A stretch of DNA of 64,000 nucleotides from Peptococcaceae bacterium BICA1-7. GTDB taxonomy: Bacteria; Bacillota; Desulfotomaculia; Desulfotomaculales; Desulfocucumaceae. Both the position numbers and the translations under genes were made by a program. Location: the NCBI GenBank assembly GCA_000802095.1, contig JUEB01000029.1, forward strand, positions 1 through 64,000, in the 5' to 3' direction. Shown one piece after another: positions 1 through 64,000 of this stretch (positions are counted from its first letter, which is position 1; the number at the start of each line of letters is the position of its first letter). Under the pieces are notes generated by a model. The model saw nothing but the letters and a program-made list of their open reading frames with translations, was not told where the DNA came from and made no database searches.

Positions 1-1
1 G

Positions 2-481
2 CTACACCCTGACAAAACCCGCATAGTTTATTGCAAGGATGATGACCGGCAAGGAAATTACCCTGATATTAAGTTTGACTTTTTGGGGTTCACCTTCCGG
101 CCAAGAAGTGTCAAGGATAAAAAGGGGAAGATATTTACTGGCTTTACACCCGCAGTCAGCAACAAGGCGAAAAAGGCAATGCGTCAGTCCATCAGGAAAT
201 GGCGTATGCATCTTATGCCGGACAAGAGCATTACAGATCTGGCCCGGAAGTTCAACCCCGTAATAAGAGGATGGCTTAACTACTATAGTTGCTTTTACAA
301 ATCGGAACTTACCCCGGTGCTCCGGCATATAAACCGTGCCCTGGTACGTTGGGTAAGGTGGAAATACAAGAAATTCGCCAGACACCAACGTAGAGCAAGA
401 CTTTGGCTTGGCAAGGTTGCCAGACGTGAACCCAATCTGTTCGCACACTGGCAATTGGGGATATTCCCTGCGGCCGGATAA
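2..481 (+). CDS. ltrA: Group II intron reverse transcriptase/maturase, 3' part
   Basis: This is the C-terminal end of a group II intron-encoded protein that assists splicing and reverse-transcribes the intron RNA. The frame is open from the window edge, so the start lies outside. The visible part has the end of the RT domain (LHPDKTRIVYCKDDDRQGN, then FDFLGFTFRPR) followed by the maturase domain (NPVIRGWLNYYSCFYKSEL) and a basic tail ending KVARREPNLFAHWQLGI. No frameshift is visible in this part. Intron domains V and VI follow directly, so the element's 3' end is intact here. Whether the whole intron is functional cannot be judged from this window. Confidence 0.93.
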   Translation, partial: LHPDKTRIVYCKDDDRQGNYPDIKFDFLGFTFRPRSVKDKKGKIFTGFTPAVSNKAKKAMRQSIRKWRMHLMPDKSITDLARKFNPVIRGWLNYYSCFYKSELTPVLRHINRALVRWVRWKYKKFARHQRRARLWLGKVARREPNLFAHWQLGIFPAAG

Positions 482-484
482 TAG

Positions 485-557
485 GAGCCGGATGAGCCGA
501 GAGGCTCAAGTCCGGTTCTGAGAGGGCCTTGGGGTGTAATTCCCCAGGGCTACTCAC
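485..557 (+). ncRNA. Group II intron domains V and VI (3' end of intron)
   Basis: Three bases after the maturase stop is a 34-nt hairpin at 485-518 that begins GAGCCG and ends CGGTTC, with paired arms GATGAGCC and GGCTCAAGTC. This is the typical catalytic domain V of bacterial group II introns. A second hairpin, with arms around CCTTGGGG and CCCCAGGG at about 526-550, is domain VI. The intron should end near 552-557; the exact splice site is not resolved. Confidence 0.85.
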
Positions 558-636
558 CATAGCCAGTATCAGCCTTCGGGACGTCCGCCTGGATTAAAAC
601 CCCTCCCCCTCTATGCATGTCACCAGGGGACATTAT

Positions 637-660
637 TGGGGATTAGGAATTGGGAAAGAC
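637..660 (+). repeat. GGGATTAGG-type short repeat
   Basis: A copy of the GGGGATTAGGAATTGGGAAAG sequence family. Further copies lie at 30734-30766, 32358-32400 and 47570-47581. It resembles short tandemly repeated sequences with unit GGGATTA. Confidence 0.6.
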
Positions 661-668
661 CAACAAAC

Positions 669-742
669 ACCCCGATCGGGGACATTCCTCTGACCCCAGA
701 GCTTATCTATAAAGAGAGGTGTGTCCCCTTTCCTTGTTCGGT
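669..742 (+). repeat. REP-like palindromic element (GGGGACATTCCT...GTGTCCCC)
   Basis: The element starts CGATCGGGGACATTCCTC and ends GAGGTGTGTCCCC, followed by TTTCCTTGTTCGG. Its ends are inverted repeats (GGGGACA against TGTCCCC). Related copies are at 10787-10886 in the opposite orientation and at 43252-43457. The family resembles REP sequences mobilised by IS200-like RAYT transposases; no such transposase is in the window. Apart from this and the GGGATTA repeat, the stretch 557-750 shows nothing recognisable. Confidence 0.7.
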
Positions 743-752
743 TTTTTTAGCA

Positions 753-787
753 TTGTTGTAATCGTCTGGACAATCTTATAGTATAAT
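753..787 (+). promoter_or_regulatory. Possible sigma-A promoter for ctpA
   Basis: A good -10 box TATAAT lies at 782-787, with weak -35 candidates (TTGTTG at 753 or TTGTAA at 756) at spacings longer than ideal. It is about 75 bases ahead of the ctpA start codon. Confidence 0.35.
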
Positions 788-862
788 AATCTGTAGTCAT
801 AAATCCGGAAAGTTCTATATATAATCCGGGGAGCCCGGAGTAGATGGAAGGAGTTTGTTTTC

Positions 863-2014
863 TTGAGCAGGTACGGGCTTAATAGGACCGGGGGACGCTT
901 TTTTACGGTGCTGGCCGTTATAATTTTTACGGTCATAGTAGGGTTTGGATGGCTGTTGGCCAGCAACTATAAGCACTTTGGCAATCTTATAAAGGTTATT
1001 GTACTGGTAAAAACTCAGTATCTGGACACTGCCAATTACGATGCCATGGTGGATGGGGCCATTAAAGGAGTTGTGGAATCCCTTAACGACCCTTATTCCG
1101 CTTACCTGGACCCTGTAACGTACAAGCAGCTCCAGGAGCAGATAAGGGGCTCTTTCGGCGGACTGGGTGTTTTGGTGGGCATGAAGGGAGAGTATCTGAC
1201 GGTGGCCCGGACCTACAGCGGAACTCCGGCCTACCAGAAGGGGCTTCAGCCCGGTGATGTGATATACAAGATTGATGGCCGCGAGGCTCAGGGAATAGAC
1301 CTTGAAACAGCTGTTCAGCTTATGCGGGGGCCGGTGGGCACCCAGGTTACACTTACTATAATAAGGCCAAACAGCAAGGAGCCCTTCGATGTCCCCCTGA
1401 CCAGGCAGGAAATAAGGGTGCCCACAGTGGAAGGAAAGATGTTGAAAAACGATATAGCATATATTTTGATATCCCAGTTTTCTGAGAAGACTCCCGAAGA
1501 ACTGGGGGAAGTAATAGATAAACTGAAAAGCGAGGGAATGCGCGGCATAGTGCTTGACTTAAGAAATAATCCCGGTGGTGAGCTTAAGTCTGCGGTAAGG
1601 GTGGCCAGTAACTTCGTGCCTGCCGGACCGGTGGTATTTATTGAATACAAGGGCGGGCGCCTTGAAGAACACCAGGCTACCGGCAACAGCCTTAATCTTC
1701 CCCTGGCGGTCCTGGTCAATGATGGGAGCGCCAGCGCTGCGGAGATTGTGGCCGGGGCGGTAAAGGATACCGGCACCGGGCTGCTGGTGGGGCAGAAGAC
1801 CTTTGGCAAAGGAGTTGTCCAGATGGTTTTCGAACTGGGCAATGAGGCCGGTCTTAAGCTCACCACCGCCAGGTACCTGACACCTGATAAGCACGATATA
1901 AACAAAAAGGGTATTGAACCGGACGTGGTGGTTGAACCTGAGAACGGTACCGACCTGCAGCTGCAAAAGGCCATTGATATTGTAAGCCAAAAGCTGAGGG
2001 ACAAGGCGGCCTGA
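863..2014 (+). CDS. ctpA: Carboxyl-terminal processing protease (S41 family, CtpA/CtpB)
   Basis: A membrane-anchored serine protease that trims protein C-termini outside the membrane. In sporulating Firmicutes one paralogue (CtpB) cleaves SpoIVFA during engulfment signalling. The 383-residue protein has one membrane anchor at about 12-33, a PDZ domain at about 95-165 and a peptidase S41 core at about 190-370. The catalytic Ser289 lies in NDGSASAAEI, and Lys316 and Gln320 lie in GQKTFGKGVVQ, with the Lys-Gln spacing of the family. The TTG start is chosen for the GGAAGGA site at 845-851. A PDZ membrane protein follows, the order seen in B. subtilis at ctpB-minJ. A role in sporulation is an inference. 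Confidence 0.93.
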   Translation: MSRYGLNRTGGRFFTVLAVIIFTVIVGFGWLLASNYKHFGNLIKVIVLVKTQYLDTANYDAMVDGAIKGVVESLNDPYSAYLDPVTYKQLQEQIRGSFGGLGVLVGMKGEYLTVARTYSGTPAYQKGLQPGDVIYKIDGREAQGIDLETAVQLMRGPVGTQVTLTIIRPNSKEPFDVPLTRQEIRVPTVEGKMLKNDIAYILISQFSEKTPEELGEVIDKLKSEGMRGIVLDLRNNPGGELKSAVRVASNFVPAGPVVFIEYKGGRLEEHQATGNSLNLPLAVLVNDGSASAAEIVAGAVKDTGTGLLVGQKTFGKGVVQMVFELGNEAGLKLTTARYLTPDKHDINKKGIEPDVVVEPENGTDLQLQKAIDIVSQKLRDKAA

Positions 2015-2081
2015 CGGCTTAAGGGCAGTACCTGATGGCGGAGGAGCTATGTGGTATTTCCGTATGTTGGAGGTGCTCAAA

Positions 2082-2225
2082 GGTAATACCTCCTGTCGGA
2101 GACAGGAGAGGCGTGTAATATTTCTTGTCTCCGACCAACCGGGAATGCACCTTCGGCTCCTCCGACCGATGATAAATACATCTCGGCCCCTCCTACAGAA
2201 TAAGAATCTCAGTATAAGCATAATA
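2082..2225. repeat. Modular intergenic repeat, CTGTCTCC-core type
   Basis: Contains GGTAATACCTCCTGTCGGAG and GACAGGAG, a second inverted CTTGTCTCCGACC block, GGAATGC, and the end block AGAATAAGAATCTCAGTATA followed by AGCAT. These blocks recur across the window. A 63-codon open frame here is repeat sequence, not a gene. Confidence 0.65.
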
Positions 2226-2246
2226 AGCATAGGGAAGTGACCCCCT

Positions 2247-3500
2247 GTGACTGATATCGATATCCGGGCGGTAATTAAAAACTACTTTTTGCTTTTTGCT
2301 GACCCTGGTTTTTTACCCGTGCTGGGGCTGGTGGTTATTCTGGTAGCCCTTCAGTACAGGCGTTCGGAGTCGCTCAGGGAAGCCATATTCGGATTCAGAA
2401 GGCCTGGGGGGGTCTGGAGAGATACCCTGGCTGCCACTCTTTTCGGCCTTGCCGGAGGGTTGGTGGGCAGTATTCTTATAGTTTTTATCGGCCTGCCGCT
2501 TACCGGCACAACATCTGTTTTTATACTGCTGCTGGTGGTGGCGGTCCTTCTGATGCTTATCAATCCAAGATTTTTGTGCCTGGCCTATGCCGGGGGAATA
2601 GTATCCCTTTTCTCCATCTTTACCGGCTGGCCCATTCTGAATGTATATCAGCTTTTGGCCCTTGTCGCTCTTCTACATCTGGTAGAGAGTCTTTTGATTT
2701 TTTTCAGTGGTCACCTGGGGGCAGTGCCTGCTTTTTTCAAAACAGCCTCCGGTATAGTGGGTGGATTTACTCTCCAGAAGTTCTGGCCCATACCACTGGT
2801 GGCCCTTACGGTGGCCGGGATTTCCCTTTCCCCTGCTGATGCAGGGGATATGCCCCATTGGTGGCCTCTGATAAAGCCGGGGGTTTATGGAGGGGAGCTT
2901 TATTTTAGCTATGCGCTGGTAGCAGTGGTTGCCGGTCTGGGCTACGGAGACCTGGCCATTGCCCATAGTCCCCGTGAAAAAAGCAGGCTATCGGCATATT
3001 ACCTGGCCATATACAGCCTGGTCCTTCTTTTTCTTTCAGTGGCGGCCCAGTATTTCCGGGTGCTGGCCCCGGTAGCGGCTCTATTCTCCCCGCTGGGTCA
3101 CGAGCTGGTAATTTATGTGGGCAAAAAAACAGAGCTTGTGGGCAGGCCATTTTATGCCTCCTCCAGCAGGGGATTGAAGGTGCTGGATGTATTGAGGGAC
3201 TCCACAGCCTGGGCAATGGGCCTCCGGTCGGGAGATATACTGATGGCGGTAAACGGCATCCCGGTACGGGAAAGGTGGGAACTGGGCCATGCCGTGGAAA
3301 GCTGTCCTGGCTCTCTGGAAATAGAGTATCTTGCGGGAGGCTTGGTGTACAGGCGAAGTATAACCCACCGTGGGGATAAAACCAGGCCCCTGGGCATACT
3401 TCCGATATCCACCGGAGTAAACGAGGGGTATATTGAGGTTAGCACCCCGGGGCTGCTGGGCGGGGTAATTGACTCATGGAGGAAAAAATTAAAACGTTGA
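2247..3500 (+). CDS. Multi-pass membrane protein with C-terminal PDZ domain, MinJ-like
   Basis: A 417-residue protein with an N-terminal half to two-thirds made of hydrophobic helices (roughly 8-9 spans over residues 15-280) and a PDZ-like domain at about 295-380 (core SSSRGLKVLDVLRDSTAWA, then GLRSGDILMAVNG). The architecture and the place next to a CtpA/CtpB protease match B. subtilis MinJ (YvjD), which links DivIVA to MinD at the poles and septum. GTG start, weak ribosome site. Identification as MinJ rests on topology and synteny, not on conserved motifs; another PDZ scaffold is possible. Confidence 0.6.
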   Translation: MTDIDIRAVIKNYFLLFADPGFLPVLGLVVILVALQYRRSESLREAIFGFRRPGGVWRDTLAATLFGLAGGLVGSILIVFIGLPLTGTTSVFILLLVVAVLLMLINPRFLCLAYAGGIVSLFSIFTGWPILNVYQLLALVALLHLVESLLIFFSGHLGAVPAFFKTASGIVGGFTLQKFWPIPLVALTVAGISLSPADAGDMPHWWPLIKPGVYGGELYFSYALVAVVAGLGYGDLAIAHSPREKSRLSAYYLAIYSLVLLFLSVAAQYFRVLAPVAALFSPLGHELVIYVGKKTELVGRPFYASSSRGLKVLDVLRDSTAWAMGLRSGDILMAVNGIPVRERWELGHAVESCPGSLEIEYLAGGLVYRRSITHRGDKTRPLGILPISTGVNEGYIEVSTPGLLGGVIDSWRKKLKR

Positions 3501-3571
3501 CACATATAACGGGCCATTCTATAATTTTAAGGAAGTCGGAAACCGCCCTTTAATTCCGGAGGTGATATATA

Positions 3572-3760
3572 ATGTGCGAAGCAAATGCTTACCTTCGTAA
3601 GGAAGGCAAGGAGGAACTCCTGCTGGAAATGGTGGATAAGGTGATTCCCAGCGAGGAAGGTCTTGTTCTGGAAGATATCTTTGGCCGCCGTAAAATTGTC
3701 AAGGCCAGAATTGCCGAACTTGCCCTGGTGGACCACAAAATTGTTCTGGAAAAAGAATAA
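3572..3760 (+). CDS. cooT: CooT family small nickel-binding protein
   Basis: A 62-residue protein beginning MCEANAYLRKEGKEELLLEM. CooT proteins are small cytoplasmic nickel binders, first found beside CO dehydrogenase, in which the N-terminal Met-Cys takes part in nickel binding. The invariant MCEA start and the GLVLEDIFGRRKIVKARI strand pattern are present. A strong ribosome site (GGAGGTG) precedes the ATG, and a terminator follows. No CODH or hydrogenase gene is near, so the client enzyme is not shown here. Confidence 0.87.
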   Translation: MCEANAYLRKEGKEELLLEMVDKVIPSEEGLVLEDIFGRRKIVKARIAELALVDHKIVLEKE

Positions 3761-3772
3761 GCTTTGAAACAG

Positions 3773-3803
3773 GCTGCCGGGTGTTAACCCGCAGCTTTTT
3801 TTT
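3773..3803 (+). terminator. Rho-independent terminator after cooT
   Basis: Stem GCTG-c-CGGGT / ACCCG-CAGC with loop GTTA, followed by a run of eight T. Confidence 0.85.
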
Positions 3804-3897
3804 ACATGCTTACAGGCACTACATCACTGTTGGAATAAGGCAAGAATACAGAAATAGTAGATTAAAAATTAGGACCATAGAGCACAAAGCGTGGTTA

Positions 3898-3961
3898 TTA
3901 GGAATGCCTAAACCATTCTGAATTCTGTATTCCGACCTCAGAATAATTTCAGAATTAGCAA
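3898..3961 (+). repeat. Modular intergenic repeat, CTGAATTC-core type (full copy)
   Basis: Blocks in order: AGGAATGC, CTAAACC, ATTCTGAATTCTGTATTCC, GAC, and the end block CTCAGAATAATTTCAGAATT. It closely matches the copies at 59415-59492 (plus) and 38424-38493 (minus). Confidence 0.7.
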
Positions 3962-3980
3962 CTTTAAAGGAGGTCTTATA

Positions 3981-4601
3981 GTGTTAGGGCAGTCTGATGA
4001 CTGGGATCTCTCCTGTATACAGGAACTGGGCCAGCTTGAGAAAAAGGTGCAGGATTGCTGCCGGTGCGGACTTCGGGGCGGGTGCAGGGGAGTGGTTTTT
4101 GGGGAAGGAAACCCGGCGGCCCGTATAGTCATCTGCGGTGAGGGTCCGGGGGCGGATGAAGACAGGCTGGGCCGGCCCTTTGTGGGCAAGGCCGGCCAAC
4201 TTCTTGACAGAATACTTGAGGCATGTGGATTCGGGCGTTTTGACCATGTTTACATATTGAACACAGTAAAGTGCAGACCTCCGGGCAACAGGGCGCCCTC
4301 CGAGGAAGAGAGGTCTGCCTGCAGGCCAAACCTTGACGCCCAGATAAGAATAATCAGACCTGCTATAGTGGTGCTGCTGGGGGCAACCGCCCTTCAGGAG
4401 TTCATCGGGCCCGGGGGCAGGATCACAAGGTGCCGGGGCAGTTGGCTGGAAAGGGACGGAATCCAGATAATGCCCACCTATCATCCCGCCGCCCTGCTGC
4501 GAAACCCCTCTCTTAAGGCTGATGTCTGGAAGGACTTTAAGCAGGTTGTGTACAGATACAGGGAGCTGGTTGACCCCGGGCATTATTCCGCCCATTGTTA
4601 A
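3981..4601 (+). CDS. udg: Family 4 uracil-DNA glycosylase (Fe-S)
   Basis: Removes uracil from DNA, starting base excision repair of deaminated cytosine. The 206-residue protein has the four cysteines of the 4Fe-4S cluster: two in the N-terminal CCRCGLRGGC cluster and two around KCRPPGNRAPSEEERSAC. Motif A reads GEGPGADEDRLGRPFVGKAG and motif B PTYHPAALLRNP. The GTG start has a strong AAAGGAGGT site. Its stop overlaps by four bases the stop of a convergent small gene. Family 4 enzymes are typical of thermophiles and many anaerobic Firmicutes. Confidence 0.94.
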   Translation: MLGQSDDWDLSCIQELGQLEKKVQDCCRCGLRGGCRGVVFGEGNPAARIVICGEGPGADEDRLGRPFVGKAGQLLDRILEACGFGRFDHVYILNTVKCRPPGNRAPSEEERSACRPNLDAQIRIIRPAIVVLLGATALQEFIGPGGRITRCRGSWLERDGIQIMPTYHPAALLRNPSLKADVWKDFKQVVYRYRELVDPGHYSAHC

Positions 4602-4882
4602 ATGAGAGGCGAGTCTCGCATCTCACATCTCAAATCATCGGGCCAGGCTTTCAGTCCTTCGGATCTGGCCTGGGCAAGCAGTGCGGTGTAGTGTCTCTCT
4701 GCAGCGTTGAGTCTGTATATAACGTAGTCAATCAGATGGGGCTCGATGAAATTGAATTGATTTTTTGCCGTCTGCCACTCCTTAAAAGAATGATGAATCA
4801 GGGTCAGCAGCTGTGGCTCCCCGGGATAGTCCTGCAGCAGCCGGCTGAGAAGCCAGTGCCGCACTGTTTCCATAATTTTCAT
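4598..4882 (-). CDS. DUF2508 family protein, YaaL-like
   Basis: A 94-residue helical protein with the pattern WQTAKNQFNFIEPHLIDYVI followed by YRLNAAERHYTALLAQAR, which fits the DUF2508/YaaL family of small Firmicute proteins found near recR in Bacillus. The function is unknown. The ATG at 4882 is preferred over an upstream start because GGAGGGG lies seven bases before it. It is convergent with the glycosylase gene. It could be coregulated with the next small minus-strand gene, but a terminator lies between them. Confidence 0.72.
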   Translation of the reverse strand: MKIMETVRHWLLSRLLQDYPGEPQLLTLIHHSFKEWQTAKNQFNFIEPHLIDYVIYRLNAAERHYTALLAQARSEGLKAWPDDLRCEMRDSPLI

Positions 4883-4940
4883 AATAATCCCCTCCGCTAA
4901 AATGTATGCTTCTTTTCGGAGAGCTAGAATTAACATTGAT

Positions 4941-4987
4941 AAAAAAGGCTGTAAAAACAGAAGGATTACTGTTTTTACAGCCTTCTT
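4941..4987 (-). terminator. Strong hairpin terminator for the 58-residue minus-strand gene
   Basis: A perfect 14-bp stem (GGCTGTAAAAACAG with its complement, loop of 8) is followed on the minus strand by six T (4941-4946). On the plus strand it is followed only by TTCTT. Confidence 0.85.
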
Positions 4988-5020
4988 GGCTATCTGAAGG
5001 GCATACCCGGAGGGAGCTGT

Positions 5021-5197
5021 TTACCGGTCTTCCTTTTCTTCGGTAAAATAGCCGCCTTTTTCAGAGTCCCGGATGTCTTCCAGGCTGGGTGCAGGAAGAA
5101 CAGTATCCTTCCCCCCCATCCCCCCCATATGAGGGAAATTGTAATTCAGCACCAGATTATCGTACTTTTCTCTGCGGGATCTATGGTTGGCAGTCAT
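5021..5197 (-). CDS. Small hypothetical protein (58 residues)
   Basis: An open frame of 58 codons with an AAGGGGG ribosome site and its own strong terminator. The product starts MTANHRSRREKYDNLVLNYN, has a glycine-rich middle (HMGGWGGKD) and an acidic end (EKGGYFTEEKEDR). It has no membrane segment or cysteines. I do not recognise the family. The clean start, ribosome site and terminator make it a likely gene. Confidence 0.6.
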   Translation of the reverse strand: MTANHRSRREKYDNLVLNYNFPHMGGMGGKDTVLPAPSLEDIRDSEKGGYFTEEKEDR

Positions 5198-5381
5198 TTA
5201 CAGGCACCCCCTTCTTTTTAGGATGACCCTTCAACTGGATGTTATACCACCTAAAATCTCCGGCAGTAAAGATTTTTACAGCAGGTAAATAGCGGTACGA
5301 AATGGTTTTAAATATTTATAGCCTAACTATAGCATACTAATCCTGCAGACCTAAAAAACTTATAAACAGGGGGGAAAATCT

Positions 5382-6821
5382 ATGAGGCTCCCGGCGGCAC
5401 TGCGTATTCTGGCTCTCGGGACGGGCTTTATTGTGCTATTTGGCTGCGGTAAAAAAGAAGAAAAGAAGCCCCTGCCTCCTCCTGTGAAGATAGCGGTGTG
5501 CTTTGATGATCTAAACAGGGATGGCAATAAAATTATAAAAAAGGTGATGGAAGGAAGGGAAAAAAAGGATAATGTAGAAATAACATGGATAGATGCCGAA
5601 AATGATCGACAAAAACAGAATAAGCAGCTGGAAGATCTGGCCGGCAAAAAAGTAAAGGCGGCTATAATCCAGTTTATCGACCCTGCTGCCGGGGCTGAAG
5701 CAGTAAGGGGACTGGCCGAAAAGAATATCAGGGTAATAGCCCTGGAAAGCCTTCCCCAGGACTCTCCGGTAGACGCTTACATATCCTCCGACCACGGCCT
5801 GACCGGGCAGCTGCTGGCCAGGTTTATAATCAACAGCGCCCGTAAGTCTGCGGGGCTTGCCGTTCTTCCCGGGCCTGCCGGCCAGAACCAAAATGCACAG
5901 GACCAGCAGGGGCAGGCAAAGCAGCAGGGACAGCAGGAGCAGTCCGGGCCGTCAATACCCCCCGAGATCCAGCTGGGAGGGAAAATTCCCATAGGGGTGG
6001 TTCTTCTTACCGGTGACCCTTCTGATTTTATATCCGGGGAGATTGCCGCCTCTATAAGATCAAACCTACAGGGAAGCAGTGAGGTCAGTATTATTTCAGT
6101 AGAACAGGTTCCGCAAGGTGACCCGTCACAGGTTCCGGCTGTTATACAAAGAATTCTGACCAGACAGGGCAATAATATACAGGCCGTCATGGCCACCGAC
6201 AGCAGGCTGGCCCTGGCGGCGGTGCAGGTTTTGAAAAGCGCCGGGATTAACAACCGTGTGCTTACAGCGGGGGCAGGGGCTGATGAAAAGGCAGCCAAGG
6301 CCCTGGAGTCCGGCGATCATGATGCTGAAATTGATACCAGGCCCGATCTTTTAGGTCAGTTTGCCCTTGATGCCGCTGTCAGCCTGGTCAGCGGAGGACG
6401 CTGGGAGTATGGCGGCCAGACCCCCAGCGGCAGCTATTCCGTGCCCTCCCGAATTACTCCGGTAAGGCTGATCCAGGGTGATAATGTATTTTTGCTGAAA
6501 GAGCAGTGGAAGGGCATTGGGGGGGACAAGGGTCAGGATAAAAAGAAGGAAAGTGGCGGATCAGAAGGTTCCGGCGGATCCAGTGATTCCGGCGGCTCCG
6601 GGGATGGGCAGGGCAGTGGCGGAGACAATCAGGGCTCCGGCGGTGAAGGAGGTCAGCAGGGAGACAAGGGCCAGGGCGGAAAAACCACGCTGCGCATAAC
6701 CACCCAGGACGGTAAAACCATGGAGGTACAGATTAACGGAGAGGTTAAGAAAATAGAGTCCATGGGCGGAGAGCAAGGAGGCGGACAGCAGGGGCAGGAA
6801 GGTCAACAGGGAGGTCAGTAG
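5382..6821 (+). CDS. Lipoprotein with periplasmic sugar-binding-type domain
   Basis: A 479-residue exported lipoprotein: signal peptide with lipobox LFGC at about residues 18-21, then a type 1 periplasmic-binding fold (ribose-binding-protein-like; residues about 35-370). The fold is interrupted at about 168-190 by a glutamine-rich stretch (NAQDQQGQAKQQGQQEQSG). The tail after residue 385 is rich in Gly, Ser and Gln, with a short ordered patch (TTLRITTQDGKTMEVQINGE). No permease or ATPase is next to it, so it may be a surface sensor or matrix protein rather than the receptor of a transporter. ATG with a GGGGGGA ribosome site. Confidence 0.75.
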   Translation: MRLPAALRILALGTGFIVLFGCGKKEEKKPLPPPVKIAVCFDDLNRDGNKIIKKVMEGREKKDNVEITWIDAENDRQKQNKQLEDLAGKKVKAAIIQFIDPAAGAEAVRGLAEKNIRVIALESLPQDSPVDAYISSDHGLTGQLLARFIINSARKSAGLAVLPGPAGQNQNAQDQQGQAKQQGQQEQSGPSIPPEIQLGGKIPIGVVLLTGDPSDFISGEIAASIRSNLQGSSEVSIISVEQVPQGDPSQVPAVIQRILTRQGNNIQAVMATDSRLALAAVQVLKSAGINNRVLTAGAGADEKAAKALESGDHDAEIDTRPDLLGQFALDAAVSLVSGGRWEYGGQTPSGSYSVPSRITPVRLIQGDNVFLLKEQWKGIGGDKGQDKKKESGGSEGSGGSSDSGGSGDGQGSGGDNQGSGGEGGQQGDKGQGGKTTLRITTQDGKTMEVQINGEVKKIESMGGEQGGGQQGQEGQQGGQ

Positions 6822-6989
6822 GTCCTGCGTCCTATTTATAATATTTACCTCAAGAAAGACGGCTAAATGTCGAAAATTATATAAGGCGCTTTTTTATTTT
6901 ATATAGTCAAATAGTTAAAAAATATGAGGCAGGGGTGGTGCCTACCAGCGGAATATAGGACTATTCAATTCTTAAGGAGGATTTTAAAA

Positions 6990-8414
6990 ATGAAAAAAAG
7001 AATCGCCGGTCTTCTGGCCGTAATTCTCATATTCGTTCTGACCGCACAGCCGGTGCTGGCCGCTCCGGATGAAATAATAGGTATCAAGGTTGGAACACAA
7101 GATGCATATATTGATAATGAGTTTAAAGACATATATACTTTTAATCTGAAAGAAGATATTACAGTAATTACCAATAATACTGTGGATCATGTTATTATTG
7201 AGGGGCATACAGTATCAGACTATACTGTTTCATCGGCAACCTATACCTTTATTTATCAGGATTTGCCTTTTACAACAAAGGGTTTGAATGTAATTGATGT
7301 TGATGCAGAAGACAGCAGCAACAATTCTTTGGGTGATACATCAGTAGATGTGTATTATAGCGAAAAGGACTCCTACTACCGAAATGAAAATATCTTCAAG
7401 GGAGGAAGTCTGACCGCTTTTGATAGCGGAATAAAGCTAAGCCTTGGGAAAGATAATTATTACAAAGACTCGAACACCGAAATGGCAACCAGTGACACAT
7501 CTGTGTCAATTGCGGTGGAAGACAGATATAACAATGATTTTGGCTCAAGCGGCGATCCTCTTGAATACTATTCCTGCGTCAGTCCGGTTTTCAGGATTGA
7601 TAATGCGGACTCCACTATTAGCGACACCCTGTCCAAGCCTGTATCCTTAACTCTGAAGATTGACTCCGGTGTTCCTCCCTCACAGTACTCCAAGCTGTGC
7701 ATAGTAAGAAGCGCCAGCGGAGATTTCGATAACGATGCCGAGATAATGGTAGGTGTTGCCAAGAGCGGAACTATTGTTTCCGACCCTTTCTATGATTTGC
7801 CTGGATACAGCTATGCGGTAGGAATGTATAACAGATCCATCGACGCCGACTGGGCGGAATTTTCGGTTACCCCCCTGGTGGCCAAGGGTCTGATTGACGA
7901 GGGGCTGGTTGGAACCCTTACCAGTAACACCACCCGGGCAAATTTTGCCAAGATGGTGGTAAAAGGAATGGGAGTGCCCATTCTGGCCAGGACTCCTTCT
8001 AATCCTGTTTTCAGTGATATCGACGACAGTTCAACTGATGAAGAAGATAGGTGCATTGCCACAGCAGCGGCCTATGGAATAATGAGGGGAGACAATAATG
8101 GCCAATTTAACCCAGCGGACCCCCTTACCAGGCAAGAGGCTGCGGCTGTACTGGCCAACGTGGCCAAGCTGAAGCTGGTGGACGACCAGACCAAGGTGAA
8201 TATGGGCCTGGAGAAACTTTATTCAGATAGCGGCAGTATATCCAGCTGGGCCGGACCCGCAGTAATGGCGGTTACACAGGCGAAGCTTATGAATGGCAGT
8301 CCATCAACCGATACTGAAGAGAAAAGGGCAACATTTAATCCAACTAGTAATCTAAACTATTTGGAGTCTGCTACCATGGTTTACAACTTAATGAAAAAGA
8401 ATAAGAGAATGTAA
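6990..8414 (+). CDS. Exported protein with S-layer homology (SLH) domains
   Basis: A 474-residue secreted protein. The signal peptide is residues 1-24 (MKKRIAGLLAVILIFVLTAQ then PVLA). An N-terminal region of unknown fold (about 25-280) is followed by three SLH repeats in the last 200 residues (typical FSDI...AAAYGIMRGDNNGQFNP and LTRQEAAAVLANVA). SLH domains hold proteins to pyruvylated cell-wall polymers. The ATG at 6990 has AAGGAGG at the right distance; the upstream in-frame start does not. The N-terminal half is markedly AT-rich compared with the SLH part and the neighbours, suggesting a mosaic gene. Confidence 0.88.
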   Translation: MKKRIAGLLAVILIFVLTAQPVLAAPDEIIGIKVGTQDAYIDNEFKDIYTFNLKEDITVITNNTVDHVIIEGHTVSDYTVSSATYTFIYQDLPFTTKGLNVIDVDAEDSSNNSLGDTSVDVYYSEKDSYYRNENIFKGGSLTAFDSGIKLSLGKDNYYKDSNTEMATSDTSVSIAVEDRYNNDFGSSGDPLEYYSCVSPVFRIDNADSTISDTLSKPVSLTLKIDSGVPPSQYSKLCIVRSASGDFDNDAEIMVGVAKSGTIVSDPFYDLPGYSYAVGMYNRSIDADWAEFSVTPLVAKGLIDEGLVGTLTSNTTRANFAKMVVKGMGVPILARTPSNPVFSDIDDSSTDEEDRCIATAAAYGIMRGDNNGQFNPADPLTRQEAAAVLANVAKLKLVDDQTKVNMGLEKLYSDSGSISSWAGPAVMAVTQAKLMNGSPSTDTEEKRATFNPTSNLNYLESATMVYNLMKKNKRM

Positions 8415-8430
8415 CCCAATACAGCATGCC

Positions 8431-8464
8431 GGGCTGTCCGAAAGGGCAGCCCTTTTGGTTTTTT
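8431..8464 (+). terminator. Rho-independent terminator after the SLH gene
   Basis: Stem GGGCTG-t-CC / GG-g-CAGCCC with GAAA loop, then TTTTGGTTTTTT. Confidence 0.85.
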
Positions 8465-8472
8465 AACCCGGG

Positions 8473-8501
8473 TTTAAGGGACTTGCGCACTCTGGTATAA
8501 T
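8473..8501 (+). promoter_or_regulatory. Extended -10 promoter for uvrB
   Basis: TGGTATAAT (extended -10) at 8493-8501 with a weak -35 (TTTAAG) 17 bases upstream. No LexA box is visible here, unlike uvrA and dinB. Confidence 0.55.
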
Positions 8502-8531
8502 TAAAGTATTAAAGAAAGGGACGGAGTGCAT

Positions 8532-10556
8532 ATGCCGGAATTTAACCTAGTATCGGAATTTACCCCCCGGGGGGATCAGCCCGGGGCTATAGAAAAACTG
8601 GTGGAGGGAATAAACAGCGGGCACAGGCACCAGACCCTGCTGGGTGTTACCGGCAGCGGGAAAACCTACACCATGGCCCGGGTCATTCAGCAGATCCAGA
8701 GGCCCACCCTGGTGCTGGCCCCCAATAAGACCCTGGCGGCCCAGCTATGCTCGGAGTTCAAGGATTTCTTCCCTCACAACGCAGTGGAATACTTTGTCAG
8801 CTATTATGACTACTACCAGCCCGAGGCCTATATTCCCCGGACCGACACCTATATAGAAAAGGACTCTTCCATCAACGACGAAATAGACAAGCTGCGCCAC
8901 TCGGCCACCAGCGCTCTCTTCGAGCGGAGGGATGTTATAATAGTGGCCAGCGTTTCCTGCATATACGGCCTCGGTGACCCTGAAGAGTACAGGGACCTGG
9001 TGCTTTCCCTGCGGGAGGGCAGTGTGTATGACCGGGACTCTGTGCTGAGAAAGCTGGTGGATATACAGTTTGAAAGAAACGATATTAATTTCGACCGGGG
9101 CAAGTTCAGGGTGCTGGGGGATGTGGTGGAGATTTTCCCGGTGTCAACCGCTGAAAAAGCTATAAGGGTTGACTTTTTCGGTGATGAGGTGGAGCGCATA
9201 CTGGAATTTGATGTGGTTACCGGGGAAATACTGGGCCGGAGGAACCATGTTTTCATATTTCCGGCCAGCCACTACGCCATCTCCCGGGAGAAGATGGACA
9301 GAGCGGTGATCACCATTAAGGGTGAGCTTGAGGAAAGGCTCTCCTTCCTGAGGTCCCGGGACCTGCTGCTGGAGGCCCAGCGCCTGGAGCAGAGAACTAA
9401 CTATGACCTTGAGATGATGATGGAGATGGGCTACTGCAACGGCATTGAGAACTACTCCAGGCATCTTATCGGCAGGAGTCCCGGTGAGCCTCCCTATACC
9501 CTGCTGGACTTTTTCCCGGAGGATTTTATCATGTTCATAGATGAGTCTCACGTGGCCGTTCCTCAACTGGGGGGAATGTACGAGGGAGACAGGTCTCGCA
9601 AGCAGTCACTGATTGAGCACGGCTTCCGGCTTCCCTCGGCACTGGACAACCGGCCCTTAAAATTCAGCGAGTTTGAGGGGAAGATAAAGCAGATTATTTA
9701 CGTGTCGGCCACCCCGGCCGGCTATGAAAGGGAAAAGAGCACCCGGGTGGTGGAGCAAATTATACGCCCCACCGGGCTGGTGGACCCGGAGATTTCGGTG
9801 CGCCCCACCAGGGGGCAGATCGATGACCTGCTGGGTGAAATAAGGATGAGGGTGGAGAGGGAAGAAAGGGTTTTGATAACCACCCTGACCAAGAAAATGG
9901 CCGAAGACCTGACCGGTTATTTTAAGGAGATGGGTGTAAAAATCCGCTACCTGCACTCCGACATAAATACCATGGAGAGGATGGAAATACTGAGGGACCT
10001 GCGGCTGGGAGTTTTTGACGTGCTGGTGGGCATAAATCTCCTGAGGGAGGGTCTGGACCTGCCCGAGGTAAGCCTGGTGGCCATATTGGACGCCGACAAG
10101 GAGGGCTTCCTCAGGTCCGAGAGGTCTCTCATACAGACTATAGGCAGGGCGGCCAGGAATGCGGGCGGCAAGGTTATTATGTACGCCGACAGGATGACCG
10201 GCTCCATGAACAGCGCCATTGGCGAGACCGAGAGGAGAAGGAACAGACAGCTGGACTATAACAGGCAAAACGGCATAACACCGCGTACGGTGCGCAAGGC
10301 TGTCAGGGATGTGCTGGAGGCCACCCGGGTTGCTGAGGACAGGGCCCCTTACGGTGTGCCGGATAAGAAGGGCAGGCTTTCCAAGAAAGAAATGAAAAAA
10401 ATGATCGCCAGGCTGGAAAAGGAAATGAAAGAGGCTGCCAGGATGCTGGAATTTGAAAAGGCAGCCCAGCTGAGGGATGTTCTGATTGAAATGAGACTGT
10501 CCCTGCGGGGAAGGGAAGCTGGGATTTATGCTATTGATGGGGAAAGTGCCGGATAA
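8532..10556 (+). CDS. uvrB: Excinuclease ABC subunit B
   Basis: The damage-verifying helicase-like subunit of nucleotide excision repair; it is loaded by UvrA and then recruits UvrC. The 674-residue protein has Walker A GVTGSGKT near residue 40, the beta-hairpin region [16 protein letters not shown]-type box FIDESH, motif [11 protein letters not shown] and the C-terminal UVR motif ([19 protein letters not shown]) that pairs with UvrC. The ATG at 8532 is chosen over GTG at 8526 because GGACGGAG spaces correctly to it. The gene has its own promoter and terminator and is separated from uvrA by a toxin-antitoxin pair. Confidence 0.98.
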
Positions 10557-10662
10557 TTTACCTTATATTCGACAGTCCCGATTTTTTTGCCGCATGCATA
10601 AATTCCATACAACCCGGGCAATAGCTTTATTGTGCTAGAATAAGTAATATATGAAATAATAT

Positions 10663-10692
10663 GGAAACAGCCCTTGGGGGGCTGTTTTCCGG
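10663..10692 (+). terminator. Terminator-like hairpin downstream of uvrB
   Basis: Stem GGAAACAGCCC / GGGCTGTTTTCC with a very short loop. It is about 105 bases beyond the uvrB stop, and the T run lies inside the 3' arm. Confidence 0.55.
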
Positions 10693-10786
10693 TTTCAGAC
10701 ATCCCCAGACACTTTTTGGTATGCCGACAGAGCCTGACAATCATACCCCCTTGCCCATCTGCTTTTACATGAAATATAGTTATGTA

Positions 10787-10886
10787 AGGAAAGGGGACAC
10801 ACCTCCCTGGTATGATTTTCTTTGGGTGTCGGAGGAATGTCCCCGATTGGTTGGTCGGAGGAATGTCCCCGATCGGTATGGCTCTG
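10787..10886 (-). repeat. REP-like palindromic element, reverse orientation
   Basis: On the minus strand it reads CGATCGGGGACATTCCTCCG, then a second GGGGACATTCCTCCGACACC, CAAAGAAAATCATACCAGGG and AGGTGTGTCCCC. The last two-thirds match the copy at 43388-43446 almost base for base. It sits just upstream of the AbrB/PIN pair. The rest of the 10557-10924 gap holds the uvrB terminator and nothing else recognised. Confidence 0.78.
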
Positions 10887-10924
10887 GTGGCCGAAGGAAT
10901 AACGAGAGAAAGGGGTTATGCGGA

Positions 10925-11215
10925 ATGAACATTCAAAAGGCAAAAGTTACCAGCAAGGGGCAGCTAACCCTGCCTAAGTCAATAAGGGACAGGCTTAACC
11001 TGGAAAAGGGATCTTATATAGCTATCTATCTGGAAAAAGACCAGCTGGTGATGAAAAAGGTCAACCCCAAAAAGCCCCTCAGTGACGCTGATCCTATCTG
11101 GGATTTGGTGGGTATGTTTCATGACGGCTGTGAAGGACAGGAAACCCCCAGGGAAAACAGAGTGGAAAATAAGGTAACCCCCTTCAGGGAGGCTTCTAAA
11201 TGGAAGCAGTCCTAG
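10925..11215 (+). CDS. AbrB/MazE-type antitoxin
   Basis: A 96-residue protein whose first 45 residues form a swapped-hairpin AbrB DNA-binding domain (KAKVTSKGQLTLPKSIRDRL then NLEKGSYIAIYLE). The rest should wrap the toxin. The start is set at the ATG at 10925 behind AAAGGGG; the frame is open further upstream, but that part is repeat sequence. It overlaps the PIN-domain gene by 16 bases, the usual antitoxin-first order of VapBC modules. It probably represses its own promoter, though no clear operator was seen. Confidence 0.88.
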   Translation: MNIQKAKVTSKGQLTLPKSIRDRLNLEKGSYIAIYLEKDQLVMKKVNPKKPLSDADPIWDLVGMFHDGCEGQETPRENRVENKVTPFREASKWKQS

Positions 11216-11610
11216 TTGACACTGGGGCTGTGGTTGCTCTTCTCAATGCCGATGACCTGTTTCACAGACAGGCGCGCTTAATACTTAAGGAGATGAGGAG
11301 GAGGGGTGCAGTCCCGATGCTTACCAATTTCATACTGGCCGAGATTTTTTCGTCACTTTTGGCGGCAGTGGGCCCTGATGCCGGGCGCACATGGCTTAGA
11401 CACAGCATATGGCCTGTTGAGAGGGTCAGCGAGGCTGATGAAAAAAGGGCCAGGGAAATAATACTGGAGAGGGAAAATCATATAAGCTATGTTGACGGTA
11501 CATCAGTGGCGGTAATGGAAAGGCTTGGCATCGCCGAGGTCTTTTCCTTTGACCCCTTTTTTGCAGAGTGTGGTTTTCGTCTGCTTTCGGTTACAGGAAA
11601 TGTTGAATAG
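11200..11610 (+). CDS. PIN-domain ribonuclease toxin, VapC-like
   Basis: A 136-residue PIN domain, the toxin half of the pair with the AbrB-type gene. PIN toxins cut RNA using a cluster of acidic residues and Mg2+. The expected acids are present: Asp7 in LVDTGAVVALL, a Glu in TNFILAEIFSSLL, an Asp in ISYVDGTSVAVME and an Asp in FSFDPFF. The frame is complete. Its place between uvrB and uvrA, with repeats on both sides, suggests insertion into an ancestral uvrBA arrangement (inference). Confidence 0.9.
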   Translation: MEAVLVDTGAVVALLNADDLFHRQARLILKEMRRRGAVPMLTNFILAEIFSSLLAAVGPDAGRTWLRHSIWPVERVSEADEKRAREIILERENHISYVDGTSVAVMERLGIAEVFSFDPFFAECGFRLLSVTGNVE

Positions 11611-11666
11611 CTATTGCCGATGGCAGACATGAAAAAACTATCCTGAGAATACATCTCGGGTCTTTA

Positions 11667-11855
11667 TTAGCCACAGAGGCCACAGAGCACACAGAGAATA
11701 AACTCATTGGCACTACTCTGAAGATAGAAAATGATAATTCGAAAAGCCTTTTTGTCGGACGTTTCAATTTTTTAAAAAATTTTTTTAAGCATACAGGCAG
11801 GACTAAAAACCTCTGTGTCCTCTGTGTTCTCTGCTTTAAAAAAGGACCCAATTTT
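11667..11855. repeat. MITE-like element with CACAGAG inverted ends (copy 1)
   Basis: The left end TTAGCCACAGAGGCCACAGA (then GCACACAGAGAAT) and the right end AAAACCTCTGTGTCCTCTGT (then GTTCTCTGCTTTAAAAAAGG) are inverted repeats about 130 bases apart. The middle has a shared GGCA-TACTCT-A motif and is AT-rich. A second copy is at 41813-41979. The 11611-12021 gap otherwise holds a LexA box and the uvrA leader. Confidence 0.78.
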
Positions 11856-11941
11856 TTTCTCCTTGGTGGCTGCTTTTGGCGGCCCAGGTGTCTGGATTCC
11901 AGATTCCGCCTTCTCTTTTGGGGCGGTTTTTTGTATTCAGG

Positions 11942-11955
11942 AGAACAGTTGTTCC
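11942..11955 (+). promoter_or_regulatory. LexA (SOS) box upstream of uvrA
   Basis: AGAACAGTTGTTCC contains the core GAACnnnnGTTC of Gram-positive LexA sites, 67 bases before the uvrA start. A possible -10 (TTATAT) lies just downstream at about 11974. Confidence 0.72.
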
Positions 11956-12021
11956 GGCCGTCTTTTTATGTTATGTTATATAAGTAAAATTATTGGGCTA
12001 ATCCCCTTTGCGGAGGAAGAA

Positions 12022-14832
12022 ATGCAGGACAAAATAATAATAAAGGGCGCCAGGGCTCACAACCTTAAAAATATTGACATTGAGATTCCCAGAGATAAGC
12101 TGGTGGTCATTACCGGACTTTCCGGGTCGGGTAAATCCTCCCTGGCCTTTGACACCATTTACGCCGAGGGGCAGCGCCGCTATGTGGAGTCTCTTTCGGC
12201 CTATGCCAGGCAGTTTCTCGGACAGATGGACAAGCCTGACCTTGACTATATAGAGGGACTGTCACCCGCCATATCCATTGATCAGAAGACCACCTCCCAT
12301 AATCCCCGTTCAACTGTGGGAACAGTAACCGAGATTTATGATTACCTCAGGCTCCTTTTTGCCAGGGTGGGAAGGCCCCACTGTCCCAAGTGCGGGGATC
12401 AGATCAGCAGGCAGGCCGTGCAGCAGATGGTGGACCAGCTTACCGATCTCCCCGAGGGCACCAGGCTTACCGTTATGGCCCCGGTGGTGCGGGGCAAAAA
12501 GGGAGAGCACGCCAAAATACTGGACGATATTCGCCGCAATGGCTTTGTAAGGGTCAGGGTGGACGGGGAAATAAGGGAAATCACTGAAGAGATAAAACTG
12601 GAAAAGAATAAGAAGCACTCCATTGAGATAGTGGTGGACCGGATAATTGTCCGCCCTGGTTCAGACAACCGGCTGGCCGGCTCCCTGGAAACAGCCCTTA
12701 CTCACGCCGGGGGCCTGGTGCTGGTGGCGGTTTCCGACCGGGAGGAGACTGTATTCAGTGAAAATTTTGCCTGCCCGGATTGCGGTATAAGCATACCCGA
12801 GCTGGCTCCCCGCCTTTTTTCTTTCAATAACCCCTTCGGGGCCTGCCCGGCCTGCACCGGACTGGGTGTGAAACAGGAGATAGATCCTGAGCTGCTTATT
12901 CCGGACAGGGAAAAGACCATCAGGGATGGAGCCATCCAGGGCTGGATGAGGAGCATGAATGCCTATTCCATACTGGAGGCTGTGGCTCAGAAGTATTCCT
13001 TCAGCCTGGATGTGCCGGTTGGTGAAATGCGCCCGGAAGACCTGGAAAGAATACTGTATGGCACCGGTGGAGAGCTGATGAGTGTAGATTATACGGACTC
13101 TTATGGCAACAGCCATACCTACAGGGTTCCATTTGAGGGTGTTCTGAACAACCTGGCCAGGCGCTACCGGGAGACCAGCTCTGACTACATGCGCCGGGAG
13201 ATTGAGCAGTACATGGGCACCAGGCCCTGCCCCCAGTGCGGGGGCACCAGGCTGCGGCCCGAGGCCCTCTCGGTCAGGGTGGGAGGACAGAATATTGACC
13301 AGGTCACCCGTATGACTGTTATTGATTCCCTTAATTTTTTTAACAGCCTTGATCTGACCGAACGGGAGAGAATTATAGGACGGCGGATACTCAAGGAAAT
13401 AAACGAGAGGCTGGGGTTTCTGGTTAATGTTGGGCTGGACTACCTGACTCTTAACCGGGCGGCCGGGACTCTTTCCGGGGGAGAGGCCCAGAGGATAAGG
13501 CTGGCCACCCAGATAGGAAGCGGCCTTATGGGTGTGCTGTATATTCTGGATGAGCCCAGTATAGGGCTGCACCAGAGGGACAACAGAAGGCTTTTAGACA
13601 CCCTTACCCGGCTGAGGGATGTGGGCAATACACTCATAGTGGTTGAGCACGATGAAGACACCATCCGGCAGGCCGACTACGTCATTGACATGGGACCCGG
13701 GGCAGGAGAACACGGGGGGGAGGTCGTGGCCAGGGGAACAATTGACCAGATTATTGACAATCCGGAATCTATTACCGGCCAGTACCTCAGCGGCAGAAGA
13801 AGTATACCGGTGCCGGACAGCCGCCGACGTCCCAATGGCAAGGGAATTACCGTGGTTGGGGCATCTGAGCACAACCTTAAAGATATAGACGTGTATTTTC
13901 CACTTAATCTGTTCATATGTGTCACCGGGGTTTCCGGCTCGGGCAAGAGCACCCTGGTCAATGAAATATTGTATAAAAAACTGGCATCCAGCCTGAACAG
14001 GTCACGGGTAAAGCCCGGGGCCTGCAGGGAAATAAAAGGAATAGCAAACCTGGACAAGGTCATTGATGTGGACCAGTCACCCATCGGCCGCACTCCCAGG
14101 TCCAATCCGGCCACCTACACCAATGTATTCAACGATATAAGGGAGCTTTTCGCCCAGACCCCGGAAGCCAGGGTAAGGGGCTACAGGCCCGGGCGGTTCA
14201 GCTTCAATGTCAAGGGGGGGCGCTGCGAGGCCTGCCAGGGGGACGGTATTATTAAAATAGAGATGCACTTTCTGCCCGATGTCTATGTTCCCTGCGAGGT
14301 GTGCAAGGGTCTGCGCTATAACCGTGAGACTCTTGAGGTAAGATACAAGGGGAAAAATATATCTGATGTGCTGGGCATGACAGTGGAACAGGCGGTGGAA
14401 TTCTTCCAGAACCTGCCTAAAATACACCGCAGGCTGAAGACCCTTCAGGACGTGGGGCTGGGCTATATAAGGCTGGGCCAGCCGGCCCCGGAGCTGTCCG
14501 GAGGCGAGGCCCAGAGGGTTAAGCTGGCCACTGAGCTGTCCCGCCGGTCCAATGGAAAAACGGTGTATATACTGGATGAGCCCACCACCGGGCTGCATAC
14601 CGACGATATAAACAGGCTTCTGGGTGTGCTGCACAGGCTTGTGGAAGCCGGAGACACCGTAATAGTCATAGAGCACAACCTGGATGTAATCAAAACGGCG
14701 GACTATATAATCGACCTGGGTCCCGAGGGGGGAGACAGGGGGGGAACCCTGGTGGCCAGCGGGGCGCCGGAGGAAGTGGCGGAGAGCCCCTCCTCGTATA
14801 CGGGACAGTTTCTCAGGACGGTGCTTGGCTAA
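12022..14832 (+). CDS. uvrA: Excinuclease ABC subunit A
   Basis: The damage-sensing ATPase of nucleotide excision repair, which loads UvrB. The 936-residue protein has two ABC modules: Walker [10 protein letters not shown] at about residue 31 and GVSGSGKST near 635. Both signature regions ([24 protein letters not shown]) are present, with zinc-binding CxxC pairs (CPKCGDQ, CPDCGIS with [18 protein letters not shown] with CEVCKG). The ATG at 12022 has GGAGG five bases upstream; the frame extends upstream but there it is repeat sequence. A LexA box lies ahead, so SOS induction is likely. Confidence 0.98.
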
Positions 14833-14849
14833 AGCTAAGGGGCTGGTTT

Positions 14850-15117
14850 TTAGGAGTCGGGAGACTGCTGAAGGGTATGAGCTTTCAGGTCGGGAGACTA
14901 CTCATAGGAATGGTCCCGGGGTCGGGAGACTGCTCAGGGGTATGAGTTTCAGGTCGGGAGACAGGAGTTTTGCGACCGTGCTTCAGGGTTGGTGACAGAT
15001 AAGGAATGCCGGGTTCTTCTGTCTCCTGTCTCCCGACAGGAAGAAGTGCCTGTAAGCCGTCTCCTGACAGGAAGGAATGCCTGTAAGCAGTCTCCCGTCT
15101 CCCGACCCAAAAAACCA
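14850..15117. repeat. Array of CTGTCTCC-core intergenic repeats
   Basis: At least seven copies of GTCGGGAGAC or its complement fill the whole uvrA-uvrC gap. The first four read GTCGGGAGAC...; the last four read in the opposite sense (TCTGTCTCCTGTCTCCCGAC, CGTCTCCTGAC, AGTCTCCCGTCTCCCGACC), so the array can fold into a large hairpin. Interspersed motifs are GGAATGCC, GGTATGAG and GCCTGTAAGC. No gene is visible in the gap. Confidence 0.75.
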
Positions 15118-15134
15118 GCGCTAGGGGAGAGATC

Positions 15135-16994
15135 ATGTTCGATCCGTCTGAAAAGCTGAAGCGTTTGCCCCACCGGCCCGGAGTTTATATATTCAGGGAT
15201 GCCGGGGGCAGGGTGATATATGTGGGCAAGGCCATATCCCTTAAAAACAGGGTAAGGTCTTATTTCCGCGTGTCCTCATCCTTAAGCCCCAAGGTGCGTT
15301 CCATGACCGAAAAGGCTGCCGACCTGGAGTACATAGTGACCGACAGTGAGGTGGAGGCCCTTATACTGGAGTGCAACCTGATCAAGGAGCACCGCCCCCG
15401 CTACAATGTTTTTTTAAAGGACGACAAAACCTATCCGTATATTAAAATTACAATGGGTGAGGATTACCCCAGGGTGCATATAACCAGGAGGGTACAGAAG
15501 GACAAAAGCCTTTATTATGGCCCTTATACTCAGGTGGGGGCGGTTCATGAGACCATTAACCTGATCAGGAGGCTTTTCCCTTTCCGGTCCTGTAAGGACA
15601 GGGTTTTGAAAGAAAAGAGCAGGCCCTGCCTGAACCAGCACATTAATCGCTGCCTGGGTCCCTGCTGCGGGCTGGTGGGCAGGGATGAGTACAGAACCAT
15701 GATCAGGGAGGTTTGCCTTTTTCTCGAGGGGCGTCAGGAGGAGGTTGTCAAAAGGCTTACCTCCCGGATGGAAGAGGCTTCGGGAAAAATGGAGTACGAG
15801 CGGGCAGCTGTCCTGCGGGACCAGATCAGGGCGGTGCAGAAGGTGCTGGAGAAGCAGAAGATAGTGTCCGGCCGCAGGGAAGACCAGGATGTCGTGGCCG
15901 TGGCCACCGGGGACAGCGAGGCGGTGGTGATGGTCTTTTTCATAAGGGGCGGGAAGCTCCTGGGCCGGGAAAACTTTGTGCTGGGCGGCTTGCAGGGGTT
16001 TGAAAGAGAGGAAATAATAACCTCCTTTGTCAAACAGTATTACAGCAGCGCCGATTTTGTGCCCGGTGAGATACTTTTGCAGGAGATTCAGCCCGGTGAG
16101 GCCGAGGTGCTGTCCCGGTGGCTGACCGGCAAAAAAGGTTCCCGGGTAGCCCTGGCCGTCCCCAGGAGGGGAGAGAAAAAAAAGCTGCTGGAGATGGTGG
16201 AAAGAAATGCCTCCCTTGCCCTGGAGGAAATTCTCCTGGCCCGTGCCTCGGCCAGGGACCCTGCCAAGGATGCAGGGGAGCTGGCCCTAAGACTGGGGCT
16301 GTCCTCCTGCGGCCGGATAGAGTGCTATGATATATCAAATATACAGGGGGCCGAGGCTGTGGGCTCCATGGTGGTTTTTGAGGACGGCAGGCCGGCCCCG
16401 GACCAGTACCGGCGCTTTAAAATAAAAACAGTTACCGGTCCTGATGACTTTGCCTCCATGAAGGAGGTGATCGGCAGGCGCCTGGAAAGATGCCGTGCGG
16501 AAAGGGAGCTGATTGGCACAGGACAGCTTTCCACCAGGCAGGCCAAATTTCATATTCTTCCCGATCTCCTGATCATAGATGGTGGCAAGGGGCAGCTCTC
16601 TGCGGCTGTGGAGGCCATGTCAGGGGCAGGCTTCAATATTCCGGTGTTTGCCCTGGCCAAGGAGGAGGAGCTTCTTTTCAGCCCTGGAATGGAAACACCG
16701 GTATTTATTCCCAGAGACTCCGGCGAGCTTTACCTGCTCCAGAGGATAAGGGACGAGGCGCACCGGTTTGCTGTTTCCTACCACAGGAAGCTGCGCACCA
16801 AAAGAAATTTAAAATCACTGCTGGACGAGATAGAAGGTATTGGGGGGGTAAGAAAAAAAGCACTTTTAAAGGCTTTTCCCACCATTGACCACATCGCTGC
16901 GGCCACTCCGGAGGAACTGGCGGCCGTACCCGGCATGAACAGGCCGGCAGCTGAAGCGGTGCACAGTTTTTTTAGCGGGAGGAATGCTAAATAA
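15135..16994 (+). CDS. uvrC: Excinuclease ABC subunit C
   Basis: The dual-incision nuclease of nucleotide excision repair. The 619-residue protein has the N-terminal GIY-YIG domain (GVYIFRDAGGRVIYVGKAIS), a cysteine cluster (CLNQHINRCLGPCCG), a UVR motif near 205-230 that binds UvrB, the RNase H-like C-terminal nuclease (ECYDISNIQGAEAVGSMVVF and LLIIDGGKGQL) and tandem helix-hairpin-helix motifs at the end. ATG with GGGGAGAG. It ends with a terminator just before the Cof gene. Confidence 0.98.
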   Translation: MFDPSEKLKRLPHRPGVYIFRDAGGRVIYVGKAISLKNRVRSYFRVSSSLSPKVRSMTEKAADLEYIVTDSEVEALILECNLIKEHRPRYNVFLKDDKTYPYIKITMGEDYPRVHITRRVQKDKSLYYGPYTQVGAVHETINLIRRLFPFRSCKDRVLKEKSRPCLNQHINRCLGPCCGLVGRDEYRTMIREVCLFLEGRQEEVVKRLTSRMEEASGKMEYERAAVLRDQIRAVQKVLEKQKIVSGRREDQDVVAVATGDSEAVVMVFFIRGGKLLGRENFVLGGLQGFEREEIITSFVKQYYSSADFVPGEILLQEIQPGEAEVLSRWLTGKKGSRVALAVPRRGEKKKLLEMVERNASLALEEILLARASARDPAKDAGELALRLGLSSCGRIECYDISNIQGAEAVGSMVVFEDGRPAPDQYRRFKIKTVTGPDDFASMKEVIGRRLERCRAERELIGTGQLSTRQAKFHILPDLLIIDGGKGQLSAAVEAMSGAGFNIPVFALAKEEELLFSPGMETPVFIPRDSGELYLLQRIRDEAHRFAVSYHRKLRTKRNLKSLLDEIEGIGGVRKKALLKAFPTIDHIAAATPEELAAVPGMNRPAAEAVHSFFSGRNAK

Positions 16995-17050
16995 CAGTTT
17001 TACATGGTATAAAATGTAAACTATAATAAATAAGTGATTACCATTTGTTA

Positions 17051-17075
17051 AAACCGCTTAAGTGGTTTTTTTTTT
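17051..17075 (+). terminator. Rho-independent terminator after uvrC
   Basis: AAACCGC-TTAA-GTGGTTT followed by a T run. It abuts the ribosome site of the next gene. Confidence 0.72.
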
Positions 17076-17092
17076 GGGGGGAGGAGTATTTA

Positions 17093-17914
17093 TTGACTGA
17101 ATATAAGCTTTTGGCCACCGATCTTGATGATTCTCTGCTTGACGACCATTATTCCATTACCCCGGTTGACCGGGAGGCCATTGAAAGGGCGTTGGGGGCC
17201 GGTATAAGGGTGGTGCTGGCAACCGGCCGCATGTACCGCTCTGCGCTTCCCTATGCCCTGGAGCTGGGATTGGATTCGCCCCTTATTACATACCAGGGGG
17301 CCTACGTCAGGTTTCCAGCCGGAAATGTGCTCTACCACCGCCCTGTGCCCTTTGACACAGCGGTGGAACTTCTGGAAAGGCTTAAGACCACCGGCTATCA
17401 CACCAATATATACATTGACGACAATCTGCTGGTGGAAAGGCTGGACCGGGAGTCAGGCATATATCGTTCTATATCCGGGGTGGAGCCGGTGGTGGTGGGG
17501 GATTTGGCCGGGTACCTGAGGGAGGCTCGCCGTGAGCCCACCAAGGTGCTGGTGGTGGCCCCCGAGGAAAATATTGACAGCCTTTCCGGGGAAATGAAAG
17601 CAGTATTTGGGGAAAACCTTTATATTACCAAGTCTAAGCCCTTTTTCCTGGAATTCATGAACTCCGGGGCCACCAAGGGAAAGGCTCTCCAGGCTGTGGC
17701 GGAGCACTACGGTATTAGCCCGGCAGAAATAATAGCAGTGGGGGACAGCTATAATGACCTGGAAATGTTGAGCTATGCCGGACTGGGGGCGGTGGTGGCT
17801 AATGCCAGGGAGGATATAAAGAAAAGGGCTGATTTTATAACCCGGGCCAATACCGAAGGAGGGGTGGCCGGAGTGATCAGAAAGTTCATTTTTCACGAGG
17901 AGGACTTCCTTTGA
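17093..17914 (+). CDS. Cof-type HAD phosphatase
   Basis: A 273-residue haloacid dehalogenase-superfamily phosphatase of the Cof (IIB) type, which dephosphorylates sugar phosphates and similar metabolites. Motif I is ATDLDDSLLDD, motif II VLATGR, and motif IV GDSYNDLEMLSYAG. The second Asp of motif I is the usual acid catalyst. The TTG at 17093 is chosen because GGGGGGAGGAG lies seven bases upstream; a TTG at 17045 would overlap the preceding terminator. The stop overlaps the start of the ROK kinase gene by four bases, pointing to a shared sugar-phosphate role. Confidence 0.9.
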   Translation: MTEYKLLATDLDDSLLDDHYSITPVDREAIERALGAGIRVVLATGRMYRSALPYALELGLDSPLITYQGAYVRFPAGNVLYHRPVPFDTAVELLERLKTTGYHTNIYIDDNLLVERLDRESGIYRSISGVEPVVVGDLAGYLREARREPTKVLVVAPEENIDSLSGEMKAVFGENLYITKSKPFFLEFMNSGATKGKALQAVAEHYGISPAEIIAVGDSYNDLEMLSYAGLGAVVANAREDIKKRADFITRANTEGGVAGVIRKFIFHEEDFL

Positions 17915-18894
17915 ATAAGTTCGTTGTGGGGGTTGACCTGGGTGGGACAAAAATATATACCGCCCTGGCGGACTCCGGGGGCCGGCTGGCCGCAGAGCTG
18001 ATGGTGCCCACCGGCGCACGGGAGGGACCTGAGGCTGTAATAGGCCGCATAGCGGAAACCGTGAGCCGGGTAATGAAGGAGGCCTGTGTTGGCCCGGGGG
18101 CTGTGGAGGCCATTGGGATTGGCTCCCCCGGGCCGCTGGACCCGGCCACCGGAGTGGTCTACAACTCTCCAAACCTCCGGGGATGGTTTAATGTTCCCCT
18201 GAGGGACAGGCTGAGGGAGGCCACCGGCATTTCGGTTTTTCTGGATAATGATGCCAACCTTGCTGCCCTGGGAGAGTATTATTTCGGGGCCGGGCGGGGA
18301 TCGGTCAATATGCTGTATGTTACGGTAAGCACAGGCATAGGCGCCGGCATTATCATTAACGGCAGTATCTACCGGGGAGCCGGAGGGGGGGCCGGAGAGG
18401 TGGGACACATGGTGCTCAGTCCCGGCGGCCCCCTGTGCGGGTGCGGCCGGAAAGGCTGCCTGGAGTCGCTGGCCTCCGGCACCGCCATGGCGGAGAGGGC
18501 CGCAGAACTGGTGTCGGCTGGTCTTGGAAAGGCTATACTAAGAGAGGCGGGGGATGATCCCGGCCAACTGACCGCCGCTTCTGTAGCCAGGGCAGCCGGG
18601 GCCGGGGACCCGGAGGCCGCCGGTATTATCTCCGGAGCCGGGACTTACCTGGGTATGGGGATGGCCAACCTGATTAATGTGCTCAATCCCGACAGGCTGA
18701 TTATGGGGGGCGGAGCACTGGAGGCTGGAAGCCTTTTCTGGGACAGCATGTCCCGGGAACTGGCCGCCAGGGCGCTGGGGCCGGCCCTGGGAGATGTTAC
18801 TGTGGTCAAATCCGGGCTGGGGGGCAAATCGGGCCTTATGGGGGCGGTGGCCCTGGCCCTGGAGGCCTGTGGAGAGCGCCTGCCCCACAAATAG
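17911..18894 (+). CDS. ROK family glucokinase
   Basis: An ATP-dependent sugar kinase, most probably forming glucose 6-phosphate. The 327-residue protein has the phosphate-binding GVDLGGTKIYTAL start, the FLDNDANLAALGE sugar-binding segment with catalytic Asp, GAGGGAGEVGHM, and the ROK zinc motif CGCGRKGCLESLASGTAM. TTG start overlapping the Cof stop (TTGA). The PGI/PMI gene follows 119 bases later, so the two make the first steps from glucose to fructose 6-phosphate. Substrate is inferred from family and context. Confidence 0.92.
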   Translation: MNKFVVGVDLGGTKIYTALADSGGRLAAELMVPTGAREGPEAVIGRIAETVSRVMKEACVGPGAVEAIGIGSPGPLDPATGVVYNSPNLRGWFNVPLRDRLREATGISVFLDNDANLAALGEYYFGAGRGSVNMLYVTVSTGIGAGIIINGSIYRGAGGGAGEVGHMVLSPGGPLCGCGRKGCLESLASGTAMAERAAELVSAGLGKAILREAGDDPGQLTAASVARAAGAGDPEAAGIISGAGTYLGMGMANLINVLNPDRLIMGGGALEAGSLFWDSMSRELAARALGPALGDVTVVKSGLGGKSGLMGAVALALEACGERLPHK

Positions 18895-19013
18895 CAAAAG
18901 ATCCCGCTGCTAAGAGGGTCTGGCAGGAGCTATATGTCACCTGCGGTGTCGTACTATGACTGGCGGATACAGGGGAGTATTTAGAGTAGATAATCTTTGA
19001 GGAGGTTTGATTT

Positions 19014-20090
19014 ATGCAGGACCAGGAAAAGCTGCTGAATGATTATGAGCAAATGTATAAAACCGATTCCAAGGGTATGTTCCAGTCACTGGCCACCCTG
19101 GCTGGACAGTGCACCACAGCCTGCTGGGATTTGTCAAGAGACATCCCGCTTCCGGCCGTGGAAGCCATCTCCAATGTGGTGGTCACCGGCCTGGGGGGGT
19201 CGGCTATAGGGGGGGACCTGCTCAGGGTTTTCTGTTCCGGCCGGTGTCCGGTGCCGGTGCTGGTTAACAGAGACTATACCATGCCGGAATTCGTCGGTAA
19301 GGACACTCTTGTATTTGCGGTGAGCTATTCCGGAAATACTGAGGAGACTCTCAGCGCCTATGAAGATGCCAGGCACAGGGGGGCTACTATTATTGCTATC
19401 ACCACCGGGGGGAAGCTTATGGAGATGGCTGGCCGGGACGGCTTTACCGCAATTCCGGTGCCTGCAGGCATATCTCCCAGATCGGCCTCGGGATTTTTAT
19501 TCATCCCCACCCTCAGGATAATGGAAAGGCTGGGCTTTTTAACCGGCATAGAGGATGAGGTTAAAATGCTGGTGGATAAACTGAAAATGCTTTACGACCA
19601 CCTGAGGCCGGAGGTTCCCGTAGAGAAAAATTCCGCCAAGCAGATGGCCCTTAAGCTGTTCAACAGGATACCGGTTATTTGGGGGAGCAGTGGGACCACA
19701 GAGGTGGTGGCCCAGCGGTGGAAGGGGCAGATTAATGAAAACGCCAAGGCCCCGGCTTACTGGAGCATATTCCCTGAGCTGAACCACAATGAGCTGGTTG
19801 GCTTCAGGTTTCCTGAATCCCTGCTCAAAAGTCTGCACGTTGTAATACTAAGAGATGACAGTGACCATCCCAGGGTACAGAGGCGCATAGAAATAACCAA
19901 AAACGTTATCAGCAAGGCCGTGGCGGGTATAACCGATGTCAGGGCCAGCGGCGGCGGTCCTCTGTCCAGGACGTATTCTCTCATATACAGCGGTGACTAT
20001 ACCAGCCTTTACCTGGCCTACCTATACGGAATAGACCCCGGCCCGGTGGAGGTTATAGATTATCTCAAGAATGAGCTGGCTAAAGAGTAG
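19014..20090 (+). CDS. Bifunctional phosphoglucose/phosphomannose isomerase
   Basis: Interconverts glucose 6-phosphate, and also mannose 6-phosphate, with fructose 6-phosphate. The 358-residue SIS-domain protein is of the short PGI/PMI family, not the classical PGI: GLGGSAIGGDLLR, SYSGNTEETLSAYEDA, the PRSASGFLF turn, and the C-terminal WGSSGTTEVVAQRWKGQINE with FPELNHNELVGF. ATG with GAGGAGG. It lies downstream of the ROK kinase and appears to stand in for pgi in this organism. No other isomerase is in the window. Confidence 0.92.
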   Translation: MQDQEKLLNDYEQMYKTDSKGMFQSLATLAGQCTTACWDLSRDIPLPAVEAISNVVVTGLGGSAIGGDLLRVFCSGRCPVPVLVNRDYTMPEFVGKDTLVFAVSYSGNTEETLSAYEDARHRGATIIAITTGGKLMEMAGRDGFTAIPVPAGISPRSASGFLFIPTLRIMERLGFLTGIEDEVKMLVDKLKMLYDHLRPEVPVEKNSAKQMALKLFNRIPVIWGSSGTTEVVAQRWKGQINENAKAPAYWSIFPELNHNELVGFRFPESLLKSLHVVILRDDSDHPRVQRRIEITKNVISKAVAGITDVRASGGGPLSRTYSLIYSGDYTSLYLAYLYGIDPGPVEVIDYLKNELAKE

Positions 20091-20091
20091 T

Positions 20092-20173
<82 letters not shown>

Positions 20174-20195
20174 CTTGCTGTATAAAGGATTAGTG

Positions 20196-20238
20196 CCCGG
20201 TGGAATTCCAAGGTAAATTCCACCGGGTATAGCTTTTT
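20196..20238 (+). terminator. Terminator after PGI/PMI
   Basis: A perfect 12-bp stem CCCGGTGGAATT / AATTCCACCGGG, then TATAGCTTTTT. Confidence 0.8.
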
Positions 20239-20338
20239 ACACCCCTACAGTATAGAATTTAATTAGGCGGTCTCCATATCGCCTGTGACATATATCAAAG
20301 CATATTAATTGCCCCATAAACAAGCCAAATGAAGCAAA

Positions 20339-20397
20339 TAAGGAATGCTTAACTTCTGTCTCCTGTCTCCTGACCGGATATTTTATCAGTATTAGCA
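20339..20397 (+). repeat. Modular intergenic repeat, hybrid copy
   Basis: AAGGAATGC, then TTAACTT, the core CTGTCTCCTGTCTCCTGAC and the end block TTTTATCAGTATTAGC. It has the end blocks of the CTGAATTC-type copies but the other core. It lies immediately upstream of rapZ. Between the terminator and this repeat (20239-20338) nothing is recognised. Confidence 0.7.
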
Positions 20398-20415
20398 ATA
20401 AAGGGGGGTTATGCT

Positions 20416-21288
20416 GTGAGTAAAAAGAATCTGGTGATAGTGACCGGTCTTTCCGGGGCGGGTAAGACCCAGGCCGTCCGCAGCCTGGAAGATCTGGGCT
20501 ATTTCTGTGTAGATAACCTGCCCCCCACGCTTATCCCCAAATTTGTAGAGCTCTGTACCCAGACCAAGAAAGATGTGGATAAAATCGCCCTGGTGGTAGA
20601 CATCAGGGGGGGTGAGTTTTTTGACGCCCTGACAGAGGTTCTGGGGGAGCTGGACAGTATGGAGATAAAGTACGAGATACTCTTCCTGGAGGCAGCCAGG
20701 GAGACACTGCTGCACCGCTTCAAGGAAACCCGCCGCAGCCACCCACTGGCGGTGGATGGGGATGTTCTTCACTGGATAGACGAGGAAAAAAACAGGCTGC
20801 AGGAGATCAGGGGAAGGGCCCACAAGATAATCGACACCTCCTACCTCAGCAATACCCAGCTGCGGGAGGAAATAAGCAGCCTCTTCGGAGACTCTTCGGC
20901 GGTATCCAAGATAAAGATAATAGTGATGTCATTCGGATATAAATACGGTATGCCCACCGACAGCGACCTTGTTTTTGACGTCAGGTTTCTTCCCAATCCT
21001 CACTATGACCCTGTGCTGCGCCCCATGACCGGCAATGCCACGGAAATACAGGAATTTGTAATGAACTCCGAAACATCGGTGCAATTTGTAGGCAAGTTTT
21101 TTGATTTTCTGGAATTTCTTGTCCCACAGTACATTAAGGAGGGAAAAACCTCACTAACCATAGCTATAGGCTGCACCGGGGGGGTACACCGGTCGGTGGC
21201 CCTGACTAACAAGCTGACTGACTACCTGAGGAACAGAAAGTACAATGTGATGACCAAGCACCGGGATATCCATAAAAAGGAGGGATAA
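20416..21288 (+). CDS. rapZ: RNase adapter protein RapZ / P-loop nucleotide-binding protein YvcJ
   Basis: A 290-residue ATP/GTP-binding protein. In E. coli RapZ senses glucosamine 6-phosphate and controls the small RNA GlmZ; in Bacillus YvcJ the role is less clear. Walker A GLSGAGKT is at residues 10-17, Walker B-like VDIRGGEFF follows, and the C-terminal domain has [10 protein letters not shown] and the signature [16 protein letters not shown] near the end. GTG start at AAGGGGGG. It begins the conserved Firmicute cluster rapZ-yvcK-(deacetylase)-whiA. Confidence 0.95.
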
Positions 21289-21295
21289 AAAACCT

Positions 21296-22621
21296 GTGAA
21301 GATACTCAAGTGGTTTTATCCCGGCCTGCGAGTCAAGCGGTGGATTTTCCTGGCTGCCCTGGGGGCTGTCATAAGCATTTCAGGCACCTCGTTACTGGTG
21401 GCCTCACTGGTTCCATTTTCAAGGTATCTTTTGCTGCAGTGGGGAGAGCATTTTTACGGGCCCCTTTCAAGCCCTCCGGGAGCGGTGCTGCTGATTATAG
21501 CCGGACTGGCGGCGGTTGTCTATGGCCTGCTAAGGGCTCTCAGGTCTATTGTTTTCACCCTTGCCCCGGAGGACGGGAATAGACTGATTGATGTTCTTTA
21601 CAACCGGCGCTACCTCAACCGTGGGCCACGCATAGTGGTAATAGGGGGAGGGACAGGTCTTTCTGTTCTCCTAAGGGGCGTCAAGAAATACACCAACAAT
21701 ATCACGGCTATAGTTTCGGTAGCTGACGACGGGGGAAGTTCCGGGCGCCTGAGAGGGGACCTGGGTATTCTTCCGCCCGGAGACATAAGAAATTGCCTGG
21801 TAGCTTTGGCGGATAAGGAGTCCATGATGGAGAACCTGCTCCAGTACAGGTTTTCCGCCGGTGAACTGGCCGGGCACAGCCTGGGAAATCTCCTTATTGC
21901 GGCCATGAACGACCTTACCGGAGGCTTTCACCAGGCGGTCAGGGGGATAAGCAGGGTTCTGGCCGTTAGGGGTCAGGTGCTGCCCTCAACACTGGAGAGT
22001 GTGTCCCTGGGGGCTGAGTATTCTGATGGCAGTGTAATCTTCGGGGAGTCCAATATACCGGGGTATGGAAAGAGAATAATGAAGGTATTTCTTGAGCCTG
22101 AAGATTGCTACCCACTCCCCGAGGCCCTGCAGGCCATTGCCGAGGCTGATGCGGTGGTGTTGGGGCCGGGCAGCCTTTATACCAGCATACTTCCCGACCT
22201 TATGGTGAAGGGTCTGGCAGAGAGCATCGCCAGCTCCGGGGCGATAAAAATATATGTTTGTAACATAATGACCCAGCCCGGCGAAACCGATGGCTACACT
22301 GCCGGTGATCACGTGGGGGCCATACTGTCCCACGCCGGAAAGGTTGTTGACTATGCCATTATTCATAAAGGGGAAATACCTAAAAACCTTCGGGAGCGGT
22401 ATGAGACCGAAGGGGCAGTTCCCGTGCTGCCGGATATCAGGGGAATAGAAAAGTTGGAGGTAAGGGCTGTGCCGGATCACCTGCTTTCTTTGGGAGATGT
22501 GGTCAGGCATGACCCGGACAGGCTGGCCAGGTTGATACTTAAACTTATTATAAGGAACAGGAGGGACCCCAGAAGCAAAATCAGCCTGCTATATGACATA
22601 AATAACAACGAGCGGAGATGA
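21296..22621 (+). CDS. yvcK: Gluconeogenesis factor YvcK (CofD-like)
   Basis: A 441-residue member of the CofD/YvcK family that binds UDP-sugars and is needed for growth on gluconeogenic carbon and for cell-wall shape in Bacillus. Two hydrophobic helices at about 15-40 and 65-85 precede the core, making this a membrane-anchored, longer version than the 317-residue B. subtilis protein. The nucleotide-binding start VIGGGTGLSVLLRGVKKY and the VSVADDGGSSGRLR motif are clear, as is the later GPGSLYTSILP. GTG start seven bases after rapZ. Confidence 0.94.
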   Translation: MKILKWFYPGLRVKRWIFLAALGAVISISGTSLLVASLVPFSRYLLLQWGEHFYGPLSSPPGAVLLIIAGLAAVVYGLLRALRSIVFTLAPEDGNRLIDVLYNRRYLNRGPRIVVIGGGTGLSVLLRGVKKYTNNITAIVSVADDGGSSGRLRGDLGILPPGDIRNCLVALADKESMMENLLQYRFSAGELAGHSLGNLLIAAMNDLTGGFHQAVRGISRVLAVRGQVLPSTLESVSLGAEYSDGSVIFGESNIPGYGKRIMKVFLEPEDCYPLPEALQAIAEADAVVLGPGSLYTSILPDLMVKGLAESIASSGAIKIYVCNIMTQPGETDGYTAGDHVGAILSHAGKVVDYAIIHKGEIPKNLRERYETEGAVPVLPDIRGIEKLEVRAVPDHLLSLGDVVRHDPDRLARLILKLIIRNRRDPRSKISLLYDINNNERR

Positions 22622-22624
22622 AAA

Positions 22625-23458
22625 ATGAGCAGGAAATTGATCTATGTTTTTATTTTGCTTATTGTATTGGCGTTTGTATTCATTGCCGGGGGTGAGGCCG
22701 GAGAGAGGCTTGCGGGATACCCGGAACCTCTGTCCCAAGAATTTGAGGGAGTGCCAATTTTAATGTATCACAAGGTAAATCCGGATCCGGGCACAGGAGG
22801 GCACGGCCTGAGGGTGCATCCCCGGAATTTTGAAAAACAGATATCCTATCTTGTGAAGAGCGGGTTTACGGCCATATCTTTGAAGGATTTAGCGGACCAT
22901 TACCAAAAAGGCAGCCCTCTCCCGCCAAGGCCGGTGGTGATAACCTTTGACGACGGGTACATGGATAACTACACATACGCCTACCCCATTCTGAAGAAGC
23001 ACGGGATGACTGCCACCATCTTTGTAGTGGCCGGCACAGTGGGCGGCATCAATGAGTTTGATTATAACGAGGGAAGACAGCCCAAAAACAAAATGGCTGA
23101 CTGGACCCAACTTAAAGAGATGTCCGGGGGGGGTATAACAATCGGGGCGCACACAGTGCGGCATCCTCGACTGGGCGATATAAATCCCGAAGAAGTTAAA
23201 GCGGAAATTGTGGACAGTAAGATGATACTTGAAAAGGAGCTGAACAGGCCGGTGGAGGTGTTCTGTTATCCTTACGGCAGCTATAACGAAACTACGGTCG
23301 CCCTTGTAAAGGAGAGCGGTTTCAGTGCAGCTGTGACCACCTTCCAGGGCCTTGGCAGGTTTGACAGGGAACCCTTTGAACTGAAAAGAATTCGTATTAC
23401 TGGAGACTATAGCATTGACCGTTTTGCAGAGGAGTTGGCCATGTACAGTAAAAATTGA
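22625..23458 (+). CDS. Polysaccharide deacetylase (NodB domain), membrane-anchored
   Basis: A 277-residue extracytoplasmic carbohydrate esterase 4 protein with an N-terminal signal/anchor helix (residues 4-22). NodB motifs: TFDDGYMDN (motif 1, catalytic and metal Asp), IGAHTVRHPRL (motif 2, metal His pair) and FCYPYGSYNE (motif 3). It starts three bases after the yvcK stop, so it is an extra member of the rapZ-yvcK-whiA operon, where Bacillus has none. Cell-wall peptidoglycan or spore polysaccharide is the likely substrate (inference), which would fit YvcK's envelope role. Confidence 0.9.
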   Translation: MSRKLIYVFILLIVLAFVFIAGGEAGERLAGYPEPLSQEFEGVPILMYHKVNPDPGTGGHGLRVHPRNFEKQISYLVKSGFTAISLKDLADHYQKGSPLPPRPVVITFDDGYMDNYTYAYPILKKHGMTATIFVVAGTVGGINEFDYNEGRQPKNKMADWTQLKEMSGGGITIGAHTVRHPRLGDINPEEVKAEIVDSKMILEKELNRPVEVFCYPYGSYNETTVALVKESGFSAAVTTFQGLGRFDREPFELKRIRITGDYSIDRFAEELAMYSKN

Positions 23459-23511
23459 TTCTCCTCCTGCCGGCGTTTTTTTTGAGTAATTTATACTAAA
23501 AAGCCGGTTTA

Positions 23512-23520
23512 TGTTATAAT
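23512..23520 (+). promoter_or_regulatory. Extended -10 promoter for whiA
   Basis: TGTTATAAT (extended -10) 28 bases before the TTG start, with no clear -35. Confidence 0.5.
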
Positions 23521-23547
23521 ATACATGCCCTAAAAGGGGGGATTTCC

Positions 23548-24474
23548 TTGTCTTTTTCGGCAGAGACCAAAGACGAGCTGGCTAGGGTGTCGGACTCCCG
23601 AAAATGCTGCAGAATGGCCGAGCTTTCCGCCCTCTTCAGAATGGACGGCAATATTCAAATAAGCGGCAGGCAGATTTATATTAACATACTGAATGAAAAT
23701 GCCGCAGTGGCCCGCAAGATATTTTCGCTGGTGAGGGAATTGTTCGGAGCCCAGGCCGAGGTGCTGGTAAAGCGAAAAAGCAAACTGAGAAAAAACAACA
23801 TATACCAGGTGAGGATTCCTCCTCAGGAGATGACTGGAGAGATACTGTCATCCCTAGGGCTTATGGGGCCTGAGGGAGAACTTCTGGAAAAGGTAAAAAA
23901 AGACTTTTTCAAGAAGGAATGCTGCAGGAGGTCTTACCTGAGAGGAGTTTTTCTGGGGGGCGGGTCGGTCAATAACCCCGAGGGCACCTATCATTTTGAG
24001 GTAATAACCAACAATGAAAGCCATGCCCTTGACATAAGGCGTCTTTTTAAAAAGTTTGGGCTGGATGCCAAGATTAACATACGGAAAAACTGGTTTGTGG
24101 TATATCTGAAGGAAAGCGAGCAGATTGTGGCCTGCCTTAATATAATGGGCGCACATAATGCCCTCCTTGACTTTGAGAATAAAAGAATATTTAAGGGCAT
24201 GAGAAACCAGGTTAACAGGCTGGTCAATTGTGAGACAGCCAACCTGAACAAAACCGTCAATGCGGCGGTGCAGCAGCTGGAAAGCATAAGAAGGGTCAAG
24301 GATGTAATAGGGCTGGACAAGCTTCCAAGGGGGCTTCGCCAGGTGGCTGAAGTGCGCATCAATAATCCCGACGCCAGCCTCAGGGAAATTGGGGAGATGC
24401 TGGATCCCCGGCTGGGTAAGTCCGGGGTTAGTCATCGCCTTAAAAAGCTGGAGGAATTGGCTCAAAAACTCTAA
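23548..24474 (+). CDS. whiA: DNA-binding protein WhiA
   Basis: A 308-residue protein with a LAGLIDADG-type fold fused to a helix-turn-helix. WhiA controls sporulation genes in Streptomyces and affects cell division in Bacillus. The N-terminal [29 protein letters not shown], the [19 protein letters not shown] segment and the C-terminal [20 protein letters not shown] all fit the family. TTG start behind AAAGGGGGG. It is separated from the deacetylase by 89 bases and has its own extended -10 element. Confidence 0.95.
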
Positions 24475-24486
24475 AAGGTGTGAATT

Positions 24487-24972
24487 ATGGGTACCGGCAG
24501 AAGGCTGACACACTATCCCGCCCCTTCGGGAAAAAACTCTCTCTGCAAGTGGTATAAAGCGGTTAATCCGGTAAGGGTGACCCTTAATTTTATAGTTATT
24601 TATCTTTGCAAGTACATTCCCCTGCTGTCTCTAAAAAGAGTGCTGTACCGGATGATCGGCGTTAAGGTGGGAAGGGATGTCTCCTTTGGGCTGGCCTCCA
24701 TGATTGATATTTTTTTCCCTGAGCTCATCACTGTTGGGGATAACTGTGTAATTGGGTACAACAGCACTATACTCTGCCATGAGTTCCTTATCAGGGAGTA
24801 TCGGACAGGGGAAGTGGTTATAGGAAGGGATGTTGTCCTGGGCGCCAACAGCACAATACTGGCCGGGGTTCGCATAGGGGACGGGGCCATGGTGGGGGCC
24901 GGCGCGCTGGTTAACCGTGACGTACCGCCGGGGGTACTGGTGGCCGGAGTGCCCGCGGTGGCGGTGCAGTGA
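24487..24972 (+). CDS. Left-handed beta-helix acyltransferase
   Basis: A 161-residue hexapeptide-repeat protein, probably an O-acetyl- or other acyltransferase. The N-terminal 60 residues include a hydrophobic stretch (RVTLNFIVIYLCKYIPLL). Repeats begin at VKVGRDVSFG and continue through ITVGDNCVIGYNSTILCHEF and VVIGRDVVLGANSTILAGVR to VNRDVPPGVLVAGVPA. The catalytic His of the class is probably in TILCHEF. The acceptor is unknown. Its stop codon overlaps the ATG of the next gene, a membrane protein, suggesting paired function. Confidence 0.85.
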   Translation: MGTGRRLTHYPAPSGKNSLCKWYKAVNPVRVTLNFIVIYLCKYIPLLSLKRVLYRMIGVKVGRDVSFGLASMIDIFFPELITVGDNCVIGYNSTILCHEFLIREYRTGEVVIGRDVVLGANSTILAGVRIGDGAMVGAGALVNRDVPPGVLVAGVPAVAVQ

Positions 24973-25592
24973 TGGATGCTATGTTATGGCTGAGGCAGCA
25001 ATGGAAGTCTTTTTTGGCAAATCCCTGGCAGCCATGGTATCTCCTCCTGATCCTGGCGGTAAATATTCCTGGATCAGCTTATGGATATTACTGGTACGCC
25101 GAACAGCTGGCCTCCACCCCGGGGAGGCTGCTGCTTTTCGTCCCGGACAGCCCGCTGGCCACAACTTTGTTGTCAATGGCCCTTATTCTTTCACTGCTGG
25201 GATACAAAAACAGGTTTCTTTCCTTACTGGGCTGTGCAACCTGTATAAAGTATGGCCTGTGGGCGGTAGTGGTGATCACCGACTTCTGGCTCAGGGGGGG
25301 CGCATTGGGCTGGGAAACTGTTTTGCTGTGTTTTTCTCACCTGGGCATGGCTGTCCAGGGTGTGATATTCATGAGGGCGGACAGTTCTTTTTCCCCTGCC
25401 GGGGGAATGGCCCTGGCCGCCGCCGGTGTTTCAGCCTGGATGCTGATGAATGATTTTGTGGATTATTCCCTGGGGGTATATCCCTATCTTTACTATTATG
25501 GACAGGAGCCGGTGGCGGCTGTTTCAGCCTGGGTATTATCAGCCGCAGTCATAATATATGTTTTTATTATATTTCGTAAAACTGTAAGGTAA
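24972..25592 (+). CDS. DUF1405 membrane protein (YpjA-like)
   Basis: A 206-residue protein with about six hydrophobic helices. The conserved DUF1405 pieces PWYLLLILAVNIPGSAYGYY and LLFVPDSPLATTLLSMAL are clear, as in B. subtilis YpjA. Function unknown. The ATG at 24972 overlaps the preceding stop (TGATG). Apart from translational coupling to the acyltransferase, nothing shows its role. Confidence 0.88.
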   Translation: MDAMLWLRQQWKSFLANPWQPWYLLLILAVNIPGSAYGYYWYAEQLASTPGRLLLFVPDSPLATTLLSMALILSLLGYKNRFLSLLGCATCIKYGLWAVVVITDFWLRGGALGWETVLLCFSHLGMAVQGVIFMRADSSFSPAGGMALAAAGVSAWMLMNDFVDYSLGVYPYLYYYGQEPVAAVSAWVLSAAVIIYVFIIFRKTVR

Positions 25593-25741
25593 GGCTGGTA
25601 ATCAAAGAATTGACTGTTGAATATCCTGGTATAAACAGGGTAAGGCAGGAAAACCGACCGGCCGGAGAGAACTAAGTACCATTAAGAAATGGAATTTTTA
25701 AAAAATTTCCATTTTATAAAACCCGGTAGGGGGTGATAGGC

Positions 25742-27151
25742 ATGCGCATGGGCTACGGTCTTCACATGGAGCAAACACAAAAATTAATCATGACCCCGGA
25801 ATTGCGTCAGGCTATCACTGTGCTGCAGCTTTCATCCCTGGAGCTGAGCATGTACATTGAGCAGCAGCTTCAGGAAAACCCTCTTTTGGAACTGAAAGAC
25901 GATAGTCAGGATAATGATGGAACAAACGGCGATCAGGTGGAGGAAGTCAATGAGCCTGAGACTCCGGGAGAATTTGACATTGACTGGCAGGAGTACTTTC
26001 ATGACAGCAGTGACCTGGGGATTCCCAAGGCGGAAAAGGTAGCTGACCAGTTGGAATACTCCTATGAAAATTTTGTCAGGCAGGTTCCCACCCTGTCCGA
26101 GCACCTTATGCTGCAGCTATCCCTCAGCCGCTGCGGGCCCAGGGAAAAGCTGATCGGGGAGTACCTTATTGGAAATATAGATAGCCACGGCTACCTGCAG
26201 GTAACCGTGGAGGATGCCTCCGTCAGCCTGGGAGTTGCGATGGAAGAGGTGGAAAGGGTGCTTTCCATAATTCAGACCTTCGATCCTATGGGTGTAGGCG
26301 CCAGGAGTCTGGAGGAATGCCTTCTTATTCAGGCGGACCAGATGGGTTTAAACAACAGCCTGGTCAGGCAGGTAATAAAGGATCACCTGGTAGATCTGGC
26401 CAAGGGCAAAATTGGCAAAATGGCTCAGGTGCTGGGGGTAACCGTACAGGAAGTGCAGAGGGTGGCCGATATAATAAAAACCCTCGACCCAAAGCCGGGG
26501 CGCAACTTCGGCAGTCCAAACGACACCCGGTATATAACTCCCGACGTGGTCCTTGAGAAGGTGGGCAGCGACTATATAATATTGATTAACGATAACTCAG
26601 TGCCCAGGATTACCATAAACTCAGCTTACCGGGCGGTGCTGAATAAAAATGCCGACACCAAAACCCGGCGCTTTGTGGAAAGCAAGCTGAACGCAGCGGC
26701 CTGGCTCTTGCGCAGCATTGAGCAGAGGAGACTCACTCTGTACAAAGTAGCCAACTGCCTGGTTGAACTGCAAAGGGATTTCCTGGACAGGGGTGTAAAG
26801 TATCTAAAGCCTCTTAACCTGAAAAAGGTGGCTGATATAGTTGGGCTTCATGAGTCCACGGTAAGCAGGGCCACCTCCAACAAATATATTCAGACCCCCC
26901 AGGGAGTCCTGGAAATGAAGTATTTCTTCAGCTCAGGGCTCAGCAGCACCGCCGGGTCCAGTGTCTCGGCCGAGAGCATTAAAAAAATGCTCCAGGAGAT
27001 TGTGGCCGCCGAGGACGTCAAGGACCCCTATAATGACCAAAAAATAGCCGAGATTCTAAAGCGCCGGGACATAAATATATCCCGCCGCACCGTGGCCAAG
27101 TACCGTGATGAGCTGGGCATAGCCCCCATAAGAAAAAGAAGAAGATATTAA
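25742..27151 (+). CDS. rpoN: RNA polymerase sigma-54 factor
   Basis: Sigma-54 directs RNA polymerase to -24/-12 promoters that need an AAA+ enhancer-binding activator. The 469-residue protein has the Gln/Leu-rich N-terminal activator region (QTQKLIMTPELRQAITVLQL), an acidic linker (about 50-75), the core-binding domain, the HTH (LNLKKVADIVGLHESTVSRA) and the RpoN box SRRTVAKYRDELGIAPIRKR. The ATG at 25742 is preferred to GTG at 25733 because of AGGGGG spacing. It stands directly upstream of gap, the position of CggR in Bacillus; it is closed by its own terminator. Confidence 0.97.
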   Translation: MRMGYGLHMEQTQKLIMTPELRQAITVLQLSSLELSMYIEQQLQENPLLELKDDSQDNDGTNGDQVEEVNEPETPGEFDIDWQEYFHDSSDLGIPKAEKVADQLEYSYENFVRQVPTLSEHLMLQLSLSRCGPREKLIGEYLIGNIDSHGYLQVTVEDASVSLGVAMEEVERVLSIIQTFDPMGVGARSLEECLLIQADQMGLNNSLVRQVIKDHLVDLAKGKIGKMAQVLGVTVQEVQRVADIIKTLDPKPGRNFGSPNDTRYITPDVVLEKVGSDYIILINDNSVPRITINSAYRAVLNKNADTKTRRFVESKLNAAAWLLRSIEQRRLTLYKVANCLVELQRDFLDRGVKYLKPLNLKKVADIVGLHESTVSRATSNKYIQTPQGVLEMKYFFSSGLSSTAGSSVSAESIKKMLQEIVAAEDVKDPYNDQKIAEILKRRDINISRRTVAKYRDELGIAPIRKRRRY

Positions 27152-27171
27152 CCCGGACTAATTAGAATTTT

Positions 27172-27195
27172 ACCGCCTGCCAGGCGGTTTTTTTG
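27172..27195 (+). terminator. Terminator after rpoN
   Basis: ACCGCCTG / cAGGCGGT stem followed by seven T. It separates rpoN from gap. Confidence 0.85.
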
Positions 27196-27316
27196 TGTAT
27201 TAATTTTTATGAAAAACATATTGTGAGCAGGAATCTATCAAATACCTATCGAATAGAATGACATAATTAAAAAAAAGTATCAACTGTAACATACTAATAG
27301 GGGGAGCGGGTTTTAA

Positions 27317-28348
27317 ATGGCTGTGAGAATAGGCATAAACGGCTTCGGAAGGATCGGTCGGTTAGTAATGCGGATCGCTCTGGAGCGTCCGGGTATCGAG
27401 GTGGTGGCATTAAACCACAAATCAAGGCGCCTGCCGGCTGGTGAAGGGTTTACCGGCACACTGTCGCACCTATTGAAATATGATACCATACATGGTAATC
27501 TTAAACAAGATATACGGGGGGAAGGGGATTATATACATATTGACGGCCATTCCGTCAAGGTTTTGTCCGTCCCGGACCCGTCCACACTGCCCTGGAAGGA
27601 ACTGGGGGTTGATGTTGTAGTAGAGTCCACCGGCAAATTTAACAGGCCGGAGGATGCGTCGCTGCATTTAAAAGCTGGAGCCAAGAGAGTGGTTATTTCT
27701 GCGCCTGCCAAGGGAGAAGTCTTTACCACCGTAATGGGGGTTAACCACACCCAGTACAACCCCGCAGAGCACCTGATAGTATCCAACGCCTCATGCACCA
27801 CCAACTGCCTGGCCCCGGTGGCCAAGGTGCTTAATGAAAAATTCGGCATAGTAAAGGGTCTTATGACCACTGTGCACGCCATTACCAATGACCAGCAGAT
27901 ATTGGATATGCCTCACCGGGACCCCAGGAGGGCCAGGTCGGGCATAAACAGTATAATACCCACCACCACCGGTGCGGCAAAAGCCGTAGCCCTAGTTCTG
28001 CCCGACCTAAAAGGCAAGCTGAACGGATTTTCCATGAGGGTGCCGGTTACCGATGTAAGTGTGGTGGACCTGGTGGTAAATTTGAGCCTCAAGGTTACCA
28101 GGGAGAAAATAAACGCCGCTCTACGGGAAGCGTCTGAAAAAGAATTAAAAGGGATTATGGCCTATAATGAGCTGCCGCTGGTTTCGTCCGACTACATAGG
28201 CGATCCCCACTCTTCCATTGTTGACGGGCTTTCCACCATGGTAATAGATAATGATCTGGTAAAAGTGGTGGCCTGGTACGACAATGAGTGGGGTTATTCA
28301 AACAGGATTATAGACCTTATTGAATACATGGCATCGAGAGGATTGTAG
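27317..28348 (+). CDS. gap: Glyceraldehyde-3-phosphate dehydrogenase, type I, unusual cofactor loop
   Basis: Oxidises glyceraldehyde 3-phosphate to 1,3-bisphosphoglycerate (or the reverse). The 343-residue protein has the Rossmann start GINGFGRIGRLVMR, catalytic Cys160 in SNASCTTNCLAPV and the WYDNEWGYSNRI end. After the second beta strand, where NAD-type enzymes have Asn-Asp, it reads NHKSRRLPAGEGF, with no acidic residue and about eight extra residues. Several segments (KYDTIHG, CLAPV, LPWKELG) resemble GapB-type enzymes. NADP or dual use is inferred. A terminator-like hairpin follows before pgk. Confidence 0.95.
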   Translation: MAVRIGINGFGRIGRLVMRIALERPGIEVVALNHKSRRLPAGEGFTGTLSHLLKYDTIHGNLKQDIRGEGDYIHIDGHSVKVLSVPDPSTLPWKELGVDVVVESTGKFNRPEDASLHLKAGAKRVVISAPAKGEVFTTVMGVNHTQYNPAEHLIVSNASCTTNCLAPVAKVLNEKFGIVKGLMTTVHAITNDQQILDMPHRDPRRARSGINSIIPTTTGAAKAVALVLPDLKGKLNGFSMRVPVTDVSVVDLVVNLSLKVTREKINAALREASEKELKGIMAYNELPLVSSDYIGDPHSSIVDGLSTMVIDNDLVKVVAWYDNEWGYSNRIIDLIEYMASRGL

Positions 28349-28380
28349 CAAAATAAAAAGGGTCCTGTTTTTCGAGAAAA

Positions 28381-28416
28381 AGACCGGTCGAGGCAGGCCG
28401 GTCTGTCTTTTTTTTA
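28381..28416 (+). terminator. Terminator between gap and pgk
   Basis: AGACCGG / CCGGTCT stem with a 10-base loop, then GTCTTTTTTTT. It makes gap at least partly a separate transcription unit. The following 28420-28560 leader is GC-rich with small hairpins but matches no riboswitch I know. Confidence 0.82.
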
Positions 28417-28568
28417 AGACGGCCGCCCGGATAGCCTTTATTCGGGGGTTGTTATGCCCCACGAACCTTTAGAGCGAACTTAGTTTGAGCATTAAGGCCT
28501 GTTGGTCCCAAGTCTTTCGGGGTGCGGTCATACAGGCTGTTAGCGAGATAAAAATCAGGGGGGAAAGT

Positions 28569-29753
28569 ATGCACAAGAAAACGGTAAAAGATATAGAAGT
28601 GGGCGGGAAAAGAGTTCTGGTAAGAGTGGATTTTAATGTCCCCCTGGACAGGGAGGGCAATGTAACCGATGATACCCGAATACGGGCCAGCCTTCCGACT
28701 ATTGGCTACCTGGTGGACAAGGGGGCCAAAGTTATACTGGCCTCTCATCTGGGACGCCCCAAGGGGACCTTTAATGTGAAATACAGCCTGAAGCCGGTGG
28801 CCCGTCGTCTTGAGACACTGCTTGGAAAGAAGGTGACCCTGGCCGAGGAGGCCGTGGGGGAAATCCCGCGCCGGGCGGTGGAGCAGCTCGGTGAAGGTGA
28901 GGTGCTCCTTCTGGAAAATGTGAGGTTTTACACCGAAGAGGAAAAGAATGAAGAGAAGTTTGCCAGGGCGCTGGCCGACCTGGCCGATATTTTTGTTAAC
29001 GATGCCTTTGGAGCTGCCCATCGGGCCCACGCCTCTACCGAAGGTGTGGCCAGATTTATTCCCGGTGTGGCCGGATTTCTGATGGAAAAGGAAATAGATA
29101 TGCTGGGCAGAGCTCTTACATCTCCGGCACGCCCCTTTGTGGCCATAATAGGAGGGGCCAAGGTTTCAGACAAGATTGGAGTCATTGGCAACCTTTTAGA
29201 TAAGGTGGACACCCTTATTATAGGCGGGGGGATGGCTAATACCTTCCTGAGCGCCAGGGGGCTCAACATGGGCAAATCCCTGGTGGAAGGGGATAAAACC
29301 GGCCTTGCCCGGGAGCTGATAGAAAAGGCCTCCGACAGTGGGGTGGAGCTCCTGCTTCCGGTGGACCTGGTGGTCTCCATGGCTGCTGACCCAGGCGCCG
29401 AGAGGAAGTCTGTTTCTGTGGAGGAAGTGCCCCCGGACTGGATGGCCCTGGACATTGGGCCTGAGAGCGCCCGAATGTTTGGAGAGGCAGTGGGCAGGGC
29501 TAAAACAGTCATCTGGAATGGCCCGATGGGGGTTTTTGAGATGGAGCCCTTTGCCGCAGGAACCTTCAGTGTGGCCAAGGCTATTGCCGGGAGTTTCGCA
29601 GTAACCATAGTGGGGGGCGGTGACTCGGCGGCGGCTGTGGAGAAGGCCGGGGTGGCCGGGCAGATAACACATATCTCCACCGGCGGGGGAGCTTCCCTGG
29701 AATTCCTGGAGGGCAAGGCGCTTCCCGGAGTAGAAGCATTGCAGGATAAATAA
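28569..29753 (+). CDS. pgk: Phosphoglycerate kinase
   Basis: Transfers the acyl phosphate of 1,3-bisphosphoglycerate to ADP. The 394-residue protein has the N-terminal signature [12 protein letters not shown], the substrate loop [17 protein letters not shown], and the nucleotide-binding [11 protein letters not shown] and [11 protein letters not shown]. The start is set at the ATG at 28569 ([10 protein letters not shown]) with GGGGGG upstream; the open frame extends 84 bases further without a ribosome site. It is the second gene of the lower-glycolysis set. Confidence 0.97.
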
Positions 29754-29767
29754 CTTCCGCGAAGGTA

Positions 29768-29962
29768 TTTCTGGTCAGAAGACAGCTTACAGGCATAACT
29801 ATAAGGTCAGGAGACAGGAGACGGCTAATGGGCACTGCTTCCGGTCGGGAGACAGGGGTTTTACAGGCCGGGCTAAGCAGTCTCCAGTCTAAGAAATACC
29901 CATTGTTGGATTTTGACTTCTGAATTCTGTATTCCGACAAAATAAGCATGTCAGTATAAGAT
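29768..29962. repeat. Modular intergenic repeats, both core types
   Basis: Includes AAGGTATTTCTGGTCAGAAG, AGGTCAGGAGACAGGAGACG, CGGTCGGGAGACAGG and then TTCTGAATTCTGTATTCCGA followed by CAAAATAAGCATGTCAGTAT. It fills the whole pgk-tpiA gap and runs up to the tpiA ribosome site. Confidence 0.7.
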
Positions 29963-29966
29963 AAAG

Positions 29967-30743
29967 GTGGTGAACGATATACGTACACCTGTTATAGCAG
30001 GAAACTGGAAAATGTATAAGACCATAGGTGAGGCCGTTGGTTTCACCGGTGAATTGAAATCAAAAACACTGCCTTCCGGCTGCCTGGTGGTGGTGTGCCC
30101 CTCCTTTATGGCGCTGCCGGCGGTCTCTGCGGCCGCCAGGGGAAGCGTTATAGAGCTGGGAGCCCAGAATATGCACCATGCCAGTGAGGGCGCCTATACT
30201 GGTGAGATATCTCCGGACATGCTAAAAGACGCCGGCTGCTCTTACGTGATACTGGGTCACTCTGAAAGAAGGCAGTTTTTCGGCGAAACTGACAGTGGGG
30301 TCAATGCCAAGGTTTTTGCCGCCCTGAACAGGGGGCTCATTCCCATTGTCTGCGTTGGCGAGTCCCTGTCGGAAAGAGAGTCGGGGAATACCGAGAAGGT
30401 GGTGGAAGGGCAGGTCAGAGCATCCCTGGCGGGGATGGGTCCCCGTCAGGCCGAAGACATTCTGGTGGCCTACGAGCCCGTCTGGGCCATAGGCACAGGA
30501 AAGACGGCCTCGGCCTCTGACGCCCAGAAGGTAAACGGGTTTATAAGGGGCCTGTTGGAAGAAATGTTCGGGCCTGAGGCCGCCCAAAAGATAAGAATAC
30601 TTTACGGGGGCAGCGTTAAGCCTGATAATACCGCAGGCCTCATGCGCCAGCCAGATATAGACGGTGCGCTGGTGGGGGGCGCCAGCCTCGATGTGGAAAG
30701 CTTTGCCGCAATCATACATGCCGCTGCGAAATGTGGGGATTAG
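29967..30743 (+). CDS. tpiA: Triosephosphate isomerase
   Basis: Interconverts dihydroxyacetone phosphate and glyceraldehyde 3-phosphate. The ~255-residue TIM barrel has AGNWKMYKT (catalytic Lys), LGHSERR (catalytic His), VAYEPVWAIGTGK (catalytic Glu) and YGGSVKPDN with GALVGGASLD. The start is uncertain: two GTG codons (29967, 29970) lie inside the ribosome-site sequence AAAGGTGGTGA, while the usual family start aligns with ATA at 29979, which is correctly spaced behind it. The stop codon lies within a GGGATTAGG repeat. Confidence 0.95.
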   Translation: MVNDIRTPVIAGNWKMYKTIGEAVGFTGELKSKTLPSGCLVVVCPSFMALPAVSAAARGSVIELGAQNMHHASEGAYTGEISPDMLKDAGCSYVILGHSERRQFFGETDSGVNAKVFAALNRGLIPIVCVGESLSERESGNTEKVVEGQVRASLAGMGPRQAEDILVAYEPVWAIGTGKTASASDAQKVNGFIRGLLEEMFGPEAAQKIRILYGGSVKPDNTAGLMRQPDIDGALVGGASLDVESFAAIIHAAAKCGD

Positions 30744-30766
30744 GAGTTAGGGATTGGGAAAGTCTG
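30734..30766 (+). repeat. GGGATTAGG-type short repeat overlapping the tpiA stop
   Basis: GGGGATTAGGAGTTAGGGAT then TGGGAAAG; the tpiA stop TAG is part of the repeat. Confidence 0.6.
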
Positions 30767-30809
30767 ATACTTTACTAATATCCTGTTCACGATCCGGGAG
30801 GGAGACATC

Positions 30810-32357
30810 ATGGCAAAATTAAAGGGGCCGCTTGTCCTGGTTATATTGGATGGCTGGGGCCTGTGCGATGACTGCCGGGGGAACGCCATAGCACAGTCAG
30901 ACACTCCCAATATTAATGGTTACCTCAGAGTGTACCCCCATACCAGGCTTAGCTGCTCCGGGGAGGATGTGGGTTTGCCCCACGGCCAGATGGGCAACTC
31001 TGAGGTGGGCCACCTGAACATGGGGGCCGGCAGGATAGTTTACCAGGAGCTGACCAGGATCTCCAAGTCGGTAAAAGACGGCCATTTTTTTCAAAATGAT
31101 GTTTTACTCCAGGCCGTCAGCCATGCGCTTAAAAATAAAAGCTCCCTGCACCTGATGGGGCTTCTGTCCGATGGTGGGGTGCATAGCCATATAACCCATC
31201 TTTTTGCCCTGCTTGAGCTGGCTGCCCGCCACCGGCTGGAAAGAGTTTATGTACACTGCTTCCTGGACGGAAGGGATGTTCCTCCGGACAACGCGGGGGA
31301 ATATATAAATCAGCTGGAGCAAAAAATAAAGGAACTAAAGGTAGGCAGAATAGCTACCGTCATGGGCCGCTTTTTTGCTATGGACAGGGACCGCCGCTGG
31401 GAAAGAATAGCCAGGGCATACAGCGCGCTTGCCGCCGGCCAGGGGCTCAGGGCGCAGTCGGCTTCTGCCGCCCTTAAGGAATCCTACGGGCGCGGTGAGA
31501 CCGACGAGTTTATACAGCCCTATGTAATTGAGGAAAGCGGCGGGAAGCCGGTAGCTACCATTAGAGACGGGGACGCTGTTGTTTTTTTTAACTTCCGTCC
31601 GGACAGGGCCAGGCAGATCACCCGGGCTTTCGTAGACAGGGATTTTGACAGTTTTGACAGGGGTAAACAGATCAGCAATCTTTTTTATGTATGCCTGACC
31701 CAGTATGACAAGACTATCGAAGCCCCTGTAGCCTTTCAGCCCCAGCGCCTGAAGAATACTCTGGGCGAGGTGTTAAGCTCGGCGGGTATAAGGCAGCTGC
31801 GGCTGGCTGAAACAGAAAAATACGCCCATGTCACCTTTTTTTTCAACGGGGGGGTGGAGTCCCCCAATCCCGGAGAGGAAAGGATACTGGTGCCATCTCC
31901 CAGGGTGTCCACCTACGACCAGAAGCCAGAGATGAGCGCCCAGGAAGTTACCGAGGAGCTTTTAGGACAGCTGCAGTTTGATATATACCGGATAATCATT
32001 ATAAATTACGCCAACCCTGACATGGTAGGCCATACCGGAAACCTGGAAGCAGCTGTAAAGGCGGTTGAAACCGTGGATAAATGTCTGGGCAGGGTGGTTG
32101 AGGCAGTCCTGGGCAAAAAAGGGGTTGTGATAGTCACAGCCGACCACGGCAACGCCGAATATATGCAGGATGAGAAGGGGCACCCGGTTACCGCCCATAC
32201 TACCCGGCCGGTTCCCTTTGTGCTGGTGGGAGAGGCATACATGGATAAAGGGCTCAGGGCTGGCCGGCTGGAGGACGTGGCTCCCACAGTGCTGGACTTG
32301 CTGGGCCTGGAAAAGCCTGCTGAAATGACCGGAAAAAGTTTGATTTTTGAAAGATAA
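30810..32357 (+). CDS. gpmI: 2,3-bisphosphoglycerate-independent phosphoglycerate mutase
   Basis: Interconverts 3- and 2-phosphoglycerate using two Mn2+ ions and a phosphoserine intermediate. The 515-residue alkaline phosphatase-superfamily protein has VILDGWGLCDDCRGNAI, the nucleophile Ser in QMGNSEVGHLNMGAGR, FLDGRDVPPDN, NFRPDRARQI, YANPDMVGHTGN and TADHGNAEYM. ATG with GGGAGGGAG. It lies 66 bases after tpiA and 74 before eno. Mn dependence makes this enzyme pH-sensitive in spores of Bacillus; whether that holds here is not shown. Confidence 0.97.
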   Translation: MAKLKGPLVLVILDGWGLCDDCRGNAIAQSDTPNINGYLRVYPHTRLSCSGEDVGLPHGQMGNSEVGHLNMGAGRIVYQELTRISKSVKDGHFFQNDVLLQAVSHALKNKSSLHLMGLLSDGGVHSHITHLFALLELAARHRLERVYVHCFLDGRDVPPDNAGEYINQLEQKIKELKVGRIATVMGRFFAMDRDRRWERIARAYSALAAGQGLRAQSASAALKESYGRGETDEFIQPYVIEESGGKPVATIRDGDAVVFFNFRPDRARQITRAFVDRDFDSFDRGKQISNLFYVCLTQYDKTIEAPVAFQPQRLKNTLGEVLSSAGIRQLRLAETEKYAHVTFFFNGGVESPNPGEERILVPSPRVSTYDQKPEMSAQEVTEELLGQLQFDIYRIIIINYANPDMVGHTGNLEAAVKAVETVDKCLGRVVEAVLGKKGVVIVTADHGNAEYMQDEKGHPVTAHTTRPVPFVLVGEAYMDKGLRAGRLEDVAPTVLDLLGLEKPAEMTGKSLIFER

Positions 32358-32400
32358 AAGGGATTAGGGATTAGGGATTAGGAATTACGCCCAATCCCAA
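32358..32400 (+). repeat. Tandem GGGATTA short repeat
   Basis: GGGATTAGGGATTAGGGATT followed by AGGAATTACGCCCAATCCC, starting just after the gpmI stop and reaching close to the eno ribosome site. Confidence 0.7.
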
Positions 32401-32419
32401 GACCCCAAATTTAAGCTAA

Positions 32420-33712
<1,293 letters not shown>

Positions 33713-33784
33713 AAAGCCGGTATTTACAGTAGGGCTAACATTTTTCATAGGCCAGCAGTTGTCCAAAAATAAAAGCCAGTCTAA

Positions 33785-33813
33785 TTGTCAATTTATGTAG
33801 GCCATGCTATAAT
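33785..33813 (+). promoter_or_regulatory. Sigma-A promoter for secG (and perhaps hppA)
   Basis: TTGTCA, 17-base spacer, TATAAT: near-consensus vegetative promoter 36 bases before the secG start. Confidence 0.85.
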
Positions 33814-33849
33814 AATTTTTATATGAAATGGTAGAGGGGGGTGAAGACT

Positions 33850-34083
33850 GTGCTGAAAGGCCTGGTGACCGGTCTGCATGTAATTTTGGCTATAGCAGTT
33901 ATCGCAGTAGTGTTGTTGCAGTCTGGCAAAAGCGCTGGCCTGTCCGGATCCATTGCCGGAGGCGCTGAGACGATCTTTGGTAAGAAAAAGGGATTGGACG
34001 AGTTGCTGGGCAAGGTTACGGTGGTAATAGCGATACTGTTTGCGGTAACATCATTGGTTTTGGGTGCATCTATAATTTGGTAA
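33850..34083 (+). CDS. secG: Preprotein translocase subunit SecG
   Basis: A 77-residue two-helix membrane subunit of the SecYEG translocon. Helix 1 (about 4-22), the conserved turn LLQSGKSAGLSGSIAGGAET, then helix 2 (about 55-75). The GTG at 33850 is preferred over GTG at 33841, which would sit directly on the GAGGGGG ribosome site; the length then matches the usual 76-78 residues. In Bacillus secG also sits downstream of eno. Confidence 0.93.
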   Translation: MLKGLVTGLHVILAIAVIAVVLLQSGKSAGLSGSIAGGAETIFGKKKGLDELLGKVTVVIAILFAVTSLVLGASIIW

Positions 34084-34165
34084 TAATTTATTTTTTTTGC
34101 TTCATTAATTTATGCCCGTTTTTCAAGTAATAAGAAAAAGTGGGGAAGAGGAGGGTAATGTAATA

Positions 34166-36301
34166 GTGGATATGACTTTAGCTTATTATGCTGCTGGTGC
34201 CGGAGTAATAGCTCTGCTTTTTGCGCTTATGACACTGCTTCAGGTCCTCAAGGAAAGCATGGGGACGGACAAGATGAAGGAGATTTCACTGGCAGTGCAG
34301 GAAGGCGCCATGGCTTACATGAACCGCCAATATAAAACGCTCATACCGTTTGCTGCTCTAATTTTTATCGTACTCTGGGCAGCAGGATTTTTTGTAGAGC
34401 AGAAGCCCGGGTCTCACCTGCCGGTGGGCCTGCCTTCAGCAATATCCTTCCTGGTGGGTGCCGTTTGTTCGGCCATTGCCGGCTATATAGGCATGAACAG
34501 TACCACCAAGTCTAATGCCCGTACCGCAGAGGCCGCCCGCAGCCATGGCCTTGGCAAAGCGCTGCAGGTTTCCTTCCGCGCCGGGGCCGTCATGGGTCTG
34601 TCAGTGGCAGGTCTTGGCCTTCTGGGCGTATCAGTTCTTTACATCGTTTTTCAGAGTCCGCTGATCATCAACAGCTTCGCTTTTGGAGCTTCCGTGATAG
34701 CGTTCTTCGCCCGTGTCGGCGGCGGTATCTATACCAAGGCTGCTGACGTGGGAGCCGACCTGGTTGGTAAGGTTGAAGCCGGTATTCCCGAGGATGACCC
34801 CCGCAACCCGGCCACCATCGCTGACAACGTTGGAGACAACGTTGGTGACACCGCCGGTATGGGCGCCGACCTTTTCGAGTCTTACGGCGCTACCACCATC
34901 GCGGCAATGCTTATTGGTAACACCCTGTTCGGTTTCCCCGGAGTTATCTTCCCCATGCTGGTAGGCGCTGTGGGTATCATAGCGGCTATCCTGGGAACCT
35001 TTACCGTACGCACCGGTGAGGGCGGCAATCCCCAGGCTGCTCTGAACGTCGGCCTGTGGAGCACTAACGTGCTTACCGCTATCGGCACCTACTTCGTAGC
35101 TCAGGCTATTTTCCCTGCCACTCAGACCATCGTGCTGAACGGCAAGGACACCGGCGTGGCCTTTGGAGGAGTTTCCTTCGGTATTTTCATGGCTGTAATG
35201 GCCGGACTCGTTGTCAACGTGGCCGTGGGCTACCTGACTGAGTACTATACCTCCCATGCCAAAGAACCCACCAGAAGAATCGCCAATGCCTCCAAATCCG
35301 GCCCGGCCACCAACGTTATTCACGGTCTGGCTGTTGGTATGGAGTCTACTTTTATCCCCATGCTGGTATTTGCAGGCGCCATCTATTTCTCCTTCTGGGC
35401 TGTTGCCAGCAATGCTCCCGCAGGACAGGCCGCCATGTGGTCCATTTATGGTATAGCCATGGCTGCCATGGGCATGCTCTCCACCGCAGGTATGGTTGTG
35501 GCCATGGACTCCTTTGGTCCTGTGGCTGACAATGCCGGCGGTATCGCCGAAATGGCCGACCTTCCCAAAGAAGTCCGCGAAAAAACCGACAAGCTCGATG
35601 CTGTTGGTAACACCACCGCTGCCATTGCCAAGGGCTTTGCCATCGGCTCCGCCGCTCTGACCGCTCTGGCCCTGTTCAGCGCCTATGTGGACGGCGTCAA
35701 GCATAAATTCGGACTTGACGAATTCGTTGTTAACCTGACCGAGCCTATGGTTCTGGTGGGTGTATTTATCGGTGGCGCAGTGCCGTTCCTGGTGGGTGCC
35801 CGCACCATGCGCGCCGTGGGCGACGCCGCATACGGGATGGTTGAAGAGGTCCGCCGCCAGTTCAGGGAAATCCCCGGCATCATGGAAGGCACCGGCAAGC
35901 CTGACTACGCACGCTGCGTTGACATCGCTACCAAATCCGCCATCAGCAAGATGATTTTCCCCGGCGTAGTGGCGGTTACTATTCCCATACTGGTTGGCTT
36001 CCTTCTGGGAGCCAAGGCTCTGGCCGGCTTCCTGGGCGGCCTGACCACCACCGGTGTTCTGCTGGCCCTGTTCCTGGCCAATGCCGGCGGCGCATGGGAC
36101 AACGCCAAGAAGTGGATTGAATCCGGAAACCTGGGCGGCAAGAAGATTGACGGCCAGCCCAACCCGGTTCACCAGGCTGCTGTTATCGGCGACACCGTTG
36201 GTGACCCCTGCAAAGACACCTCCGGTCCTGCCATGAACCCGCTGATCAAGGTTGCCGGAACCATTTCCCTTATCCTTGGTCCGCTTCTTACCAAACTCTA
36301 A
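34166..36301 (+). CDS. hppA: Membrane-bound pyrophosphatase, K+-dependent type
   Basis: Uses pyrophosphate hydrolysis to pump H+ or Na+ out across the membrane. The ~711-residue, 16-helix protein has the substrate motifs [20 protein letters not shown] and [20 protein letters not shown], and the C-terminal [20 protein letters not shown]. The [10 protein letters not shown] segment carries Ala where K+-independent enzymes have Lys, so it should need K+. Na+ or H+ specificity is not settled. The GTG at 34166 follows GAGGAGGG at 11 bases; ATG at 34172 is possible. Codon use is very biased (ATC, GGC, AAC, GCC), pointing to high expression, unlike its ATA-rich neighbours. Confidence 0.96.
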
Positions 36302-36314
36302 GATTACTGAAAAG

Positions 36315-36342
36315 AGCCGGGTCTTTTGACCCGGCTTTTTTT
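36315..36342 (+). terminator. Terminator after hppA
   Basis: Perfect stem AGCCGGGTC / GACCCGGCT with TTTT loop, then seven T. Confidence 0.92.
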
Positions 36343-36424
36343 GTTGGTGTAAGCAATAATTTTTTAATTGCATAATAGAATATCCCGTGTTAAATTTAAA
36401 AAAACTCGCGGGAGGGAATGTTTA

Positions 36425-36850
36425 ATGAGAGAATCACTACAGCCCGGCCTGACTTCTGAGTTTAAATTCAAAATTCCGGAAAACAAAACTGTGCCTTTCC
36501 TTTATCCTGAGGCTGCCGAATTTCAGGTTATGCCAAAGGTTCTGGCCACAGGATTTATGGTGGGACTATTTGAGTGGGCCTGTATAAAGGCCATAAATCC
36601 ACATATTGACTGGCCAGGGGAGCAGACCGTAGGCGTTAGTGTAAATTTCAGCCACCTGGCGGCCACCCCTCCAGGACTGACTGTCACTGTAAAGGTTAAA
36701 CTGGAAAAAGTTGAGGGCAAAAAGCTCACTTTTTCGATTATAGCTGACGATGGCGTGGACAAGATTTCCGAGGGTACCCATGAAAGATTCATAATAGACG
36801 CCGCCAAATTCAATGCCCGGCTGGAGGTCAAAGCCGCTCCTGCCCGGTAA
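36425..36850 (+). CDS. Hot-dog thioesterase, FlK-like
   Basis: A 141-residue hot-dog-fold protein of the FlK (fluoroacetyl-CoA thioesterase)-like group, probably hydrolysing an acyl-CoA. Conserved pieces: MPKVLATGFMVGLFEWACIK with the Glu expected in the active site, VGVSVNFSHLAATPPG with the His, and the strand EGTHERFIIDAAKF. ATG at 36425 with GGAGGG; a longer open frame upstream lacks a ribosome site. It stands alone between hppA and the convergent dinB unit. A housekeeping acyl-CoA substrate is more likely than fluoroacetyl-CoA. Confidence 0.85.
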   Translation: MRESLQPGLTSEFKFKIPENKTVPFLYPEAAEFQVMPKVLATGFMVGLFEWACIKAINPHIDWPGEQTVGVSVNFSHLAATPPGLTVTVKVKLEKVEGKKLTFSIIADDGVDKISEGTHERFIIDAAKFNARLEVKAAPAR

Positions 36851-36859
36851 AGACGGCTG

Positions 36860-37159
36860 CTACGGCCTGGGGCGGTACAGCCCGCAGGCCACCGAGTCGG
36901 GGTCGGCCCCCCTGGAGAGTACCTCTTTAAGACCATCTTTACCGGCCCGTCTTAACAATTCCAGAGCCTTGATGCTGCGGGGCACCCTTTTGCGAAGGGT
37001 GCCGTACTCTTTTATTCCGGCCACGCAGCCGGTCCTGGTTTCCTCCCGGCCGGCCACCTCCACCAGGAACACGCACAGTCGGCAGGTGACCACGGCTTTT
37101 TCCCTCAGCTCCGGCAGCATCAGCCGGTGCCCCTCCCAGAGCTTATTGCCCCTATTCAT
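36860..37159 (-). CDS. Conserved small cysteine-containing protein downstream of dinB
   Basis: A 99-residue protein whose start overlaps the end of dinB by eight bases, so the two are translationally coupled. It starts MNRGNKLWEGHRLMLPELRE and has four cysteines (CRLC, then TGCVAG and VACGLYRPR), which could bind metal. No known domain is recognised. The tight coupling suggests a partner of Pol IV or at least SOS co-induction. A spurious frame cannot be fully excluded, but the coupling and codon pattern favour a real gene. Confidence 0.7.
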   Translation of the reverse strand: MNRGNKLWEGHRLMLPELREKAVVTCRLCVFLVEVAGREETRTGCVAGIKEYGTLRKRVPRSIKALELLRRAGKDGLKEVLSRGADPDSVACGLYRPRP

Positions 37160-38333
37160 AGATTACACCGGAAGGGGTGAGAGAGGATCCCCTTTTGATA
37201 ACCTTTTCACCGAAGCGGGTCCTTATCCTGTCGCAGGCGCCGGCCAGCTGGCGGAGTTTTTCCGACCGGCCAAACACATCGCACTGCACAGCGCTGTCCC
37301 GGGTCAGCCCGGACAGGGACAGGCCCACCATCCTTATCGGGTAGCCCGGCCAGTGCCTGTCCAGGAGCCACAGCCCGGCCTGGTAGAGATCCTCGGGGAG
37401 GTCGGTATATGCGCTCAGGGTCCTTGAGCGGCCCAGCCAGTTGAAGCTGGTATCCTTAAGCACCAGTGACACCGTTTTTCCGGTATAGCCGCCCTGCCGG
37501 GTCCGCCTGGCCACCAGATCGCTTAAATCCAGTATGACCACGGCTATTTCATCCCGGTGGCGGAAGTCTCTGGGAAGAGTGATCTGGTGTCCCACGCTCT
37601 TGGAGCCGTCCAGGGTATTGGGGTCTACCGGGCTGTGGTCCACTCCGTTGGCCGACCACCACATTACCTCGCCCATAATCCCGAATCTCTTTTTAAGTAT
37701 TTCCCTCGGGAAGGCCGCCAGGTCTCCTATAGTATGGATGTTAAAATATTTTAAATGTCTCTCGTACCGGGAGCCGATGCCGAAAAGCTTTCTCACCGGA
37801 AGGGGCCAGAGCCTTTTTTTTACGTCCTCCTGCTGTAAAAATGTGAGGCCGTCAGGCTTTTGCAGGCCGGCAGCCATTTTGGCCAGCAGCTTGTTAGGTC
37901 CTATGCCCACGCTGCACGGTATATCCACCTCATGGAGAATGCGCTTTTTAAGCAGCCGGGCGGTGGTTACCGGGCTGCCGAAAAGCCCCTCGCAGCCGGT
38001 TATGTCCATGAAGGCCTCGTCTATGGAAAAGGGCTCCACCAGGGGAGTGAAGTCACCCATTATCCTCAGTATCCGTGAGGAAAAATGGACATAAAGATGG
38101 TGCCGGGGAGGGACAAAAATACCCTCCGGGCAGGCCTGGCGGGCCTCCCAGACGGGCATGCCTGTCTTTATCCCCCGGTCCTTGGCCTCATAGGAGGCCG
38201 CCAGAACGATGCCGTGCCTTTTTTCCTGGTTCCCGCCCACAATAACTGCTCTGTTTTTTAGCCTGGGATCCAGGGCCTGATGGACGCTGGCGAAGAAAGA
38301 GTTCATATCGGCCAGGAGAATGGTTCGCTCCAT
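37152..38333 (-). CDS. dinB: DNA polymerase IV (Y family)
   Basis: A translesion polymerase induced by DNA damage. The 393-residue protein has the active-site ILLADMNSFFASV with metal Asp, the SIDEAFMDITGCEG motif with the catalytic Asp-Glu, the thumb GIGPNKLLAKMAAGLQKPDG and helix-hairpin-helix LFGIGSRYERHL, and a little-finger domain at about 240-350. The C-terminus lacks an obvious beta-clamp peptide of standard form. ATG behind GGAGTGA. Transcription starts from a promoter carrying two LexA boxes, so SOS control is strongly supported. Confidence 0.94.
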   Translation of the reverse strand: MERTILLADMNSFFASVHQALDPRLKNRAVIVGGNQEKRHGIVLAASYEAKDRGIKTGMPVWEARQACPEGIFVPPRHHLYVHFSSRILRIMGDFTPLVEPFSIDEAFMDITGCEGLFGSPVTTARLLKKRILHEVDIPCSVGIGPNKLLAKMAAGLQKPDGLTFLQQEDVKKRLWPLPVRKLFGIGSRYERHLKYFNIHTIGDLAAFPREILKKRFGIMGEVMWWSANGVDHSPVDPNTLDGSKSVGHQITLPRDFRHRDEIAVVILDLSDLVARRTRQGGYTGKTVSLVLKDTSFNWLGRSRTLSAYTDLPEDLYQAGLWLLDRHWPGYPIRMVGLSLSGLTRDSAVQCDVFGRSEKLRQLAGACDRIRTRFGEKVIKRGSSLTPSGVIYE

Positions 38334-38346
38334 TAATAAATCACTC

Positions 38347-38360
38347 CGAACTGGTGTTTG
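38347..38360 (-). promoter_or_regulatory. Second LexA box of dinB
   Basis: Plus-strand CGAACTGGTGTTTG: one mismatch from CGAACnnnnGTTCG. It lies just downstream of the -10 box, between promoter and start codon. Confidence 0.7.
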
Positions 38361-38366
38361 TGTTTA

Positions 38367-38395
38367 ATTATAAATCCGAACACCAGTTCGTGCAA
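38367..38395 (-). promoter_or_regulatory. dinB promoter with embedded LexA box
   Basis: On the minus strand: TTGCAC, 17-base spacer, TATAAT. The spacer and the end of the -35 contain the perfect box CGAACACCAGTTCG (plus-strand 38377-38390), so LexA binding would block polymerase directly. Confidence 0.88.
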
Positions 38396-38423
38396 GATAG
38401 GCTGACCTGGCAAATAATTCTTT

Positions 38424-38493
38424 TTATGCTTATACTGAAAGTCTTATTCTGTCGGAATACAGAATTCAGAATTCAGAATGAATGAGCATTCCT
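38424..38493 (-). repeat. Modular intergenic repeat, canonical full copy (CTGAATTC core)
   Basis: Minus strand reads AAGGAATGC, TCATTC, ATTCTGAATTCTGAATTCTG, TATTCCGAC, then AGAATAAGACTTTCAGTATA and AGCAT. All blocks of the family are present in order. Confidence 0.75.
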
Positions 38494-38560
38494 TAGTTGT
38501 CACAGAGCCCGGCAAAATTACTTCTGAATTCTGAGTTCTGACTCCTGTATTCCGAACGGA
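38494..38560 (+). repeat. Modular intergenic repeat, opposite copy
   Basis: Begins in the shared GCATTCCTT, contains CACAGAGCCC, TTCTGAATTCTGAGTTCTGA, CTCCTGTATTCCGA. It is head-to-head with the copy at 38424-38493. Confidence 0.6.
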
Positions 38561-38569
38561 GAGCAGTGC

Positions 38570-38785
38570 CTATAAGAGCTGATAGATTATCGCTCCCAGG
38601 GAGGCGGCGAATAATAGAGCTGCTGCCCAAAAGGCTCTGCTCAGCAGGACAATGGACCGCTCGGCCGCCGCCAGGCGCTCCTCCACATCTCCCAGGCGCT
38701 GTCCGGCCGGATCAACCATGCTTTTTTTAATGGTGGTGGCCAGGGAAACTATTTCACTGTCCATGTTTTTTGCCTGGGCCATCAT
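38570..38785 (-). CDS. Small tail-anchored protein of the dynamin-like cluster
   Basis: A 71-residue protein: a polar, helical N-terminal part with heptad-like hydrophobics (LGDVEERLAAAERSIVLLS) and one C-terminal membrane helix (FWAAALLFAASLGAIIYQLL). The start overlaps the end of the 91-residue gene by four bases (ATGA). No family recognised. The topology suggests a membrane anchor for a cytoplasmic partner such as the 91-residue coiled-coil protein or the dynamin-like GTPase (inference). Confidence 0.75.
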   Translation of the reverse strand: MMAQAKNMDSEIVSLATTIKKSMVDPAGQRLGDVEERLAAAERSIVLLSRAFWAAALLFAASLGAIIYQLL

Positions 38786-39057
38786 AACTTTCCACCCATC
38801 CCGGCCTGGTTTATGGCCTCTCTGATAGCGTTCAGTAGGATAACAGGGGTTGCCCTGACAGCCTCTTCCAGTCTCTCTAATCTTTCCCTGATAGCCTCCA
38901 GCTCCCGCTGGTTCTTCCCGTGGAGCTCCTCCACCAGATCTCCCAGCTTCCTGTTTTCACTGATTACCGGCTCTACCATTTTAGCCCGGGCGCCCCTGAC
39001 AATATCATTCATGAGAATTTGTAAATCCTGGTCGTTTACAGGTATTGGCCTGGTCAT
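38782..39057 (-). CDS. Small coiled-coil protein of the dynamin-like cluster
   Basis: A 91-residue protein with a long predicted coiled coil (about 35-75: NRKLGDLVEELHGKNQRELE, AIRERLERLEEAVRA) and no membrane segment. It has a strong GGGAGGGA ribosome site and is followed, with ATGA overlap, by the tail-anchored 71-residue gene. A repeat element separates it from the 65-residue gene upstream. Family unknown. Confidence 0.75.
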   Translation of the reverse strand: MTRPIPVNDQDLQILMNDIVRGARAKMVEPVISENRKLGDLVEELHGKNQRELEAIRERLERLEEAVRATPVILLNAIREAINQAGMGGKL

Positions 39058-39110
39058 TATTAATCCCTCCCATTCTTACTAATGGCCCCAGAGGGCCGGA
39101 ATTGCAAATA

Positions 39111-39164
39111 CTACCGTCTCCTGTCTCCCGTCTCCCGACAGAATAAGGATTTCAGCATAAGCAT
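39111..39164 (+). repeat. Modular intergenic repeat, CTGTCTCC core with full end block
   Basis: CCGTCTCCTGTCTCCCGTCT, CCCGAC, AGAATAAGGATTTCAGCATA, AGCAT. It lies inside the minus-strand cluster, between two small genes. Confidence 0.75.
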
Positions 39165-39165
39165 T

Positions 39166-39363
39166 TTAGTCCAGCTGGTCCAGGGACTTTTTGATCATCA
39201 GCAGCAGGTAGGCTGTCTGATTCCGGCTGCTTTGGGTGGTTATGGCGTCAACCGACCGGGTGAACTCCTCCACCATCTGTATTTTGATCTCTCCCCCGGT
39301 GCGGGTGCTTACTTCCCTTATTATCCTGCGGAGCCTCTCATCCAGCTGCCTGGCGTTTTCCAT
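39166..39363 (-). CDS. Small protein coupled to the dynamin-like GTPase
   Basis: A 65-residue charged helical protein (MENARQLDERLRRIIREVST ... YLLLMIKKSLDQLD). Its ATG begins three bases after the GTPase stop, and its ribosome site GGGGTGA lies inside the GTPase's last codons, so translation is coupled. No known family. The stop (TAG) abuts the AAGCAT end block of a repeat. Confidence 0.72.
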   Translation of the reverse strand: MENARQLDERLRRIIREVSTRTGGEIKIQMVEEFTRSVDAITTQSSRNQTAYLLLMIKKSLDQLD

Positions 39364-39366
39364 TTT

Positions 39367-41622
39367 CTAAATCACCCCGCTTCCCAAAAGCTTTCTGGTT
39401 AACCTCTCCAGCTCCCCCAGGTAGTAGAGGGCCTCCTGCCTGGTCTTATGCGGAATACCGGACCTTCCTTCGGTTCCGCTGGCTATTCCCGAAAGCCAGC
39501 CCCTTAACTCTGCTGCGGTCCGGGCTGTTTTTCCGGCTTCAGTATCCTCAGCTTTTTTTCTGAGCTGCCTCAACAGCCTTTCAAACCCGTCATCGCCCCG
39601 CTGCAGGGCATTAAGGGCTGATATTGCGTAAACCCGGGGGTAGGGGATCAGTCCGTTGGTTCCCTGTCCAAGCTTTTGCCGGATATGAATTAAAACCTTT
39701 TCTTTTTCCAGGTCTGAAAGTGTATCAGCAAAGTTAATCACATACAGGGCCGGTATGTCCAGGCCCATCTCCCTGATCAGGCTGATTTGCTCAGGTATGC
39801 TCCCGTTTAGCACATGTTTGGCATGCAGAAAAAAAAGAACCAGGCTGCCCGAGGCCAGTACCGAGGCCGCCCTTTCATAGTGCCTTTTATGAAGTGAGTC
39901 CAGCCCCGGGGTATCTGTAAACTCGGCAAAAGAAAGGTTTTCCGACGGGTGTCTGATGACCACCCGCCCCGCCAAAAGAGAGCGAGGAGGTGATATGGCC
40001 CGGTAGAAGTTAACTCTCTGAAGACTGTCATCCAGATGGTACAGGAGCGGGTCCCTTTTAGTCAGGTTAATTTTTACGCTGGCGATAGGCGGCGAGGTGA
40101 GGGTCCTGGCCGGAATTTTTTTAGAAAAAAAAGGTATGCGTCTGATTTTTCCAGGGGCTGTTATCTGTTCTGCCTTGCTGTACATTGCACACAGCTCATC
40201 CAGCGCCACGGCCAGCTGAGACGTTGTTACTCTCCGGCTGAGGCCGTTGGTACAGACTTCGGCCCAGGCGATTCGCTCCCTCAGGGAGTTATTCTCCAGT
40301 ATTCCCGTAAGGGACTTTACCTCCCGGTAGTCCAGTGAATACTTTCCATCCTGGCATATAGTGGGGAAAAATTCGGCATGGTAAAGATGTTCCACCTCTG
40401 CGGCCTTTTCGTGGCCGTGGCGCAGTAGCACCGGGCAGGAGGTGGTGGCCCTGTCCTCTGCGGGCAGCAGAGTTTCTCCCAGCAGAGCGTTTAAGAAGGT
40501 TGTCTTGCCGGTGGAAAAGGGCCCCACCACCATTACCCGGAATTTTTCGGACTGTATGGCCGCTGCTTTTTTCAATATTCCCCGCCTGTCATGTCTTGCC
40601 AGGGAGCCATTTAAGCTTATTTCCTCAAGCAGAGACCTGATCACTTCTCCCGGGCGGCGTCCGGCGCGGCCGTAATTCTTATGGGGAGGCACTATCACCG
40701 ACCCGGTTATCAGTTTGCTGCTGCTGGCCCCCAGCAGGTTTACCATGTTCCCGTAAATTAGCGGCAGCTCCCTCAAGGCCTGTCTGGCGGAATTGATTGC
40801 TCCGGCCTTTTCCACCACCTCCCACAGCCTGATCAGGAACCTTTCGTTTTCGGCCTGCAGGGAGGCCCTGTCAATTAGTCCCGGAATGGTTCTGTCAGCC
40901 CGGGAAAGCTTGCTCTCTATCTCCCGCACAAAGAAATCAAAAGCCCTCACCTTTAAAAAAAGAGAAATTAGGCCGGTACTTGAGCGGTCCGCCGTGTTTA
41001 GGGCAAATACATCGGATTTCCCTGGAAAGAGCGATCTTATGGCCTGCTTTGTCTCTGTCAGGGAGGTTCCGTCTATAAGCCCGAGGTTGGCGTTAATCCA
41101 GAAGGAAATCCAGCCCTTTATTCCGGCAGTCCCTATTTCGGACAGAAATCTGTGGGTTGCCTGGTCTATACCTCGCTGGTGAAAAAGGAATATAATCCCA
41201 TCTGCCCTGGACATGTACTCCCGGACCATTCTGTCTGTTTCTACGCTGAGTCCTACCCCCGGTGTATCCACCAGATTGCACCAGCCCAGTAAGCCGGAGG
41301 GTAAAAATATCTCCACTTTATCAGGCGCTGTCGATATTCTTTTGTTTTTTAGCACACTTCTGAGGTCCTTTTCTTCCAGCCGGGCAGATCTGCCCTTTGC
41401 TTGTTTAACCGCCGAGAACTTATTGGAAAAGCCGAGGTGGACGGGAAATAAGGAAGATGGGGCCGCGTCGTCGGGGCACACCCGCTTCTCCAGCAGGCTG
41501 TTGACCAGGGTGGATTTCCCTGCGTTAACAGGGCCGGCCACCAGGAAGAGGGGCTTTTCCCCTTCCCGGTGCAGCTCACATATTTCGGTAACCCGCCTTA
41601 CATATTCCATAACGGTATTCAT
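39367..41622 (-). CDS. Dynamin-like protein with two tandem GTPase domains
   Basis: A 751-residue protein with two dynamin-type GTPase domains in one chain. First: G1 GPVNAGKST (about 30-38) and G3 DTPGVGL (about 119). Second: G1 GPFSTGKTT (about 367-375), G3 TDTPGLDS (about 570) and G4 NFAD (about 631). Bacterial dynamins such as DynA of B. subtilis also fuse two units but are near 1200 residues; here little room is left for long stalk helices, and no membrane helix is seen. The ATG at 41622 fits GGCAGGG; a GTG nine bases upstream is possible. Three small proteins follow, of which one is tail-anchored and one a coiled coil, and may supply the missing parts. Roles could be membrane repair, phage defence or division. 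Confidence 0.85.
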   Translation of the reverse strand: MNTVMEYVRRVTEICELHREGEKPLFLVAGPVNAGKSTLVNSLLEKRVCPDDAAPSSLFPVHLGFSNKFSAVKQAKGRSARLEEKDLRSVLKNKRISTAPDKVEIFLPSGLLGWCNLVDTPGVGLSVETDRMVREYMSRADGIIFLFHQRGIDQATHRFLSEIGTAGIKGWISFWINANLGLIDGTSLTETKQAIRSLFPGKSDVFALNTADRSSTGLISLFLKVRAFDFFVREIESKLSRADRTIPGLIDRASLQAENERFLIRLWEVVEKAGAINSARQALRELPLIYGNMVNLLGASSSKLITGSVIVPPHKNYGRAGRRPGEVIRSLLEEISLNGSLARHDRRGILKKAAAIQSEKFRVMVVGPFSTGKTTFLNALLGETLLPAEDRATTSCPVLLRHGHEKAAEVEHLYHAEFFPTICQDGKYSLDYREVKSLTGILENNSLRERIAWAEVCTNGLSRRVTTSQLAVALDELCAMYSKAEQITAPGKIRRIPFFSKKIPARTLTSPPIASVKINLTKRDPLLYHLDDSLQRVNFYRAISPPRSLLAGRVVIRHPSENLSFAEFTDTPGLDSLHKRHYERAASVLASGSLVLFFLHAKHVLNGSIPEQISLIREMGLDIPALYVINFADTLSDLEKEKVLIHIRQKLGQGTNGLIPYPRVYAISALNALQRGDDGFERLLRQLRKKAEDTEAGKTARTAAELRGWLSGIASGTEGRSGIPHKTRQEALYYLGELERLTRKLLGSGVI

Positions 41623-41724
41623 GGGCAGCACCCTGCCTTTTTATTTACTCAATTGGAATATATTATCAGTAGGCCTTTTTAATGCATAAAAAACTCCGCC
41701 CAGTGGACGGAGCTTGGTTTGCTT

Positions 41725-41766
41725 GAGGGTAATACCTCCGGTCAGGAGACAGGAGACAGGAGCTTT
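41725..41766. repeat. Modular repeat fragment (GGTAATACCTCCGGTC + GGAGACA)
   Basis: GGGTAATACCTCCGGTCAGG then AGACAGGAGACAGGAGC. The same left block occurs at 2082 and 59259. Confidence 0.65.
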
Positions 41767-41812
41767 TTTGCCCTGCCTTGAGGCCGGTCTGAGCCGGAAT
41801 TTATTGTCTGAT

Positions 41813-41979
41813 TTGGCCACAGAGGACACAGAGATCACAGAGAATTTGTTTTCAGGCATTACTCTCAGGTCTGAAACCTATGTATAAAATTCTAATCTGT
41901 TTTAATATTAACCTCTTAAAGCATTAATGCAGGGCTTAAAAACCTCTGTGTCCTCTGTGGCTTAAAAAGGACCCCAATT
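41813..41979. repeat. MITE-like element with CACAGAG inverted ends (copy 2)
   Basis: Left end TTGGCCACAGAGGACACAGA (then GATCACAGAGAAT), inner GGCATTACTCTCAGGTCTGA, right end AAAACCTCTGTGTCCTCTGT (then GGCTTAAAAAGGACCCCAAT). It is the same design as 11667-11855 with a diverged AT-rich middle. With the preceding fragment it fills the 41623-41991 gap; no gene is visible there. Confidence 0.8.
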
Positions 41980-41991
41980 CATCTTACTTGG

Positions 41992-42276
41992 CTACTTCAG
42001 CACCTCCAGGGCGTGTTTGGCACGGCGGTCATTTTCCATAACTTCGGCCAGGTACTGTTTGAGGTAATCGATCATCTCCGGGGACATGCCGGAGGGTCTG
42101 CGCAGGTGCTTTAAAAGCAGTACAACAGATTTAAGGTTTTCTCCCAGGTTGTTGTCCGGGGCTGATGAACCCTCCAGAGATCTCAGTTTGGCAAAGCAGA
42201 CCTCTATAATTTGCGGGACATCCCTGGATTTATATTTTTCAAGAAAGGCGTGCAGGTGGTATACTTCCGGGGTCAA
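41992..42276 (-). CDS. Small helical hypothetical protein
   Basis: About 94 residues, mostly helical (EVYHLHAFLEKYKSRDVPQI; KSVVLLLKHLRRPSGMSPEM; IDYLKQYLAEVMENDRRAKH). No family recognised. The TTG at 42276 is preferred because GGGGGG lies eight bases upstream; an ATG at 42333 with AAAGGG very close would add 19 residues. It is in line behind the HTH/zinc gene, probably in one transcript. Confidence 0.65.
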   Translation of the reverse strand: MTPEVYHLHAFLEKYKSRDVPQIIEVCFAKLRSLEGSSAPDNNLGENLKSVVLLLKHLRRPSGMSPEMIDYLKQYLAEVMENDRRAKHALEVLK

Positions 42277-42344
42277 ATCAATATCCCCCCTTTTGTAAAA
42301 TATGTTTAAGGTTATTCGATAAATTCCTCCCATATCCCTTTAAT

Positions 42345-43196
42345 TTAACTAAATTTATCCAATATTTTTTCAAGTTTGTCGATTATCTCATCCATGGGCA
42401 GTGCCAGGGCCTCCCTTTCGGTGACCGGGCGCCCAAAGGTCAGCCCCTGCTCCTGCCGGTGTCCCCTGTACTGCCGGGGGAGTTCCTTTCCCCGATCAAA
42501 CCACTTTCTTCCCACTGAATAGGGTGTGTGAAAGGAGAAGCGGTGATCCTCGTACTGTATGTTGAATTCAAAAAGGTCGTAATAGCTGCTTTGTTTTTTA
42601 CAGCGGGGGCAGCCCCCGTAAGATTTGGCGTACTCGCCATAGCTTACATTAAGCTTGTTGGCCCTGGTTCTGCAAGCCTGGCAGAGATCAACCTTCTGCT
42701 GTCCCTGTACCAGTATCACCTGCAGGTAAGGGGTGTCAATGTACCGTTTTACCAGGTGCCTGAGGATCTTTTCTTTAAGCTCGTAAAGATACGGGTGGCC
42801 GGACTTGGCGTAGTGGTTTAAATGAAAAAGGTAATAGGAGCATTTTAAAAGTCCCGCTGTTTCCTCTGAAAGGTGCTCCAGAGAGGTAAGGAACAGGCTG
42901 CTTCTCTTTCTTACCTCAACAGCGTTAACAGCCTCCACTGCCCTGTTCAGCCCTGCCTTCCTGGCCCCCAGACGCATATTTTCCTCGGTGGCCCACTTGC
43001 TGAGTATTCTGGGCATCTGCTGCCTGAGAATGCTGACCTGGGCTGATTTATAAAGGTATTCTTCTCCGTATTTCAATGTTTTAACGGCCGATATTTCAAG
43101 GTAGCCCTCCCTGGTCAGGCGCTGCACTCTGTTGGGTGTAATGCCCAGCTCCCGGCAGACCTGGGCGGTGGTAAGCAATCCCTCGGGAACCGGCAT
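42345..43196 (-). CDS. HTH and zinc-ribbon protein of unknown function
   Basis: A 283-residue protein with an N-terminal MerR/excisionase-like helix-turn-helix (GLLTTAQVCRELGITPNRVQ, RLTREGYLEI), a helical middle, and a Cys pair arrangement CQACRTRANKL...GGCPRCKK at about 172-200 that should bind zinc. It lacks the usual MerR effector domain. ATG behind AAGGGGGTG. It may regulate its minus-strand neighbours, including the dynamin-like cluster (inference), or act at DNA in another way. Confidence 0.7.
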   Translation of the reverse strand: MPVPEGLLTTAQVCRELGITPNRVQRLTREGYLEISAVKTLKYGEEYLYKSAQVSILRQQMPRILSKWATEENMRLGARKAGLNRAVEAVNAVEVRKRSSLFLTSLEHLSEETAGLLKCSYYLFHLNHYAKSGHPYLYELKEKILRHLVKRYIDTPYLQVILVQGQQKVDLCQACRTRANKLNVSYGEYAKSYGGCPRCKKQSSYYDLFEFNIQYEDHRFSFHTPYSVGRKWFDRGKELPRQYRGHRQEQGLTFGRPVTEREALALPMDEIIDKLEKILDKFS

Positions 43197-43251
43197 TTGT
43201 ACACCCCCTTAATTTACCCTGTAGACATTTCTCGAAACACCAAGCCACACC

Positions 43252-43457
43252 ATCGGGGACATTCCTGCACCATCGGGGACATTCCTGTCTACAAAGGAAT
43301 ACTTAAACTTCAGCAGGTGTGTCCCCATTCCGCTAAAAAGAACCCGGTGGCTCTACAGCCTAAATGATAATGTCTCCCAGACACATCATCGGGGACATTC
43401 CTCCGACACCCAAAGCAAATCATACCAGGGAGGTGTGTCCCCATTCCTTGTTCGGTG
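43252..43457 (+). repeat. Cluster of REP-like GGGGACATTCCT elements
   Basis: Three head sequences (CATCGGGGACATTCCT at about 43251, 43271 and 43389) and two tails (AGGTGTGTCCCCATTCC at about 43316 and 43431, the second followed by TTGTTCGG). The last unit, 43388-43446, matches the inverted element at 10787-10860 closely, including CAAATCATACCAGGGAGG. The cluster fills the 297-base gap between two minus-strand genes. Confidence 0.8.
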
Positions 43458-43493
43458 TTTCCCCTTTCCGCTTTCGGTCCCCATTCCACGGCC

Positions 43494-44558
43494 CTAGCCG
43501 ATAACTCCCCCCAGGGCCAGGAGAACTTCCAGGAGTATAAGTAAAACTATGGTTACCTCAAGTATATTGGACTGCTGTGTGGCCACCTCATTGCTGAGCA
43601 GGGTGTAATTATTCTGTATGGTGTTTATTTTCCTCTCTATGCTCTCTTCCCATGCGTGGGTGCGGAGTATTTTAAGAGCAGTTCCGTATACCCTGGCGTA
43701 AAAAACATCCTCGGTGAGCTTTAGGGAATTGTGGATCCTCTCGGTGATTTCGCTTATGTCTATAACCAGCTCCATCAGGCTGTTCATTATCCTGCGGTAG
43801 TGCCCCCCTCTGCGGTAACGCCCTATGGTTCCGGCCTCTTCCAGGGAGTCGTACATCTTGATCATTTCCTCCGACAGCAGGTTGTCGTAATAGCGCAGCT
43901 CCAGGAGTTGAGAGTTGGCGAACTCCAGCAGGTCAGGTATGTCGGCGCTGCCCGTGGGGTCGTAAACAAGAGCCGAGTCCCACGTGATCACTGCCAGGTC
44001 ATCCTTTCCGTAGGAAAAAGAATTACAGTTAATTTCCCTTCTTATCTGATCGCTCAAAGGCTCGGTTTCGGCCAGCAAGAGGGGGGCCGGGTCCCAGTCT
44101 AAATTCCAGTTGTGGAAATAGTATATGATGTAGTCCTCTACAAAGCCTGTATTTTCCGGTTTTATCATGGCATCCAGGAGGGTGTTGCTTACCTCGGTGA
44201 GCTTTTGGCTGAAGGCAGCCTCCAGGTCCTGATTGTTGTAAAGGTAAACGGCCAGACTGTGAAGGCTCTGATAGTCCAGGCCGGAGGGGATGGAAATTCT
44301 CATGGTTACGCTGATAACACCGAGGTCATATATCCTGGCGTAATAAAATACCTTGCAGCGGAGGCCCGGGAAGTCATAAGTATCTTCACCCAGCTCCATA
44401 GTAACCGGGGGGTTGGCTATATGTATAGATTTGGGCCTTATTCGGGAAAGCTTCATCCTGGAGGTTGGCTTTATCTGGGATAAGACTTTTTCCACCCTGT
44501 CCAGCTTTATTTCCTCGGCCACATCAAAAATTCTTAACAGATAATAATAATTGTCCAT
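43494..44558 (-). CDS. RMD1/DUF155-like tail-anchored membrane protein
   Basis: A ~354-residue protein with a single C-terminal membrane helix (ILEVTIVLLILLEVLLALGG). The region DDLAVITWDSALVYDPTGSA and FANSQLLELRYYDNLLSEEM, followed by a helical, coiled-coil-like part and NTIQNNYTLLSNEVATQQSN, resembles the RMD1/DUF155 family of tail-anchored proteins (mitochondrial RMND1 in eukaryotes). Function in bacteria is unknown. The ATG at 44558 is chosen as the start of the conserved part (MDNYYYLLRIFDVAEE). Family assignment is moderate. Confidence 0.6.
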   Translation of the reverse strand: MDNYYYLLRIFDVAEEIKLDRVEKVLSQIKPTSRMKLSRIRPKSIHIANPPVTMELGEDTYDFPGLRCKVFYYARIYDLGVISVTMRISIPSGLDYQSLHSLAVYLYNNQDLEAAFSQKLTEVSNTLLDAMIKPENTGFVEDYIIYYFHNWNLDWDPAPLLLAETEPLSDQIRREINCNSFSYGKDDLAVITWDSALVYDPTGSADIPDLLEFANSQLLELRYYDNLLSEEMIKMYDSLEEAGTIGRYRRGGHYRRIMNSLMELVIDISEITERIHNSLKLTEDVFYARVYGTALKILRTHAWEESIERKINTIQNNYTLLSNEVATQQSNILEVTIVLLILLEVLLALGGVIG

Positions 44559-44682
44559 TAATAAAACCCGCTTCTTCAGTTTATTTGTGTATTTTAACAA
44601 AAAATATGTCAATGGGCAAATAATGAGCAGTAGTATAACCGGACATTCCGATAAGCATCATAAAAGCAGGAGGTGAGAAAAA

Positions 44683-44808
44683 ATGGCCAGAGAGGAAAGG
44701 GATATATACAGCCTGGACAGCCAGGAGGAGGAAGATTACTCCGGGGAGGACCATGAAGCGGACGAGTTGGAGGACCAGGTCATTTACCATCATTTTTACG
44801 GCTACTAA
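44683..44808 (+). CDS. Very acidic 41-residue protein
   Basis: An open frame of 41 codons with a perfect AGGAGGTGAG ribosome site at 44668-44677. The product MAREERDIYSLDSQEEEDYS continues with more acidic residues and ends VIYHHFYGY. A small hairpin with a T run follows, then the spore coat gene. It may be a spore component (inference from neighbour). No family recognised. Confidence 0.65.
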   Translation: MAREERDIYSLDSQEEEDYSGEDHEADELEDQVIYHHFYGY

Positions 44809-44834
44809 TATAGTACGAACAGTTTCAAAGTTTT

Positions 44835-44857
44835 AATCCTTATAGGGATTTTTTTTC
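44835..44857 (+). terminator. Weak terminator after the 41-residue gene
   Basis: AATCC / GGATT stem with a 6-base loop followed by seven or more T. Confidence 0.5.
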
Positions 44858-44914
44858 AAACCCTGTGGAAGAATAATAGCGGCTATAAATATATTAAACG
44901 GAGGGTCGTCCATT

Positions 44915-45664
44915 ATGCAGTTTGGAACTCGAGAGGCTATTGAAATGTTCGAAGTAATAAGGGATTCGGTATGCATGATTGATCAGTTTACAGACTATAT
45001 CAGCCACTGCCAGGACCCTGCCCTCAGGCAAATATTGGAAAACCAGCAGCGCCACCTTATGGAGGAATACAACCACAAGGTAAGTGTTATGCAGGGTCAC
45101 GGCCTGGACTTGACCAACCTGCCAAGAATTCAGACCACGGCGGGGCAGCAGGGTATGGCGGCGGCCAGAATGCAGGGCAGCTCCAATATTCAGTTTGGCA
45201 TGCAGCAGTCCGGACAGGGGGCAGCCATGGGAAATGCCAATGTAGGTCAGGCATCCATTGGTCAGGGAACCATGGGACAGACAGTGATGGGTCAGGGGAC
45301 CACAAGGACAATCACTGACCGCACCATTGCCCAGGGAGCGCTGCTGCTCCACAAATGCGGGGCAATCAGGGCCACCAACTCTGCACTGGAAAGTGCCGAG
45401 CCTCACCTGCGCAGCCTGCTGTCTAATTCAGCCCGCACTTGCACTGACATGGCTTATGAGATTTTCCAGTACATGGCCCAGAGGGGAATGTACCAGATGC
45501 CCGAAACCCCTACCAATTTCGTAAACCACATGCCTCAGGGACAGGGGTTACAGAATTACCAGACCCAGTCCCCGAATTTGGCGGGAATGCAGCAGAACTA
45601 CACGGGGATGCCGCAAAATCTCCAGACCGGAATGCAGGGCAGCACTCCCAGGCAATTTTCATAG
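44915..45664 (+). CDS. Spore coat protein, CotF family
   Basis: A 249-residue protein of the Coat_F (ferritin-like helical bundle) type. Helical segments at 1-50 (FEVIRDSVCMIDQFTDYISH) and about 135-195 (DRTIAQGALLLHKCGAIRAT; ARTCTDMAYEIFQYMAQRGM) are separated by a Gly/Gln/Met-rich linker (about 75-130). The C-terminal tail is Gln/Met/Asn-rich. Coat_F proteins form part of the outer spore layers. Strong GGAGGG ribosome site. It supports a spore-forming host. Confidence 0.85.
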   Translation: MQFGTREAIEMFEVIRDSVCMIDQFTDYISHCQDPALRQILENQQRHLMEEYNHKVSVMQGHGLDLTNLPRIQTTAGQQGMAAARMQGSSNIQFGMQQSGQGAAMGNANVGQASIGQGTMGQTVMGQGTTRTITDRTIAQGALLLHKCGAIRATNSALESAEPHLRSLLSNSARTCTDMAYEIFQYMAQRGMYQMPETPTNFVNHMPQGQGLQNYQTQSPNLAGMQQNYTGMPQNLQTGMQGSTPRQFS

Positions 45665-45679
45665 ATCCTTTTAAAAGCA

Positions 45680-45708
45680 GGGCCTCGAAATATTCGGGGC
45701 CTTTTATA
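45680..45708 (+). terminator. Terminator after the coat gene
   Basis: GGGCCTCGAA / TTCGGGGCC hairpin followed by TTTTATATTT. Confidence 0.8.
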
Positions 45709-45787
45709 TTTGCCCCTTACGGATAAAGGGAATAATGTTTTATAGGTCGAATAACTAATTAAAAATGCCCTATTTGGGAGGATAATT

Positions 45788-47293
45788 ATGAACTACATAA
45801 GCACCAGAGGGGGAGGGCAGGCTGTCAGCGCAGCCGGGGCTATTAAGGCCGGCATTGCGCCGGACGGCGGCCTTTATGTACCCGACACCACTGTAAATAT
45901 TGAGCCTGCAGTCGTTGAGGCCATGAAAAATGAGAACTACTGCAGCAGGGCTGCATACATACTGCCCTATTACCTGACCGGGTATAGCGGCGGTGAAATA
46001 GCGGACTGTGTCCGGGGGGCCTACAGTCCCCAGTCCTTTGACCACCCGGAGGTTGCTCCGTTGGTGAGGCTGGCGGAGGGGACCTATGTACTGGAGCTCT
46101 GGCATGGCCCCACCAGCGCCTTCAAGGATATGGCCCTGCAGATACTGCCCAGGCTTCTGCCCCTGGCGGTAGAGAAGACCGGGGAGAAGGCGGAGATAGT
46201 CATTCTGGTGGCAACTTCCGGGGATACCGGGAAGGCTGCTCTGGAGGGCTTTAAGGATGTGCCGGGGACAAAAATCATGGTTTTCTTTCCCGACCAGGGC
46301 GTAAGCGAGGTGCAGCGCCTCCAGATGATTACCCAGGAGGGGGGCAATGTGGCAGTGTCCGCCGTAAAGGGTAATTTTGACGATGCCCAGAGCGGGGTTA
46401 AGGTTATTTTTACCGATGAGCTTCTTAATAAAAGAATTAAAGAAAAGGGATTCAAATTTTCCTCGGCAAACTCCATTAACTGGGGGCGGCTGGCCCCCCA
46501 GATAATTTATTATTTCAGCGCCTACCTCGACCTGCAAAGGCAGGGTTGGGCATCCGGCGGGGAGCCGGTTAATTTCGTTGTTCCCACCGGCAATTTTGGC
46601 AACATACTGGCCGGTTTTTACGCACGCCAGGCCGGACTGCCCATAAAAAGACTTATCTGTGCGTCGAACCAAAACAATGTGCTCACCGATTTTGTCAAAA
46701 CAGGGGTATATGACCGGAACCGCAGGTTTTACAGAACACTTTCCCCCTCCATGGACATACTTATATCCAGCAACCTGGAAAGGCTCCTGTTTGAGCTTTC
46801 GGATAAGAACCCGGCGTTGGTCAGGGGCTGGATGGGAGATTTGAAAGAAAAGGGGTCGTATAGTGTAGGCAGCGGCCTGCTGGAAAAAATACAGTCCCTG
46901 TTCTGGTCCGGCTGCGCCAGTGACCGGGAAACGATGGACACAATAAAGAAAACCTTTGATCAGAAAGGGTACCTGGCGGATACCCACACAGCGGTAGGCA
47001 TAAATGTGTATAACAAATACCGGGAGGCCACCGGGGACGGGACTCCCACAGTGATACTGTCCACGGCCAGCCCCTATAAATTCAATGGAAGCGTGGCCAG
47101 GGCGCTGCTGGGCGAGGAGGCGGTGGCCGGCAAAAGTGAATTTGAGCTGCTGGAAATACTGTCCCGGGCCAGCGGAACCCAGATACCACGTAATCTCAAA
47201 GATCTGGATAAAAAGCCGGTGCTGCACGGAAAAGTGGTTGAGAGGGAGGCCATGGCGGACGCGGTTGAGGAATTTCTGGGGATGAGGGACTAA
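45788..47293 (+). CDS. thrC: Threonine synthase
   Basis: A PLP enzyme turning O-phosphohomoserine into threonine. The 501-residue protein is of the long, E. coli-like class: YISTRGGGQAVSAAGAIKAG, LYVPDT, PLP Lys in GPTSAFKDMALQILP, ATSGDTGKAALEGF and the glycine loop NFVVPTGNFGNILAGFYARQ. ATG with GGGAGGA. No other threonine gene is near. The stop codon lies in a palindrome shared with the convergent gene. Confidence 0.96.
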   Translation: MNYISTRGGGQAVSAAGAIKAGIAPDGGLYVPDTTVNIEPAVVEAMKNENYCSRAAYILPYYLTGYSGGEIADCVRGAYSPQSFDHPEVAPLVRLAEGTYVLELWHGPTSAFKDMALQILPRLLPLAVEKTGEKAEIVILVATSGDTGKAALEGFKDVPGTKIMVFFPDQGVSEVQRLQMITQEGGNVAVSAVKGNFDDAQSGVKVIFTDELLNKRIKEKGFKFSSANSINWGRLAPQIIYYFSAYLDLQRQGWASGGEPVNFVVPTGNFGNILAGFYARQAGLPIKRLICASNQNNVLTDFVKTGVYDRNRRFYRTLSPSMDILISSNLERLLFELSDKNPALVRGWMGDLKEKGSYSVGSGLLEKIQSLFWSGCASDRETMDTIKKTFDQKGYLADTHTAVGINVYNKYREATGDGTPTVILSTASPYKFNGSVARALLGEEAVAGKSEFELLEILSRASGTQIPRNLKDLDKKPVLHGKVVEREAMADAVEEFLGMRD

Positions 47294-47309
47294 GGGGAAT
47301 ACCCCTTAG
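47290..47309. terminator. Palindrome carrying both convergent stop codons
   Basis: CTAAGGGG / CCCCTTAG. The TAA of thrC and the TAA of the minus-strand gene lie in the two arms. It has no T run, so efficiency as a terminator is uncertain. Confidence 0.5.
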
Positions 47310-47551
47310 CCAGTAGCATTATAATCCGGTGCAACCTCGCCGTTGATTACTTTTTGCAGCGCCTTGATGTGCCTGCACTTAAAGCCGGGATCTCTCCGGG
47401 AGCTGAACCTGAAGGTGCAGCAGGTACAGGAACTTAAGGTGGTGATCAGTTCGTAGCGGCAGTCGAAGTCGATTACCCTTGCCCTGTCTTTGGCGTCGGG
47501 GTACACAACCAGGTCATTAATCATGAAGGGCAGGTTGATGTAATTTATCAT
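47306..47551 (-). CDS. Small SWIM-type zinc-finger protein
   Basis: An 81-residue protein with CTCCTFRFSSRRDPGFKCRH, the CxC...CxH spacing of SWIM zinc fingers, in a chain too short for other domains. GGAGG lies seven bases before the ATG and overlaps the end of the glycosylase gene, three bases upstream, so the two are co-translated. It probably binds nucleic acid or protein through zinc; specific function unknown. Confidence 0.75.
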   Translation of the reverse strand: MINYINLPFMINDLVVYPDAKDRARVIDFDCRYELITTLSSCTCCTFRFSSRRDPGFKCRHIKALQKVINGEVAPDYNATG

Positions 47552-47554
47552 TGG

Positions 47555-48226
47555 TCATCCTCCGTTAAAATAGGGATTAGGAACTTTACACATTTCCCCC
47601 AGCGGGCATTCCCCGCAGCGGGGGGTGGAGCCGGAGCAGTATCTGTTTCCCGCGCCGTCTATAAGAGCATGGTACTCATTAAAAAGATCCACTTTTTCAG
47701 GCAGATTCTCGGTGAAAAAAGACTGAAGGCTGTCGTAGCTCCAGCCGGGGGGGATTATTCCCAGGCGGCCGAATATCCTGGCGGTGTATGCGTCCACCAC
47801 AAAGACAGGCTTTCGGGCAGCGTACAGTATGATGCTGTCGGCGGTTTCCTTGCCGATGCCTTTTATCCCCAGCAGTACACGGCGGAGATCCCCTGCCGGA
47901 AGGGCCAGCAGACTCTCTAAGCTCCCGCTGTAGCGGTTTACAACCAGAGAACAGAAATCCTTTAGCCTTCTGGTTTTCTGGTTATAATAGCGGGTAGGAC
48001 GGATAAGTTCGGCCACCTTTTCATCAGGGGCCAGATAAAGTGAGTCAGCCTCCAGAAGGCCTTCCTTCCTGAGGGCGTCAATTGCCTTGACCACATTTCT
48101 CCAGGCCACGTTCTGGGTTAGTATGGCCCCAACGCAGACCTCGAAGGGTGTTTCGGCGGGCCACCAGCCCCGGGGTCCGAAATGGTCGTATAGCTTTTGG
48201 TAAATATCCAGCAGAGCTTTTTTCAT
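47555..48226 (-). CDS. Endonuclease III-like DNA glycosylase, MagIII-like
   Basis: A 223-residue HhH-GPD base-excision glycosylase. The hairpin-Gly/Pro-Asp region is LLGIKGIGKETADSIILYAA with catalytic Asp in VFVVDAYTARIF. The position of the EndoIII lyase Lys (GxGxKTA) is Glu, as in Helicobacter MagIII, which removes 3-methyladenine without lyase action. The C-terminal Fe-S loop is complete (CSGSTPRCGECPLGEMC, spacing 6-2-5). The ATG at 48226 is preferred, though no clear ribosome site is seen for it or for the ATG at 48259. The last residues come from a GGGATTAGG repeat. Confidence 0.88.
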   Translation of the reverse strand: MKKALLDIYQKLYDHFGPRGWWPAETPFEVCVGAILTQNVAWRNVVKAIDALRKEGLLEADSLYLAPDEKVAELIRPTRYYNQKTRRLKDFCSLVVNRYSGSLESLLALPAGDLRRVLLGIKGIGKETADSIILYAARKPVFVVDAYTARIFGRLGIIPPGWSYDSLQSFFTENLPEKVDLFNEYHALIDGAGNRYCSGSTPRCGECPLGEMCKVPNPYFNGG

Positions 48227-48296
48227 AGTATAAATATTAATATACCATCCGCAGGACATAATAACAACATTTCGATTATTCCCCCAAAAAACAGTA

Positions 48297-48316
48297 AGAC
48301 GCTCAAAAGAGCGTCT
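48297..48316. terminator. Hairpin AGACGCTC-AAAA-GAGCGTCT, first copy
   Basis: Perfect 8-bp stem. On the minus strand it is followed by TACTGTTTTTT, so it may terminate minus-strand transcripts. An identical 20-mer is at 48651-48670. Confidence 0.65.
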
Positions 48317-48329
48317 CAGACTGATGACA

Positions 48330-48650
48330 AACCCATTGATTATAATATATGCTTGGAAGTGACATTCATAAAGGCAGGGAGTCAGCCACTTGCTAACATT
48401 GCGGAGGCTGTTACCAGGTTTTGACGCAGAAGGCTTACGGAATGCCGATCCGTCTGCTGGATGCAGACGGAAACCGAGAGCCGCACGGATGCAGTATTCA
48501 AGGTGGTCGGCAGTCCGTTGCCTGCAAGGCTAAAGCTGGTTCAGCCGGAGCACCAGTTGGCATGGGGTTGGTATTACAGGCCGGCCCTTGAACTTCTTAT
48601 TACTGTTCACTTTGAATAAATGGTAAAGCTTTGCCTTTGTCAACAACCTG
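48330..48650 (+). other. Unexplained region between two identical hairpins, possible structured RNA
   Basis: No credible protein gene is present on either strand over about 320 bases. It begins near a TATAAT at 48340-48345 and contains hairpins such as CCGTCTGC-tgg-atGCAGACGG (48450-48470), and it ends at a terminator-type hairpin on the plus strand. It could be a small RNA, or the remnant of a mobile element. It matches no RNA family that I know. Confidence 0.35.
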
Positions 48651-48680
48651 AGACGCTCAAAAGAGCGTCTTTAATAGTTT
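48651..48680 (+). terminator. Hairpin AGACGCTC-AAAA-GAGCGTCT, second copy
   Basis: Followed by TTAATAGTTTTTA on the plus strand. Identical 20-mer to 48297-48316, in the same orientation. Confidence 0.65.
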
Positions 48681-48687
48681 TTATGGG

Positions 48688-49029
48688 CTACGCAGAGTGC
48701 CGGCGGGAGGACAGCCTGTCGAATTCCTGCATATTTTCGTTTACCATGAAATAATCGAAAAGAAAGTCCATTTGTTTTTGGGAAAGTGCCTTTTCGCTGT
48801 GGTGGTGAACCCTGCCCAGGCTTATTTTGACCCAGCCGTTGAGCTCCAAAGTATATTCGGCGTCCAGATTGAGGAAAAATTTTGCCTCCAGGCGGTATTT
48901 GAATTTCTTGCACAGATCGTCGGCAAATCTCCAGTGGTGCTCATAGGGGCACTGATAGAAGTCACCGTTGGGGGCTACCCAGCCGTCCCTGCCCTTGAGC
49001 TCGCCGTGATACGGATCAAGGCTGAGCAT
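48688..49029 (-). CDS. Hypothetical protein (113 residues)
   Basis: A soluble protein starting MLSLDPYHGELKGRDGWVAP with an aromatic- and His-rich middle (NGDFYQCPYEHHWRFADDLC) and LNGWVKISLGRVHHHSEKAL near the end. The ATG at 49029 has a perfect AGGAGGTG site. No known family; the composition resembles small phage- or plasmid-type accessory proteins, but nothing around it shows a prophage. Confidence 0.68.
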   Translation of the reverse strand: MLSLDPYHGELKGRDGWVAPNGDFYQCPYEHHWRFADDLCKKFKYRLEAKFFLNLDAEYTLELNGWVKISLGRVHHHSEKALSQKQMDFLFDYFMVNENMQEFDRLSSRRHSA

Positions 49030-49238
49030 GAAATTCACCTCCTGTATTAGATAATATTTAGATAAAACCTTTCTTTCCATGTTTTATCGGGCAAATAGCG
49101 AATTGAGCCGCCCGGAAGCATTATTAAAAGTCGAATATTTCACAGCCTGTTAATCCTCCCTGCCAGCGGCCTGCAGCCGATCAGTCAGGTCAGAAAAATG
49201 GCATACAGAACGCCTGCATGCCGTTACAACGTATCCTA

Positions 49239-49297
49239 AAAGGAATGCTCACTTATTCTGAATTCTGACTCCTGTATTCCGACCGAAAAGGAATGCA
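49239..49297 (+). repeat. Modular intergenic repeat, CTGAATTC core
   Basis: AAGGAATGCTCACTTATTCT, GAATTCTGACTCCTGTATTC, CGACCGAAAAGGAATGC. The last block repeats GGAATGC, so the unit is flanked by two copies of it. Confidence 0.7.
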
Positions 49298-49308
49298 TCA
49301 AAGGCGGC

Positions 49309-50457
49309 TTAAAGTCTTTCAATAATAGTGGCGTTGGCCATTCCAAAGCCTTCGCACATGGTCTGCAGCCCGTACCTCTTGCCGGTCCTTTCCAGGTAGT
49401 GCAGCATGGTGGTCATTATCCTGGCCCCGCTGGCCCCCAGGGGATGGCCAAGGGCTATGGCCCCTCCCTGGGGGTTCAGTTTGGACGGGTCAGCCTCCAG
49501 ATCATTGAGCCAGGCCAGAGGCACAGGGGCAAAGGCCTCGTTGACCTCGTAAACATCTATATCGGAAATAGTGAGCCCTGCTTTTTTGAGGGCCATTCTG
49601 GTGGCCGGAATGGGGGCGGATAGCATCAGCACCGGGTCGTCTCCAATGACAGACCGGGCAACTATCCTGGCCCTGGGCTTCAGACCCAGCTCCCGGGCCT
49701 TTTCCATCGACATTATCAGTATGGCTGCCGACCCGTCGCTTATCTGGCTGGAGTTTCCAGCAGTGATCATACCGTCTCCCTTAAAGGCTGACCTGAGACC
49801 GGCCAGGGTTTCCGCTGTGGTGGCGGGGCGAATGCCCTCGTCCTCGCTGAAAAGCCCGGCGCTGCCGTCTGGCAGGCTGACCTCCAGGGGCATTATTTCC
49901 TTTTGGAAGTATCCGGCCTTTCTTGCTGCCGCAGCCTTAACGTGGCTTTCCATGGAAAAGCGGTCCAGCATATCCCTGGTAAGGCCCCATTTTTCAGCTA
50001 TCAGCTCGGCAGAGATGCCCTGGGAGAATATACCGTATTTTTCTATGATCCTGGGGTTAAAGCCGGCGCTGCCAAGGGAGGACCCCATGGGTACCCTGGT
50101 CATACACTCAACACCGGCGGCAATTACAACATCCATGTCTCCCACCATGATGGCCTGGGCCGCGAAGTGTACCGACTGCTGGCTTGAACCGCACTGCCTG
50201 TCAATGGTTACCGAGGGGACATGATCCGGAAAGCCCGCCAGGAGGACGGCCTGCCTGCCCACACACAGAGACTGCTCTCCCACCTGGGAGACGCACCCCA
50301 TGATCACATCTTCTACAATCTCCGGCTTAATACCGGCTCTTTTCACCAGCTCTGCAAGAACCAGGGCGGCCAGGTCATCCGGACGGGTGTTGGACAAAGA
50401 TCCTTTTTTCTTTCCTAAGGGTGTTCTGACGGCCTCAACAATTACCGCTTCGCGCAT
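49309..50457 (-). CDS. Acetyl-CoA acetyltransferase / thiolase
   Basis: Either condenses two acetyl-CoA or cleaves 3-ketoacyl-CoA. The 382-residue protein has the nucleophile Cys in IDRQCGSSQQSVHFAAQ, NEAFAPVPLAW, GGAIALGHPLGASGARI with the His, and CEGFGMANATI near the end. ATG behind AAGGAG. It is alone, with no beta-oxidation partner nearby. A perfect inverted repeat overlapping its -10 box suggests control by a TetR-type fatty-acid or acyl-CoA repressor. The exact substrate chain length is not determined. Confidence 0.93.
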   Translation of the reverse strand: MREAVIVEAVRTPLGKKKGSLSNTRPDDLAALVLAELVKRAGIKPEIVEDVIMGCVSQVGEQSLCVGRQAVLLAGFPDHVPSVTIDRQCGSSQQSVHFAAQAIMVGDMDVVIAAGVECMTRVPMGSSLGSAGFNPRIIEKYGIFSQGISAELIAEKWGLTRDMLDRFSMESHVKAAAARKAGYFQKEIMPLEVSLPDGSAGLFSEDEGIRPATTAETLAGLRSAFKGDGMITAGNSSQISDGSAAILIMSMEKARELGLKPRARIVARSVIGDDPVLMLSAPIPATRMALKKAGLTISDIDVYEVNEAFAPVPLAWLNDLEADPSKLNPQGGAIALGHPLGASGARIMTTMLHYLERTGKRYGLQTMCEGFGMANATIIERL

Positions 50458-50479
50458 TCAATCAACTCCTTATGTATAC

Positions 50480-50503
50480 ATGAGTGATTATTCACTCATT
50501 ATA
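50480..50503 (-). promoter_or_regulatory. Operator palindrome overlapping the thiolase -10 box
   Basis: ATGAGTGA-TTAT-TCACTCAT, a perfect 8+4+8 inverted repeat at 50480-50499. On the minus strand TATAAT (50498-50503) overlaps its edge. Size and symmetry fit a TetR/FadR-type site. Confidence 0.72.
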
Positions 50504-50712
50504 GTGGAGACACCACACCTGTTCCTTTTAAATGATGATAAGCTATCGCAAACTATATTGTCAACCGAATATTCAGATATTTAAATGTATTCAAAACAGT
50601 GGATTAATAAGCCGTGCAAACTGCGGAGGCTGTCTGTGGTTTTATGAATTTATTTCCGGAGACGTGGAAAACATAAAGTCAGCGCTAAAAAAATAATGTG
50701 ACAGGTGAGGCC

Positions 50713-53253
50713 ATGTATTCATTTTTTACCGTTTCCGTAGTACCCGAGATACCTGAAAAAATATCAAGGCTTAAAGATATAGCCTATAACTTCTGGTTCA
50801 GTTGGAACGAGCCGTCCCAGGAGTTATTCTCCAGAATAGACCCGGCCCTCTGGGAGGAGGTATATCATAACCCTGTAAAGTTCCTACTCAGGGTCAGGCA
50901 GGAGGATCTGGAGAAAGCTTCGTGGGATAAGGAGTACCTTAAGCTGTACGAGAAGGTCATGGATAGCCTCGACCGGTACCTTACTGAGGAAACCTGGTTT
51001 AAGCGACGCTTTCCCGAGCACTCTGCCAAGGTGGTGGCCTATTTTTCAGCCGAATTCGGGCTGCACGAGTCCCATCCCATTTATTCAGGTGGACTGGGCC
51101 TTCTGGCGGGGGACCATCTCAAGTCGGCCAGCGATCTGGGGGTGCCTCTGGTCGGTGTCGGTCTCCTGTACAGGCAGGGATACTTTACCCAACGGATTAA
51201 TGGTGAGGGCTGGCAGGAGGCTGAATACCCTCTTCAGAATTTTTTTGAAATGCCCATGATGCCCGTTATGGGAAATGACGGAAGCATATTGACCGTGTCG
51301 GTAGAGCTTCCCGGCAGAAAGGTCTATGTAAGGGTATGGCAGGCCCGGGTGGGAAAGGTGAGCCTTTACCTCCTGGATTCGGATGTGGCCTCCAACAGCA
51401 GGGAGGACAGGGGCATTACCGCCCAGCTATACGGCGGATGCAGGGATATGAGGATTTCCCAGGAGATCATTCTGGGAGTAGGAGGGGTAAGGGCACTCAG
51501 ATCCATGGGGATATTCCCCCGTATGTGGCACATTAATGAGGGACACGCAGCCTTTCTCTGTCTGGAAAGAGTGAGGGAACTTGTACACAGGGGAATAAAG
51601 ACCGATGTGGCTGTAGAGGCGGTAAAAACCAACACCCTGTTTACCACCCACACACCGGTTCCTGCCGGGCATGATGTTTTTACCGTCGAAATGATGGACT
51701 ACTATTTCGGGTTCTTTGCCCAGCAGATGGACTTAAGCCGGGAGGAGTTCATCCGCCTGGGCTGGGATGAGGAGCGCAATACCTTCAACATGACAGTGCT
51801 GGCCCTTAATATGGCGGACTTCAAAAACGGGGTCAGCAGGCTGCACGGCAATATATCCCGCCATATGTTCCGTAGACTTTACGGTAACGTCCCGGCTGAG
51901 GAGGTGCCCATCTCCAGCGTGACCAACGGGGTTCACATTGAGTCATGGATGGCCCCCCAGCTTAAGGGCATAATGAAGAAATATGCAGGAAACTGGTCCT
52001 CCAGCCTGAATGATCCGGGGATGTGGGCAAAAATAGACTCTGTCCCGGATGAAGTGATCTGGTCAGCCCACCTGCAGCTTAAAGCAGAGCTTATTGAATT
52101 TGCCAGGCAGAGACTTAAAGCACAGAGGGAGAGAAACTTTGAAATAAGGCAAAGAATAGTCGAGGTTGACGGCTACCTTAACCCCGAAGCCTTAATTATA
52201 GGTTTTGCCCGGAGGTTTGCCACCTATAAAAGGGCCGCCCTGCTATTTGCCGACATGCAAAGGCTTAGCGCACTGCTAAATAACCCTCAGAGGCCAGTGC
52301 AGATTATATTTGCCGGCAAGGCCCACCCCGCCGACAGGCCCGGGCAGGAGTTGATCAAAAGGGTGTTGGATATTGCCGGGCTGGAACCCTTCAGGGGCAA
52401 AATAGTTTTCCTGGAGAACTATGACATAAATGTTGCCCGCCATATGGTCAGGGGTGTGGATATATGGCTGAACAACCCCAGGAGGCCCCAGGAGGCCAGC
52501 GGGACCAGCGGCATGAAGGCGGCCGTCAACGGGGTGGTTAATTTCAGCGTCCTTGACGGGTGGTGGCCTGAGGCATACAATGGCAGAAACGGCTTTAGCA
52601 TTGGAATTGAAAAGGACTACCCTGGAGATGAGATTCAGGACCGGGAGGATTTTCTTTCACTGTACAGTGTTTTGGAGAATGATATCATTCCCACCTACTT
52701 TTCATTGGAGAACGGGGTGCCCTGTAAATGGATCTCTTTCATGAAGAACTCTGTCAAAACAGTGGGACTCAATTTCAGCTCCGACCGGATGGTCAGGGAG
52801 TATGTGGAGAGATATTACGTACCGGCCATAACAAGGGGAGAGGAATTCAGAAAGGATAATTTTGCGCTGGCCGAAAAGATTGAAGCCCATAAGAGTTTTT
52901 TAAAGAAAAACTGGCACCAGGTGGCGGTGTGTGAGGTGGGGAATGACAGCCGCGCCCTTAAGAAAGCGGGAGAAAGCCTCAGTGTCAATTCTACCGTCCG
53001 GCTTGGATCCATCCAGCACCAAAATGTGAGCGTGGAAATAGTATACGGCGGTGTGGAGGGGGACAGCCTTTACGACTTAAAAACAGTCCCCATGACTCTG
53101 GCCGAACAGATGGAGGACGGTGTGTACTCTTACCGGGGAAACCTTACCCTTCCCCAGGGGGCCTTTGGCTTTACCGTCAGGGTAAGGCCTGCGAGCCCTG
53201 ATTTTGTTAACAAGTTTGACCTGCCTCTGGTGGCCTGGGCCGGATTGAATTAA
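50713..53253 (+). CDS. Alpha-glucan (glycogen) phosphorylase
   Basis: Cleaves glycogen or maltodextrin with phosphate to glucose 1-phosphate. The ~846-residue GT35 protein has the N-terminal DUF3417 domain typical of the archaeal/bacterial subgroup (residues about 15-125), IYSGGLGLLAGDHLKSASDL, WHINEGHAAF, TTHTPVPAGHD and the PLP region PQEASGTSGMKAAVNGVVNF followed by LDGWWPEAY. The ATG at 50713 is close behind GGTGAGG; a GTG at 50698 is the alternative. It should feed glucose 1-phosphate to the glycolytic genes upstream. No glycogen-synthesis gene is in the window. Confidence 0.94.
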   Translation: MYSFFTVSVVPEIPEKISRLKDIAYNFWFSWNEPSQELFSRIDPALWEEVYHNPVKFLLRVRQEDLEKASWDKEYLKLYEKVMDSLDRYLTEETWFKRRFPEHSAKVVAYFSAEFGLHESHPIYSGGLGLLAGDHLKSASDLGVPLVGVGLLYRQGYFTQRINGEGWQEAEYPLQNFFEMPMMPVMGNDGSILTVSVELPGRKVYVRVWQARVGKVSLYLLDSDVASNSREDRGITAQLYGGCRDMRISQEIILGVGGVRALRSMGIFPRMWHINEGHAAFLCLERVRELVHRGIKTDVAVEAVKTNTLFTTHTPVPAGHDVFTVEMMDYYFGFFAQQMDLSREEFIRLGWDEERNTFNMTVLALNMADFKNGVSRLHGNISRHMFRRLYGNVPAEEVPISSVTNGVHIESWMAPQLKGIMKKYAGNWSSSLNDPGMWAKIDSVPDEVIWSAHLQLKAELIEFARQRLKAQRERNFEIRQRIVEVDGYLNPEALIIGFARRFATYKRAALLFADMQRLSALLNNPQRPVQIIFAGKAHPADRPGQELIKRVLDIAGLEPFRGKIVFLENYDINVARHMVRGVDIWLNNPRRPQEASGTSGMKAAVNGVVNFSVLDGWWPEAYNGRNGFSIGIEKDYPGDEIQDREDFLSLYSVLENDIIPTYFSLENGVPCKWISFMKNSVKTVGLNFSSDRMVREYVERYYVPAITRGEEFRKDNFALAEKIEAHKSFLKKNWHQVAVCEVGNDSRALKKAGESLSVNSTVRLGSIQHQNVSVEIVYGGVEGDSLYDLKTVPMTLAEQMEDGVYSYRGNLTLPQGAFGFTVRVRPASPDFVNKFDLPLVAWAGLN

Positions 53254-53266
53254 TCCGGCCCTTAAA
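53237..53266 (+). terminator. Hairpin over the phosphorylase stop codon
   Basis: Perfect 10-bp stem GGGCCGGATT / AATCCGGCCC with loop GAATT; the TAA stop spans the loop and the 3' arm. The T run is poor (CTTAAAAATC). Confidence 0.5.
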
Positions 53267-53406
53267 AATCATTACCAACTTTCCACCCATTAAGCGGAGG
53301 GGCTTTTTTCGAATATTTTTTCGGCTACGTTACAAAAGCAATTAAAATATCGTCTAATTAGTTAGTTCATTAAATGGTTTGGTTTTTAGGTTGGGGGGAT
53401 TGTTCC

Positions 53407-53934
53407 ATGCGGGACCCTTGCGACACCGATCCGGAGAAGTTGGTTTTTTTTGAGGATCTGTACGACCAGTATTTTGAAAGGGTGAACAGGTATCTGCGCT
53501 ACCGGGTTACCAGCGTGTGGGACGCCGATGATCTCACCGCCGCGGTGTTCACCAGGGCCTTTGAGAAGCGTCACCATTTCCGGGGCGAGGCCCCTGTAGC
53601 AGTGTGGCTCTTCAGGATTGCCCATAACATATTTGTGGACTACATACGTTCCAAAGGAAGGCTTACCCTGTCCGAGCCGGAGAATTCGGCCCAGGCTGCC
53701 GAAGACGGTCAGCCTGAGGAGGAGCTTTTAAGGCTGGAGGAACTGAGACAGCTGAGAAGACTTTTGGAAACGCTGGCTCCGGACTACAGGGATGTAATCT
53801 CTCTGAGGTACGTTGGAGAGTTGCGGTTCAGCCAGATTGGCCGGGTTTTGGACAGAACCGAGGCAGCAGTGCGCATGATTCACCACCGGGCCCTAAAGGC
53901 CCTCAGGAAAAAACTCTGTGAGGAAGAGGGGTGA
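53407..53934 (+). CDS. ECF-type RNA polymerase sigma factor
   Basis: A 175-residue two-domain sigma factor. Sigma-2: FEDLYDQYFERVNRYLRYRV, DADDLTAAVFTRAFEKRHHF, and VWLFRIAHNIFVDYIRSKGR. Sigma-4: LAPDYRDVISLRYVGELRFS and IGRVLDRTEAAVRMIHHRAL. The ATG at 53407 follows GGGGGGA. The next gene begins four bases after its stop and encodes a membrane protein, the usual anti-sigma position. It likely controls its own operon, which ends with an ABC exporter. The activating signal is not visible. Confidence 0.92.
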   Translation: MRDPCDTDPEKLVFFEDLYDQYFERVNRYLRYRVTSVWDADDLTAAVFTRAFEKRHHFRGEAPVAVWLFRIAHNIFVDYIRSKGRLTLSEPENSAQAAEDGQPEEELLRLEELRQLRRLLETLAPDYRDVISLRYVGELRFSQIGRVLDRTEAAVRMIHHRALKALRKKLCEEEG

Positions 53935-53938
53935 TCCT

Positions 53939-55321
53939 TTGTCCGGGGAAAAGAATAAATTGGGCGCAGGAGAAAAAAACAATGTGATACCACTGGGCGA
54001 AGGCTGGCACGGCACCGAAAGCCGGCCAGGGGAGGACACCTCCCTTAATGACCTGGTAAGGCATATGAGGTCGCTGAGAGACTCCATTCCGGTAAATCAG
54101 AAGCTGCGACGTGATTTAAGAGCCAGGCTTCTGGAAGGGGTGGGTCCCCAAACTGAAGAGAGACCGGCTTTTAATTATCAGGAGAAGAGGGGGCCTGCCG
54201 GCAGGCCGTGGTGGGCGGCCGGGCTCATCGCCGCCGCAGCCCTGGGCATTATTATTTATATAGCGCTGGGGCCCTTTGGATGCAGGACACTGGATGGAGG
54301 ACAGACGGCGGAGGTGGGGCGCTTCTGGACCGGAGAGGCGCCTCTTCTGCCGGCGGTATCTCCCGGGGACGGGGTGATAGTGGTGGAAAGGGGCGGGGCA
54401 CTGCTTCTTTTAGGCCGTCAGGGAGAGCAGTTCTCCTCTGTCAACCCTCCCCCCGGTGTCAGATACGGCAGCCCCTGCTGGTCTCCCGATGGTAAAAGGC
54501 TGGCCTTGGTGAGGCAGGGCGGCTCAGGATGGGAAATTATCAGTATTGAGATACCTAAAGTCGAGGTTCGGGATATCCAGAGGACCCTGGAAGAGGGGTT
54601 GGAAAGGGCTGTTGTGCTGGCCCGCAGTCCTGCGGCAAGCCCGGTGGCCCATCTTTCCTGGTCTCCCGGCAGTGACAGGATTGCCTACGCGGTGACTGAG
54701 GACAGCGAAAACGGTATTTATCTGGCCGCAGCAGGGTCTGAGCCGGTATTCTTCGGACCGGGGGCGCAGGTTGCCTGGTCCCCGGACGGTAATTGGCTGG
54801 CGGTGGAAAGGGAGGAGGCTCAAGGCCGCTCTCTTAGGGTAGTCAGTATTAACGGAGAGGCTGAGTACACACTTGGCCAGGGAACCTTCCCGGTCTGGAG
54901 TGAAAAGGGTTTCTTATTCTTTTTGCAAACCTCAGTCAGGGAAAAAATACTTTCTTATCTGCCCGATGGGTCACCCCAGTTTAAGGTGCAGATTAAGACC
55001 GGTGAAATACGCTGGGTTTACCTGGGGAGCGGCAAGGGGCTGGAAAAGGTATTTGACAGGGAACCGGACGGTATCGAGCCAAGGCTATTAATGACTCCGG
55101 ACACCCCGGCGGGGAATGTTGAGCTGCAGTGGCTAAAAAGTCTGGAGCTCAGCGGTGACAGGACTCCCAAGACCCTTTACCTGGATAGGGCCGGGGAAAT
55201 TGAGGGACTGGTTCCAGGGGACGGCAGCAGTCTTCTGCTGTCACGCAGGGACGGCGGCATTGTAGTTATTTCCAGGGTAGGCTATAGCGTTAGAAAGACA
55301 GACGGGGGGGATAATCAGTGA
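53939..55321 (+). CDS. Membrane protein with beta-propeller domain, probable anti-sigma factor
   Basis: A 460-residue protein: cytoplasmic N-terminal part (about 1-85, including SLNDLVRHMRSLRDSIPVNQ), one membrane helix (WWAAGLIAAAALGIIIYIAL) and an extracellular WD40/TolB-like propeller with repeated CWSPDGKRLALVR, LSWSPGSDRIAYAV and VAWSPDGNWLAVER. This is the layout of anti-sigma factors that sense from outside. It lacks the zinc HxxxCxxC motif. TTG start behind GAAGAGGGG, coupled to the sigma gene. The stop overlaps the next gene by four bases. Confidence 0.8.
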   Translation: MSGEKNKLGAGEKNNVIPLGEGWHGTESRPGEDTSLNDLVRHMRSLRDSIPVNQKLRRDLRARLLEGVGPQTEERPAFNYQEKRGPAGRPWWAAGLIAAAALGIIIYIALGPFGCRTLDGGQTAEVGRFWTGEAPLLPAVSPGDGVIVVERGGALLLLGRQGEQFSSVNPPPGVRYGSPCWSPDGKRLALVRQGGSGWEIISIEIPKVEVRDIQRTLEEGLERAVVLARSPAASPVAHLSWSPGSDRIAYAVTEDSENGIYLAAAGSEPVFFGPGAQVAWSPDGNWLAVEREEAQGRSLRVVSINGEAEYTLGQGTFPVWSEKGFLFFLQTSVREKILSYLPDGSPQFKVQIKTGEIRWVYLGSGKGLEKVFDREPDGIEPRLLMTPDTPAGNVELQWLKSLELSGDRTPKTLYLDRAGEIEGLVPGDGSSLLLSRRDGGIVVISRVGYSVRKTDGGDNQ

Positions 55322-57492
55322 AGAGAATCCTTATACTTTTGATACTAACCGTGTTCATGGTGACAGGTCAGGCCGCCCCCGGCTGGTGTGACGGTGATGT
55401 GTCCCTTAAGGCCAGACCCGGGCTGGCCGGCATATATAAGATAAACAGTCCTGTGTTGATTGATGTGGATGTTGATAACAGGGGGGAAAGAATAACCGGG
55501 CGCCTGGCGCTTATTCCCCGGGGCGGCGAGGATCGGAATAACTGGGTATATGGCTGTGAGGTGGATGTTCCGGCGGGGCAAAAGGGTTCCTACACCATAG
55601 TTGCTCCCGGTGATGTGGTCTCCGGCACTTCCCTGGTGAGACTCACAGATGGATATAAAACAATGGCTGAAACCAACCTGGAGGGGGCCGGGGTAGGCGG
55701 GGGGATGGTGGTTATTCCCCTTGACGAGAAATTCCTTGGGAGCAGCCTTATTTCCTGGCTGGACAGAAAGTATGGCGGCCAGGTAATGGTGAAATACCTG
55801 TCTGCCGAAGAGTTTCCTGACCGGTCTTTGCTGCTGAGGTCCGCCGATATAATAGTGGCTGACCGGGATTCACTTTCCCGCCTGGGCGCAGGCCAGAAAA
55901 AGGTGCTGTCGGAATGGGTCCGGCTGGGTGGCGGCCTTGTTTTCTCAGGTGAGTCCGCTGCTTCGGCGAAAGGCGCCCTGGAAGGTTTTAGCCCCCTCCC
56001 CGCTGAGGTCCAGGGCAGTTCCGGGCCGGTGCAGCGGGTGCCCTGGGGCAAAGGGGAAATAATATTTTCCAGGCAGGCTCTGGAAAGTATTAGCCGGGAG
56101 GGAAAGGTATGGGAGGAGATGGGGTTCGACTCCTGGTCCCAGGAGATTTTAAGCGGAAACAAAATGGATATGGTGCAGTCTGAAAGAAACAGTCTGTCCG
56201 AGGCCGGATCTTACCTGCCCCTGGCCAGGTCTGTGGCCATGCCGGTGCTGGTGGCACTGTGGCTGGCATATATTCTGGTGGTTGGCCCGGGACTGTTTAT
56301 TCTGTTAAGGAGGCTAAGACGCAGCGATTTGGCCTGGATAATGGTTCCGGCGGTGGCTCTCTTGACTGCTGCCGGGCTGTTCACTCTGTCTCCGGCCAAC
56401 CGCATGAAGGCCTATCTCTCCCAAACCATGTCCACGGTTGAGATAATAGACCCGGAACTGGCCGAAATCGCCTCTTCAGGCGTCTTTGTGCTTCCCCGGG
56501 GAGGAACTCTGGAAGTGGGCGGTCAGGAAGGCATGCTGCTGGAGCCACTGAACAGGTATACACGGGGGGGTGACGGCAGTATGAGATCTTTAAGCGGCGC
56601 CAGCCCCAGGGTTGTTTTTACGGGGGTGGAGTACGGCTCCATGAGACAGGTATACTCCTACGGCACCCTGCAGGGGGTGGGGACCGTTGAGGGGATGGCT
56701 TTCTTTAAGGAAGACCGGCTGCAAGGCCGCATTGTGAACAAAACCTCCTTTGACCTGAGGGACTGCCGGATACTGGTGGGGAGAAATATGGTTGAACTGG
56801 GAAGCATATCCTCCGGCGCCACCAGGGATCTTGACGAGCCTATGAGCAGGTCCCGGATAGTCAACGAACGGGAAATATACGGAGTGGGGCCCCAGGTAGC
56901 CAGCATTAGCAGGGAAAGTGTTCTTATGTCCAGTATGGCGGAGCATGTATCTCAGAATAAGTGGGCCGGTGAGGTTGTCTTCATGGGCTGGAGTGACAGC
57001 CCGGTGGTAAGTCTTAAAGTTCTCAGCCCTTCCGGTGAGGGCCAGGAGGGAGGCCAGACCCTGATCAGGCAAAAGCTGGCTGTAAAGTTTCCGGAAGGAC
57101 CTTTTAGGCTGCCGGCCGGCTTTATAAAAAATAGTATCATGGGACTGGGGGGAGCCTACGGGGAGCTGCCTGAGGGGCTGACTCTGCATAATGGGTCGGT
57201 AAAGGTAACCTATGACCTGAGGGAAACTTTACAAACAGACCATTTTAAGATAACTGCCATTGATCTTCAAAAGGCTCCGTCTGAGGCAGGCTATACCATT
57301 GAGCTGCTCAACCGGGAAACCTCCGGATGGGACGGCATAGAGGGCACAAGCAGTGTTATTTCAGGTGTGGACTCTCAAAAATATGTGTCCGGCAGTGGGG
57401 TAATAGAAATAAGGCTTACCTCGCTTACCGAAAAGTCCGGAATTGATGGGGTCTTCAAGGGAATAACCGTGGAGGGGGTGATCGGCTCATGA
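55318..57492 (+). CDS. Large exported/membrane protein of an ABC exporter operon
   Basis: A 724-residue protein with a signal peptide (residues 1-24), an extracellular beta-rich region with a class I amidotransferase-like/DUF4350-type segment (MVVIPLDEKFLGSSLISWL, SADIIVADRDSL, WVRLGGGLVFSGES), two membrane helices at about 305-360 (MPVLVALWLAYILVVGPGLF) and a long extracellular part after that. No enzyme active site is recognised. GTG overlaps the propeller stop (GTGA), and its stop overlaps the ABC ATPase start (ATGA). Such proteins resemble auxiliary subunits of Gld-type or bacteriocin/lipid ABC exporters, but this is only by context. Confidence 0.78.
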   Translation: MKRILILLILTVFMVTGQAAPGWCDGDVSLKARPGLAGIYKINSPVLIDVDVDNRGERITGRLALIPRGGEDRNNWVYGCEVDVPAGQKGSYTIVAPGDVVSGTSLVRLTDGYKTMAETNLEGAGVGGGMVVIPLDEKFLGSSLISWLDRKYGGQVMVKYLSAEEFPDRSLLLRSADIIVADRDSLSRLGAGQKKVLSEWVRLGGGLVFSGESAASAKGALEGFSPLPAEVQGSSGPVQRVPWGKGEIIFSRQALESISREGKVWEEMGFDSWSQEILSGNKMDMVQSERNSLSEAGSYLPLARSVAMPVLVALWLAYILVVGPGLFILLRRLRRSDLAWIMVPAVALLTAAGLFTLSPANRMKAYLSQTMSTVEIIDPELAEIASSGVFVLPRGGTLEVGGQEGMLLEPLNRYTRGGDGSMRSLSGASPRVVFTGVEYGSMRQVYSYGTLQGVGTVEGMAFFKEDRLQGRIVNKTSFDLRDCRILVGRNMVELGSISSGATRDLDEPMSRSRIVNEREIYGVGPQVASISRESVLMSSMAEHVSQNKWAGEVVFMGWSDSPVVSLKVLSPSGEGQEGGQTLIRQKLAVKFPEGPFRLPAGFIKNSIMGLGGAYGELPEGLTLHNGSVKVTYDLRETLQTDHFKITAIDLQKAPSEAGYTIELLNRETSGWDGIEGTSSVISGVDSQKYVSGSGVIEIRLTSLTEKSGIDGVFKGITVEGVIGS

Positions 57493-58418
57493 TTTCTATA
57501 AGTGAGATGACTAAAAGGTTTGGGAGGACAACTGCCCTTGACGGGATGTCCCTGGAGGTTGAAAAGGGAGCGGTGTTCGGCCTTATAGGCCCCAACGGCG
57601 CGGGAAAGACCACGGTAATGTCCATTCTGGCCACTCTCCAGCTGCCTGACGGGGGAAGGGCCACCATCAGCGGGAGGGATGTTACCAGTGATATAGAAGA
57701 GGTGCGCGGTCTGGTGGGCTACATGCCTGACTTTTTCGGGGTATATGACGGGCTGAAGGTATATGAATACCTGGACTTTTTTGCCAGCGCCTACCACCTG
57801 CCGGAAAAGGGAAGGGACCGCCTGATAGGGGGACTTCTGGAGTTAGTTAACCTCGGGGACAAGGAGGATTTTTATGTTGACTTGCTTTCCAGGGGGATGA
57901 AGCAGAGGCTTGCCCTGGCCAGGTGCCTGGTCCATGACCCCGAGGTGCTTATTCTTGACGAGCCGGCCTCAGGCCTTGACCCCAGGGCCAGGGCCGAGAT
58001 GAAGGAGATCATAAGACATCTGGGGAAAATGGGGAAAACCGTGCTGATAAGCTCTCATATACTACCTGAGCTTGGTGAGATATGTGACCAGGTGGCCATT
58101 ATGGAAAATGGCCGGGTGGTTGTTTCCGGGCCGGTGGAAGAGGTGACTGCGGCAGGTGGAGGCTCCCGGGTTATTGTGGTGGAAGTTGCCGGGAGGGCCG
58201 GTGAACTTGCCCTCATGCTGGAAGAGAGGCCCCATACAGGCCTTGTTGAGGCAGATGGCCGGCAGGTCAAATTCTTCTACCGTGGGAGCAGAGAGGACCA
58301 GGGCGCCCTGCTTAAAGAAATAATAGACGGGGGCCACATTGTTATTCAGTACCACGAGGTGCGCAGAAACCTGGAAGAGGCCTTTATGGCGGTGACCGGG
58401 GAGGTGAATGGAAAATGA
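57489..58418 (+). CDS. ABC transporter ATP-binding protein
   Basis: A 309-residue ATPase of the ABC-2 (drug/lipid/natA-like) class. Walker A GPNGAGKTT at about 36-44, Q-loop YMPDFFGVYD, signature LLSRGMKQRLALARCLVHDP (Ser-Arg-Gly-Met in place of LSGGQ, common in this class), Walker B LILDEPASGLDP and H-loop SSHILPE. The C-terminal 80 residues form the small regulatory domain common in exporters. It overlaps the genes on both sides by four bases. Confidence 0.93.
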   Translation: MISISEMTKRFGRTTALDGMSLEVEKGAVFGLIGPNGAGKTTVMSILATLQLPDGGRATISGRDVTSDIEEVRGLVGYMPDFFGVYDGLKVYEYLDFFASAYHLPEKGRDRLIGGLLELVNLGDKEDFYVDLLSRGMKQRLALARCLVHDPEVLILDEPASGLDPRARAEMKEIIRHLGKMGKTVLISSHILPELGEICDQVAIMENGRVVVSGPVEEVTAAGGGSRVIVVEVAGRAGELALMLEERPHTGLVEADGRQVKFFYRGSREDQGALLKEIIDGGHIVIQYHEVRRNLEEAFMAVTGEVNGK

Positions 58419-59245
58419 AAGGGAATCCAGTGCTGCTAAAGGAAATGAGGCAGAGGTTCAGGACATTTAAAACGCCATTGATAATTTCTATGTATCTTTT
58501 GATTACCGGAGGCCTGTGCTTAAGCTACATATATATGCGCTGGCGCAATATGCCGGGCTACTACCAGCCTGGTATGAGCAGGGAATTGTTTATCACCTTC
58601 TCTATGATCCAGCTTGCTCTGATCGCCTTTGTGGTTCCTGGTCTCACCTCAGGCAGCATAAGCGCAGAAAGGGAAAAGCAAACCCTTAACGTGCTGCTTG
58701 TGACCAGGCTGAAGCCCCTGGGCATAGTGCTGGGCAAAATGATTTCTTCCTGCTCCTTTATGGTGATTATATTGCTGGCCACATTGCCGCTGTATAACAT
58801 AATTATACTGTATGGAGGTTTTTCGCCGGGGCAGCTGGCGGGGGTTTTCATCTTCTACCTGGTTACTCTGATAGCCTTTGGATCGGTGGGCATGGCCTGC
58901 TCCGCCTTTTTTAAGAAAACAGGGGCCAGTGTGGTGGTCTCTTACATTATTGTACTGACCATCATGGCCGGCACAATACTTTTGGGAGCTTTTATTTACG
59001 AGGTCACCAGGGTGCCGGGCCCTGGCAGCTCACCGACACCTCTGATTTCACAGATACTGCAGGACCTCAATCCCCCCATGGTAATGCTTCGCATACTGGG
59101 TGAAACAGGCATGGCCAGAAGCCTCGGCCTTCCCTACTGGGGGGTCTACACTATTTTCTACCTGCTTCTTTCCGTGCTGCTGGTCTGGTGGAGCGCCCGC
59201 CAGCTGAGGCCGGGCGGGGGAAAGGGGATGACCTGGAGACAGTAA
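58415..59245 (+). CDS. ABC-2 type transporter permease
   Basis: A 276-residue membrane protein with six helices: about 20-40, 60-85 (SMIQLALIAFVVPGLTSG), 110-135, 140-170, 175-200 and 240-260. SISAEREKQTLNVLLVTRLK is the conserved cytoplasmic loop of ABC-2 permeases. It ends the sigma-propeller operon. Together with the 724-residue protein it should form an exporter; the substrate is unknown. A terminator follows at 59344. Confidence 0.92.
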   Translation: MKGNPVLLKEMRQRFRTFKTPLIISMYLLITGGLCLSYIYMRWRNMPGYYQPGMSRELFITFSMIQLALIAFVVPGLTSGSISAEREKQTLNVLLVTRLKPLGIVLGKMISSCSFMVIILLATLPLYNIIILYGGFSPGQLAGVFIFYLVTLIAFGSVGMACSAFFKKTGASVVVSYIIVLTIMAGTILLGAFIYEVTRVPGPGSSPTPLISQILQDLNPPMVMLRILGETGMARSLGLPYWGVYTIFYLLLSVLLVWWSARQLRPGGGKGMTWRQ

Positions 59246-59257
59246 TTTTTGCTTAAG

Positions 59258-59302
59258 GGTAATACCTCTGGTCGGAATACAGAATACAGAAGTCAGAATT
59301 CA
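59258..59302 (-). repeat. Modular intergenic repeat (minus), with GGTATTACC end
   Basis: Minus strand: AAATTCTGAATTCTGACTTC, TGTATTCTGTATTCCGACCA, GAGGTATTACCC. The block GGTAATACCTCYGGTC is shared with copies at 2082 and 41725. Confidence 0.7.
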
Positions 59303-59343
59303 GAATTTTGTAAGCCATACTTAGAAGGTGAATTTATAAAGGA

Positions 59344-59375
59344 AACCCGCATGTAAATGTGCGGGTTCTTCTTTC
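59344..59375 (+). terminator. Terminator of the sigma/ABC operon
   Basis: AACCCGCA / TGCGGGTT stem followed by CTTCTTTC. Confidence 0.7.
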
Positions 59376-59414
59376 GGCTTTGCAGATCTATCCGTAATGC
59401 AATCTCAACACAGT

Positions 59415-59492
59415 CGGTAAGGAATGCCAAAACCATTCTGACTTCTGAATTCTGTATTCTGAATTCCGACCGCATAGAATATCAGTATAAGC
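59415..59492 (+). repeat. Modular intergenic repeat, full copy (CTGAATTC core)
   Basis: AAGGAATGCCAAAACCATTC, TGACTTCTGAATTCTGTATT, CTGAATTCCGACCGCATAGA, ATATCAGTATAAGC. The end lies at the stop codon of the convergent flippase gene. Confidence 0.75.
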
Positions 59493-59493
59493 T

Positions 59494-61137
59494 TTACTTC
59501 TTTCTCCATGCTGAAACCAGCCGGTCGCGGCGGGTTTCATAGGCGGTTAAGAGGGCGGCGGCCTGGCTGCCTATCCGGGGAAGGCTTTTTACGTCATCAG
59601 ACCTGACGGCTCCCATTATGGCTGCCAGTATGGGATAAATGACCGCCCCCCCCAGTATGGCGGCGACTGTGGCCAGGTAGGCGTGTCCAAGCAGGCCCAG
59701 GCCCCACCTGTACAGCCCAAACACTGCCAGGCCCATCAGCAGGGAGGCCATTCCGGGCCTCAGCACGGCGGAGGGAATATTTACATTAAGCCCCACCATT
59801 CGTTTAACGGCCAGGTAATTCAGTGTGGAAGACACCATAAACATAGCTACTGTACCCAGGGCCGGGGCCTTTATGCCCAGAGAGGTGGGCACCAGGAAAT
59901 AGGTTATGCCTATTCTTACTGCTATGCCGGCCAGCAGGCTTATGACCGGTATATCGGCCCGGCCCAGTCCCTGCAACACCCCTGACAGCACCAGGTGGAT
60001 GCCCCAGAAGGCTAGTGAGGGGGCCAGCACCATAAGGGGTATGCCGGCAGCCTTTTCGGCATAAAAAAGATCTGTGAGCTGGGGGGCAATGGCCATAAGC
60101 CCGGCAGCCGCCGGCAGGGTTGTAATTAGAGAAAGCCTTATGGCCTCCGAGGCCTTCTTCTGAATATGCAGTTTATTGTTGGCGCCGAAGGACTCTGCCA
60201 CCGAGGGAACTATGCTGGTGCCCAGTGCGAAGGCGAAGACTATACTTATATTGACAAAGGACATGGCCATCTGGTTGATCTGGCCGTATAAATTGGTGGC
60301 CTCGCTTATGGTATAGCCCACCAATTGGAGGCGGTCAATAATAAGCTTGTTGTCGATGAAGCCGGTAATGGCCATGGCTACACTGGCGAAGGACACAGGG
60401 ACGGAAACGGCCATTATTTTCTTCAGCAGGGTAGAAGCCTTTTCCCTGTACTCCGAGGTGTCCTGTTCCACCATTTCCAGTAGGGAGCCCCTGTGTCTGA
60501 AGTAATAAAAAATCATTATCAGGGTGGCCGCCACCGCCCCGGGAACTGCTCCGAAATTAGCCCCGGCCGCAGCCATGGCCAGGCCCTTGGGCATCAGAAG
60601 ATAGCTGAAGAGCACCGTTCCAGCCACCAGCATGATCTGCTCCCCCACCTGTGACACAGCCACCGGTGACATGTTCTGCAGGCCCTGGAAGAGACCCCTG
60701 AAGGAGGAGGTCAGGGCTGCGAAAAATATCATTGGTGATATGGCCAGCAGCCCGTAGTAGCTGGCCGGGTTGGCTACCAGGCCGCTTTCCACAAGCCAGG
60801 AGGCCCCGAAGAAGAGCAGCAGGGAAAAGAGAAGCCCAAAAATAAACATGGACGCAAAAGCTACCTTGAAGGTTCTGTATGCGTCCCTGTAACATCCATG
60901 GGATATTTTTTCAGATATCAGCCTGGCCATGGCCACAGGGATTCCTGCCGAGGAGATGGTAAAGAATATAAAGTATACCTGATTGGGCACGGCAAAAATG
61001 CCCAGTCCCTCGCCGCCCAGAAGCCTGCCTACGGGAATCCTGTAGCCCACGGCCAGTATCCTGATGAAAATGCCGGCCAGTGTTAGGATAACGGCGCCCT
61101 GTATGATGGTTTGTTTTTTCAGTGCCCTGCTAGCCAC
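59494..61137 (-). CDS. Polysaccharide/lipid flippase, SpoVB-MurJ family
   Basis: A 547-residue MOP-superfamily flippase with about 14 membrane helices. SpoVB of Bacillus is needed for spore cortex synthesis, probably moving lipid-linked peptidoglycan precursors. It starts MASRALKKQTIIQGAVILTL with PVGRLLGGEGLGIFAVPNQV, typical of SpoVB-type members, and contains SSFRGLFQGLQNMSPVAVSQ and LSGVLQGLGRADIPVISLLA. The GTG start follows GGAGTGAT. SpoVB itself, or a vegetative paralogue such as YtgP/YabM, cannot be told apart without alignment. Confidence 0.88.
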   Translation of the reverse strand: MASRALKKQTIIQGAVILTLAGIFIRILAVGYRIPVGRLLGGEGLGIFAVPNQVYFIFFTISSAGIPVAMARLISEKISHGCYRDAYRTFKVAFASMFIFGLLFSLLLFFGASWLVESGLVANPASYYGLLAISPMIFFAALTSSFRGLFQGLQNMSPVAVSQVGEQIMLVAGTVLFSYLLMPKGLAMAAAGANFGAVPGAVAATLIMIFYYFRHRGSLLEMVEQDTSEYREKASTLLKKIMAVSVPVSFASVAMAITGFIDNKLIIDRLQLVGYTISEATNLYGQINQMAMSFVNISIVFAFALGTSIVPSVAESFGANNKLHIQKKASEAIRLSLITTLPAAAGLMAIAPQLTDLFYAEKAAGIPLMVLAPSLAFWGIHLVLSGVLQGLGRADIPVISLLAGIAVRIGITYFLVPTSLGIKAPALGTVAMFMVSSTLNYLAVKRMVGLNVNIPSAVLRPGMASLLMGLAVFGLYRWGLGLLGHAYLATVAAILGGAVIYPILAAIMGAVRSDDVKSLPRIGSQAAALLTAYETRRDRLVSAWRKK

Positions 61138-61156
61138 GTAAAATCACTCCAAGCAC

Positions 61157-61184
61157 ATAAAAACCCACGCCCAGAGCGTGGGTT
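61157..61184 (-). terminator. Terminator between two minus-strand genes
   Basis: AACCCACGC / GCGTGGGTT stem; on the minus strand it is followed by TTTATGTG, and it ends the transcript of the 99-residue gene. Confidence 0.75.
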
Positions 61185-61189
61185 GTAGA

Positions 61190-61489
61190 CTATTCTCCGG
61201 TATCGTCTCCCGGGGGGACATTGTCAACACGCCTCAGCGGCGTAACCTTGTTTCTTCTGCCGGGCCTTTGCGCCGGTATTTCGGATTCGGTAACTTCCAG
61301 GTAAAAAAGTTTATCGGGGTAACAAAGGACGGTGACCATTCCCCTTTCGGGTTCGGTCAGCCAAATCCCCCGGAATTCCAGCATTTCTCCCAGCAGGTCA
61401 ACCTCCACCTTGCGCGGGCCCTCGAAGACTTCAAGTTCCCAGCCCTGGATACTGACCACAAGGGTTTTCTGCAGTCTTGTATTTTCCAT
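61190..61489 (-). CDS. Hypothetical protein (99 residues)
   Basis: A mostly beta-strand protein (VVSIQGWELEVFEGPRKVEV, MVTVLCYPDKLFYLEVTESE) with a basic, proline-rich tail (QRPGRRNKVTPLRR). It has an AAAGGAGG ribosome site and its own terminator. No family recognised. It lies upstream of the flippase on the same strand but appears to be a separate unit. Confidence 0.72.
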   Translation of the reverse strand: MENTRLQKTLVVSIQGWELEVFEGPRKVEVDLLGEMLEFRGIWLTEPERGMVTVLCYPDKLFYLEVTESEIPAQRPGRRNKVTPLRRVDNVPPGDDTGE

Positions 61490-61628
61490 ACGATCCTCCT
61501 TTTACATGCCCTCCCACAAAAAATATAATACCATAAATATGAGTTTTACCCAAATTATTTAATTACAGTCACTTAGGTGTGACTGGCAACCAATAAAGTA
61601 TTTTGAAATGTATTTCCTTCACCGGTAA

Positions 61629-61946
61629 AGATGCTATAAAAATAGTATACTGGCCCATTTGCGCAGTGCTTTGGTGTTCGGGGCAGTGGCCGCTGTTTCC
61701 AGAAGTGCTCTGGACGGCCGGGGGCTGTTGTTATGGTATTATATTATTTCGTTCGTCTTTTTGCCTGTAATAGTTTTTCTGTACGGCAGGAGGGCCTGGT
61801 GTTCCTTTATATGTGGAACAGGGGCCCGGTTGGAAACCCTTGGTGACCCGTACAGAGCAGCCGGTCCAAAAGAAGAGGGGTGCCCGGGATGTAGCTGTAT
61901 GGTGAATGCCTGTTTATATCTGGAAAGGCCTGCTTTATCTGGATAA
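61629..61946 (+). pseudogene. Fragment of a membrane Fe-S (4Fe-4S) protein
   Basis: About 95-105 codons with two hydrophobic stretches (LLLWYYIISFVFLPVIVFLY) and a cysteine pattern RRAWCSFICGTGARLETLGD, then CPGCSCMVNAC, resembling the last membrane helix and ferredoxin region of NapH/YccM-like membrane ferredoxins. There is no ribosome site and no convincing start (best TTG at 61659), and the length is far below the family's 250-plus residues. It is probably a decayed remnant; a small expressed protein is less likely. Confidence 0.5.
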
Positions 61947-61975
61947 AAAATAGTGGCTTTGATTAGACTATTACC

Positions 61976-63076
61976 ATGGTGACAGGGATAAAAAATATAA
62001 CCACATTTAAAGTAGCGGCGGTATATGTGGGGACTGTTGTCGGTGCGGGATTCGCATCGGGGCAGGAAATACTTCAGTTCTTCAGTTTTTTCGGTATAAA
62101 GGGACTATTTGCCCTTCTGGTGGCTACAGCGCTTTTTGTATTTTTCGGAATGATTATACTTGATCTGGGGAGGAAGTTGGGGGCCGACTCCCACCGGGAG
62201 ATAATTCAATATGCCGGCGGCCGCTGGGTGGGCACAGCGGTGGACGGCGTCATTACCTTTTTTCTTTTTGGCGCACTTACTGCCATGACAGCCGGGGCTG
62301 GCGCAATATTCAGGGAGCAGTTCGGTCTTCCACATATTGCGGGCAGCCTGGTCCTGGTGGCGGCCACCATGCTAACCGTGCTGGTTGGCATATCCGGTGT
62401 AATATCAGCCATTAGCTATGTTGTCCCGGTGCTGCTTCTGGCGGTTTTTGGAATAGCTGCCGCAACTCTGGCAGCAGGCCCCATTGATCCCGGCGCCGTT
62501 GCCCTCTGGGCCGGGTCCTCACGCCCGGCAGTGCCTTTTTGGCCGCTTTCGGCGGTGGTATATGTTTCCTACAACCTTGTGCTGGGGGTTTCAGTTCTGG
62601 GGCCGCTGGGGAGGCATGTGCAAGACCGTCACACAATAAGAAAGGGAGCTCTGTACGGGGGAATTGGTCTGGGTCTGGGAGCCCTGGCCATAAACCTTTC
62701 ACTTCTGGCCAGAGTTCCGGCGATTTCAGGGTTTGAGGTGCCCATGGTTTATATTGCCGCTGGTATTTCACCAGTGGCTCAGGTGGCCTACAGCATAGTT
62801 CTCCTGGCTGAGGTATATACCACTGCGGTAGGAAGTCTTTACGGGTTTGCCGAAAGGATTACAGACCAGGGAAAGCCCCTCTTCAGGTGGATTGTCGCGG
62901 GTACCGGGGTGGCGGCCTTTGGAGCGGGCCAACTGGGTTTTTCCACTCTGGTGCGGGTACTCTATCCGGCCGTTGGCTACGCTGGCCTGCTTATGCTGGC
63001 AGGGCTGCTATACGGTTATGTCAGGGAGAGGGTGGTTCCCCGGCCCGCTTATAAGCCAGGGGATAAAAAGGAGTAA
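61976..63076 (+). CDS. YkvI-like membrane transporter
   Basis: A 366-residue integral membrane protein with about 10-11 helices of the APC/LeuT-like YkvI family, of unknown substrate. The start FKVAAVYVGTVVGAGFASGQ contains the GxGxxSG-like unwound first helix typical of the fold. Later segments include VVYVSYNLVLGVSVLGPLGR and YSIVLLAEVYTTAVGSLYGF. ATG at 61976 (GTG at 61979 possible) without a clear ribosome site. The YueI gene follows after 21 bases. Confidence 0.85.
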   Translation: MVTGIKNITTFKVAAVYVGTVVGAGFASGQEILQFFSFFGIKGLFALLVATALFVFFGMIILDLGRKLGADSHREIIQYAGGRWVGTAVDGVITFFLFGALTAMTAGAGAIFREQFGLPHIAGSLVLVAATMLTVLVGISGVISAISYVVPVLLLAVFGIAAATLAAGPIDPGAVALWAGSSRPAVPFWPLSAVVYVSYNLVLGVSVLGPLGRHVQDRHTIRKGALYGGIGLGLGALAINLSLLARVPAISGFEVPMVYIAAGISPVAQVAYSIVLLAEVYTTAVGSLYGFAERITDQGKPLFRWIVAGTGVAAFGAGQLGFSTLVRVLYPAVGYAGLLMLAGLLYGYVRERVVPRPAYKPGDKKE

Positions 63077-63097
63077 GCTTAAAAGGAGACTAAAAGA

Positions 63098-63685
63098 GTG
63101 CAATCCGACTCAGATGTTAATGTAAAAAGTTCCTGGGCCGACAAAAGCAATTTGGAGAAAGCTCTCCTGGTGGGAATGCACGGTCCGCCTGAGCTAAAGC
63201 GGGAAGAAAAAGCACTCTTTCTGGGAGAATTCAGGGAAAGGGTTATAAGGTCTTTAACCAAGGATCAGGTTAAAGATCCGGGTATTTATCCCGAAATAGT
63301 TGAAGCGCTAAAGGATAGCAGGACAGTGGGCATGCTTATAAGCGGGGACATTGATTGGCACTTTTCAGGTAAATATCAGAAATTGGCCTCAGAAATGGGG
63401 AAGAAAAGTTCCATAATGCATGACCCGGAATTAAAAGGAGACATTGGGCTGGTAGTTGTGAGCGGTGTTGCTGAAGATGTCGAGGATGTAATGGTGGAGA
63501 ACAGGGAGGCAAGGTTGAAAAGACTGGGCTTACCCCTGAAATTGATTAATTCCGCAGGGAAAAAGGTTTGTGACAGGTGTTATGACAAAATTACCGGGGC
63601 TGATCCCGGCGAGATTATAAATTACGGGAAGTTAACCCTTTCAGACAGGTTTTGGGGCGAAAAGTGTAATTCATGCCAGATTTAA
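63098..63685 (+). CDS. YueI family protein (DUF1694) with C-terminal Cys pairs
   Basis: A 195-residue protein. The first ~150 residues match the YueI/DUF1694 family (NLEKALLVGMHGPPELKREE, ALFLGEFRERVIRSLTKDQV, DPGIYPEIVEALKD), whose function is unknown. The last 40 residues carry CDRCYDKI and EKCNSCQI, two CxxC pairs that could bind zinc and that I do not know from Bacillus YueI. GTG behind AAAGGAG. In one transcript with the YkvI-like gene. Confidence 0.88.
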   Translation: MQSDSDVNVKSSWADKSNLEKALLVGMHGPPELKREEKALFLGEFRERVIRSLTKDQVKDPGIYPEIVEALKDSRTVGMLISGDIDWHFSGKYQKLASEMGKKSSIMHDPELKGDIGLVVVSGVAEDVEDVMVENREARLKRLGLPLKLINSAGKKVCDRCYDKITGADPGEIINYGKLTLSDRFWGEKCNSCQI

Positions 63686-63772
63686 TAGCCTTTTTTAGCT
63701 TGATAAGTGGATGATTTTTTGCCATAATTTTGATGAGGCTTTTATATCAAAAAATTGATGGGGGGTAGGGCA

Positions 63773-64000
63773 ATGTTCTGTCCGGTGTGCAGGGATACAG
63801 AAATGCATGAAGTTACCAAGGAGGGTGTGCTTATTGATGTGTGCCCAAGATGCAGGGGGGTCTGGCTCGACAGAGGGGAACTGGAAAAGATTATTAATAC
63901 CGGTCGGGCTGCTCACCGGGACTATGATGATATATACGGCGGCAGGGAGAACACTCAGCCAAAGGAGGTATATCCCCGGGAGAGCTACCAAAAGCATGAC
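63773..64000 (+). CDS. TFIIB-type zinc-ribbon protein, cut by the window edge
   Basis: The open frame starts at ATG 63773 behind GGGGGGTAGGG and runs off the window (76 codons seen). MFCPVCRDTEMHEV then VLIDVCPRCRGVWLDRGELE is the zf-TFIIB domain of small bacterial proteins: two CxxC pairs with the GVWLDRGELE signature. A charged tail follows (RDYDDIYGGRENTQ). The role in bacteria is unknown. Confidence 0.88.
   Translation, partial: MFCPVCRDTEMHEVTKEGVLIDVCPRCRGVWLDRGELEKIINTGRAAHRDYDDIYGGRENTQPKEVYPRESYQKHD

Follow-up and report, generated by a model that had tools for sequence, protein, structure and literature searches.

An undescribed four-gene unit encoding a tandem dynamin-type GTPase and three small proteins in sulfate-reducing and related bacteria

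The minus strand of the window, meaning the whole 64,000-nucleotide stretch of DNA that was analyzed, carries a gene for a GTPase with two dynamin-type domains followed by three very small genes. This arrangement raises the question of whether the four genes belong together and, if so, what kind of GTPase system they encode. A first-pass annotation had described three small same-strand genes of 65, 91 and 71 residues, and these features that it listed are present: a three-base gap between the GTPase stop codon and the 65-aa gene, an ATGA overlap between the 91-aa and 71-aa genes and a C-terminal membrane helix in the last product. Its gene span of 38570-41622 is correct at the small-gene end; the GTPase, however, starts with a GTG at 41631, the ATG at 41622 being codon 4. 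The upstream GTG was taken as the start because relatives of the GTPase begin with MLPL or MLNL in a homologue comparison. The features of the locus are:

39367..41631, minus strand: GTPase of 754 aa with two dynamin-type domains in tandem, starting with GTG; residues of about 25-215 form domain 1, about 216-358 a helical linker and about 360-690 domain 2, before a short helical C-terminus; helix positions are taken from low-confidence structure models only
39166..39363, minus strand: 65-aa small protein with the conserved N-terminus MENARxLDERLRxIIREVSxxTG
39058..39165, no strand: spacer between the 65-aa and 91-aa genes, longer than usual, with a GACAGGAG-type repeat at 39111-39132
38782..39057, minus strand: 91-aa protein with a heptad-like stretch, possibly a coiled coil
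38570..38785, minus strand: 71-aa putative tail-anchored protein with an SLA motif followed by a single C-terminal membrane helix

The neighborhood check proposed in the first-pass annotation asked whether homologues of the GTPase lack the small genes, and the opposite was found across 113 genomes of the class (57/57 vs 0/56). A search with the GTPase identified it in 57 of these genomes, and independent profile searches recovered one copy each of the 65-aa and 91-aa genes in exactly those 57 genomes and in none of the 56 others. A small membrane-helix gene follows the 91-aa gene in all 56 loci examined, including the window, and also in genome G020, where the trio of small genes lies on a different contig from the GTPase, giving 57/57. 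The order GTPase, 65-aa gene, 91-aa gene and tail-anchored gene holds across the loci of the unit, and at the 56 loci not split between contigs every gene lies on the same strand. The median gap between the GTPase and the 65-aa gene is 3 bp, with the two genes overlapping in 23 of 56 loci. At loci L072 and L061 a break in the GTPase reading frame makes the tabulated gap too large; the downstream GTPase pieces end within a few bases of the 65-aa gene or overlap it. The broken frames, which may be genuine or due to sequencing errors, span 7128-9430 on the plus strand of L072 and 7171-9953 on the minus strand of L061; all three small genes are present at both sites. Between the 65-aa and 91-aa genes the median gap over all 56 loci is 17 bp, compared with 108 bp in the window. 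The repeat located in this spacer is a dispersed short repeat with 17 sites between positions 14953 and 41762 of the window (17 matches to the 15-mer vs 0.09 expected). All four genes are conserved across the class and their dN/dS values relative to the nearest relative are low (GTPase 0.22, 65-aa 0.21, 91-aa 0.09 and 71-aa 0.31), so they are not chance reading frames; all four are under purifying selection. Taken as a whole, the arrangement supports the four genes as one unit.

In Pfam, Dynamin_N far outranks the other matches of the GTPase and covers two stretches of the chain (E 3.4e-31). P-loops are located at residues 33-41 (GPVNAGKST) and 370-378 (GPFSTGKTT), DTPG motifs at residues 122-125 and 573-576, and profile comparison identifies the two domains as homologous to each other (probability 99.1, E 5.6e-19). 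No membrane helix was detected by hydropathy, with a best 19-residue value of 1.46 in the chain itself and a maximum of 1.56 over its homologues; the chain may nevertheless contain an amphipathic or paddle-type membrane site. The first-pass description of a protein of about 750 residues with two dynamin-type domains and no membrane helix is thus borne out. Its further claim of complete G1 and G3 motifs in both domains also stands, with a correction to be made for the G4 of domain 1. Among 54 GTPase sequences, domain 2 contains all of G1 to G4, with G4 mostly reading NFAD. In domain 1, where the P-loop and DTPG are near-invariant, G1 to G3 are present and G4 is atypical: its place reads SFW(I/L)NxN, so that the usual N/TKxD is missing. 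Domain 1 also contains an invariant QRG, immediately preceded by H in 48 of the 54 sequences.

Comparison of the GTPase profile with the PDB returned the Campylobacter jejuni pair of dynamin-like proteins (DLPs; 5owv best), BDLP, mitofusin 2 and cyanobacterial Slr0869 as best matches, with the GTPase Der close behind and Era and septins lower. By sequence profile, the closest relations are thus bacterial dynamins and mitofusins. Structure prediction of the whole GTPase was poor (mean pLDDT 37.4) because the underlying alignment was limited to two sequences, and a structure search with this model listed mitofusin 2 and IniA first, closely followed by EHD2, EngB, LRRK2, EF-Tu and ribosome entries, a mixture that renders the search uninformative. 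With domain 1 modeled alone (mean pLDDT 46.9, again from a two-sequence alignment), BDLP, Fzo1 and IniA rank first and EngA, EF-Tu and EngB lower, which weakly supports an assignment to the dynamin kind. DLPs are defined by a four-helix neck and trunk (the stalk) and a lipid-binding tip (PMC6104087), in addition to a dynamin-type GTPase domain. The latter is found in our protein, albeit with the atypical G4 of domain 1, while neck, trunk and lipid-binding tip were not identified in it but may be present. Long helices follow domain 1 in the low-confidence model and no stalk family is among the Pfam matches listed for the GTPase. The unrecognized stalk and short helical parts, the weaker matches to Der, Era and septins and the unusual G4 would all suit a tandem GTPase acting as a switch of the Der or septin type, which recruits a complex to the membrane via the tail-anchored protein, with the 65-aa and 91-aa proteins as effectors and no remodeling of membranes. 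We consider such a switch unlikely, however, given that Dynamin_N clearly leads in Pfam and that bacterial dynamins head the PDB profile matches.

The three small proteins have no convincing family match in Pfam, NCBIfam, PADLOC or PHROG, and most of the few PDB entries hit by their profiles are helical, coiled-coil or designed proteins with no evident relation. The C-terminal hydrophobic segment of the 71-aa protein has a hydropathy of 1.95. Of its homologues, the 47 that passed a strict filter were scored, and in every one the positive residues preceding the helix outnumber those following it; the tail beyond the helix has a median length of 3 residues. This pattern fits a tail-anchored protein whose helical part, carrying the positive residues, would face the cytosol. 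The 91-aa and tail-anchored proteins have a VxP motif in common and were considered as paralogues, which a profile comparison probability of 2.5 does not bear out. GTPase homologues from families f4, f5 and f18 are 919-1030 residues long and carry a C-terminal extension of roughly 200 residues. The possibility that the small proteins represent a broken-off GTPase C-terminus was rejected because these longer homologues carry both the extension and the trio.

We hypothesize, with a probability of roughly 0.6, that the four gene products form one membrane-tethered dynamin-like GTPase machine. The GTPase chain would supply two GTP-binding domains, domain 2 with the usual motifs and domain 1 with an unusual guanine-recognition site and the invariant QRG, and these domains may pair, either within the chain or across chains, to produce GTP-dependent shape changes. 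The cytosolic helical part of the 71-aa protein would dock the GTPase at the cell membrane, while the 65-aa and 91-aa proteins could act as helical accessory subunits, either connecting anchor and GTPase or regulating how the GTPase assembles. The output of the machine may be membrane remodeling or repair, similar to what has been proposed for DynA. The more specific idea of a split dynamin, a four-protein machine for membrane remodeling in which the three small proteins hold and assemble a double GTPase that has neither an anchor nor a full stalk, is tentative and falls somewhat short of even odds. The first-pass annotation had the anchor and assembly helices supplied in trans: the existence of the unit, the tail anchor and the absence of a helix from the GTPase agree with this, but the trio is also kept by the homologues of 919-1030 residues, which weakens the notion that the small proteins stand in for parts that a compact GTPase is missing.

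Known dynamin systems resemble this unit in part. DynA of Bacillus subtilis consists of two fused DLPs, and bacterial DLPs mostly come as operon pairs (PMC6104087). Both DynA and the GTPase described here thus combine two dynamin-type units per chain; however, the NCBIfam DynA model NF052648 has 1187 positions compared with 754 aa, and the GTPase scores 55.4 bits against it, below the equivalog cut-off of 1600, and does not qualify as DynA. DynA itself had no match at E 1e-25 among the 113 class genomes. C. jejuni DLP1/DLP2, the best PDB match, also rely on two cooperating GTPase units, but each of these is a full-size DLP in its own right, complete with neck and trunk, and the portion of PMC6104087 drawn on describes no small-gene trio for them. 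LeoB/LeoC, part of the LeoABC system of enterotoxigenic Escherichia coli, represent one DLP split over two genes (PMC4159319) and thus provide a precedent for a divided dynamin. In our unit, by contrast, a single chain contains both GTPase domains, accompanied by very small additional genes of which one encodes a putative membrane anchor. Mitofusins and Fzo1 have GTPase domains that rank with the nearest in the sequence-profile comparison; mitofusins contain their transmembrane domain within the same chain (PMC6317495), whereas the anchor here would be a separate protein. The first-pass annotation had considered the layout undescribed, and our search of open-access papers likewise found no description of it. 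In the dynamins compared, motor, stalk and membrane contact reside in a single chain or a pair of full-size proteins, and a conserved unit separating the motor from the anchor would allow each function to be added back separately in vitro. Such a machine would also assign a role to three unannotated small protein families, and about half of the sampled genomes in a class devoid of detected DynA would gain a candidate membrane-remodeling GTPase.

In a 398-genome sample of the phylum, full-length GTPase matches do not extend beyond the class (sulfate reducers and related bacteria), and the 65-aa profile matches class members only, apart from one weak match within a 599-residue frame. A scan of genome contigs yielded one clear full-length relative, from the class member Desulfovirgula thermocuniculi, besides four weak generic matches. 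A tree of 54 GTPases splits none of the families tested, a result suggestive of descent within the class. Genomes that are 97-99% complete and do not encode the GTPase occur beside carriers, as in genus g29 with G062 and G064; the 65-aa and 91-aa genes are likewise absent from these non-carriers. By presence and absence, this pattern in near-complete genomes suggests that GTPase and small genes may have been lost jointly. Patchiness within genera would also suit a stress or anti-phage module, with the GTPase as sensor of membrane damage and the small membrane protein as the effector, and DynA has been proposed to take part in surveying the membrane when cells face stress or phage attack (work cited in PMC6104087). 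We regard this explanation as improbable: the GTPase tree keeps each family together as a single group, the matches in PADLOC cover short segments near the nucleotide-binding sites of various models, including LeoA-type ones, and the 65-aa profile picked up no relative in viral contigs, the observation on which a phage origin of the unit was also rejected. A link to sporulation was likewise discarded: SpoIVA is found in 104 of 113 genomes, so the presence of the unit does not follow it.

The genes surrounding the unit differ between families and are mostly family-specific. P0007, a membrane protein encoded upstream of the unit in the window's own family, is a frequent neighbor and was considered as a fifth member. 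Some genomes encode it but lack the unit, others have the unit but not P0007, and because its presence is independent of the unit we treat it as a neighbor. A DUF155 assignment for P0007 was dropped, there being no such match in the genome. A family of about 245 aa, represented at L040:6342-7076 (minus strand), has no Pfam or NCBIfam match and is found near the unit in 19 loci of families f4, f9, f15 and f18. Within the window, the product of positions 43494-44612 (minus strand) is 372 aa long, has a membrane helix at its C-terminus and lacks any worthwhile Pfam, NCBIfam or PDB match; relatives, two of them partial, are found in 51 of 113 class genomes. Upstream of the GTPase, CCACAGAGGACACAGAG forms an inverted pair at 41817-41833 (plus strand) and 41944-41960 (minus strand), and five matches to it were identified within the window vs 0.02 expected.
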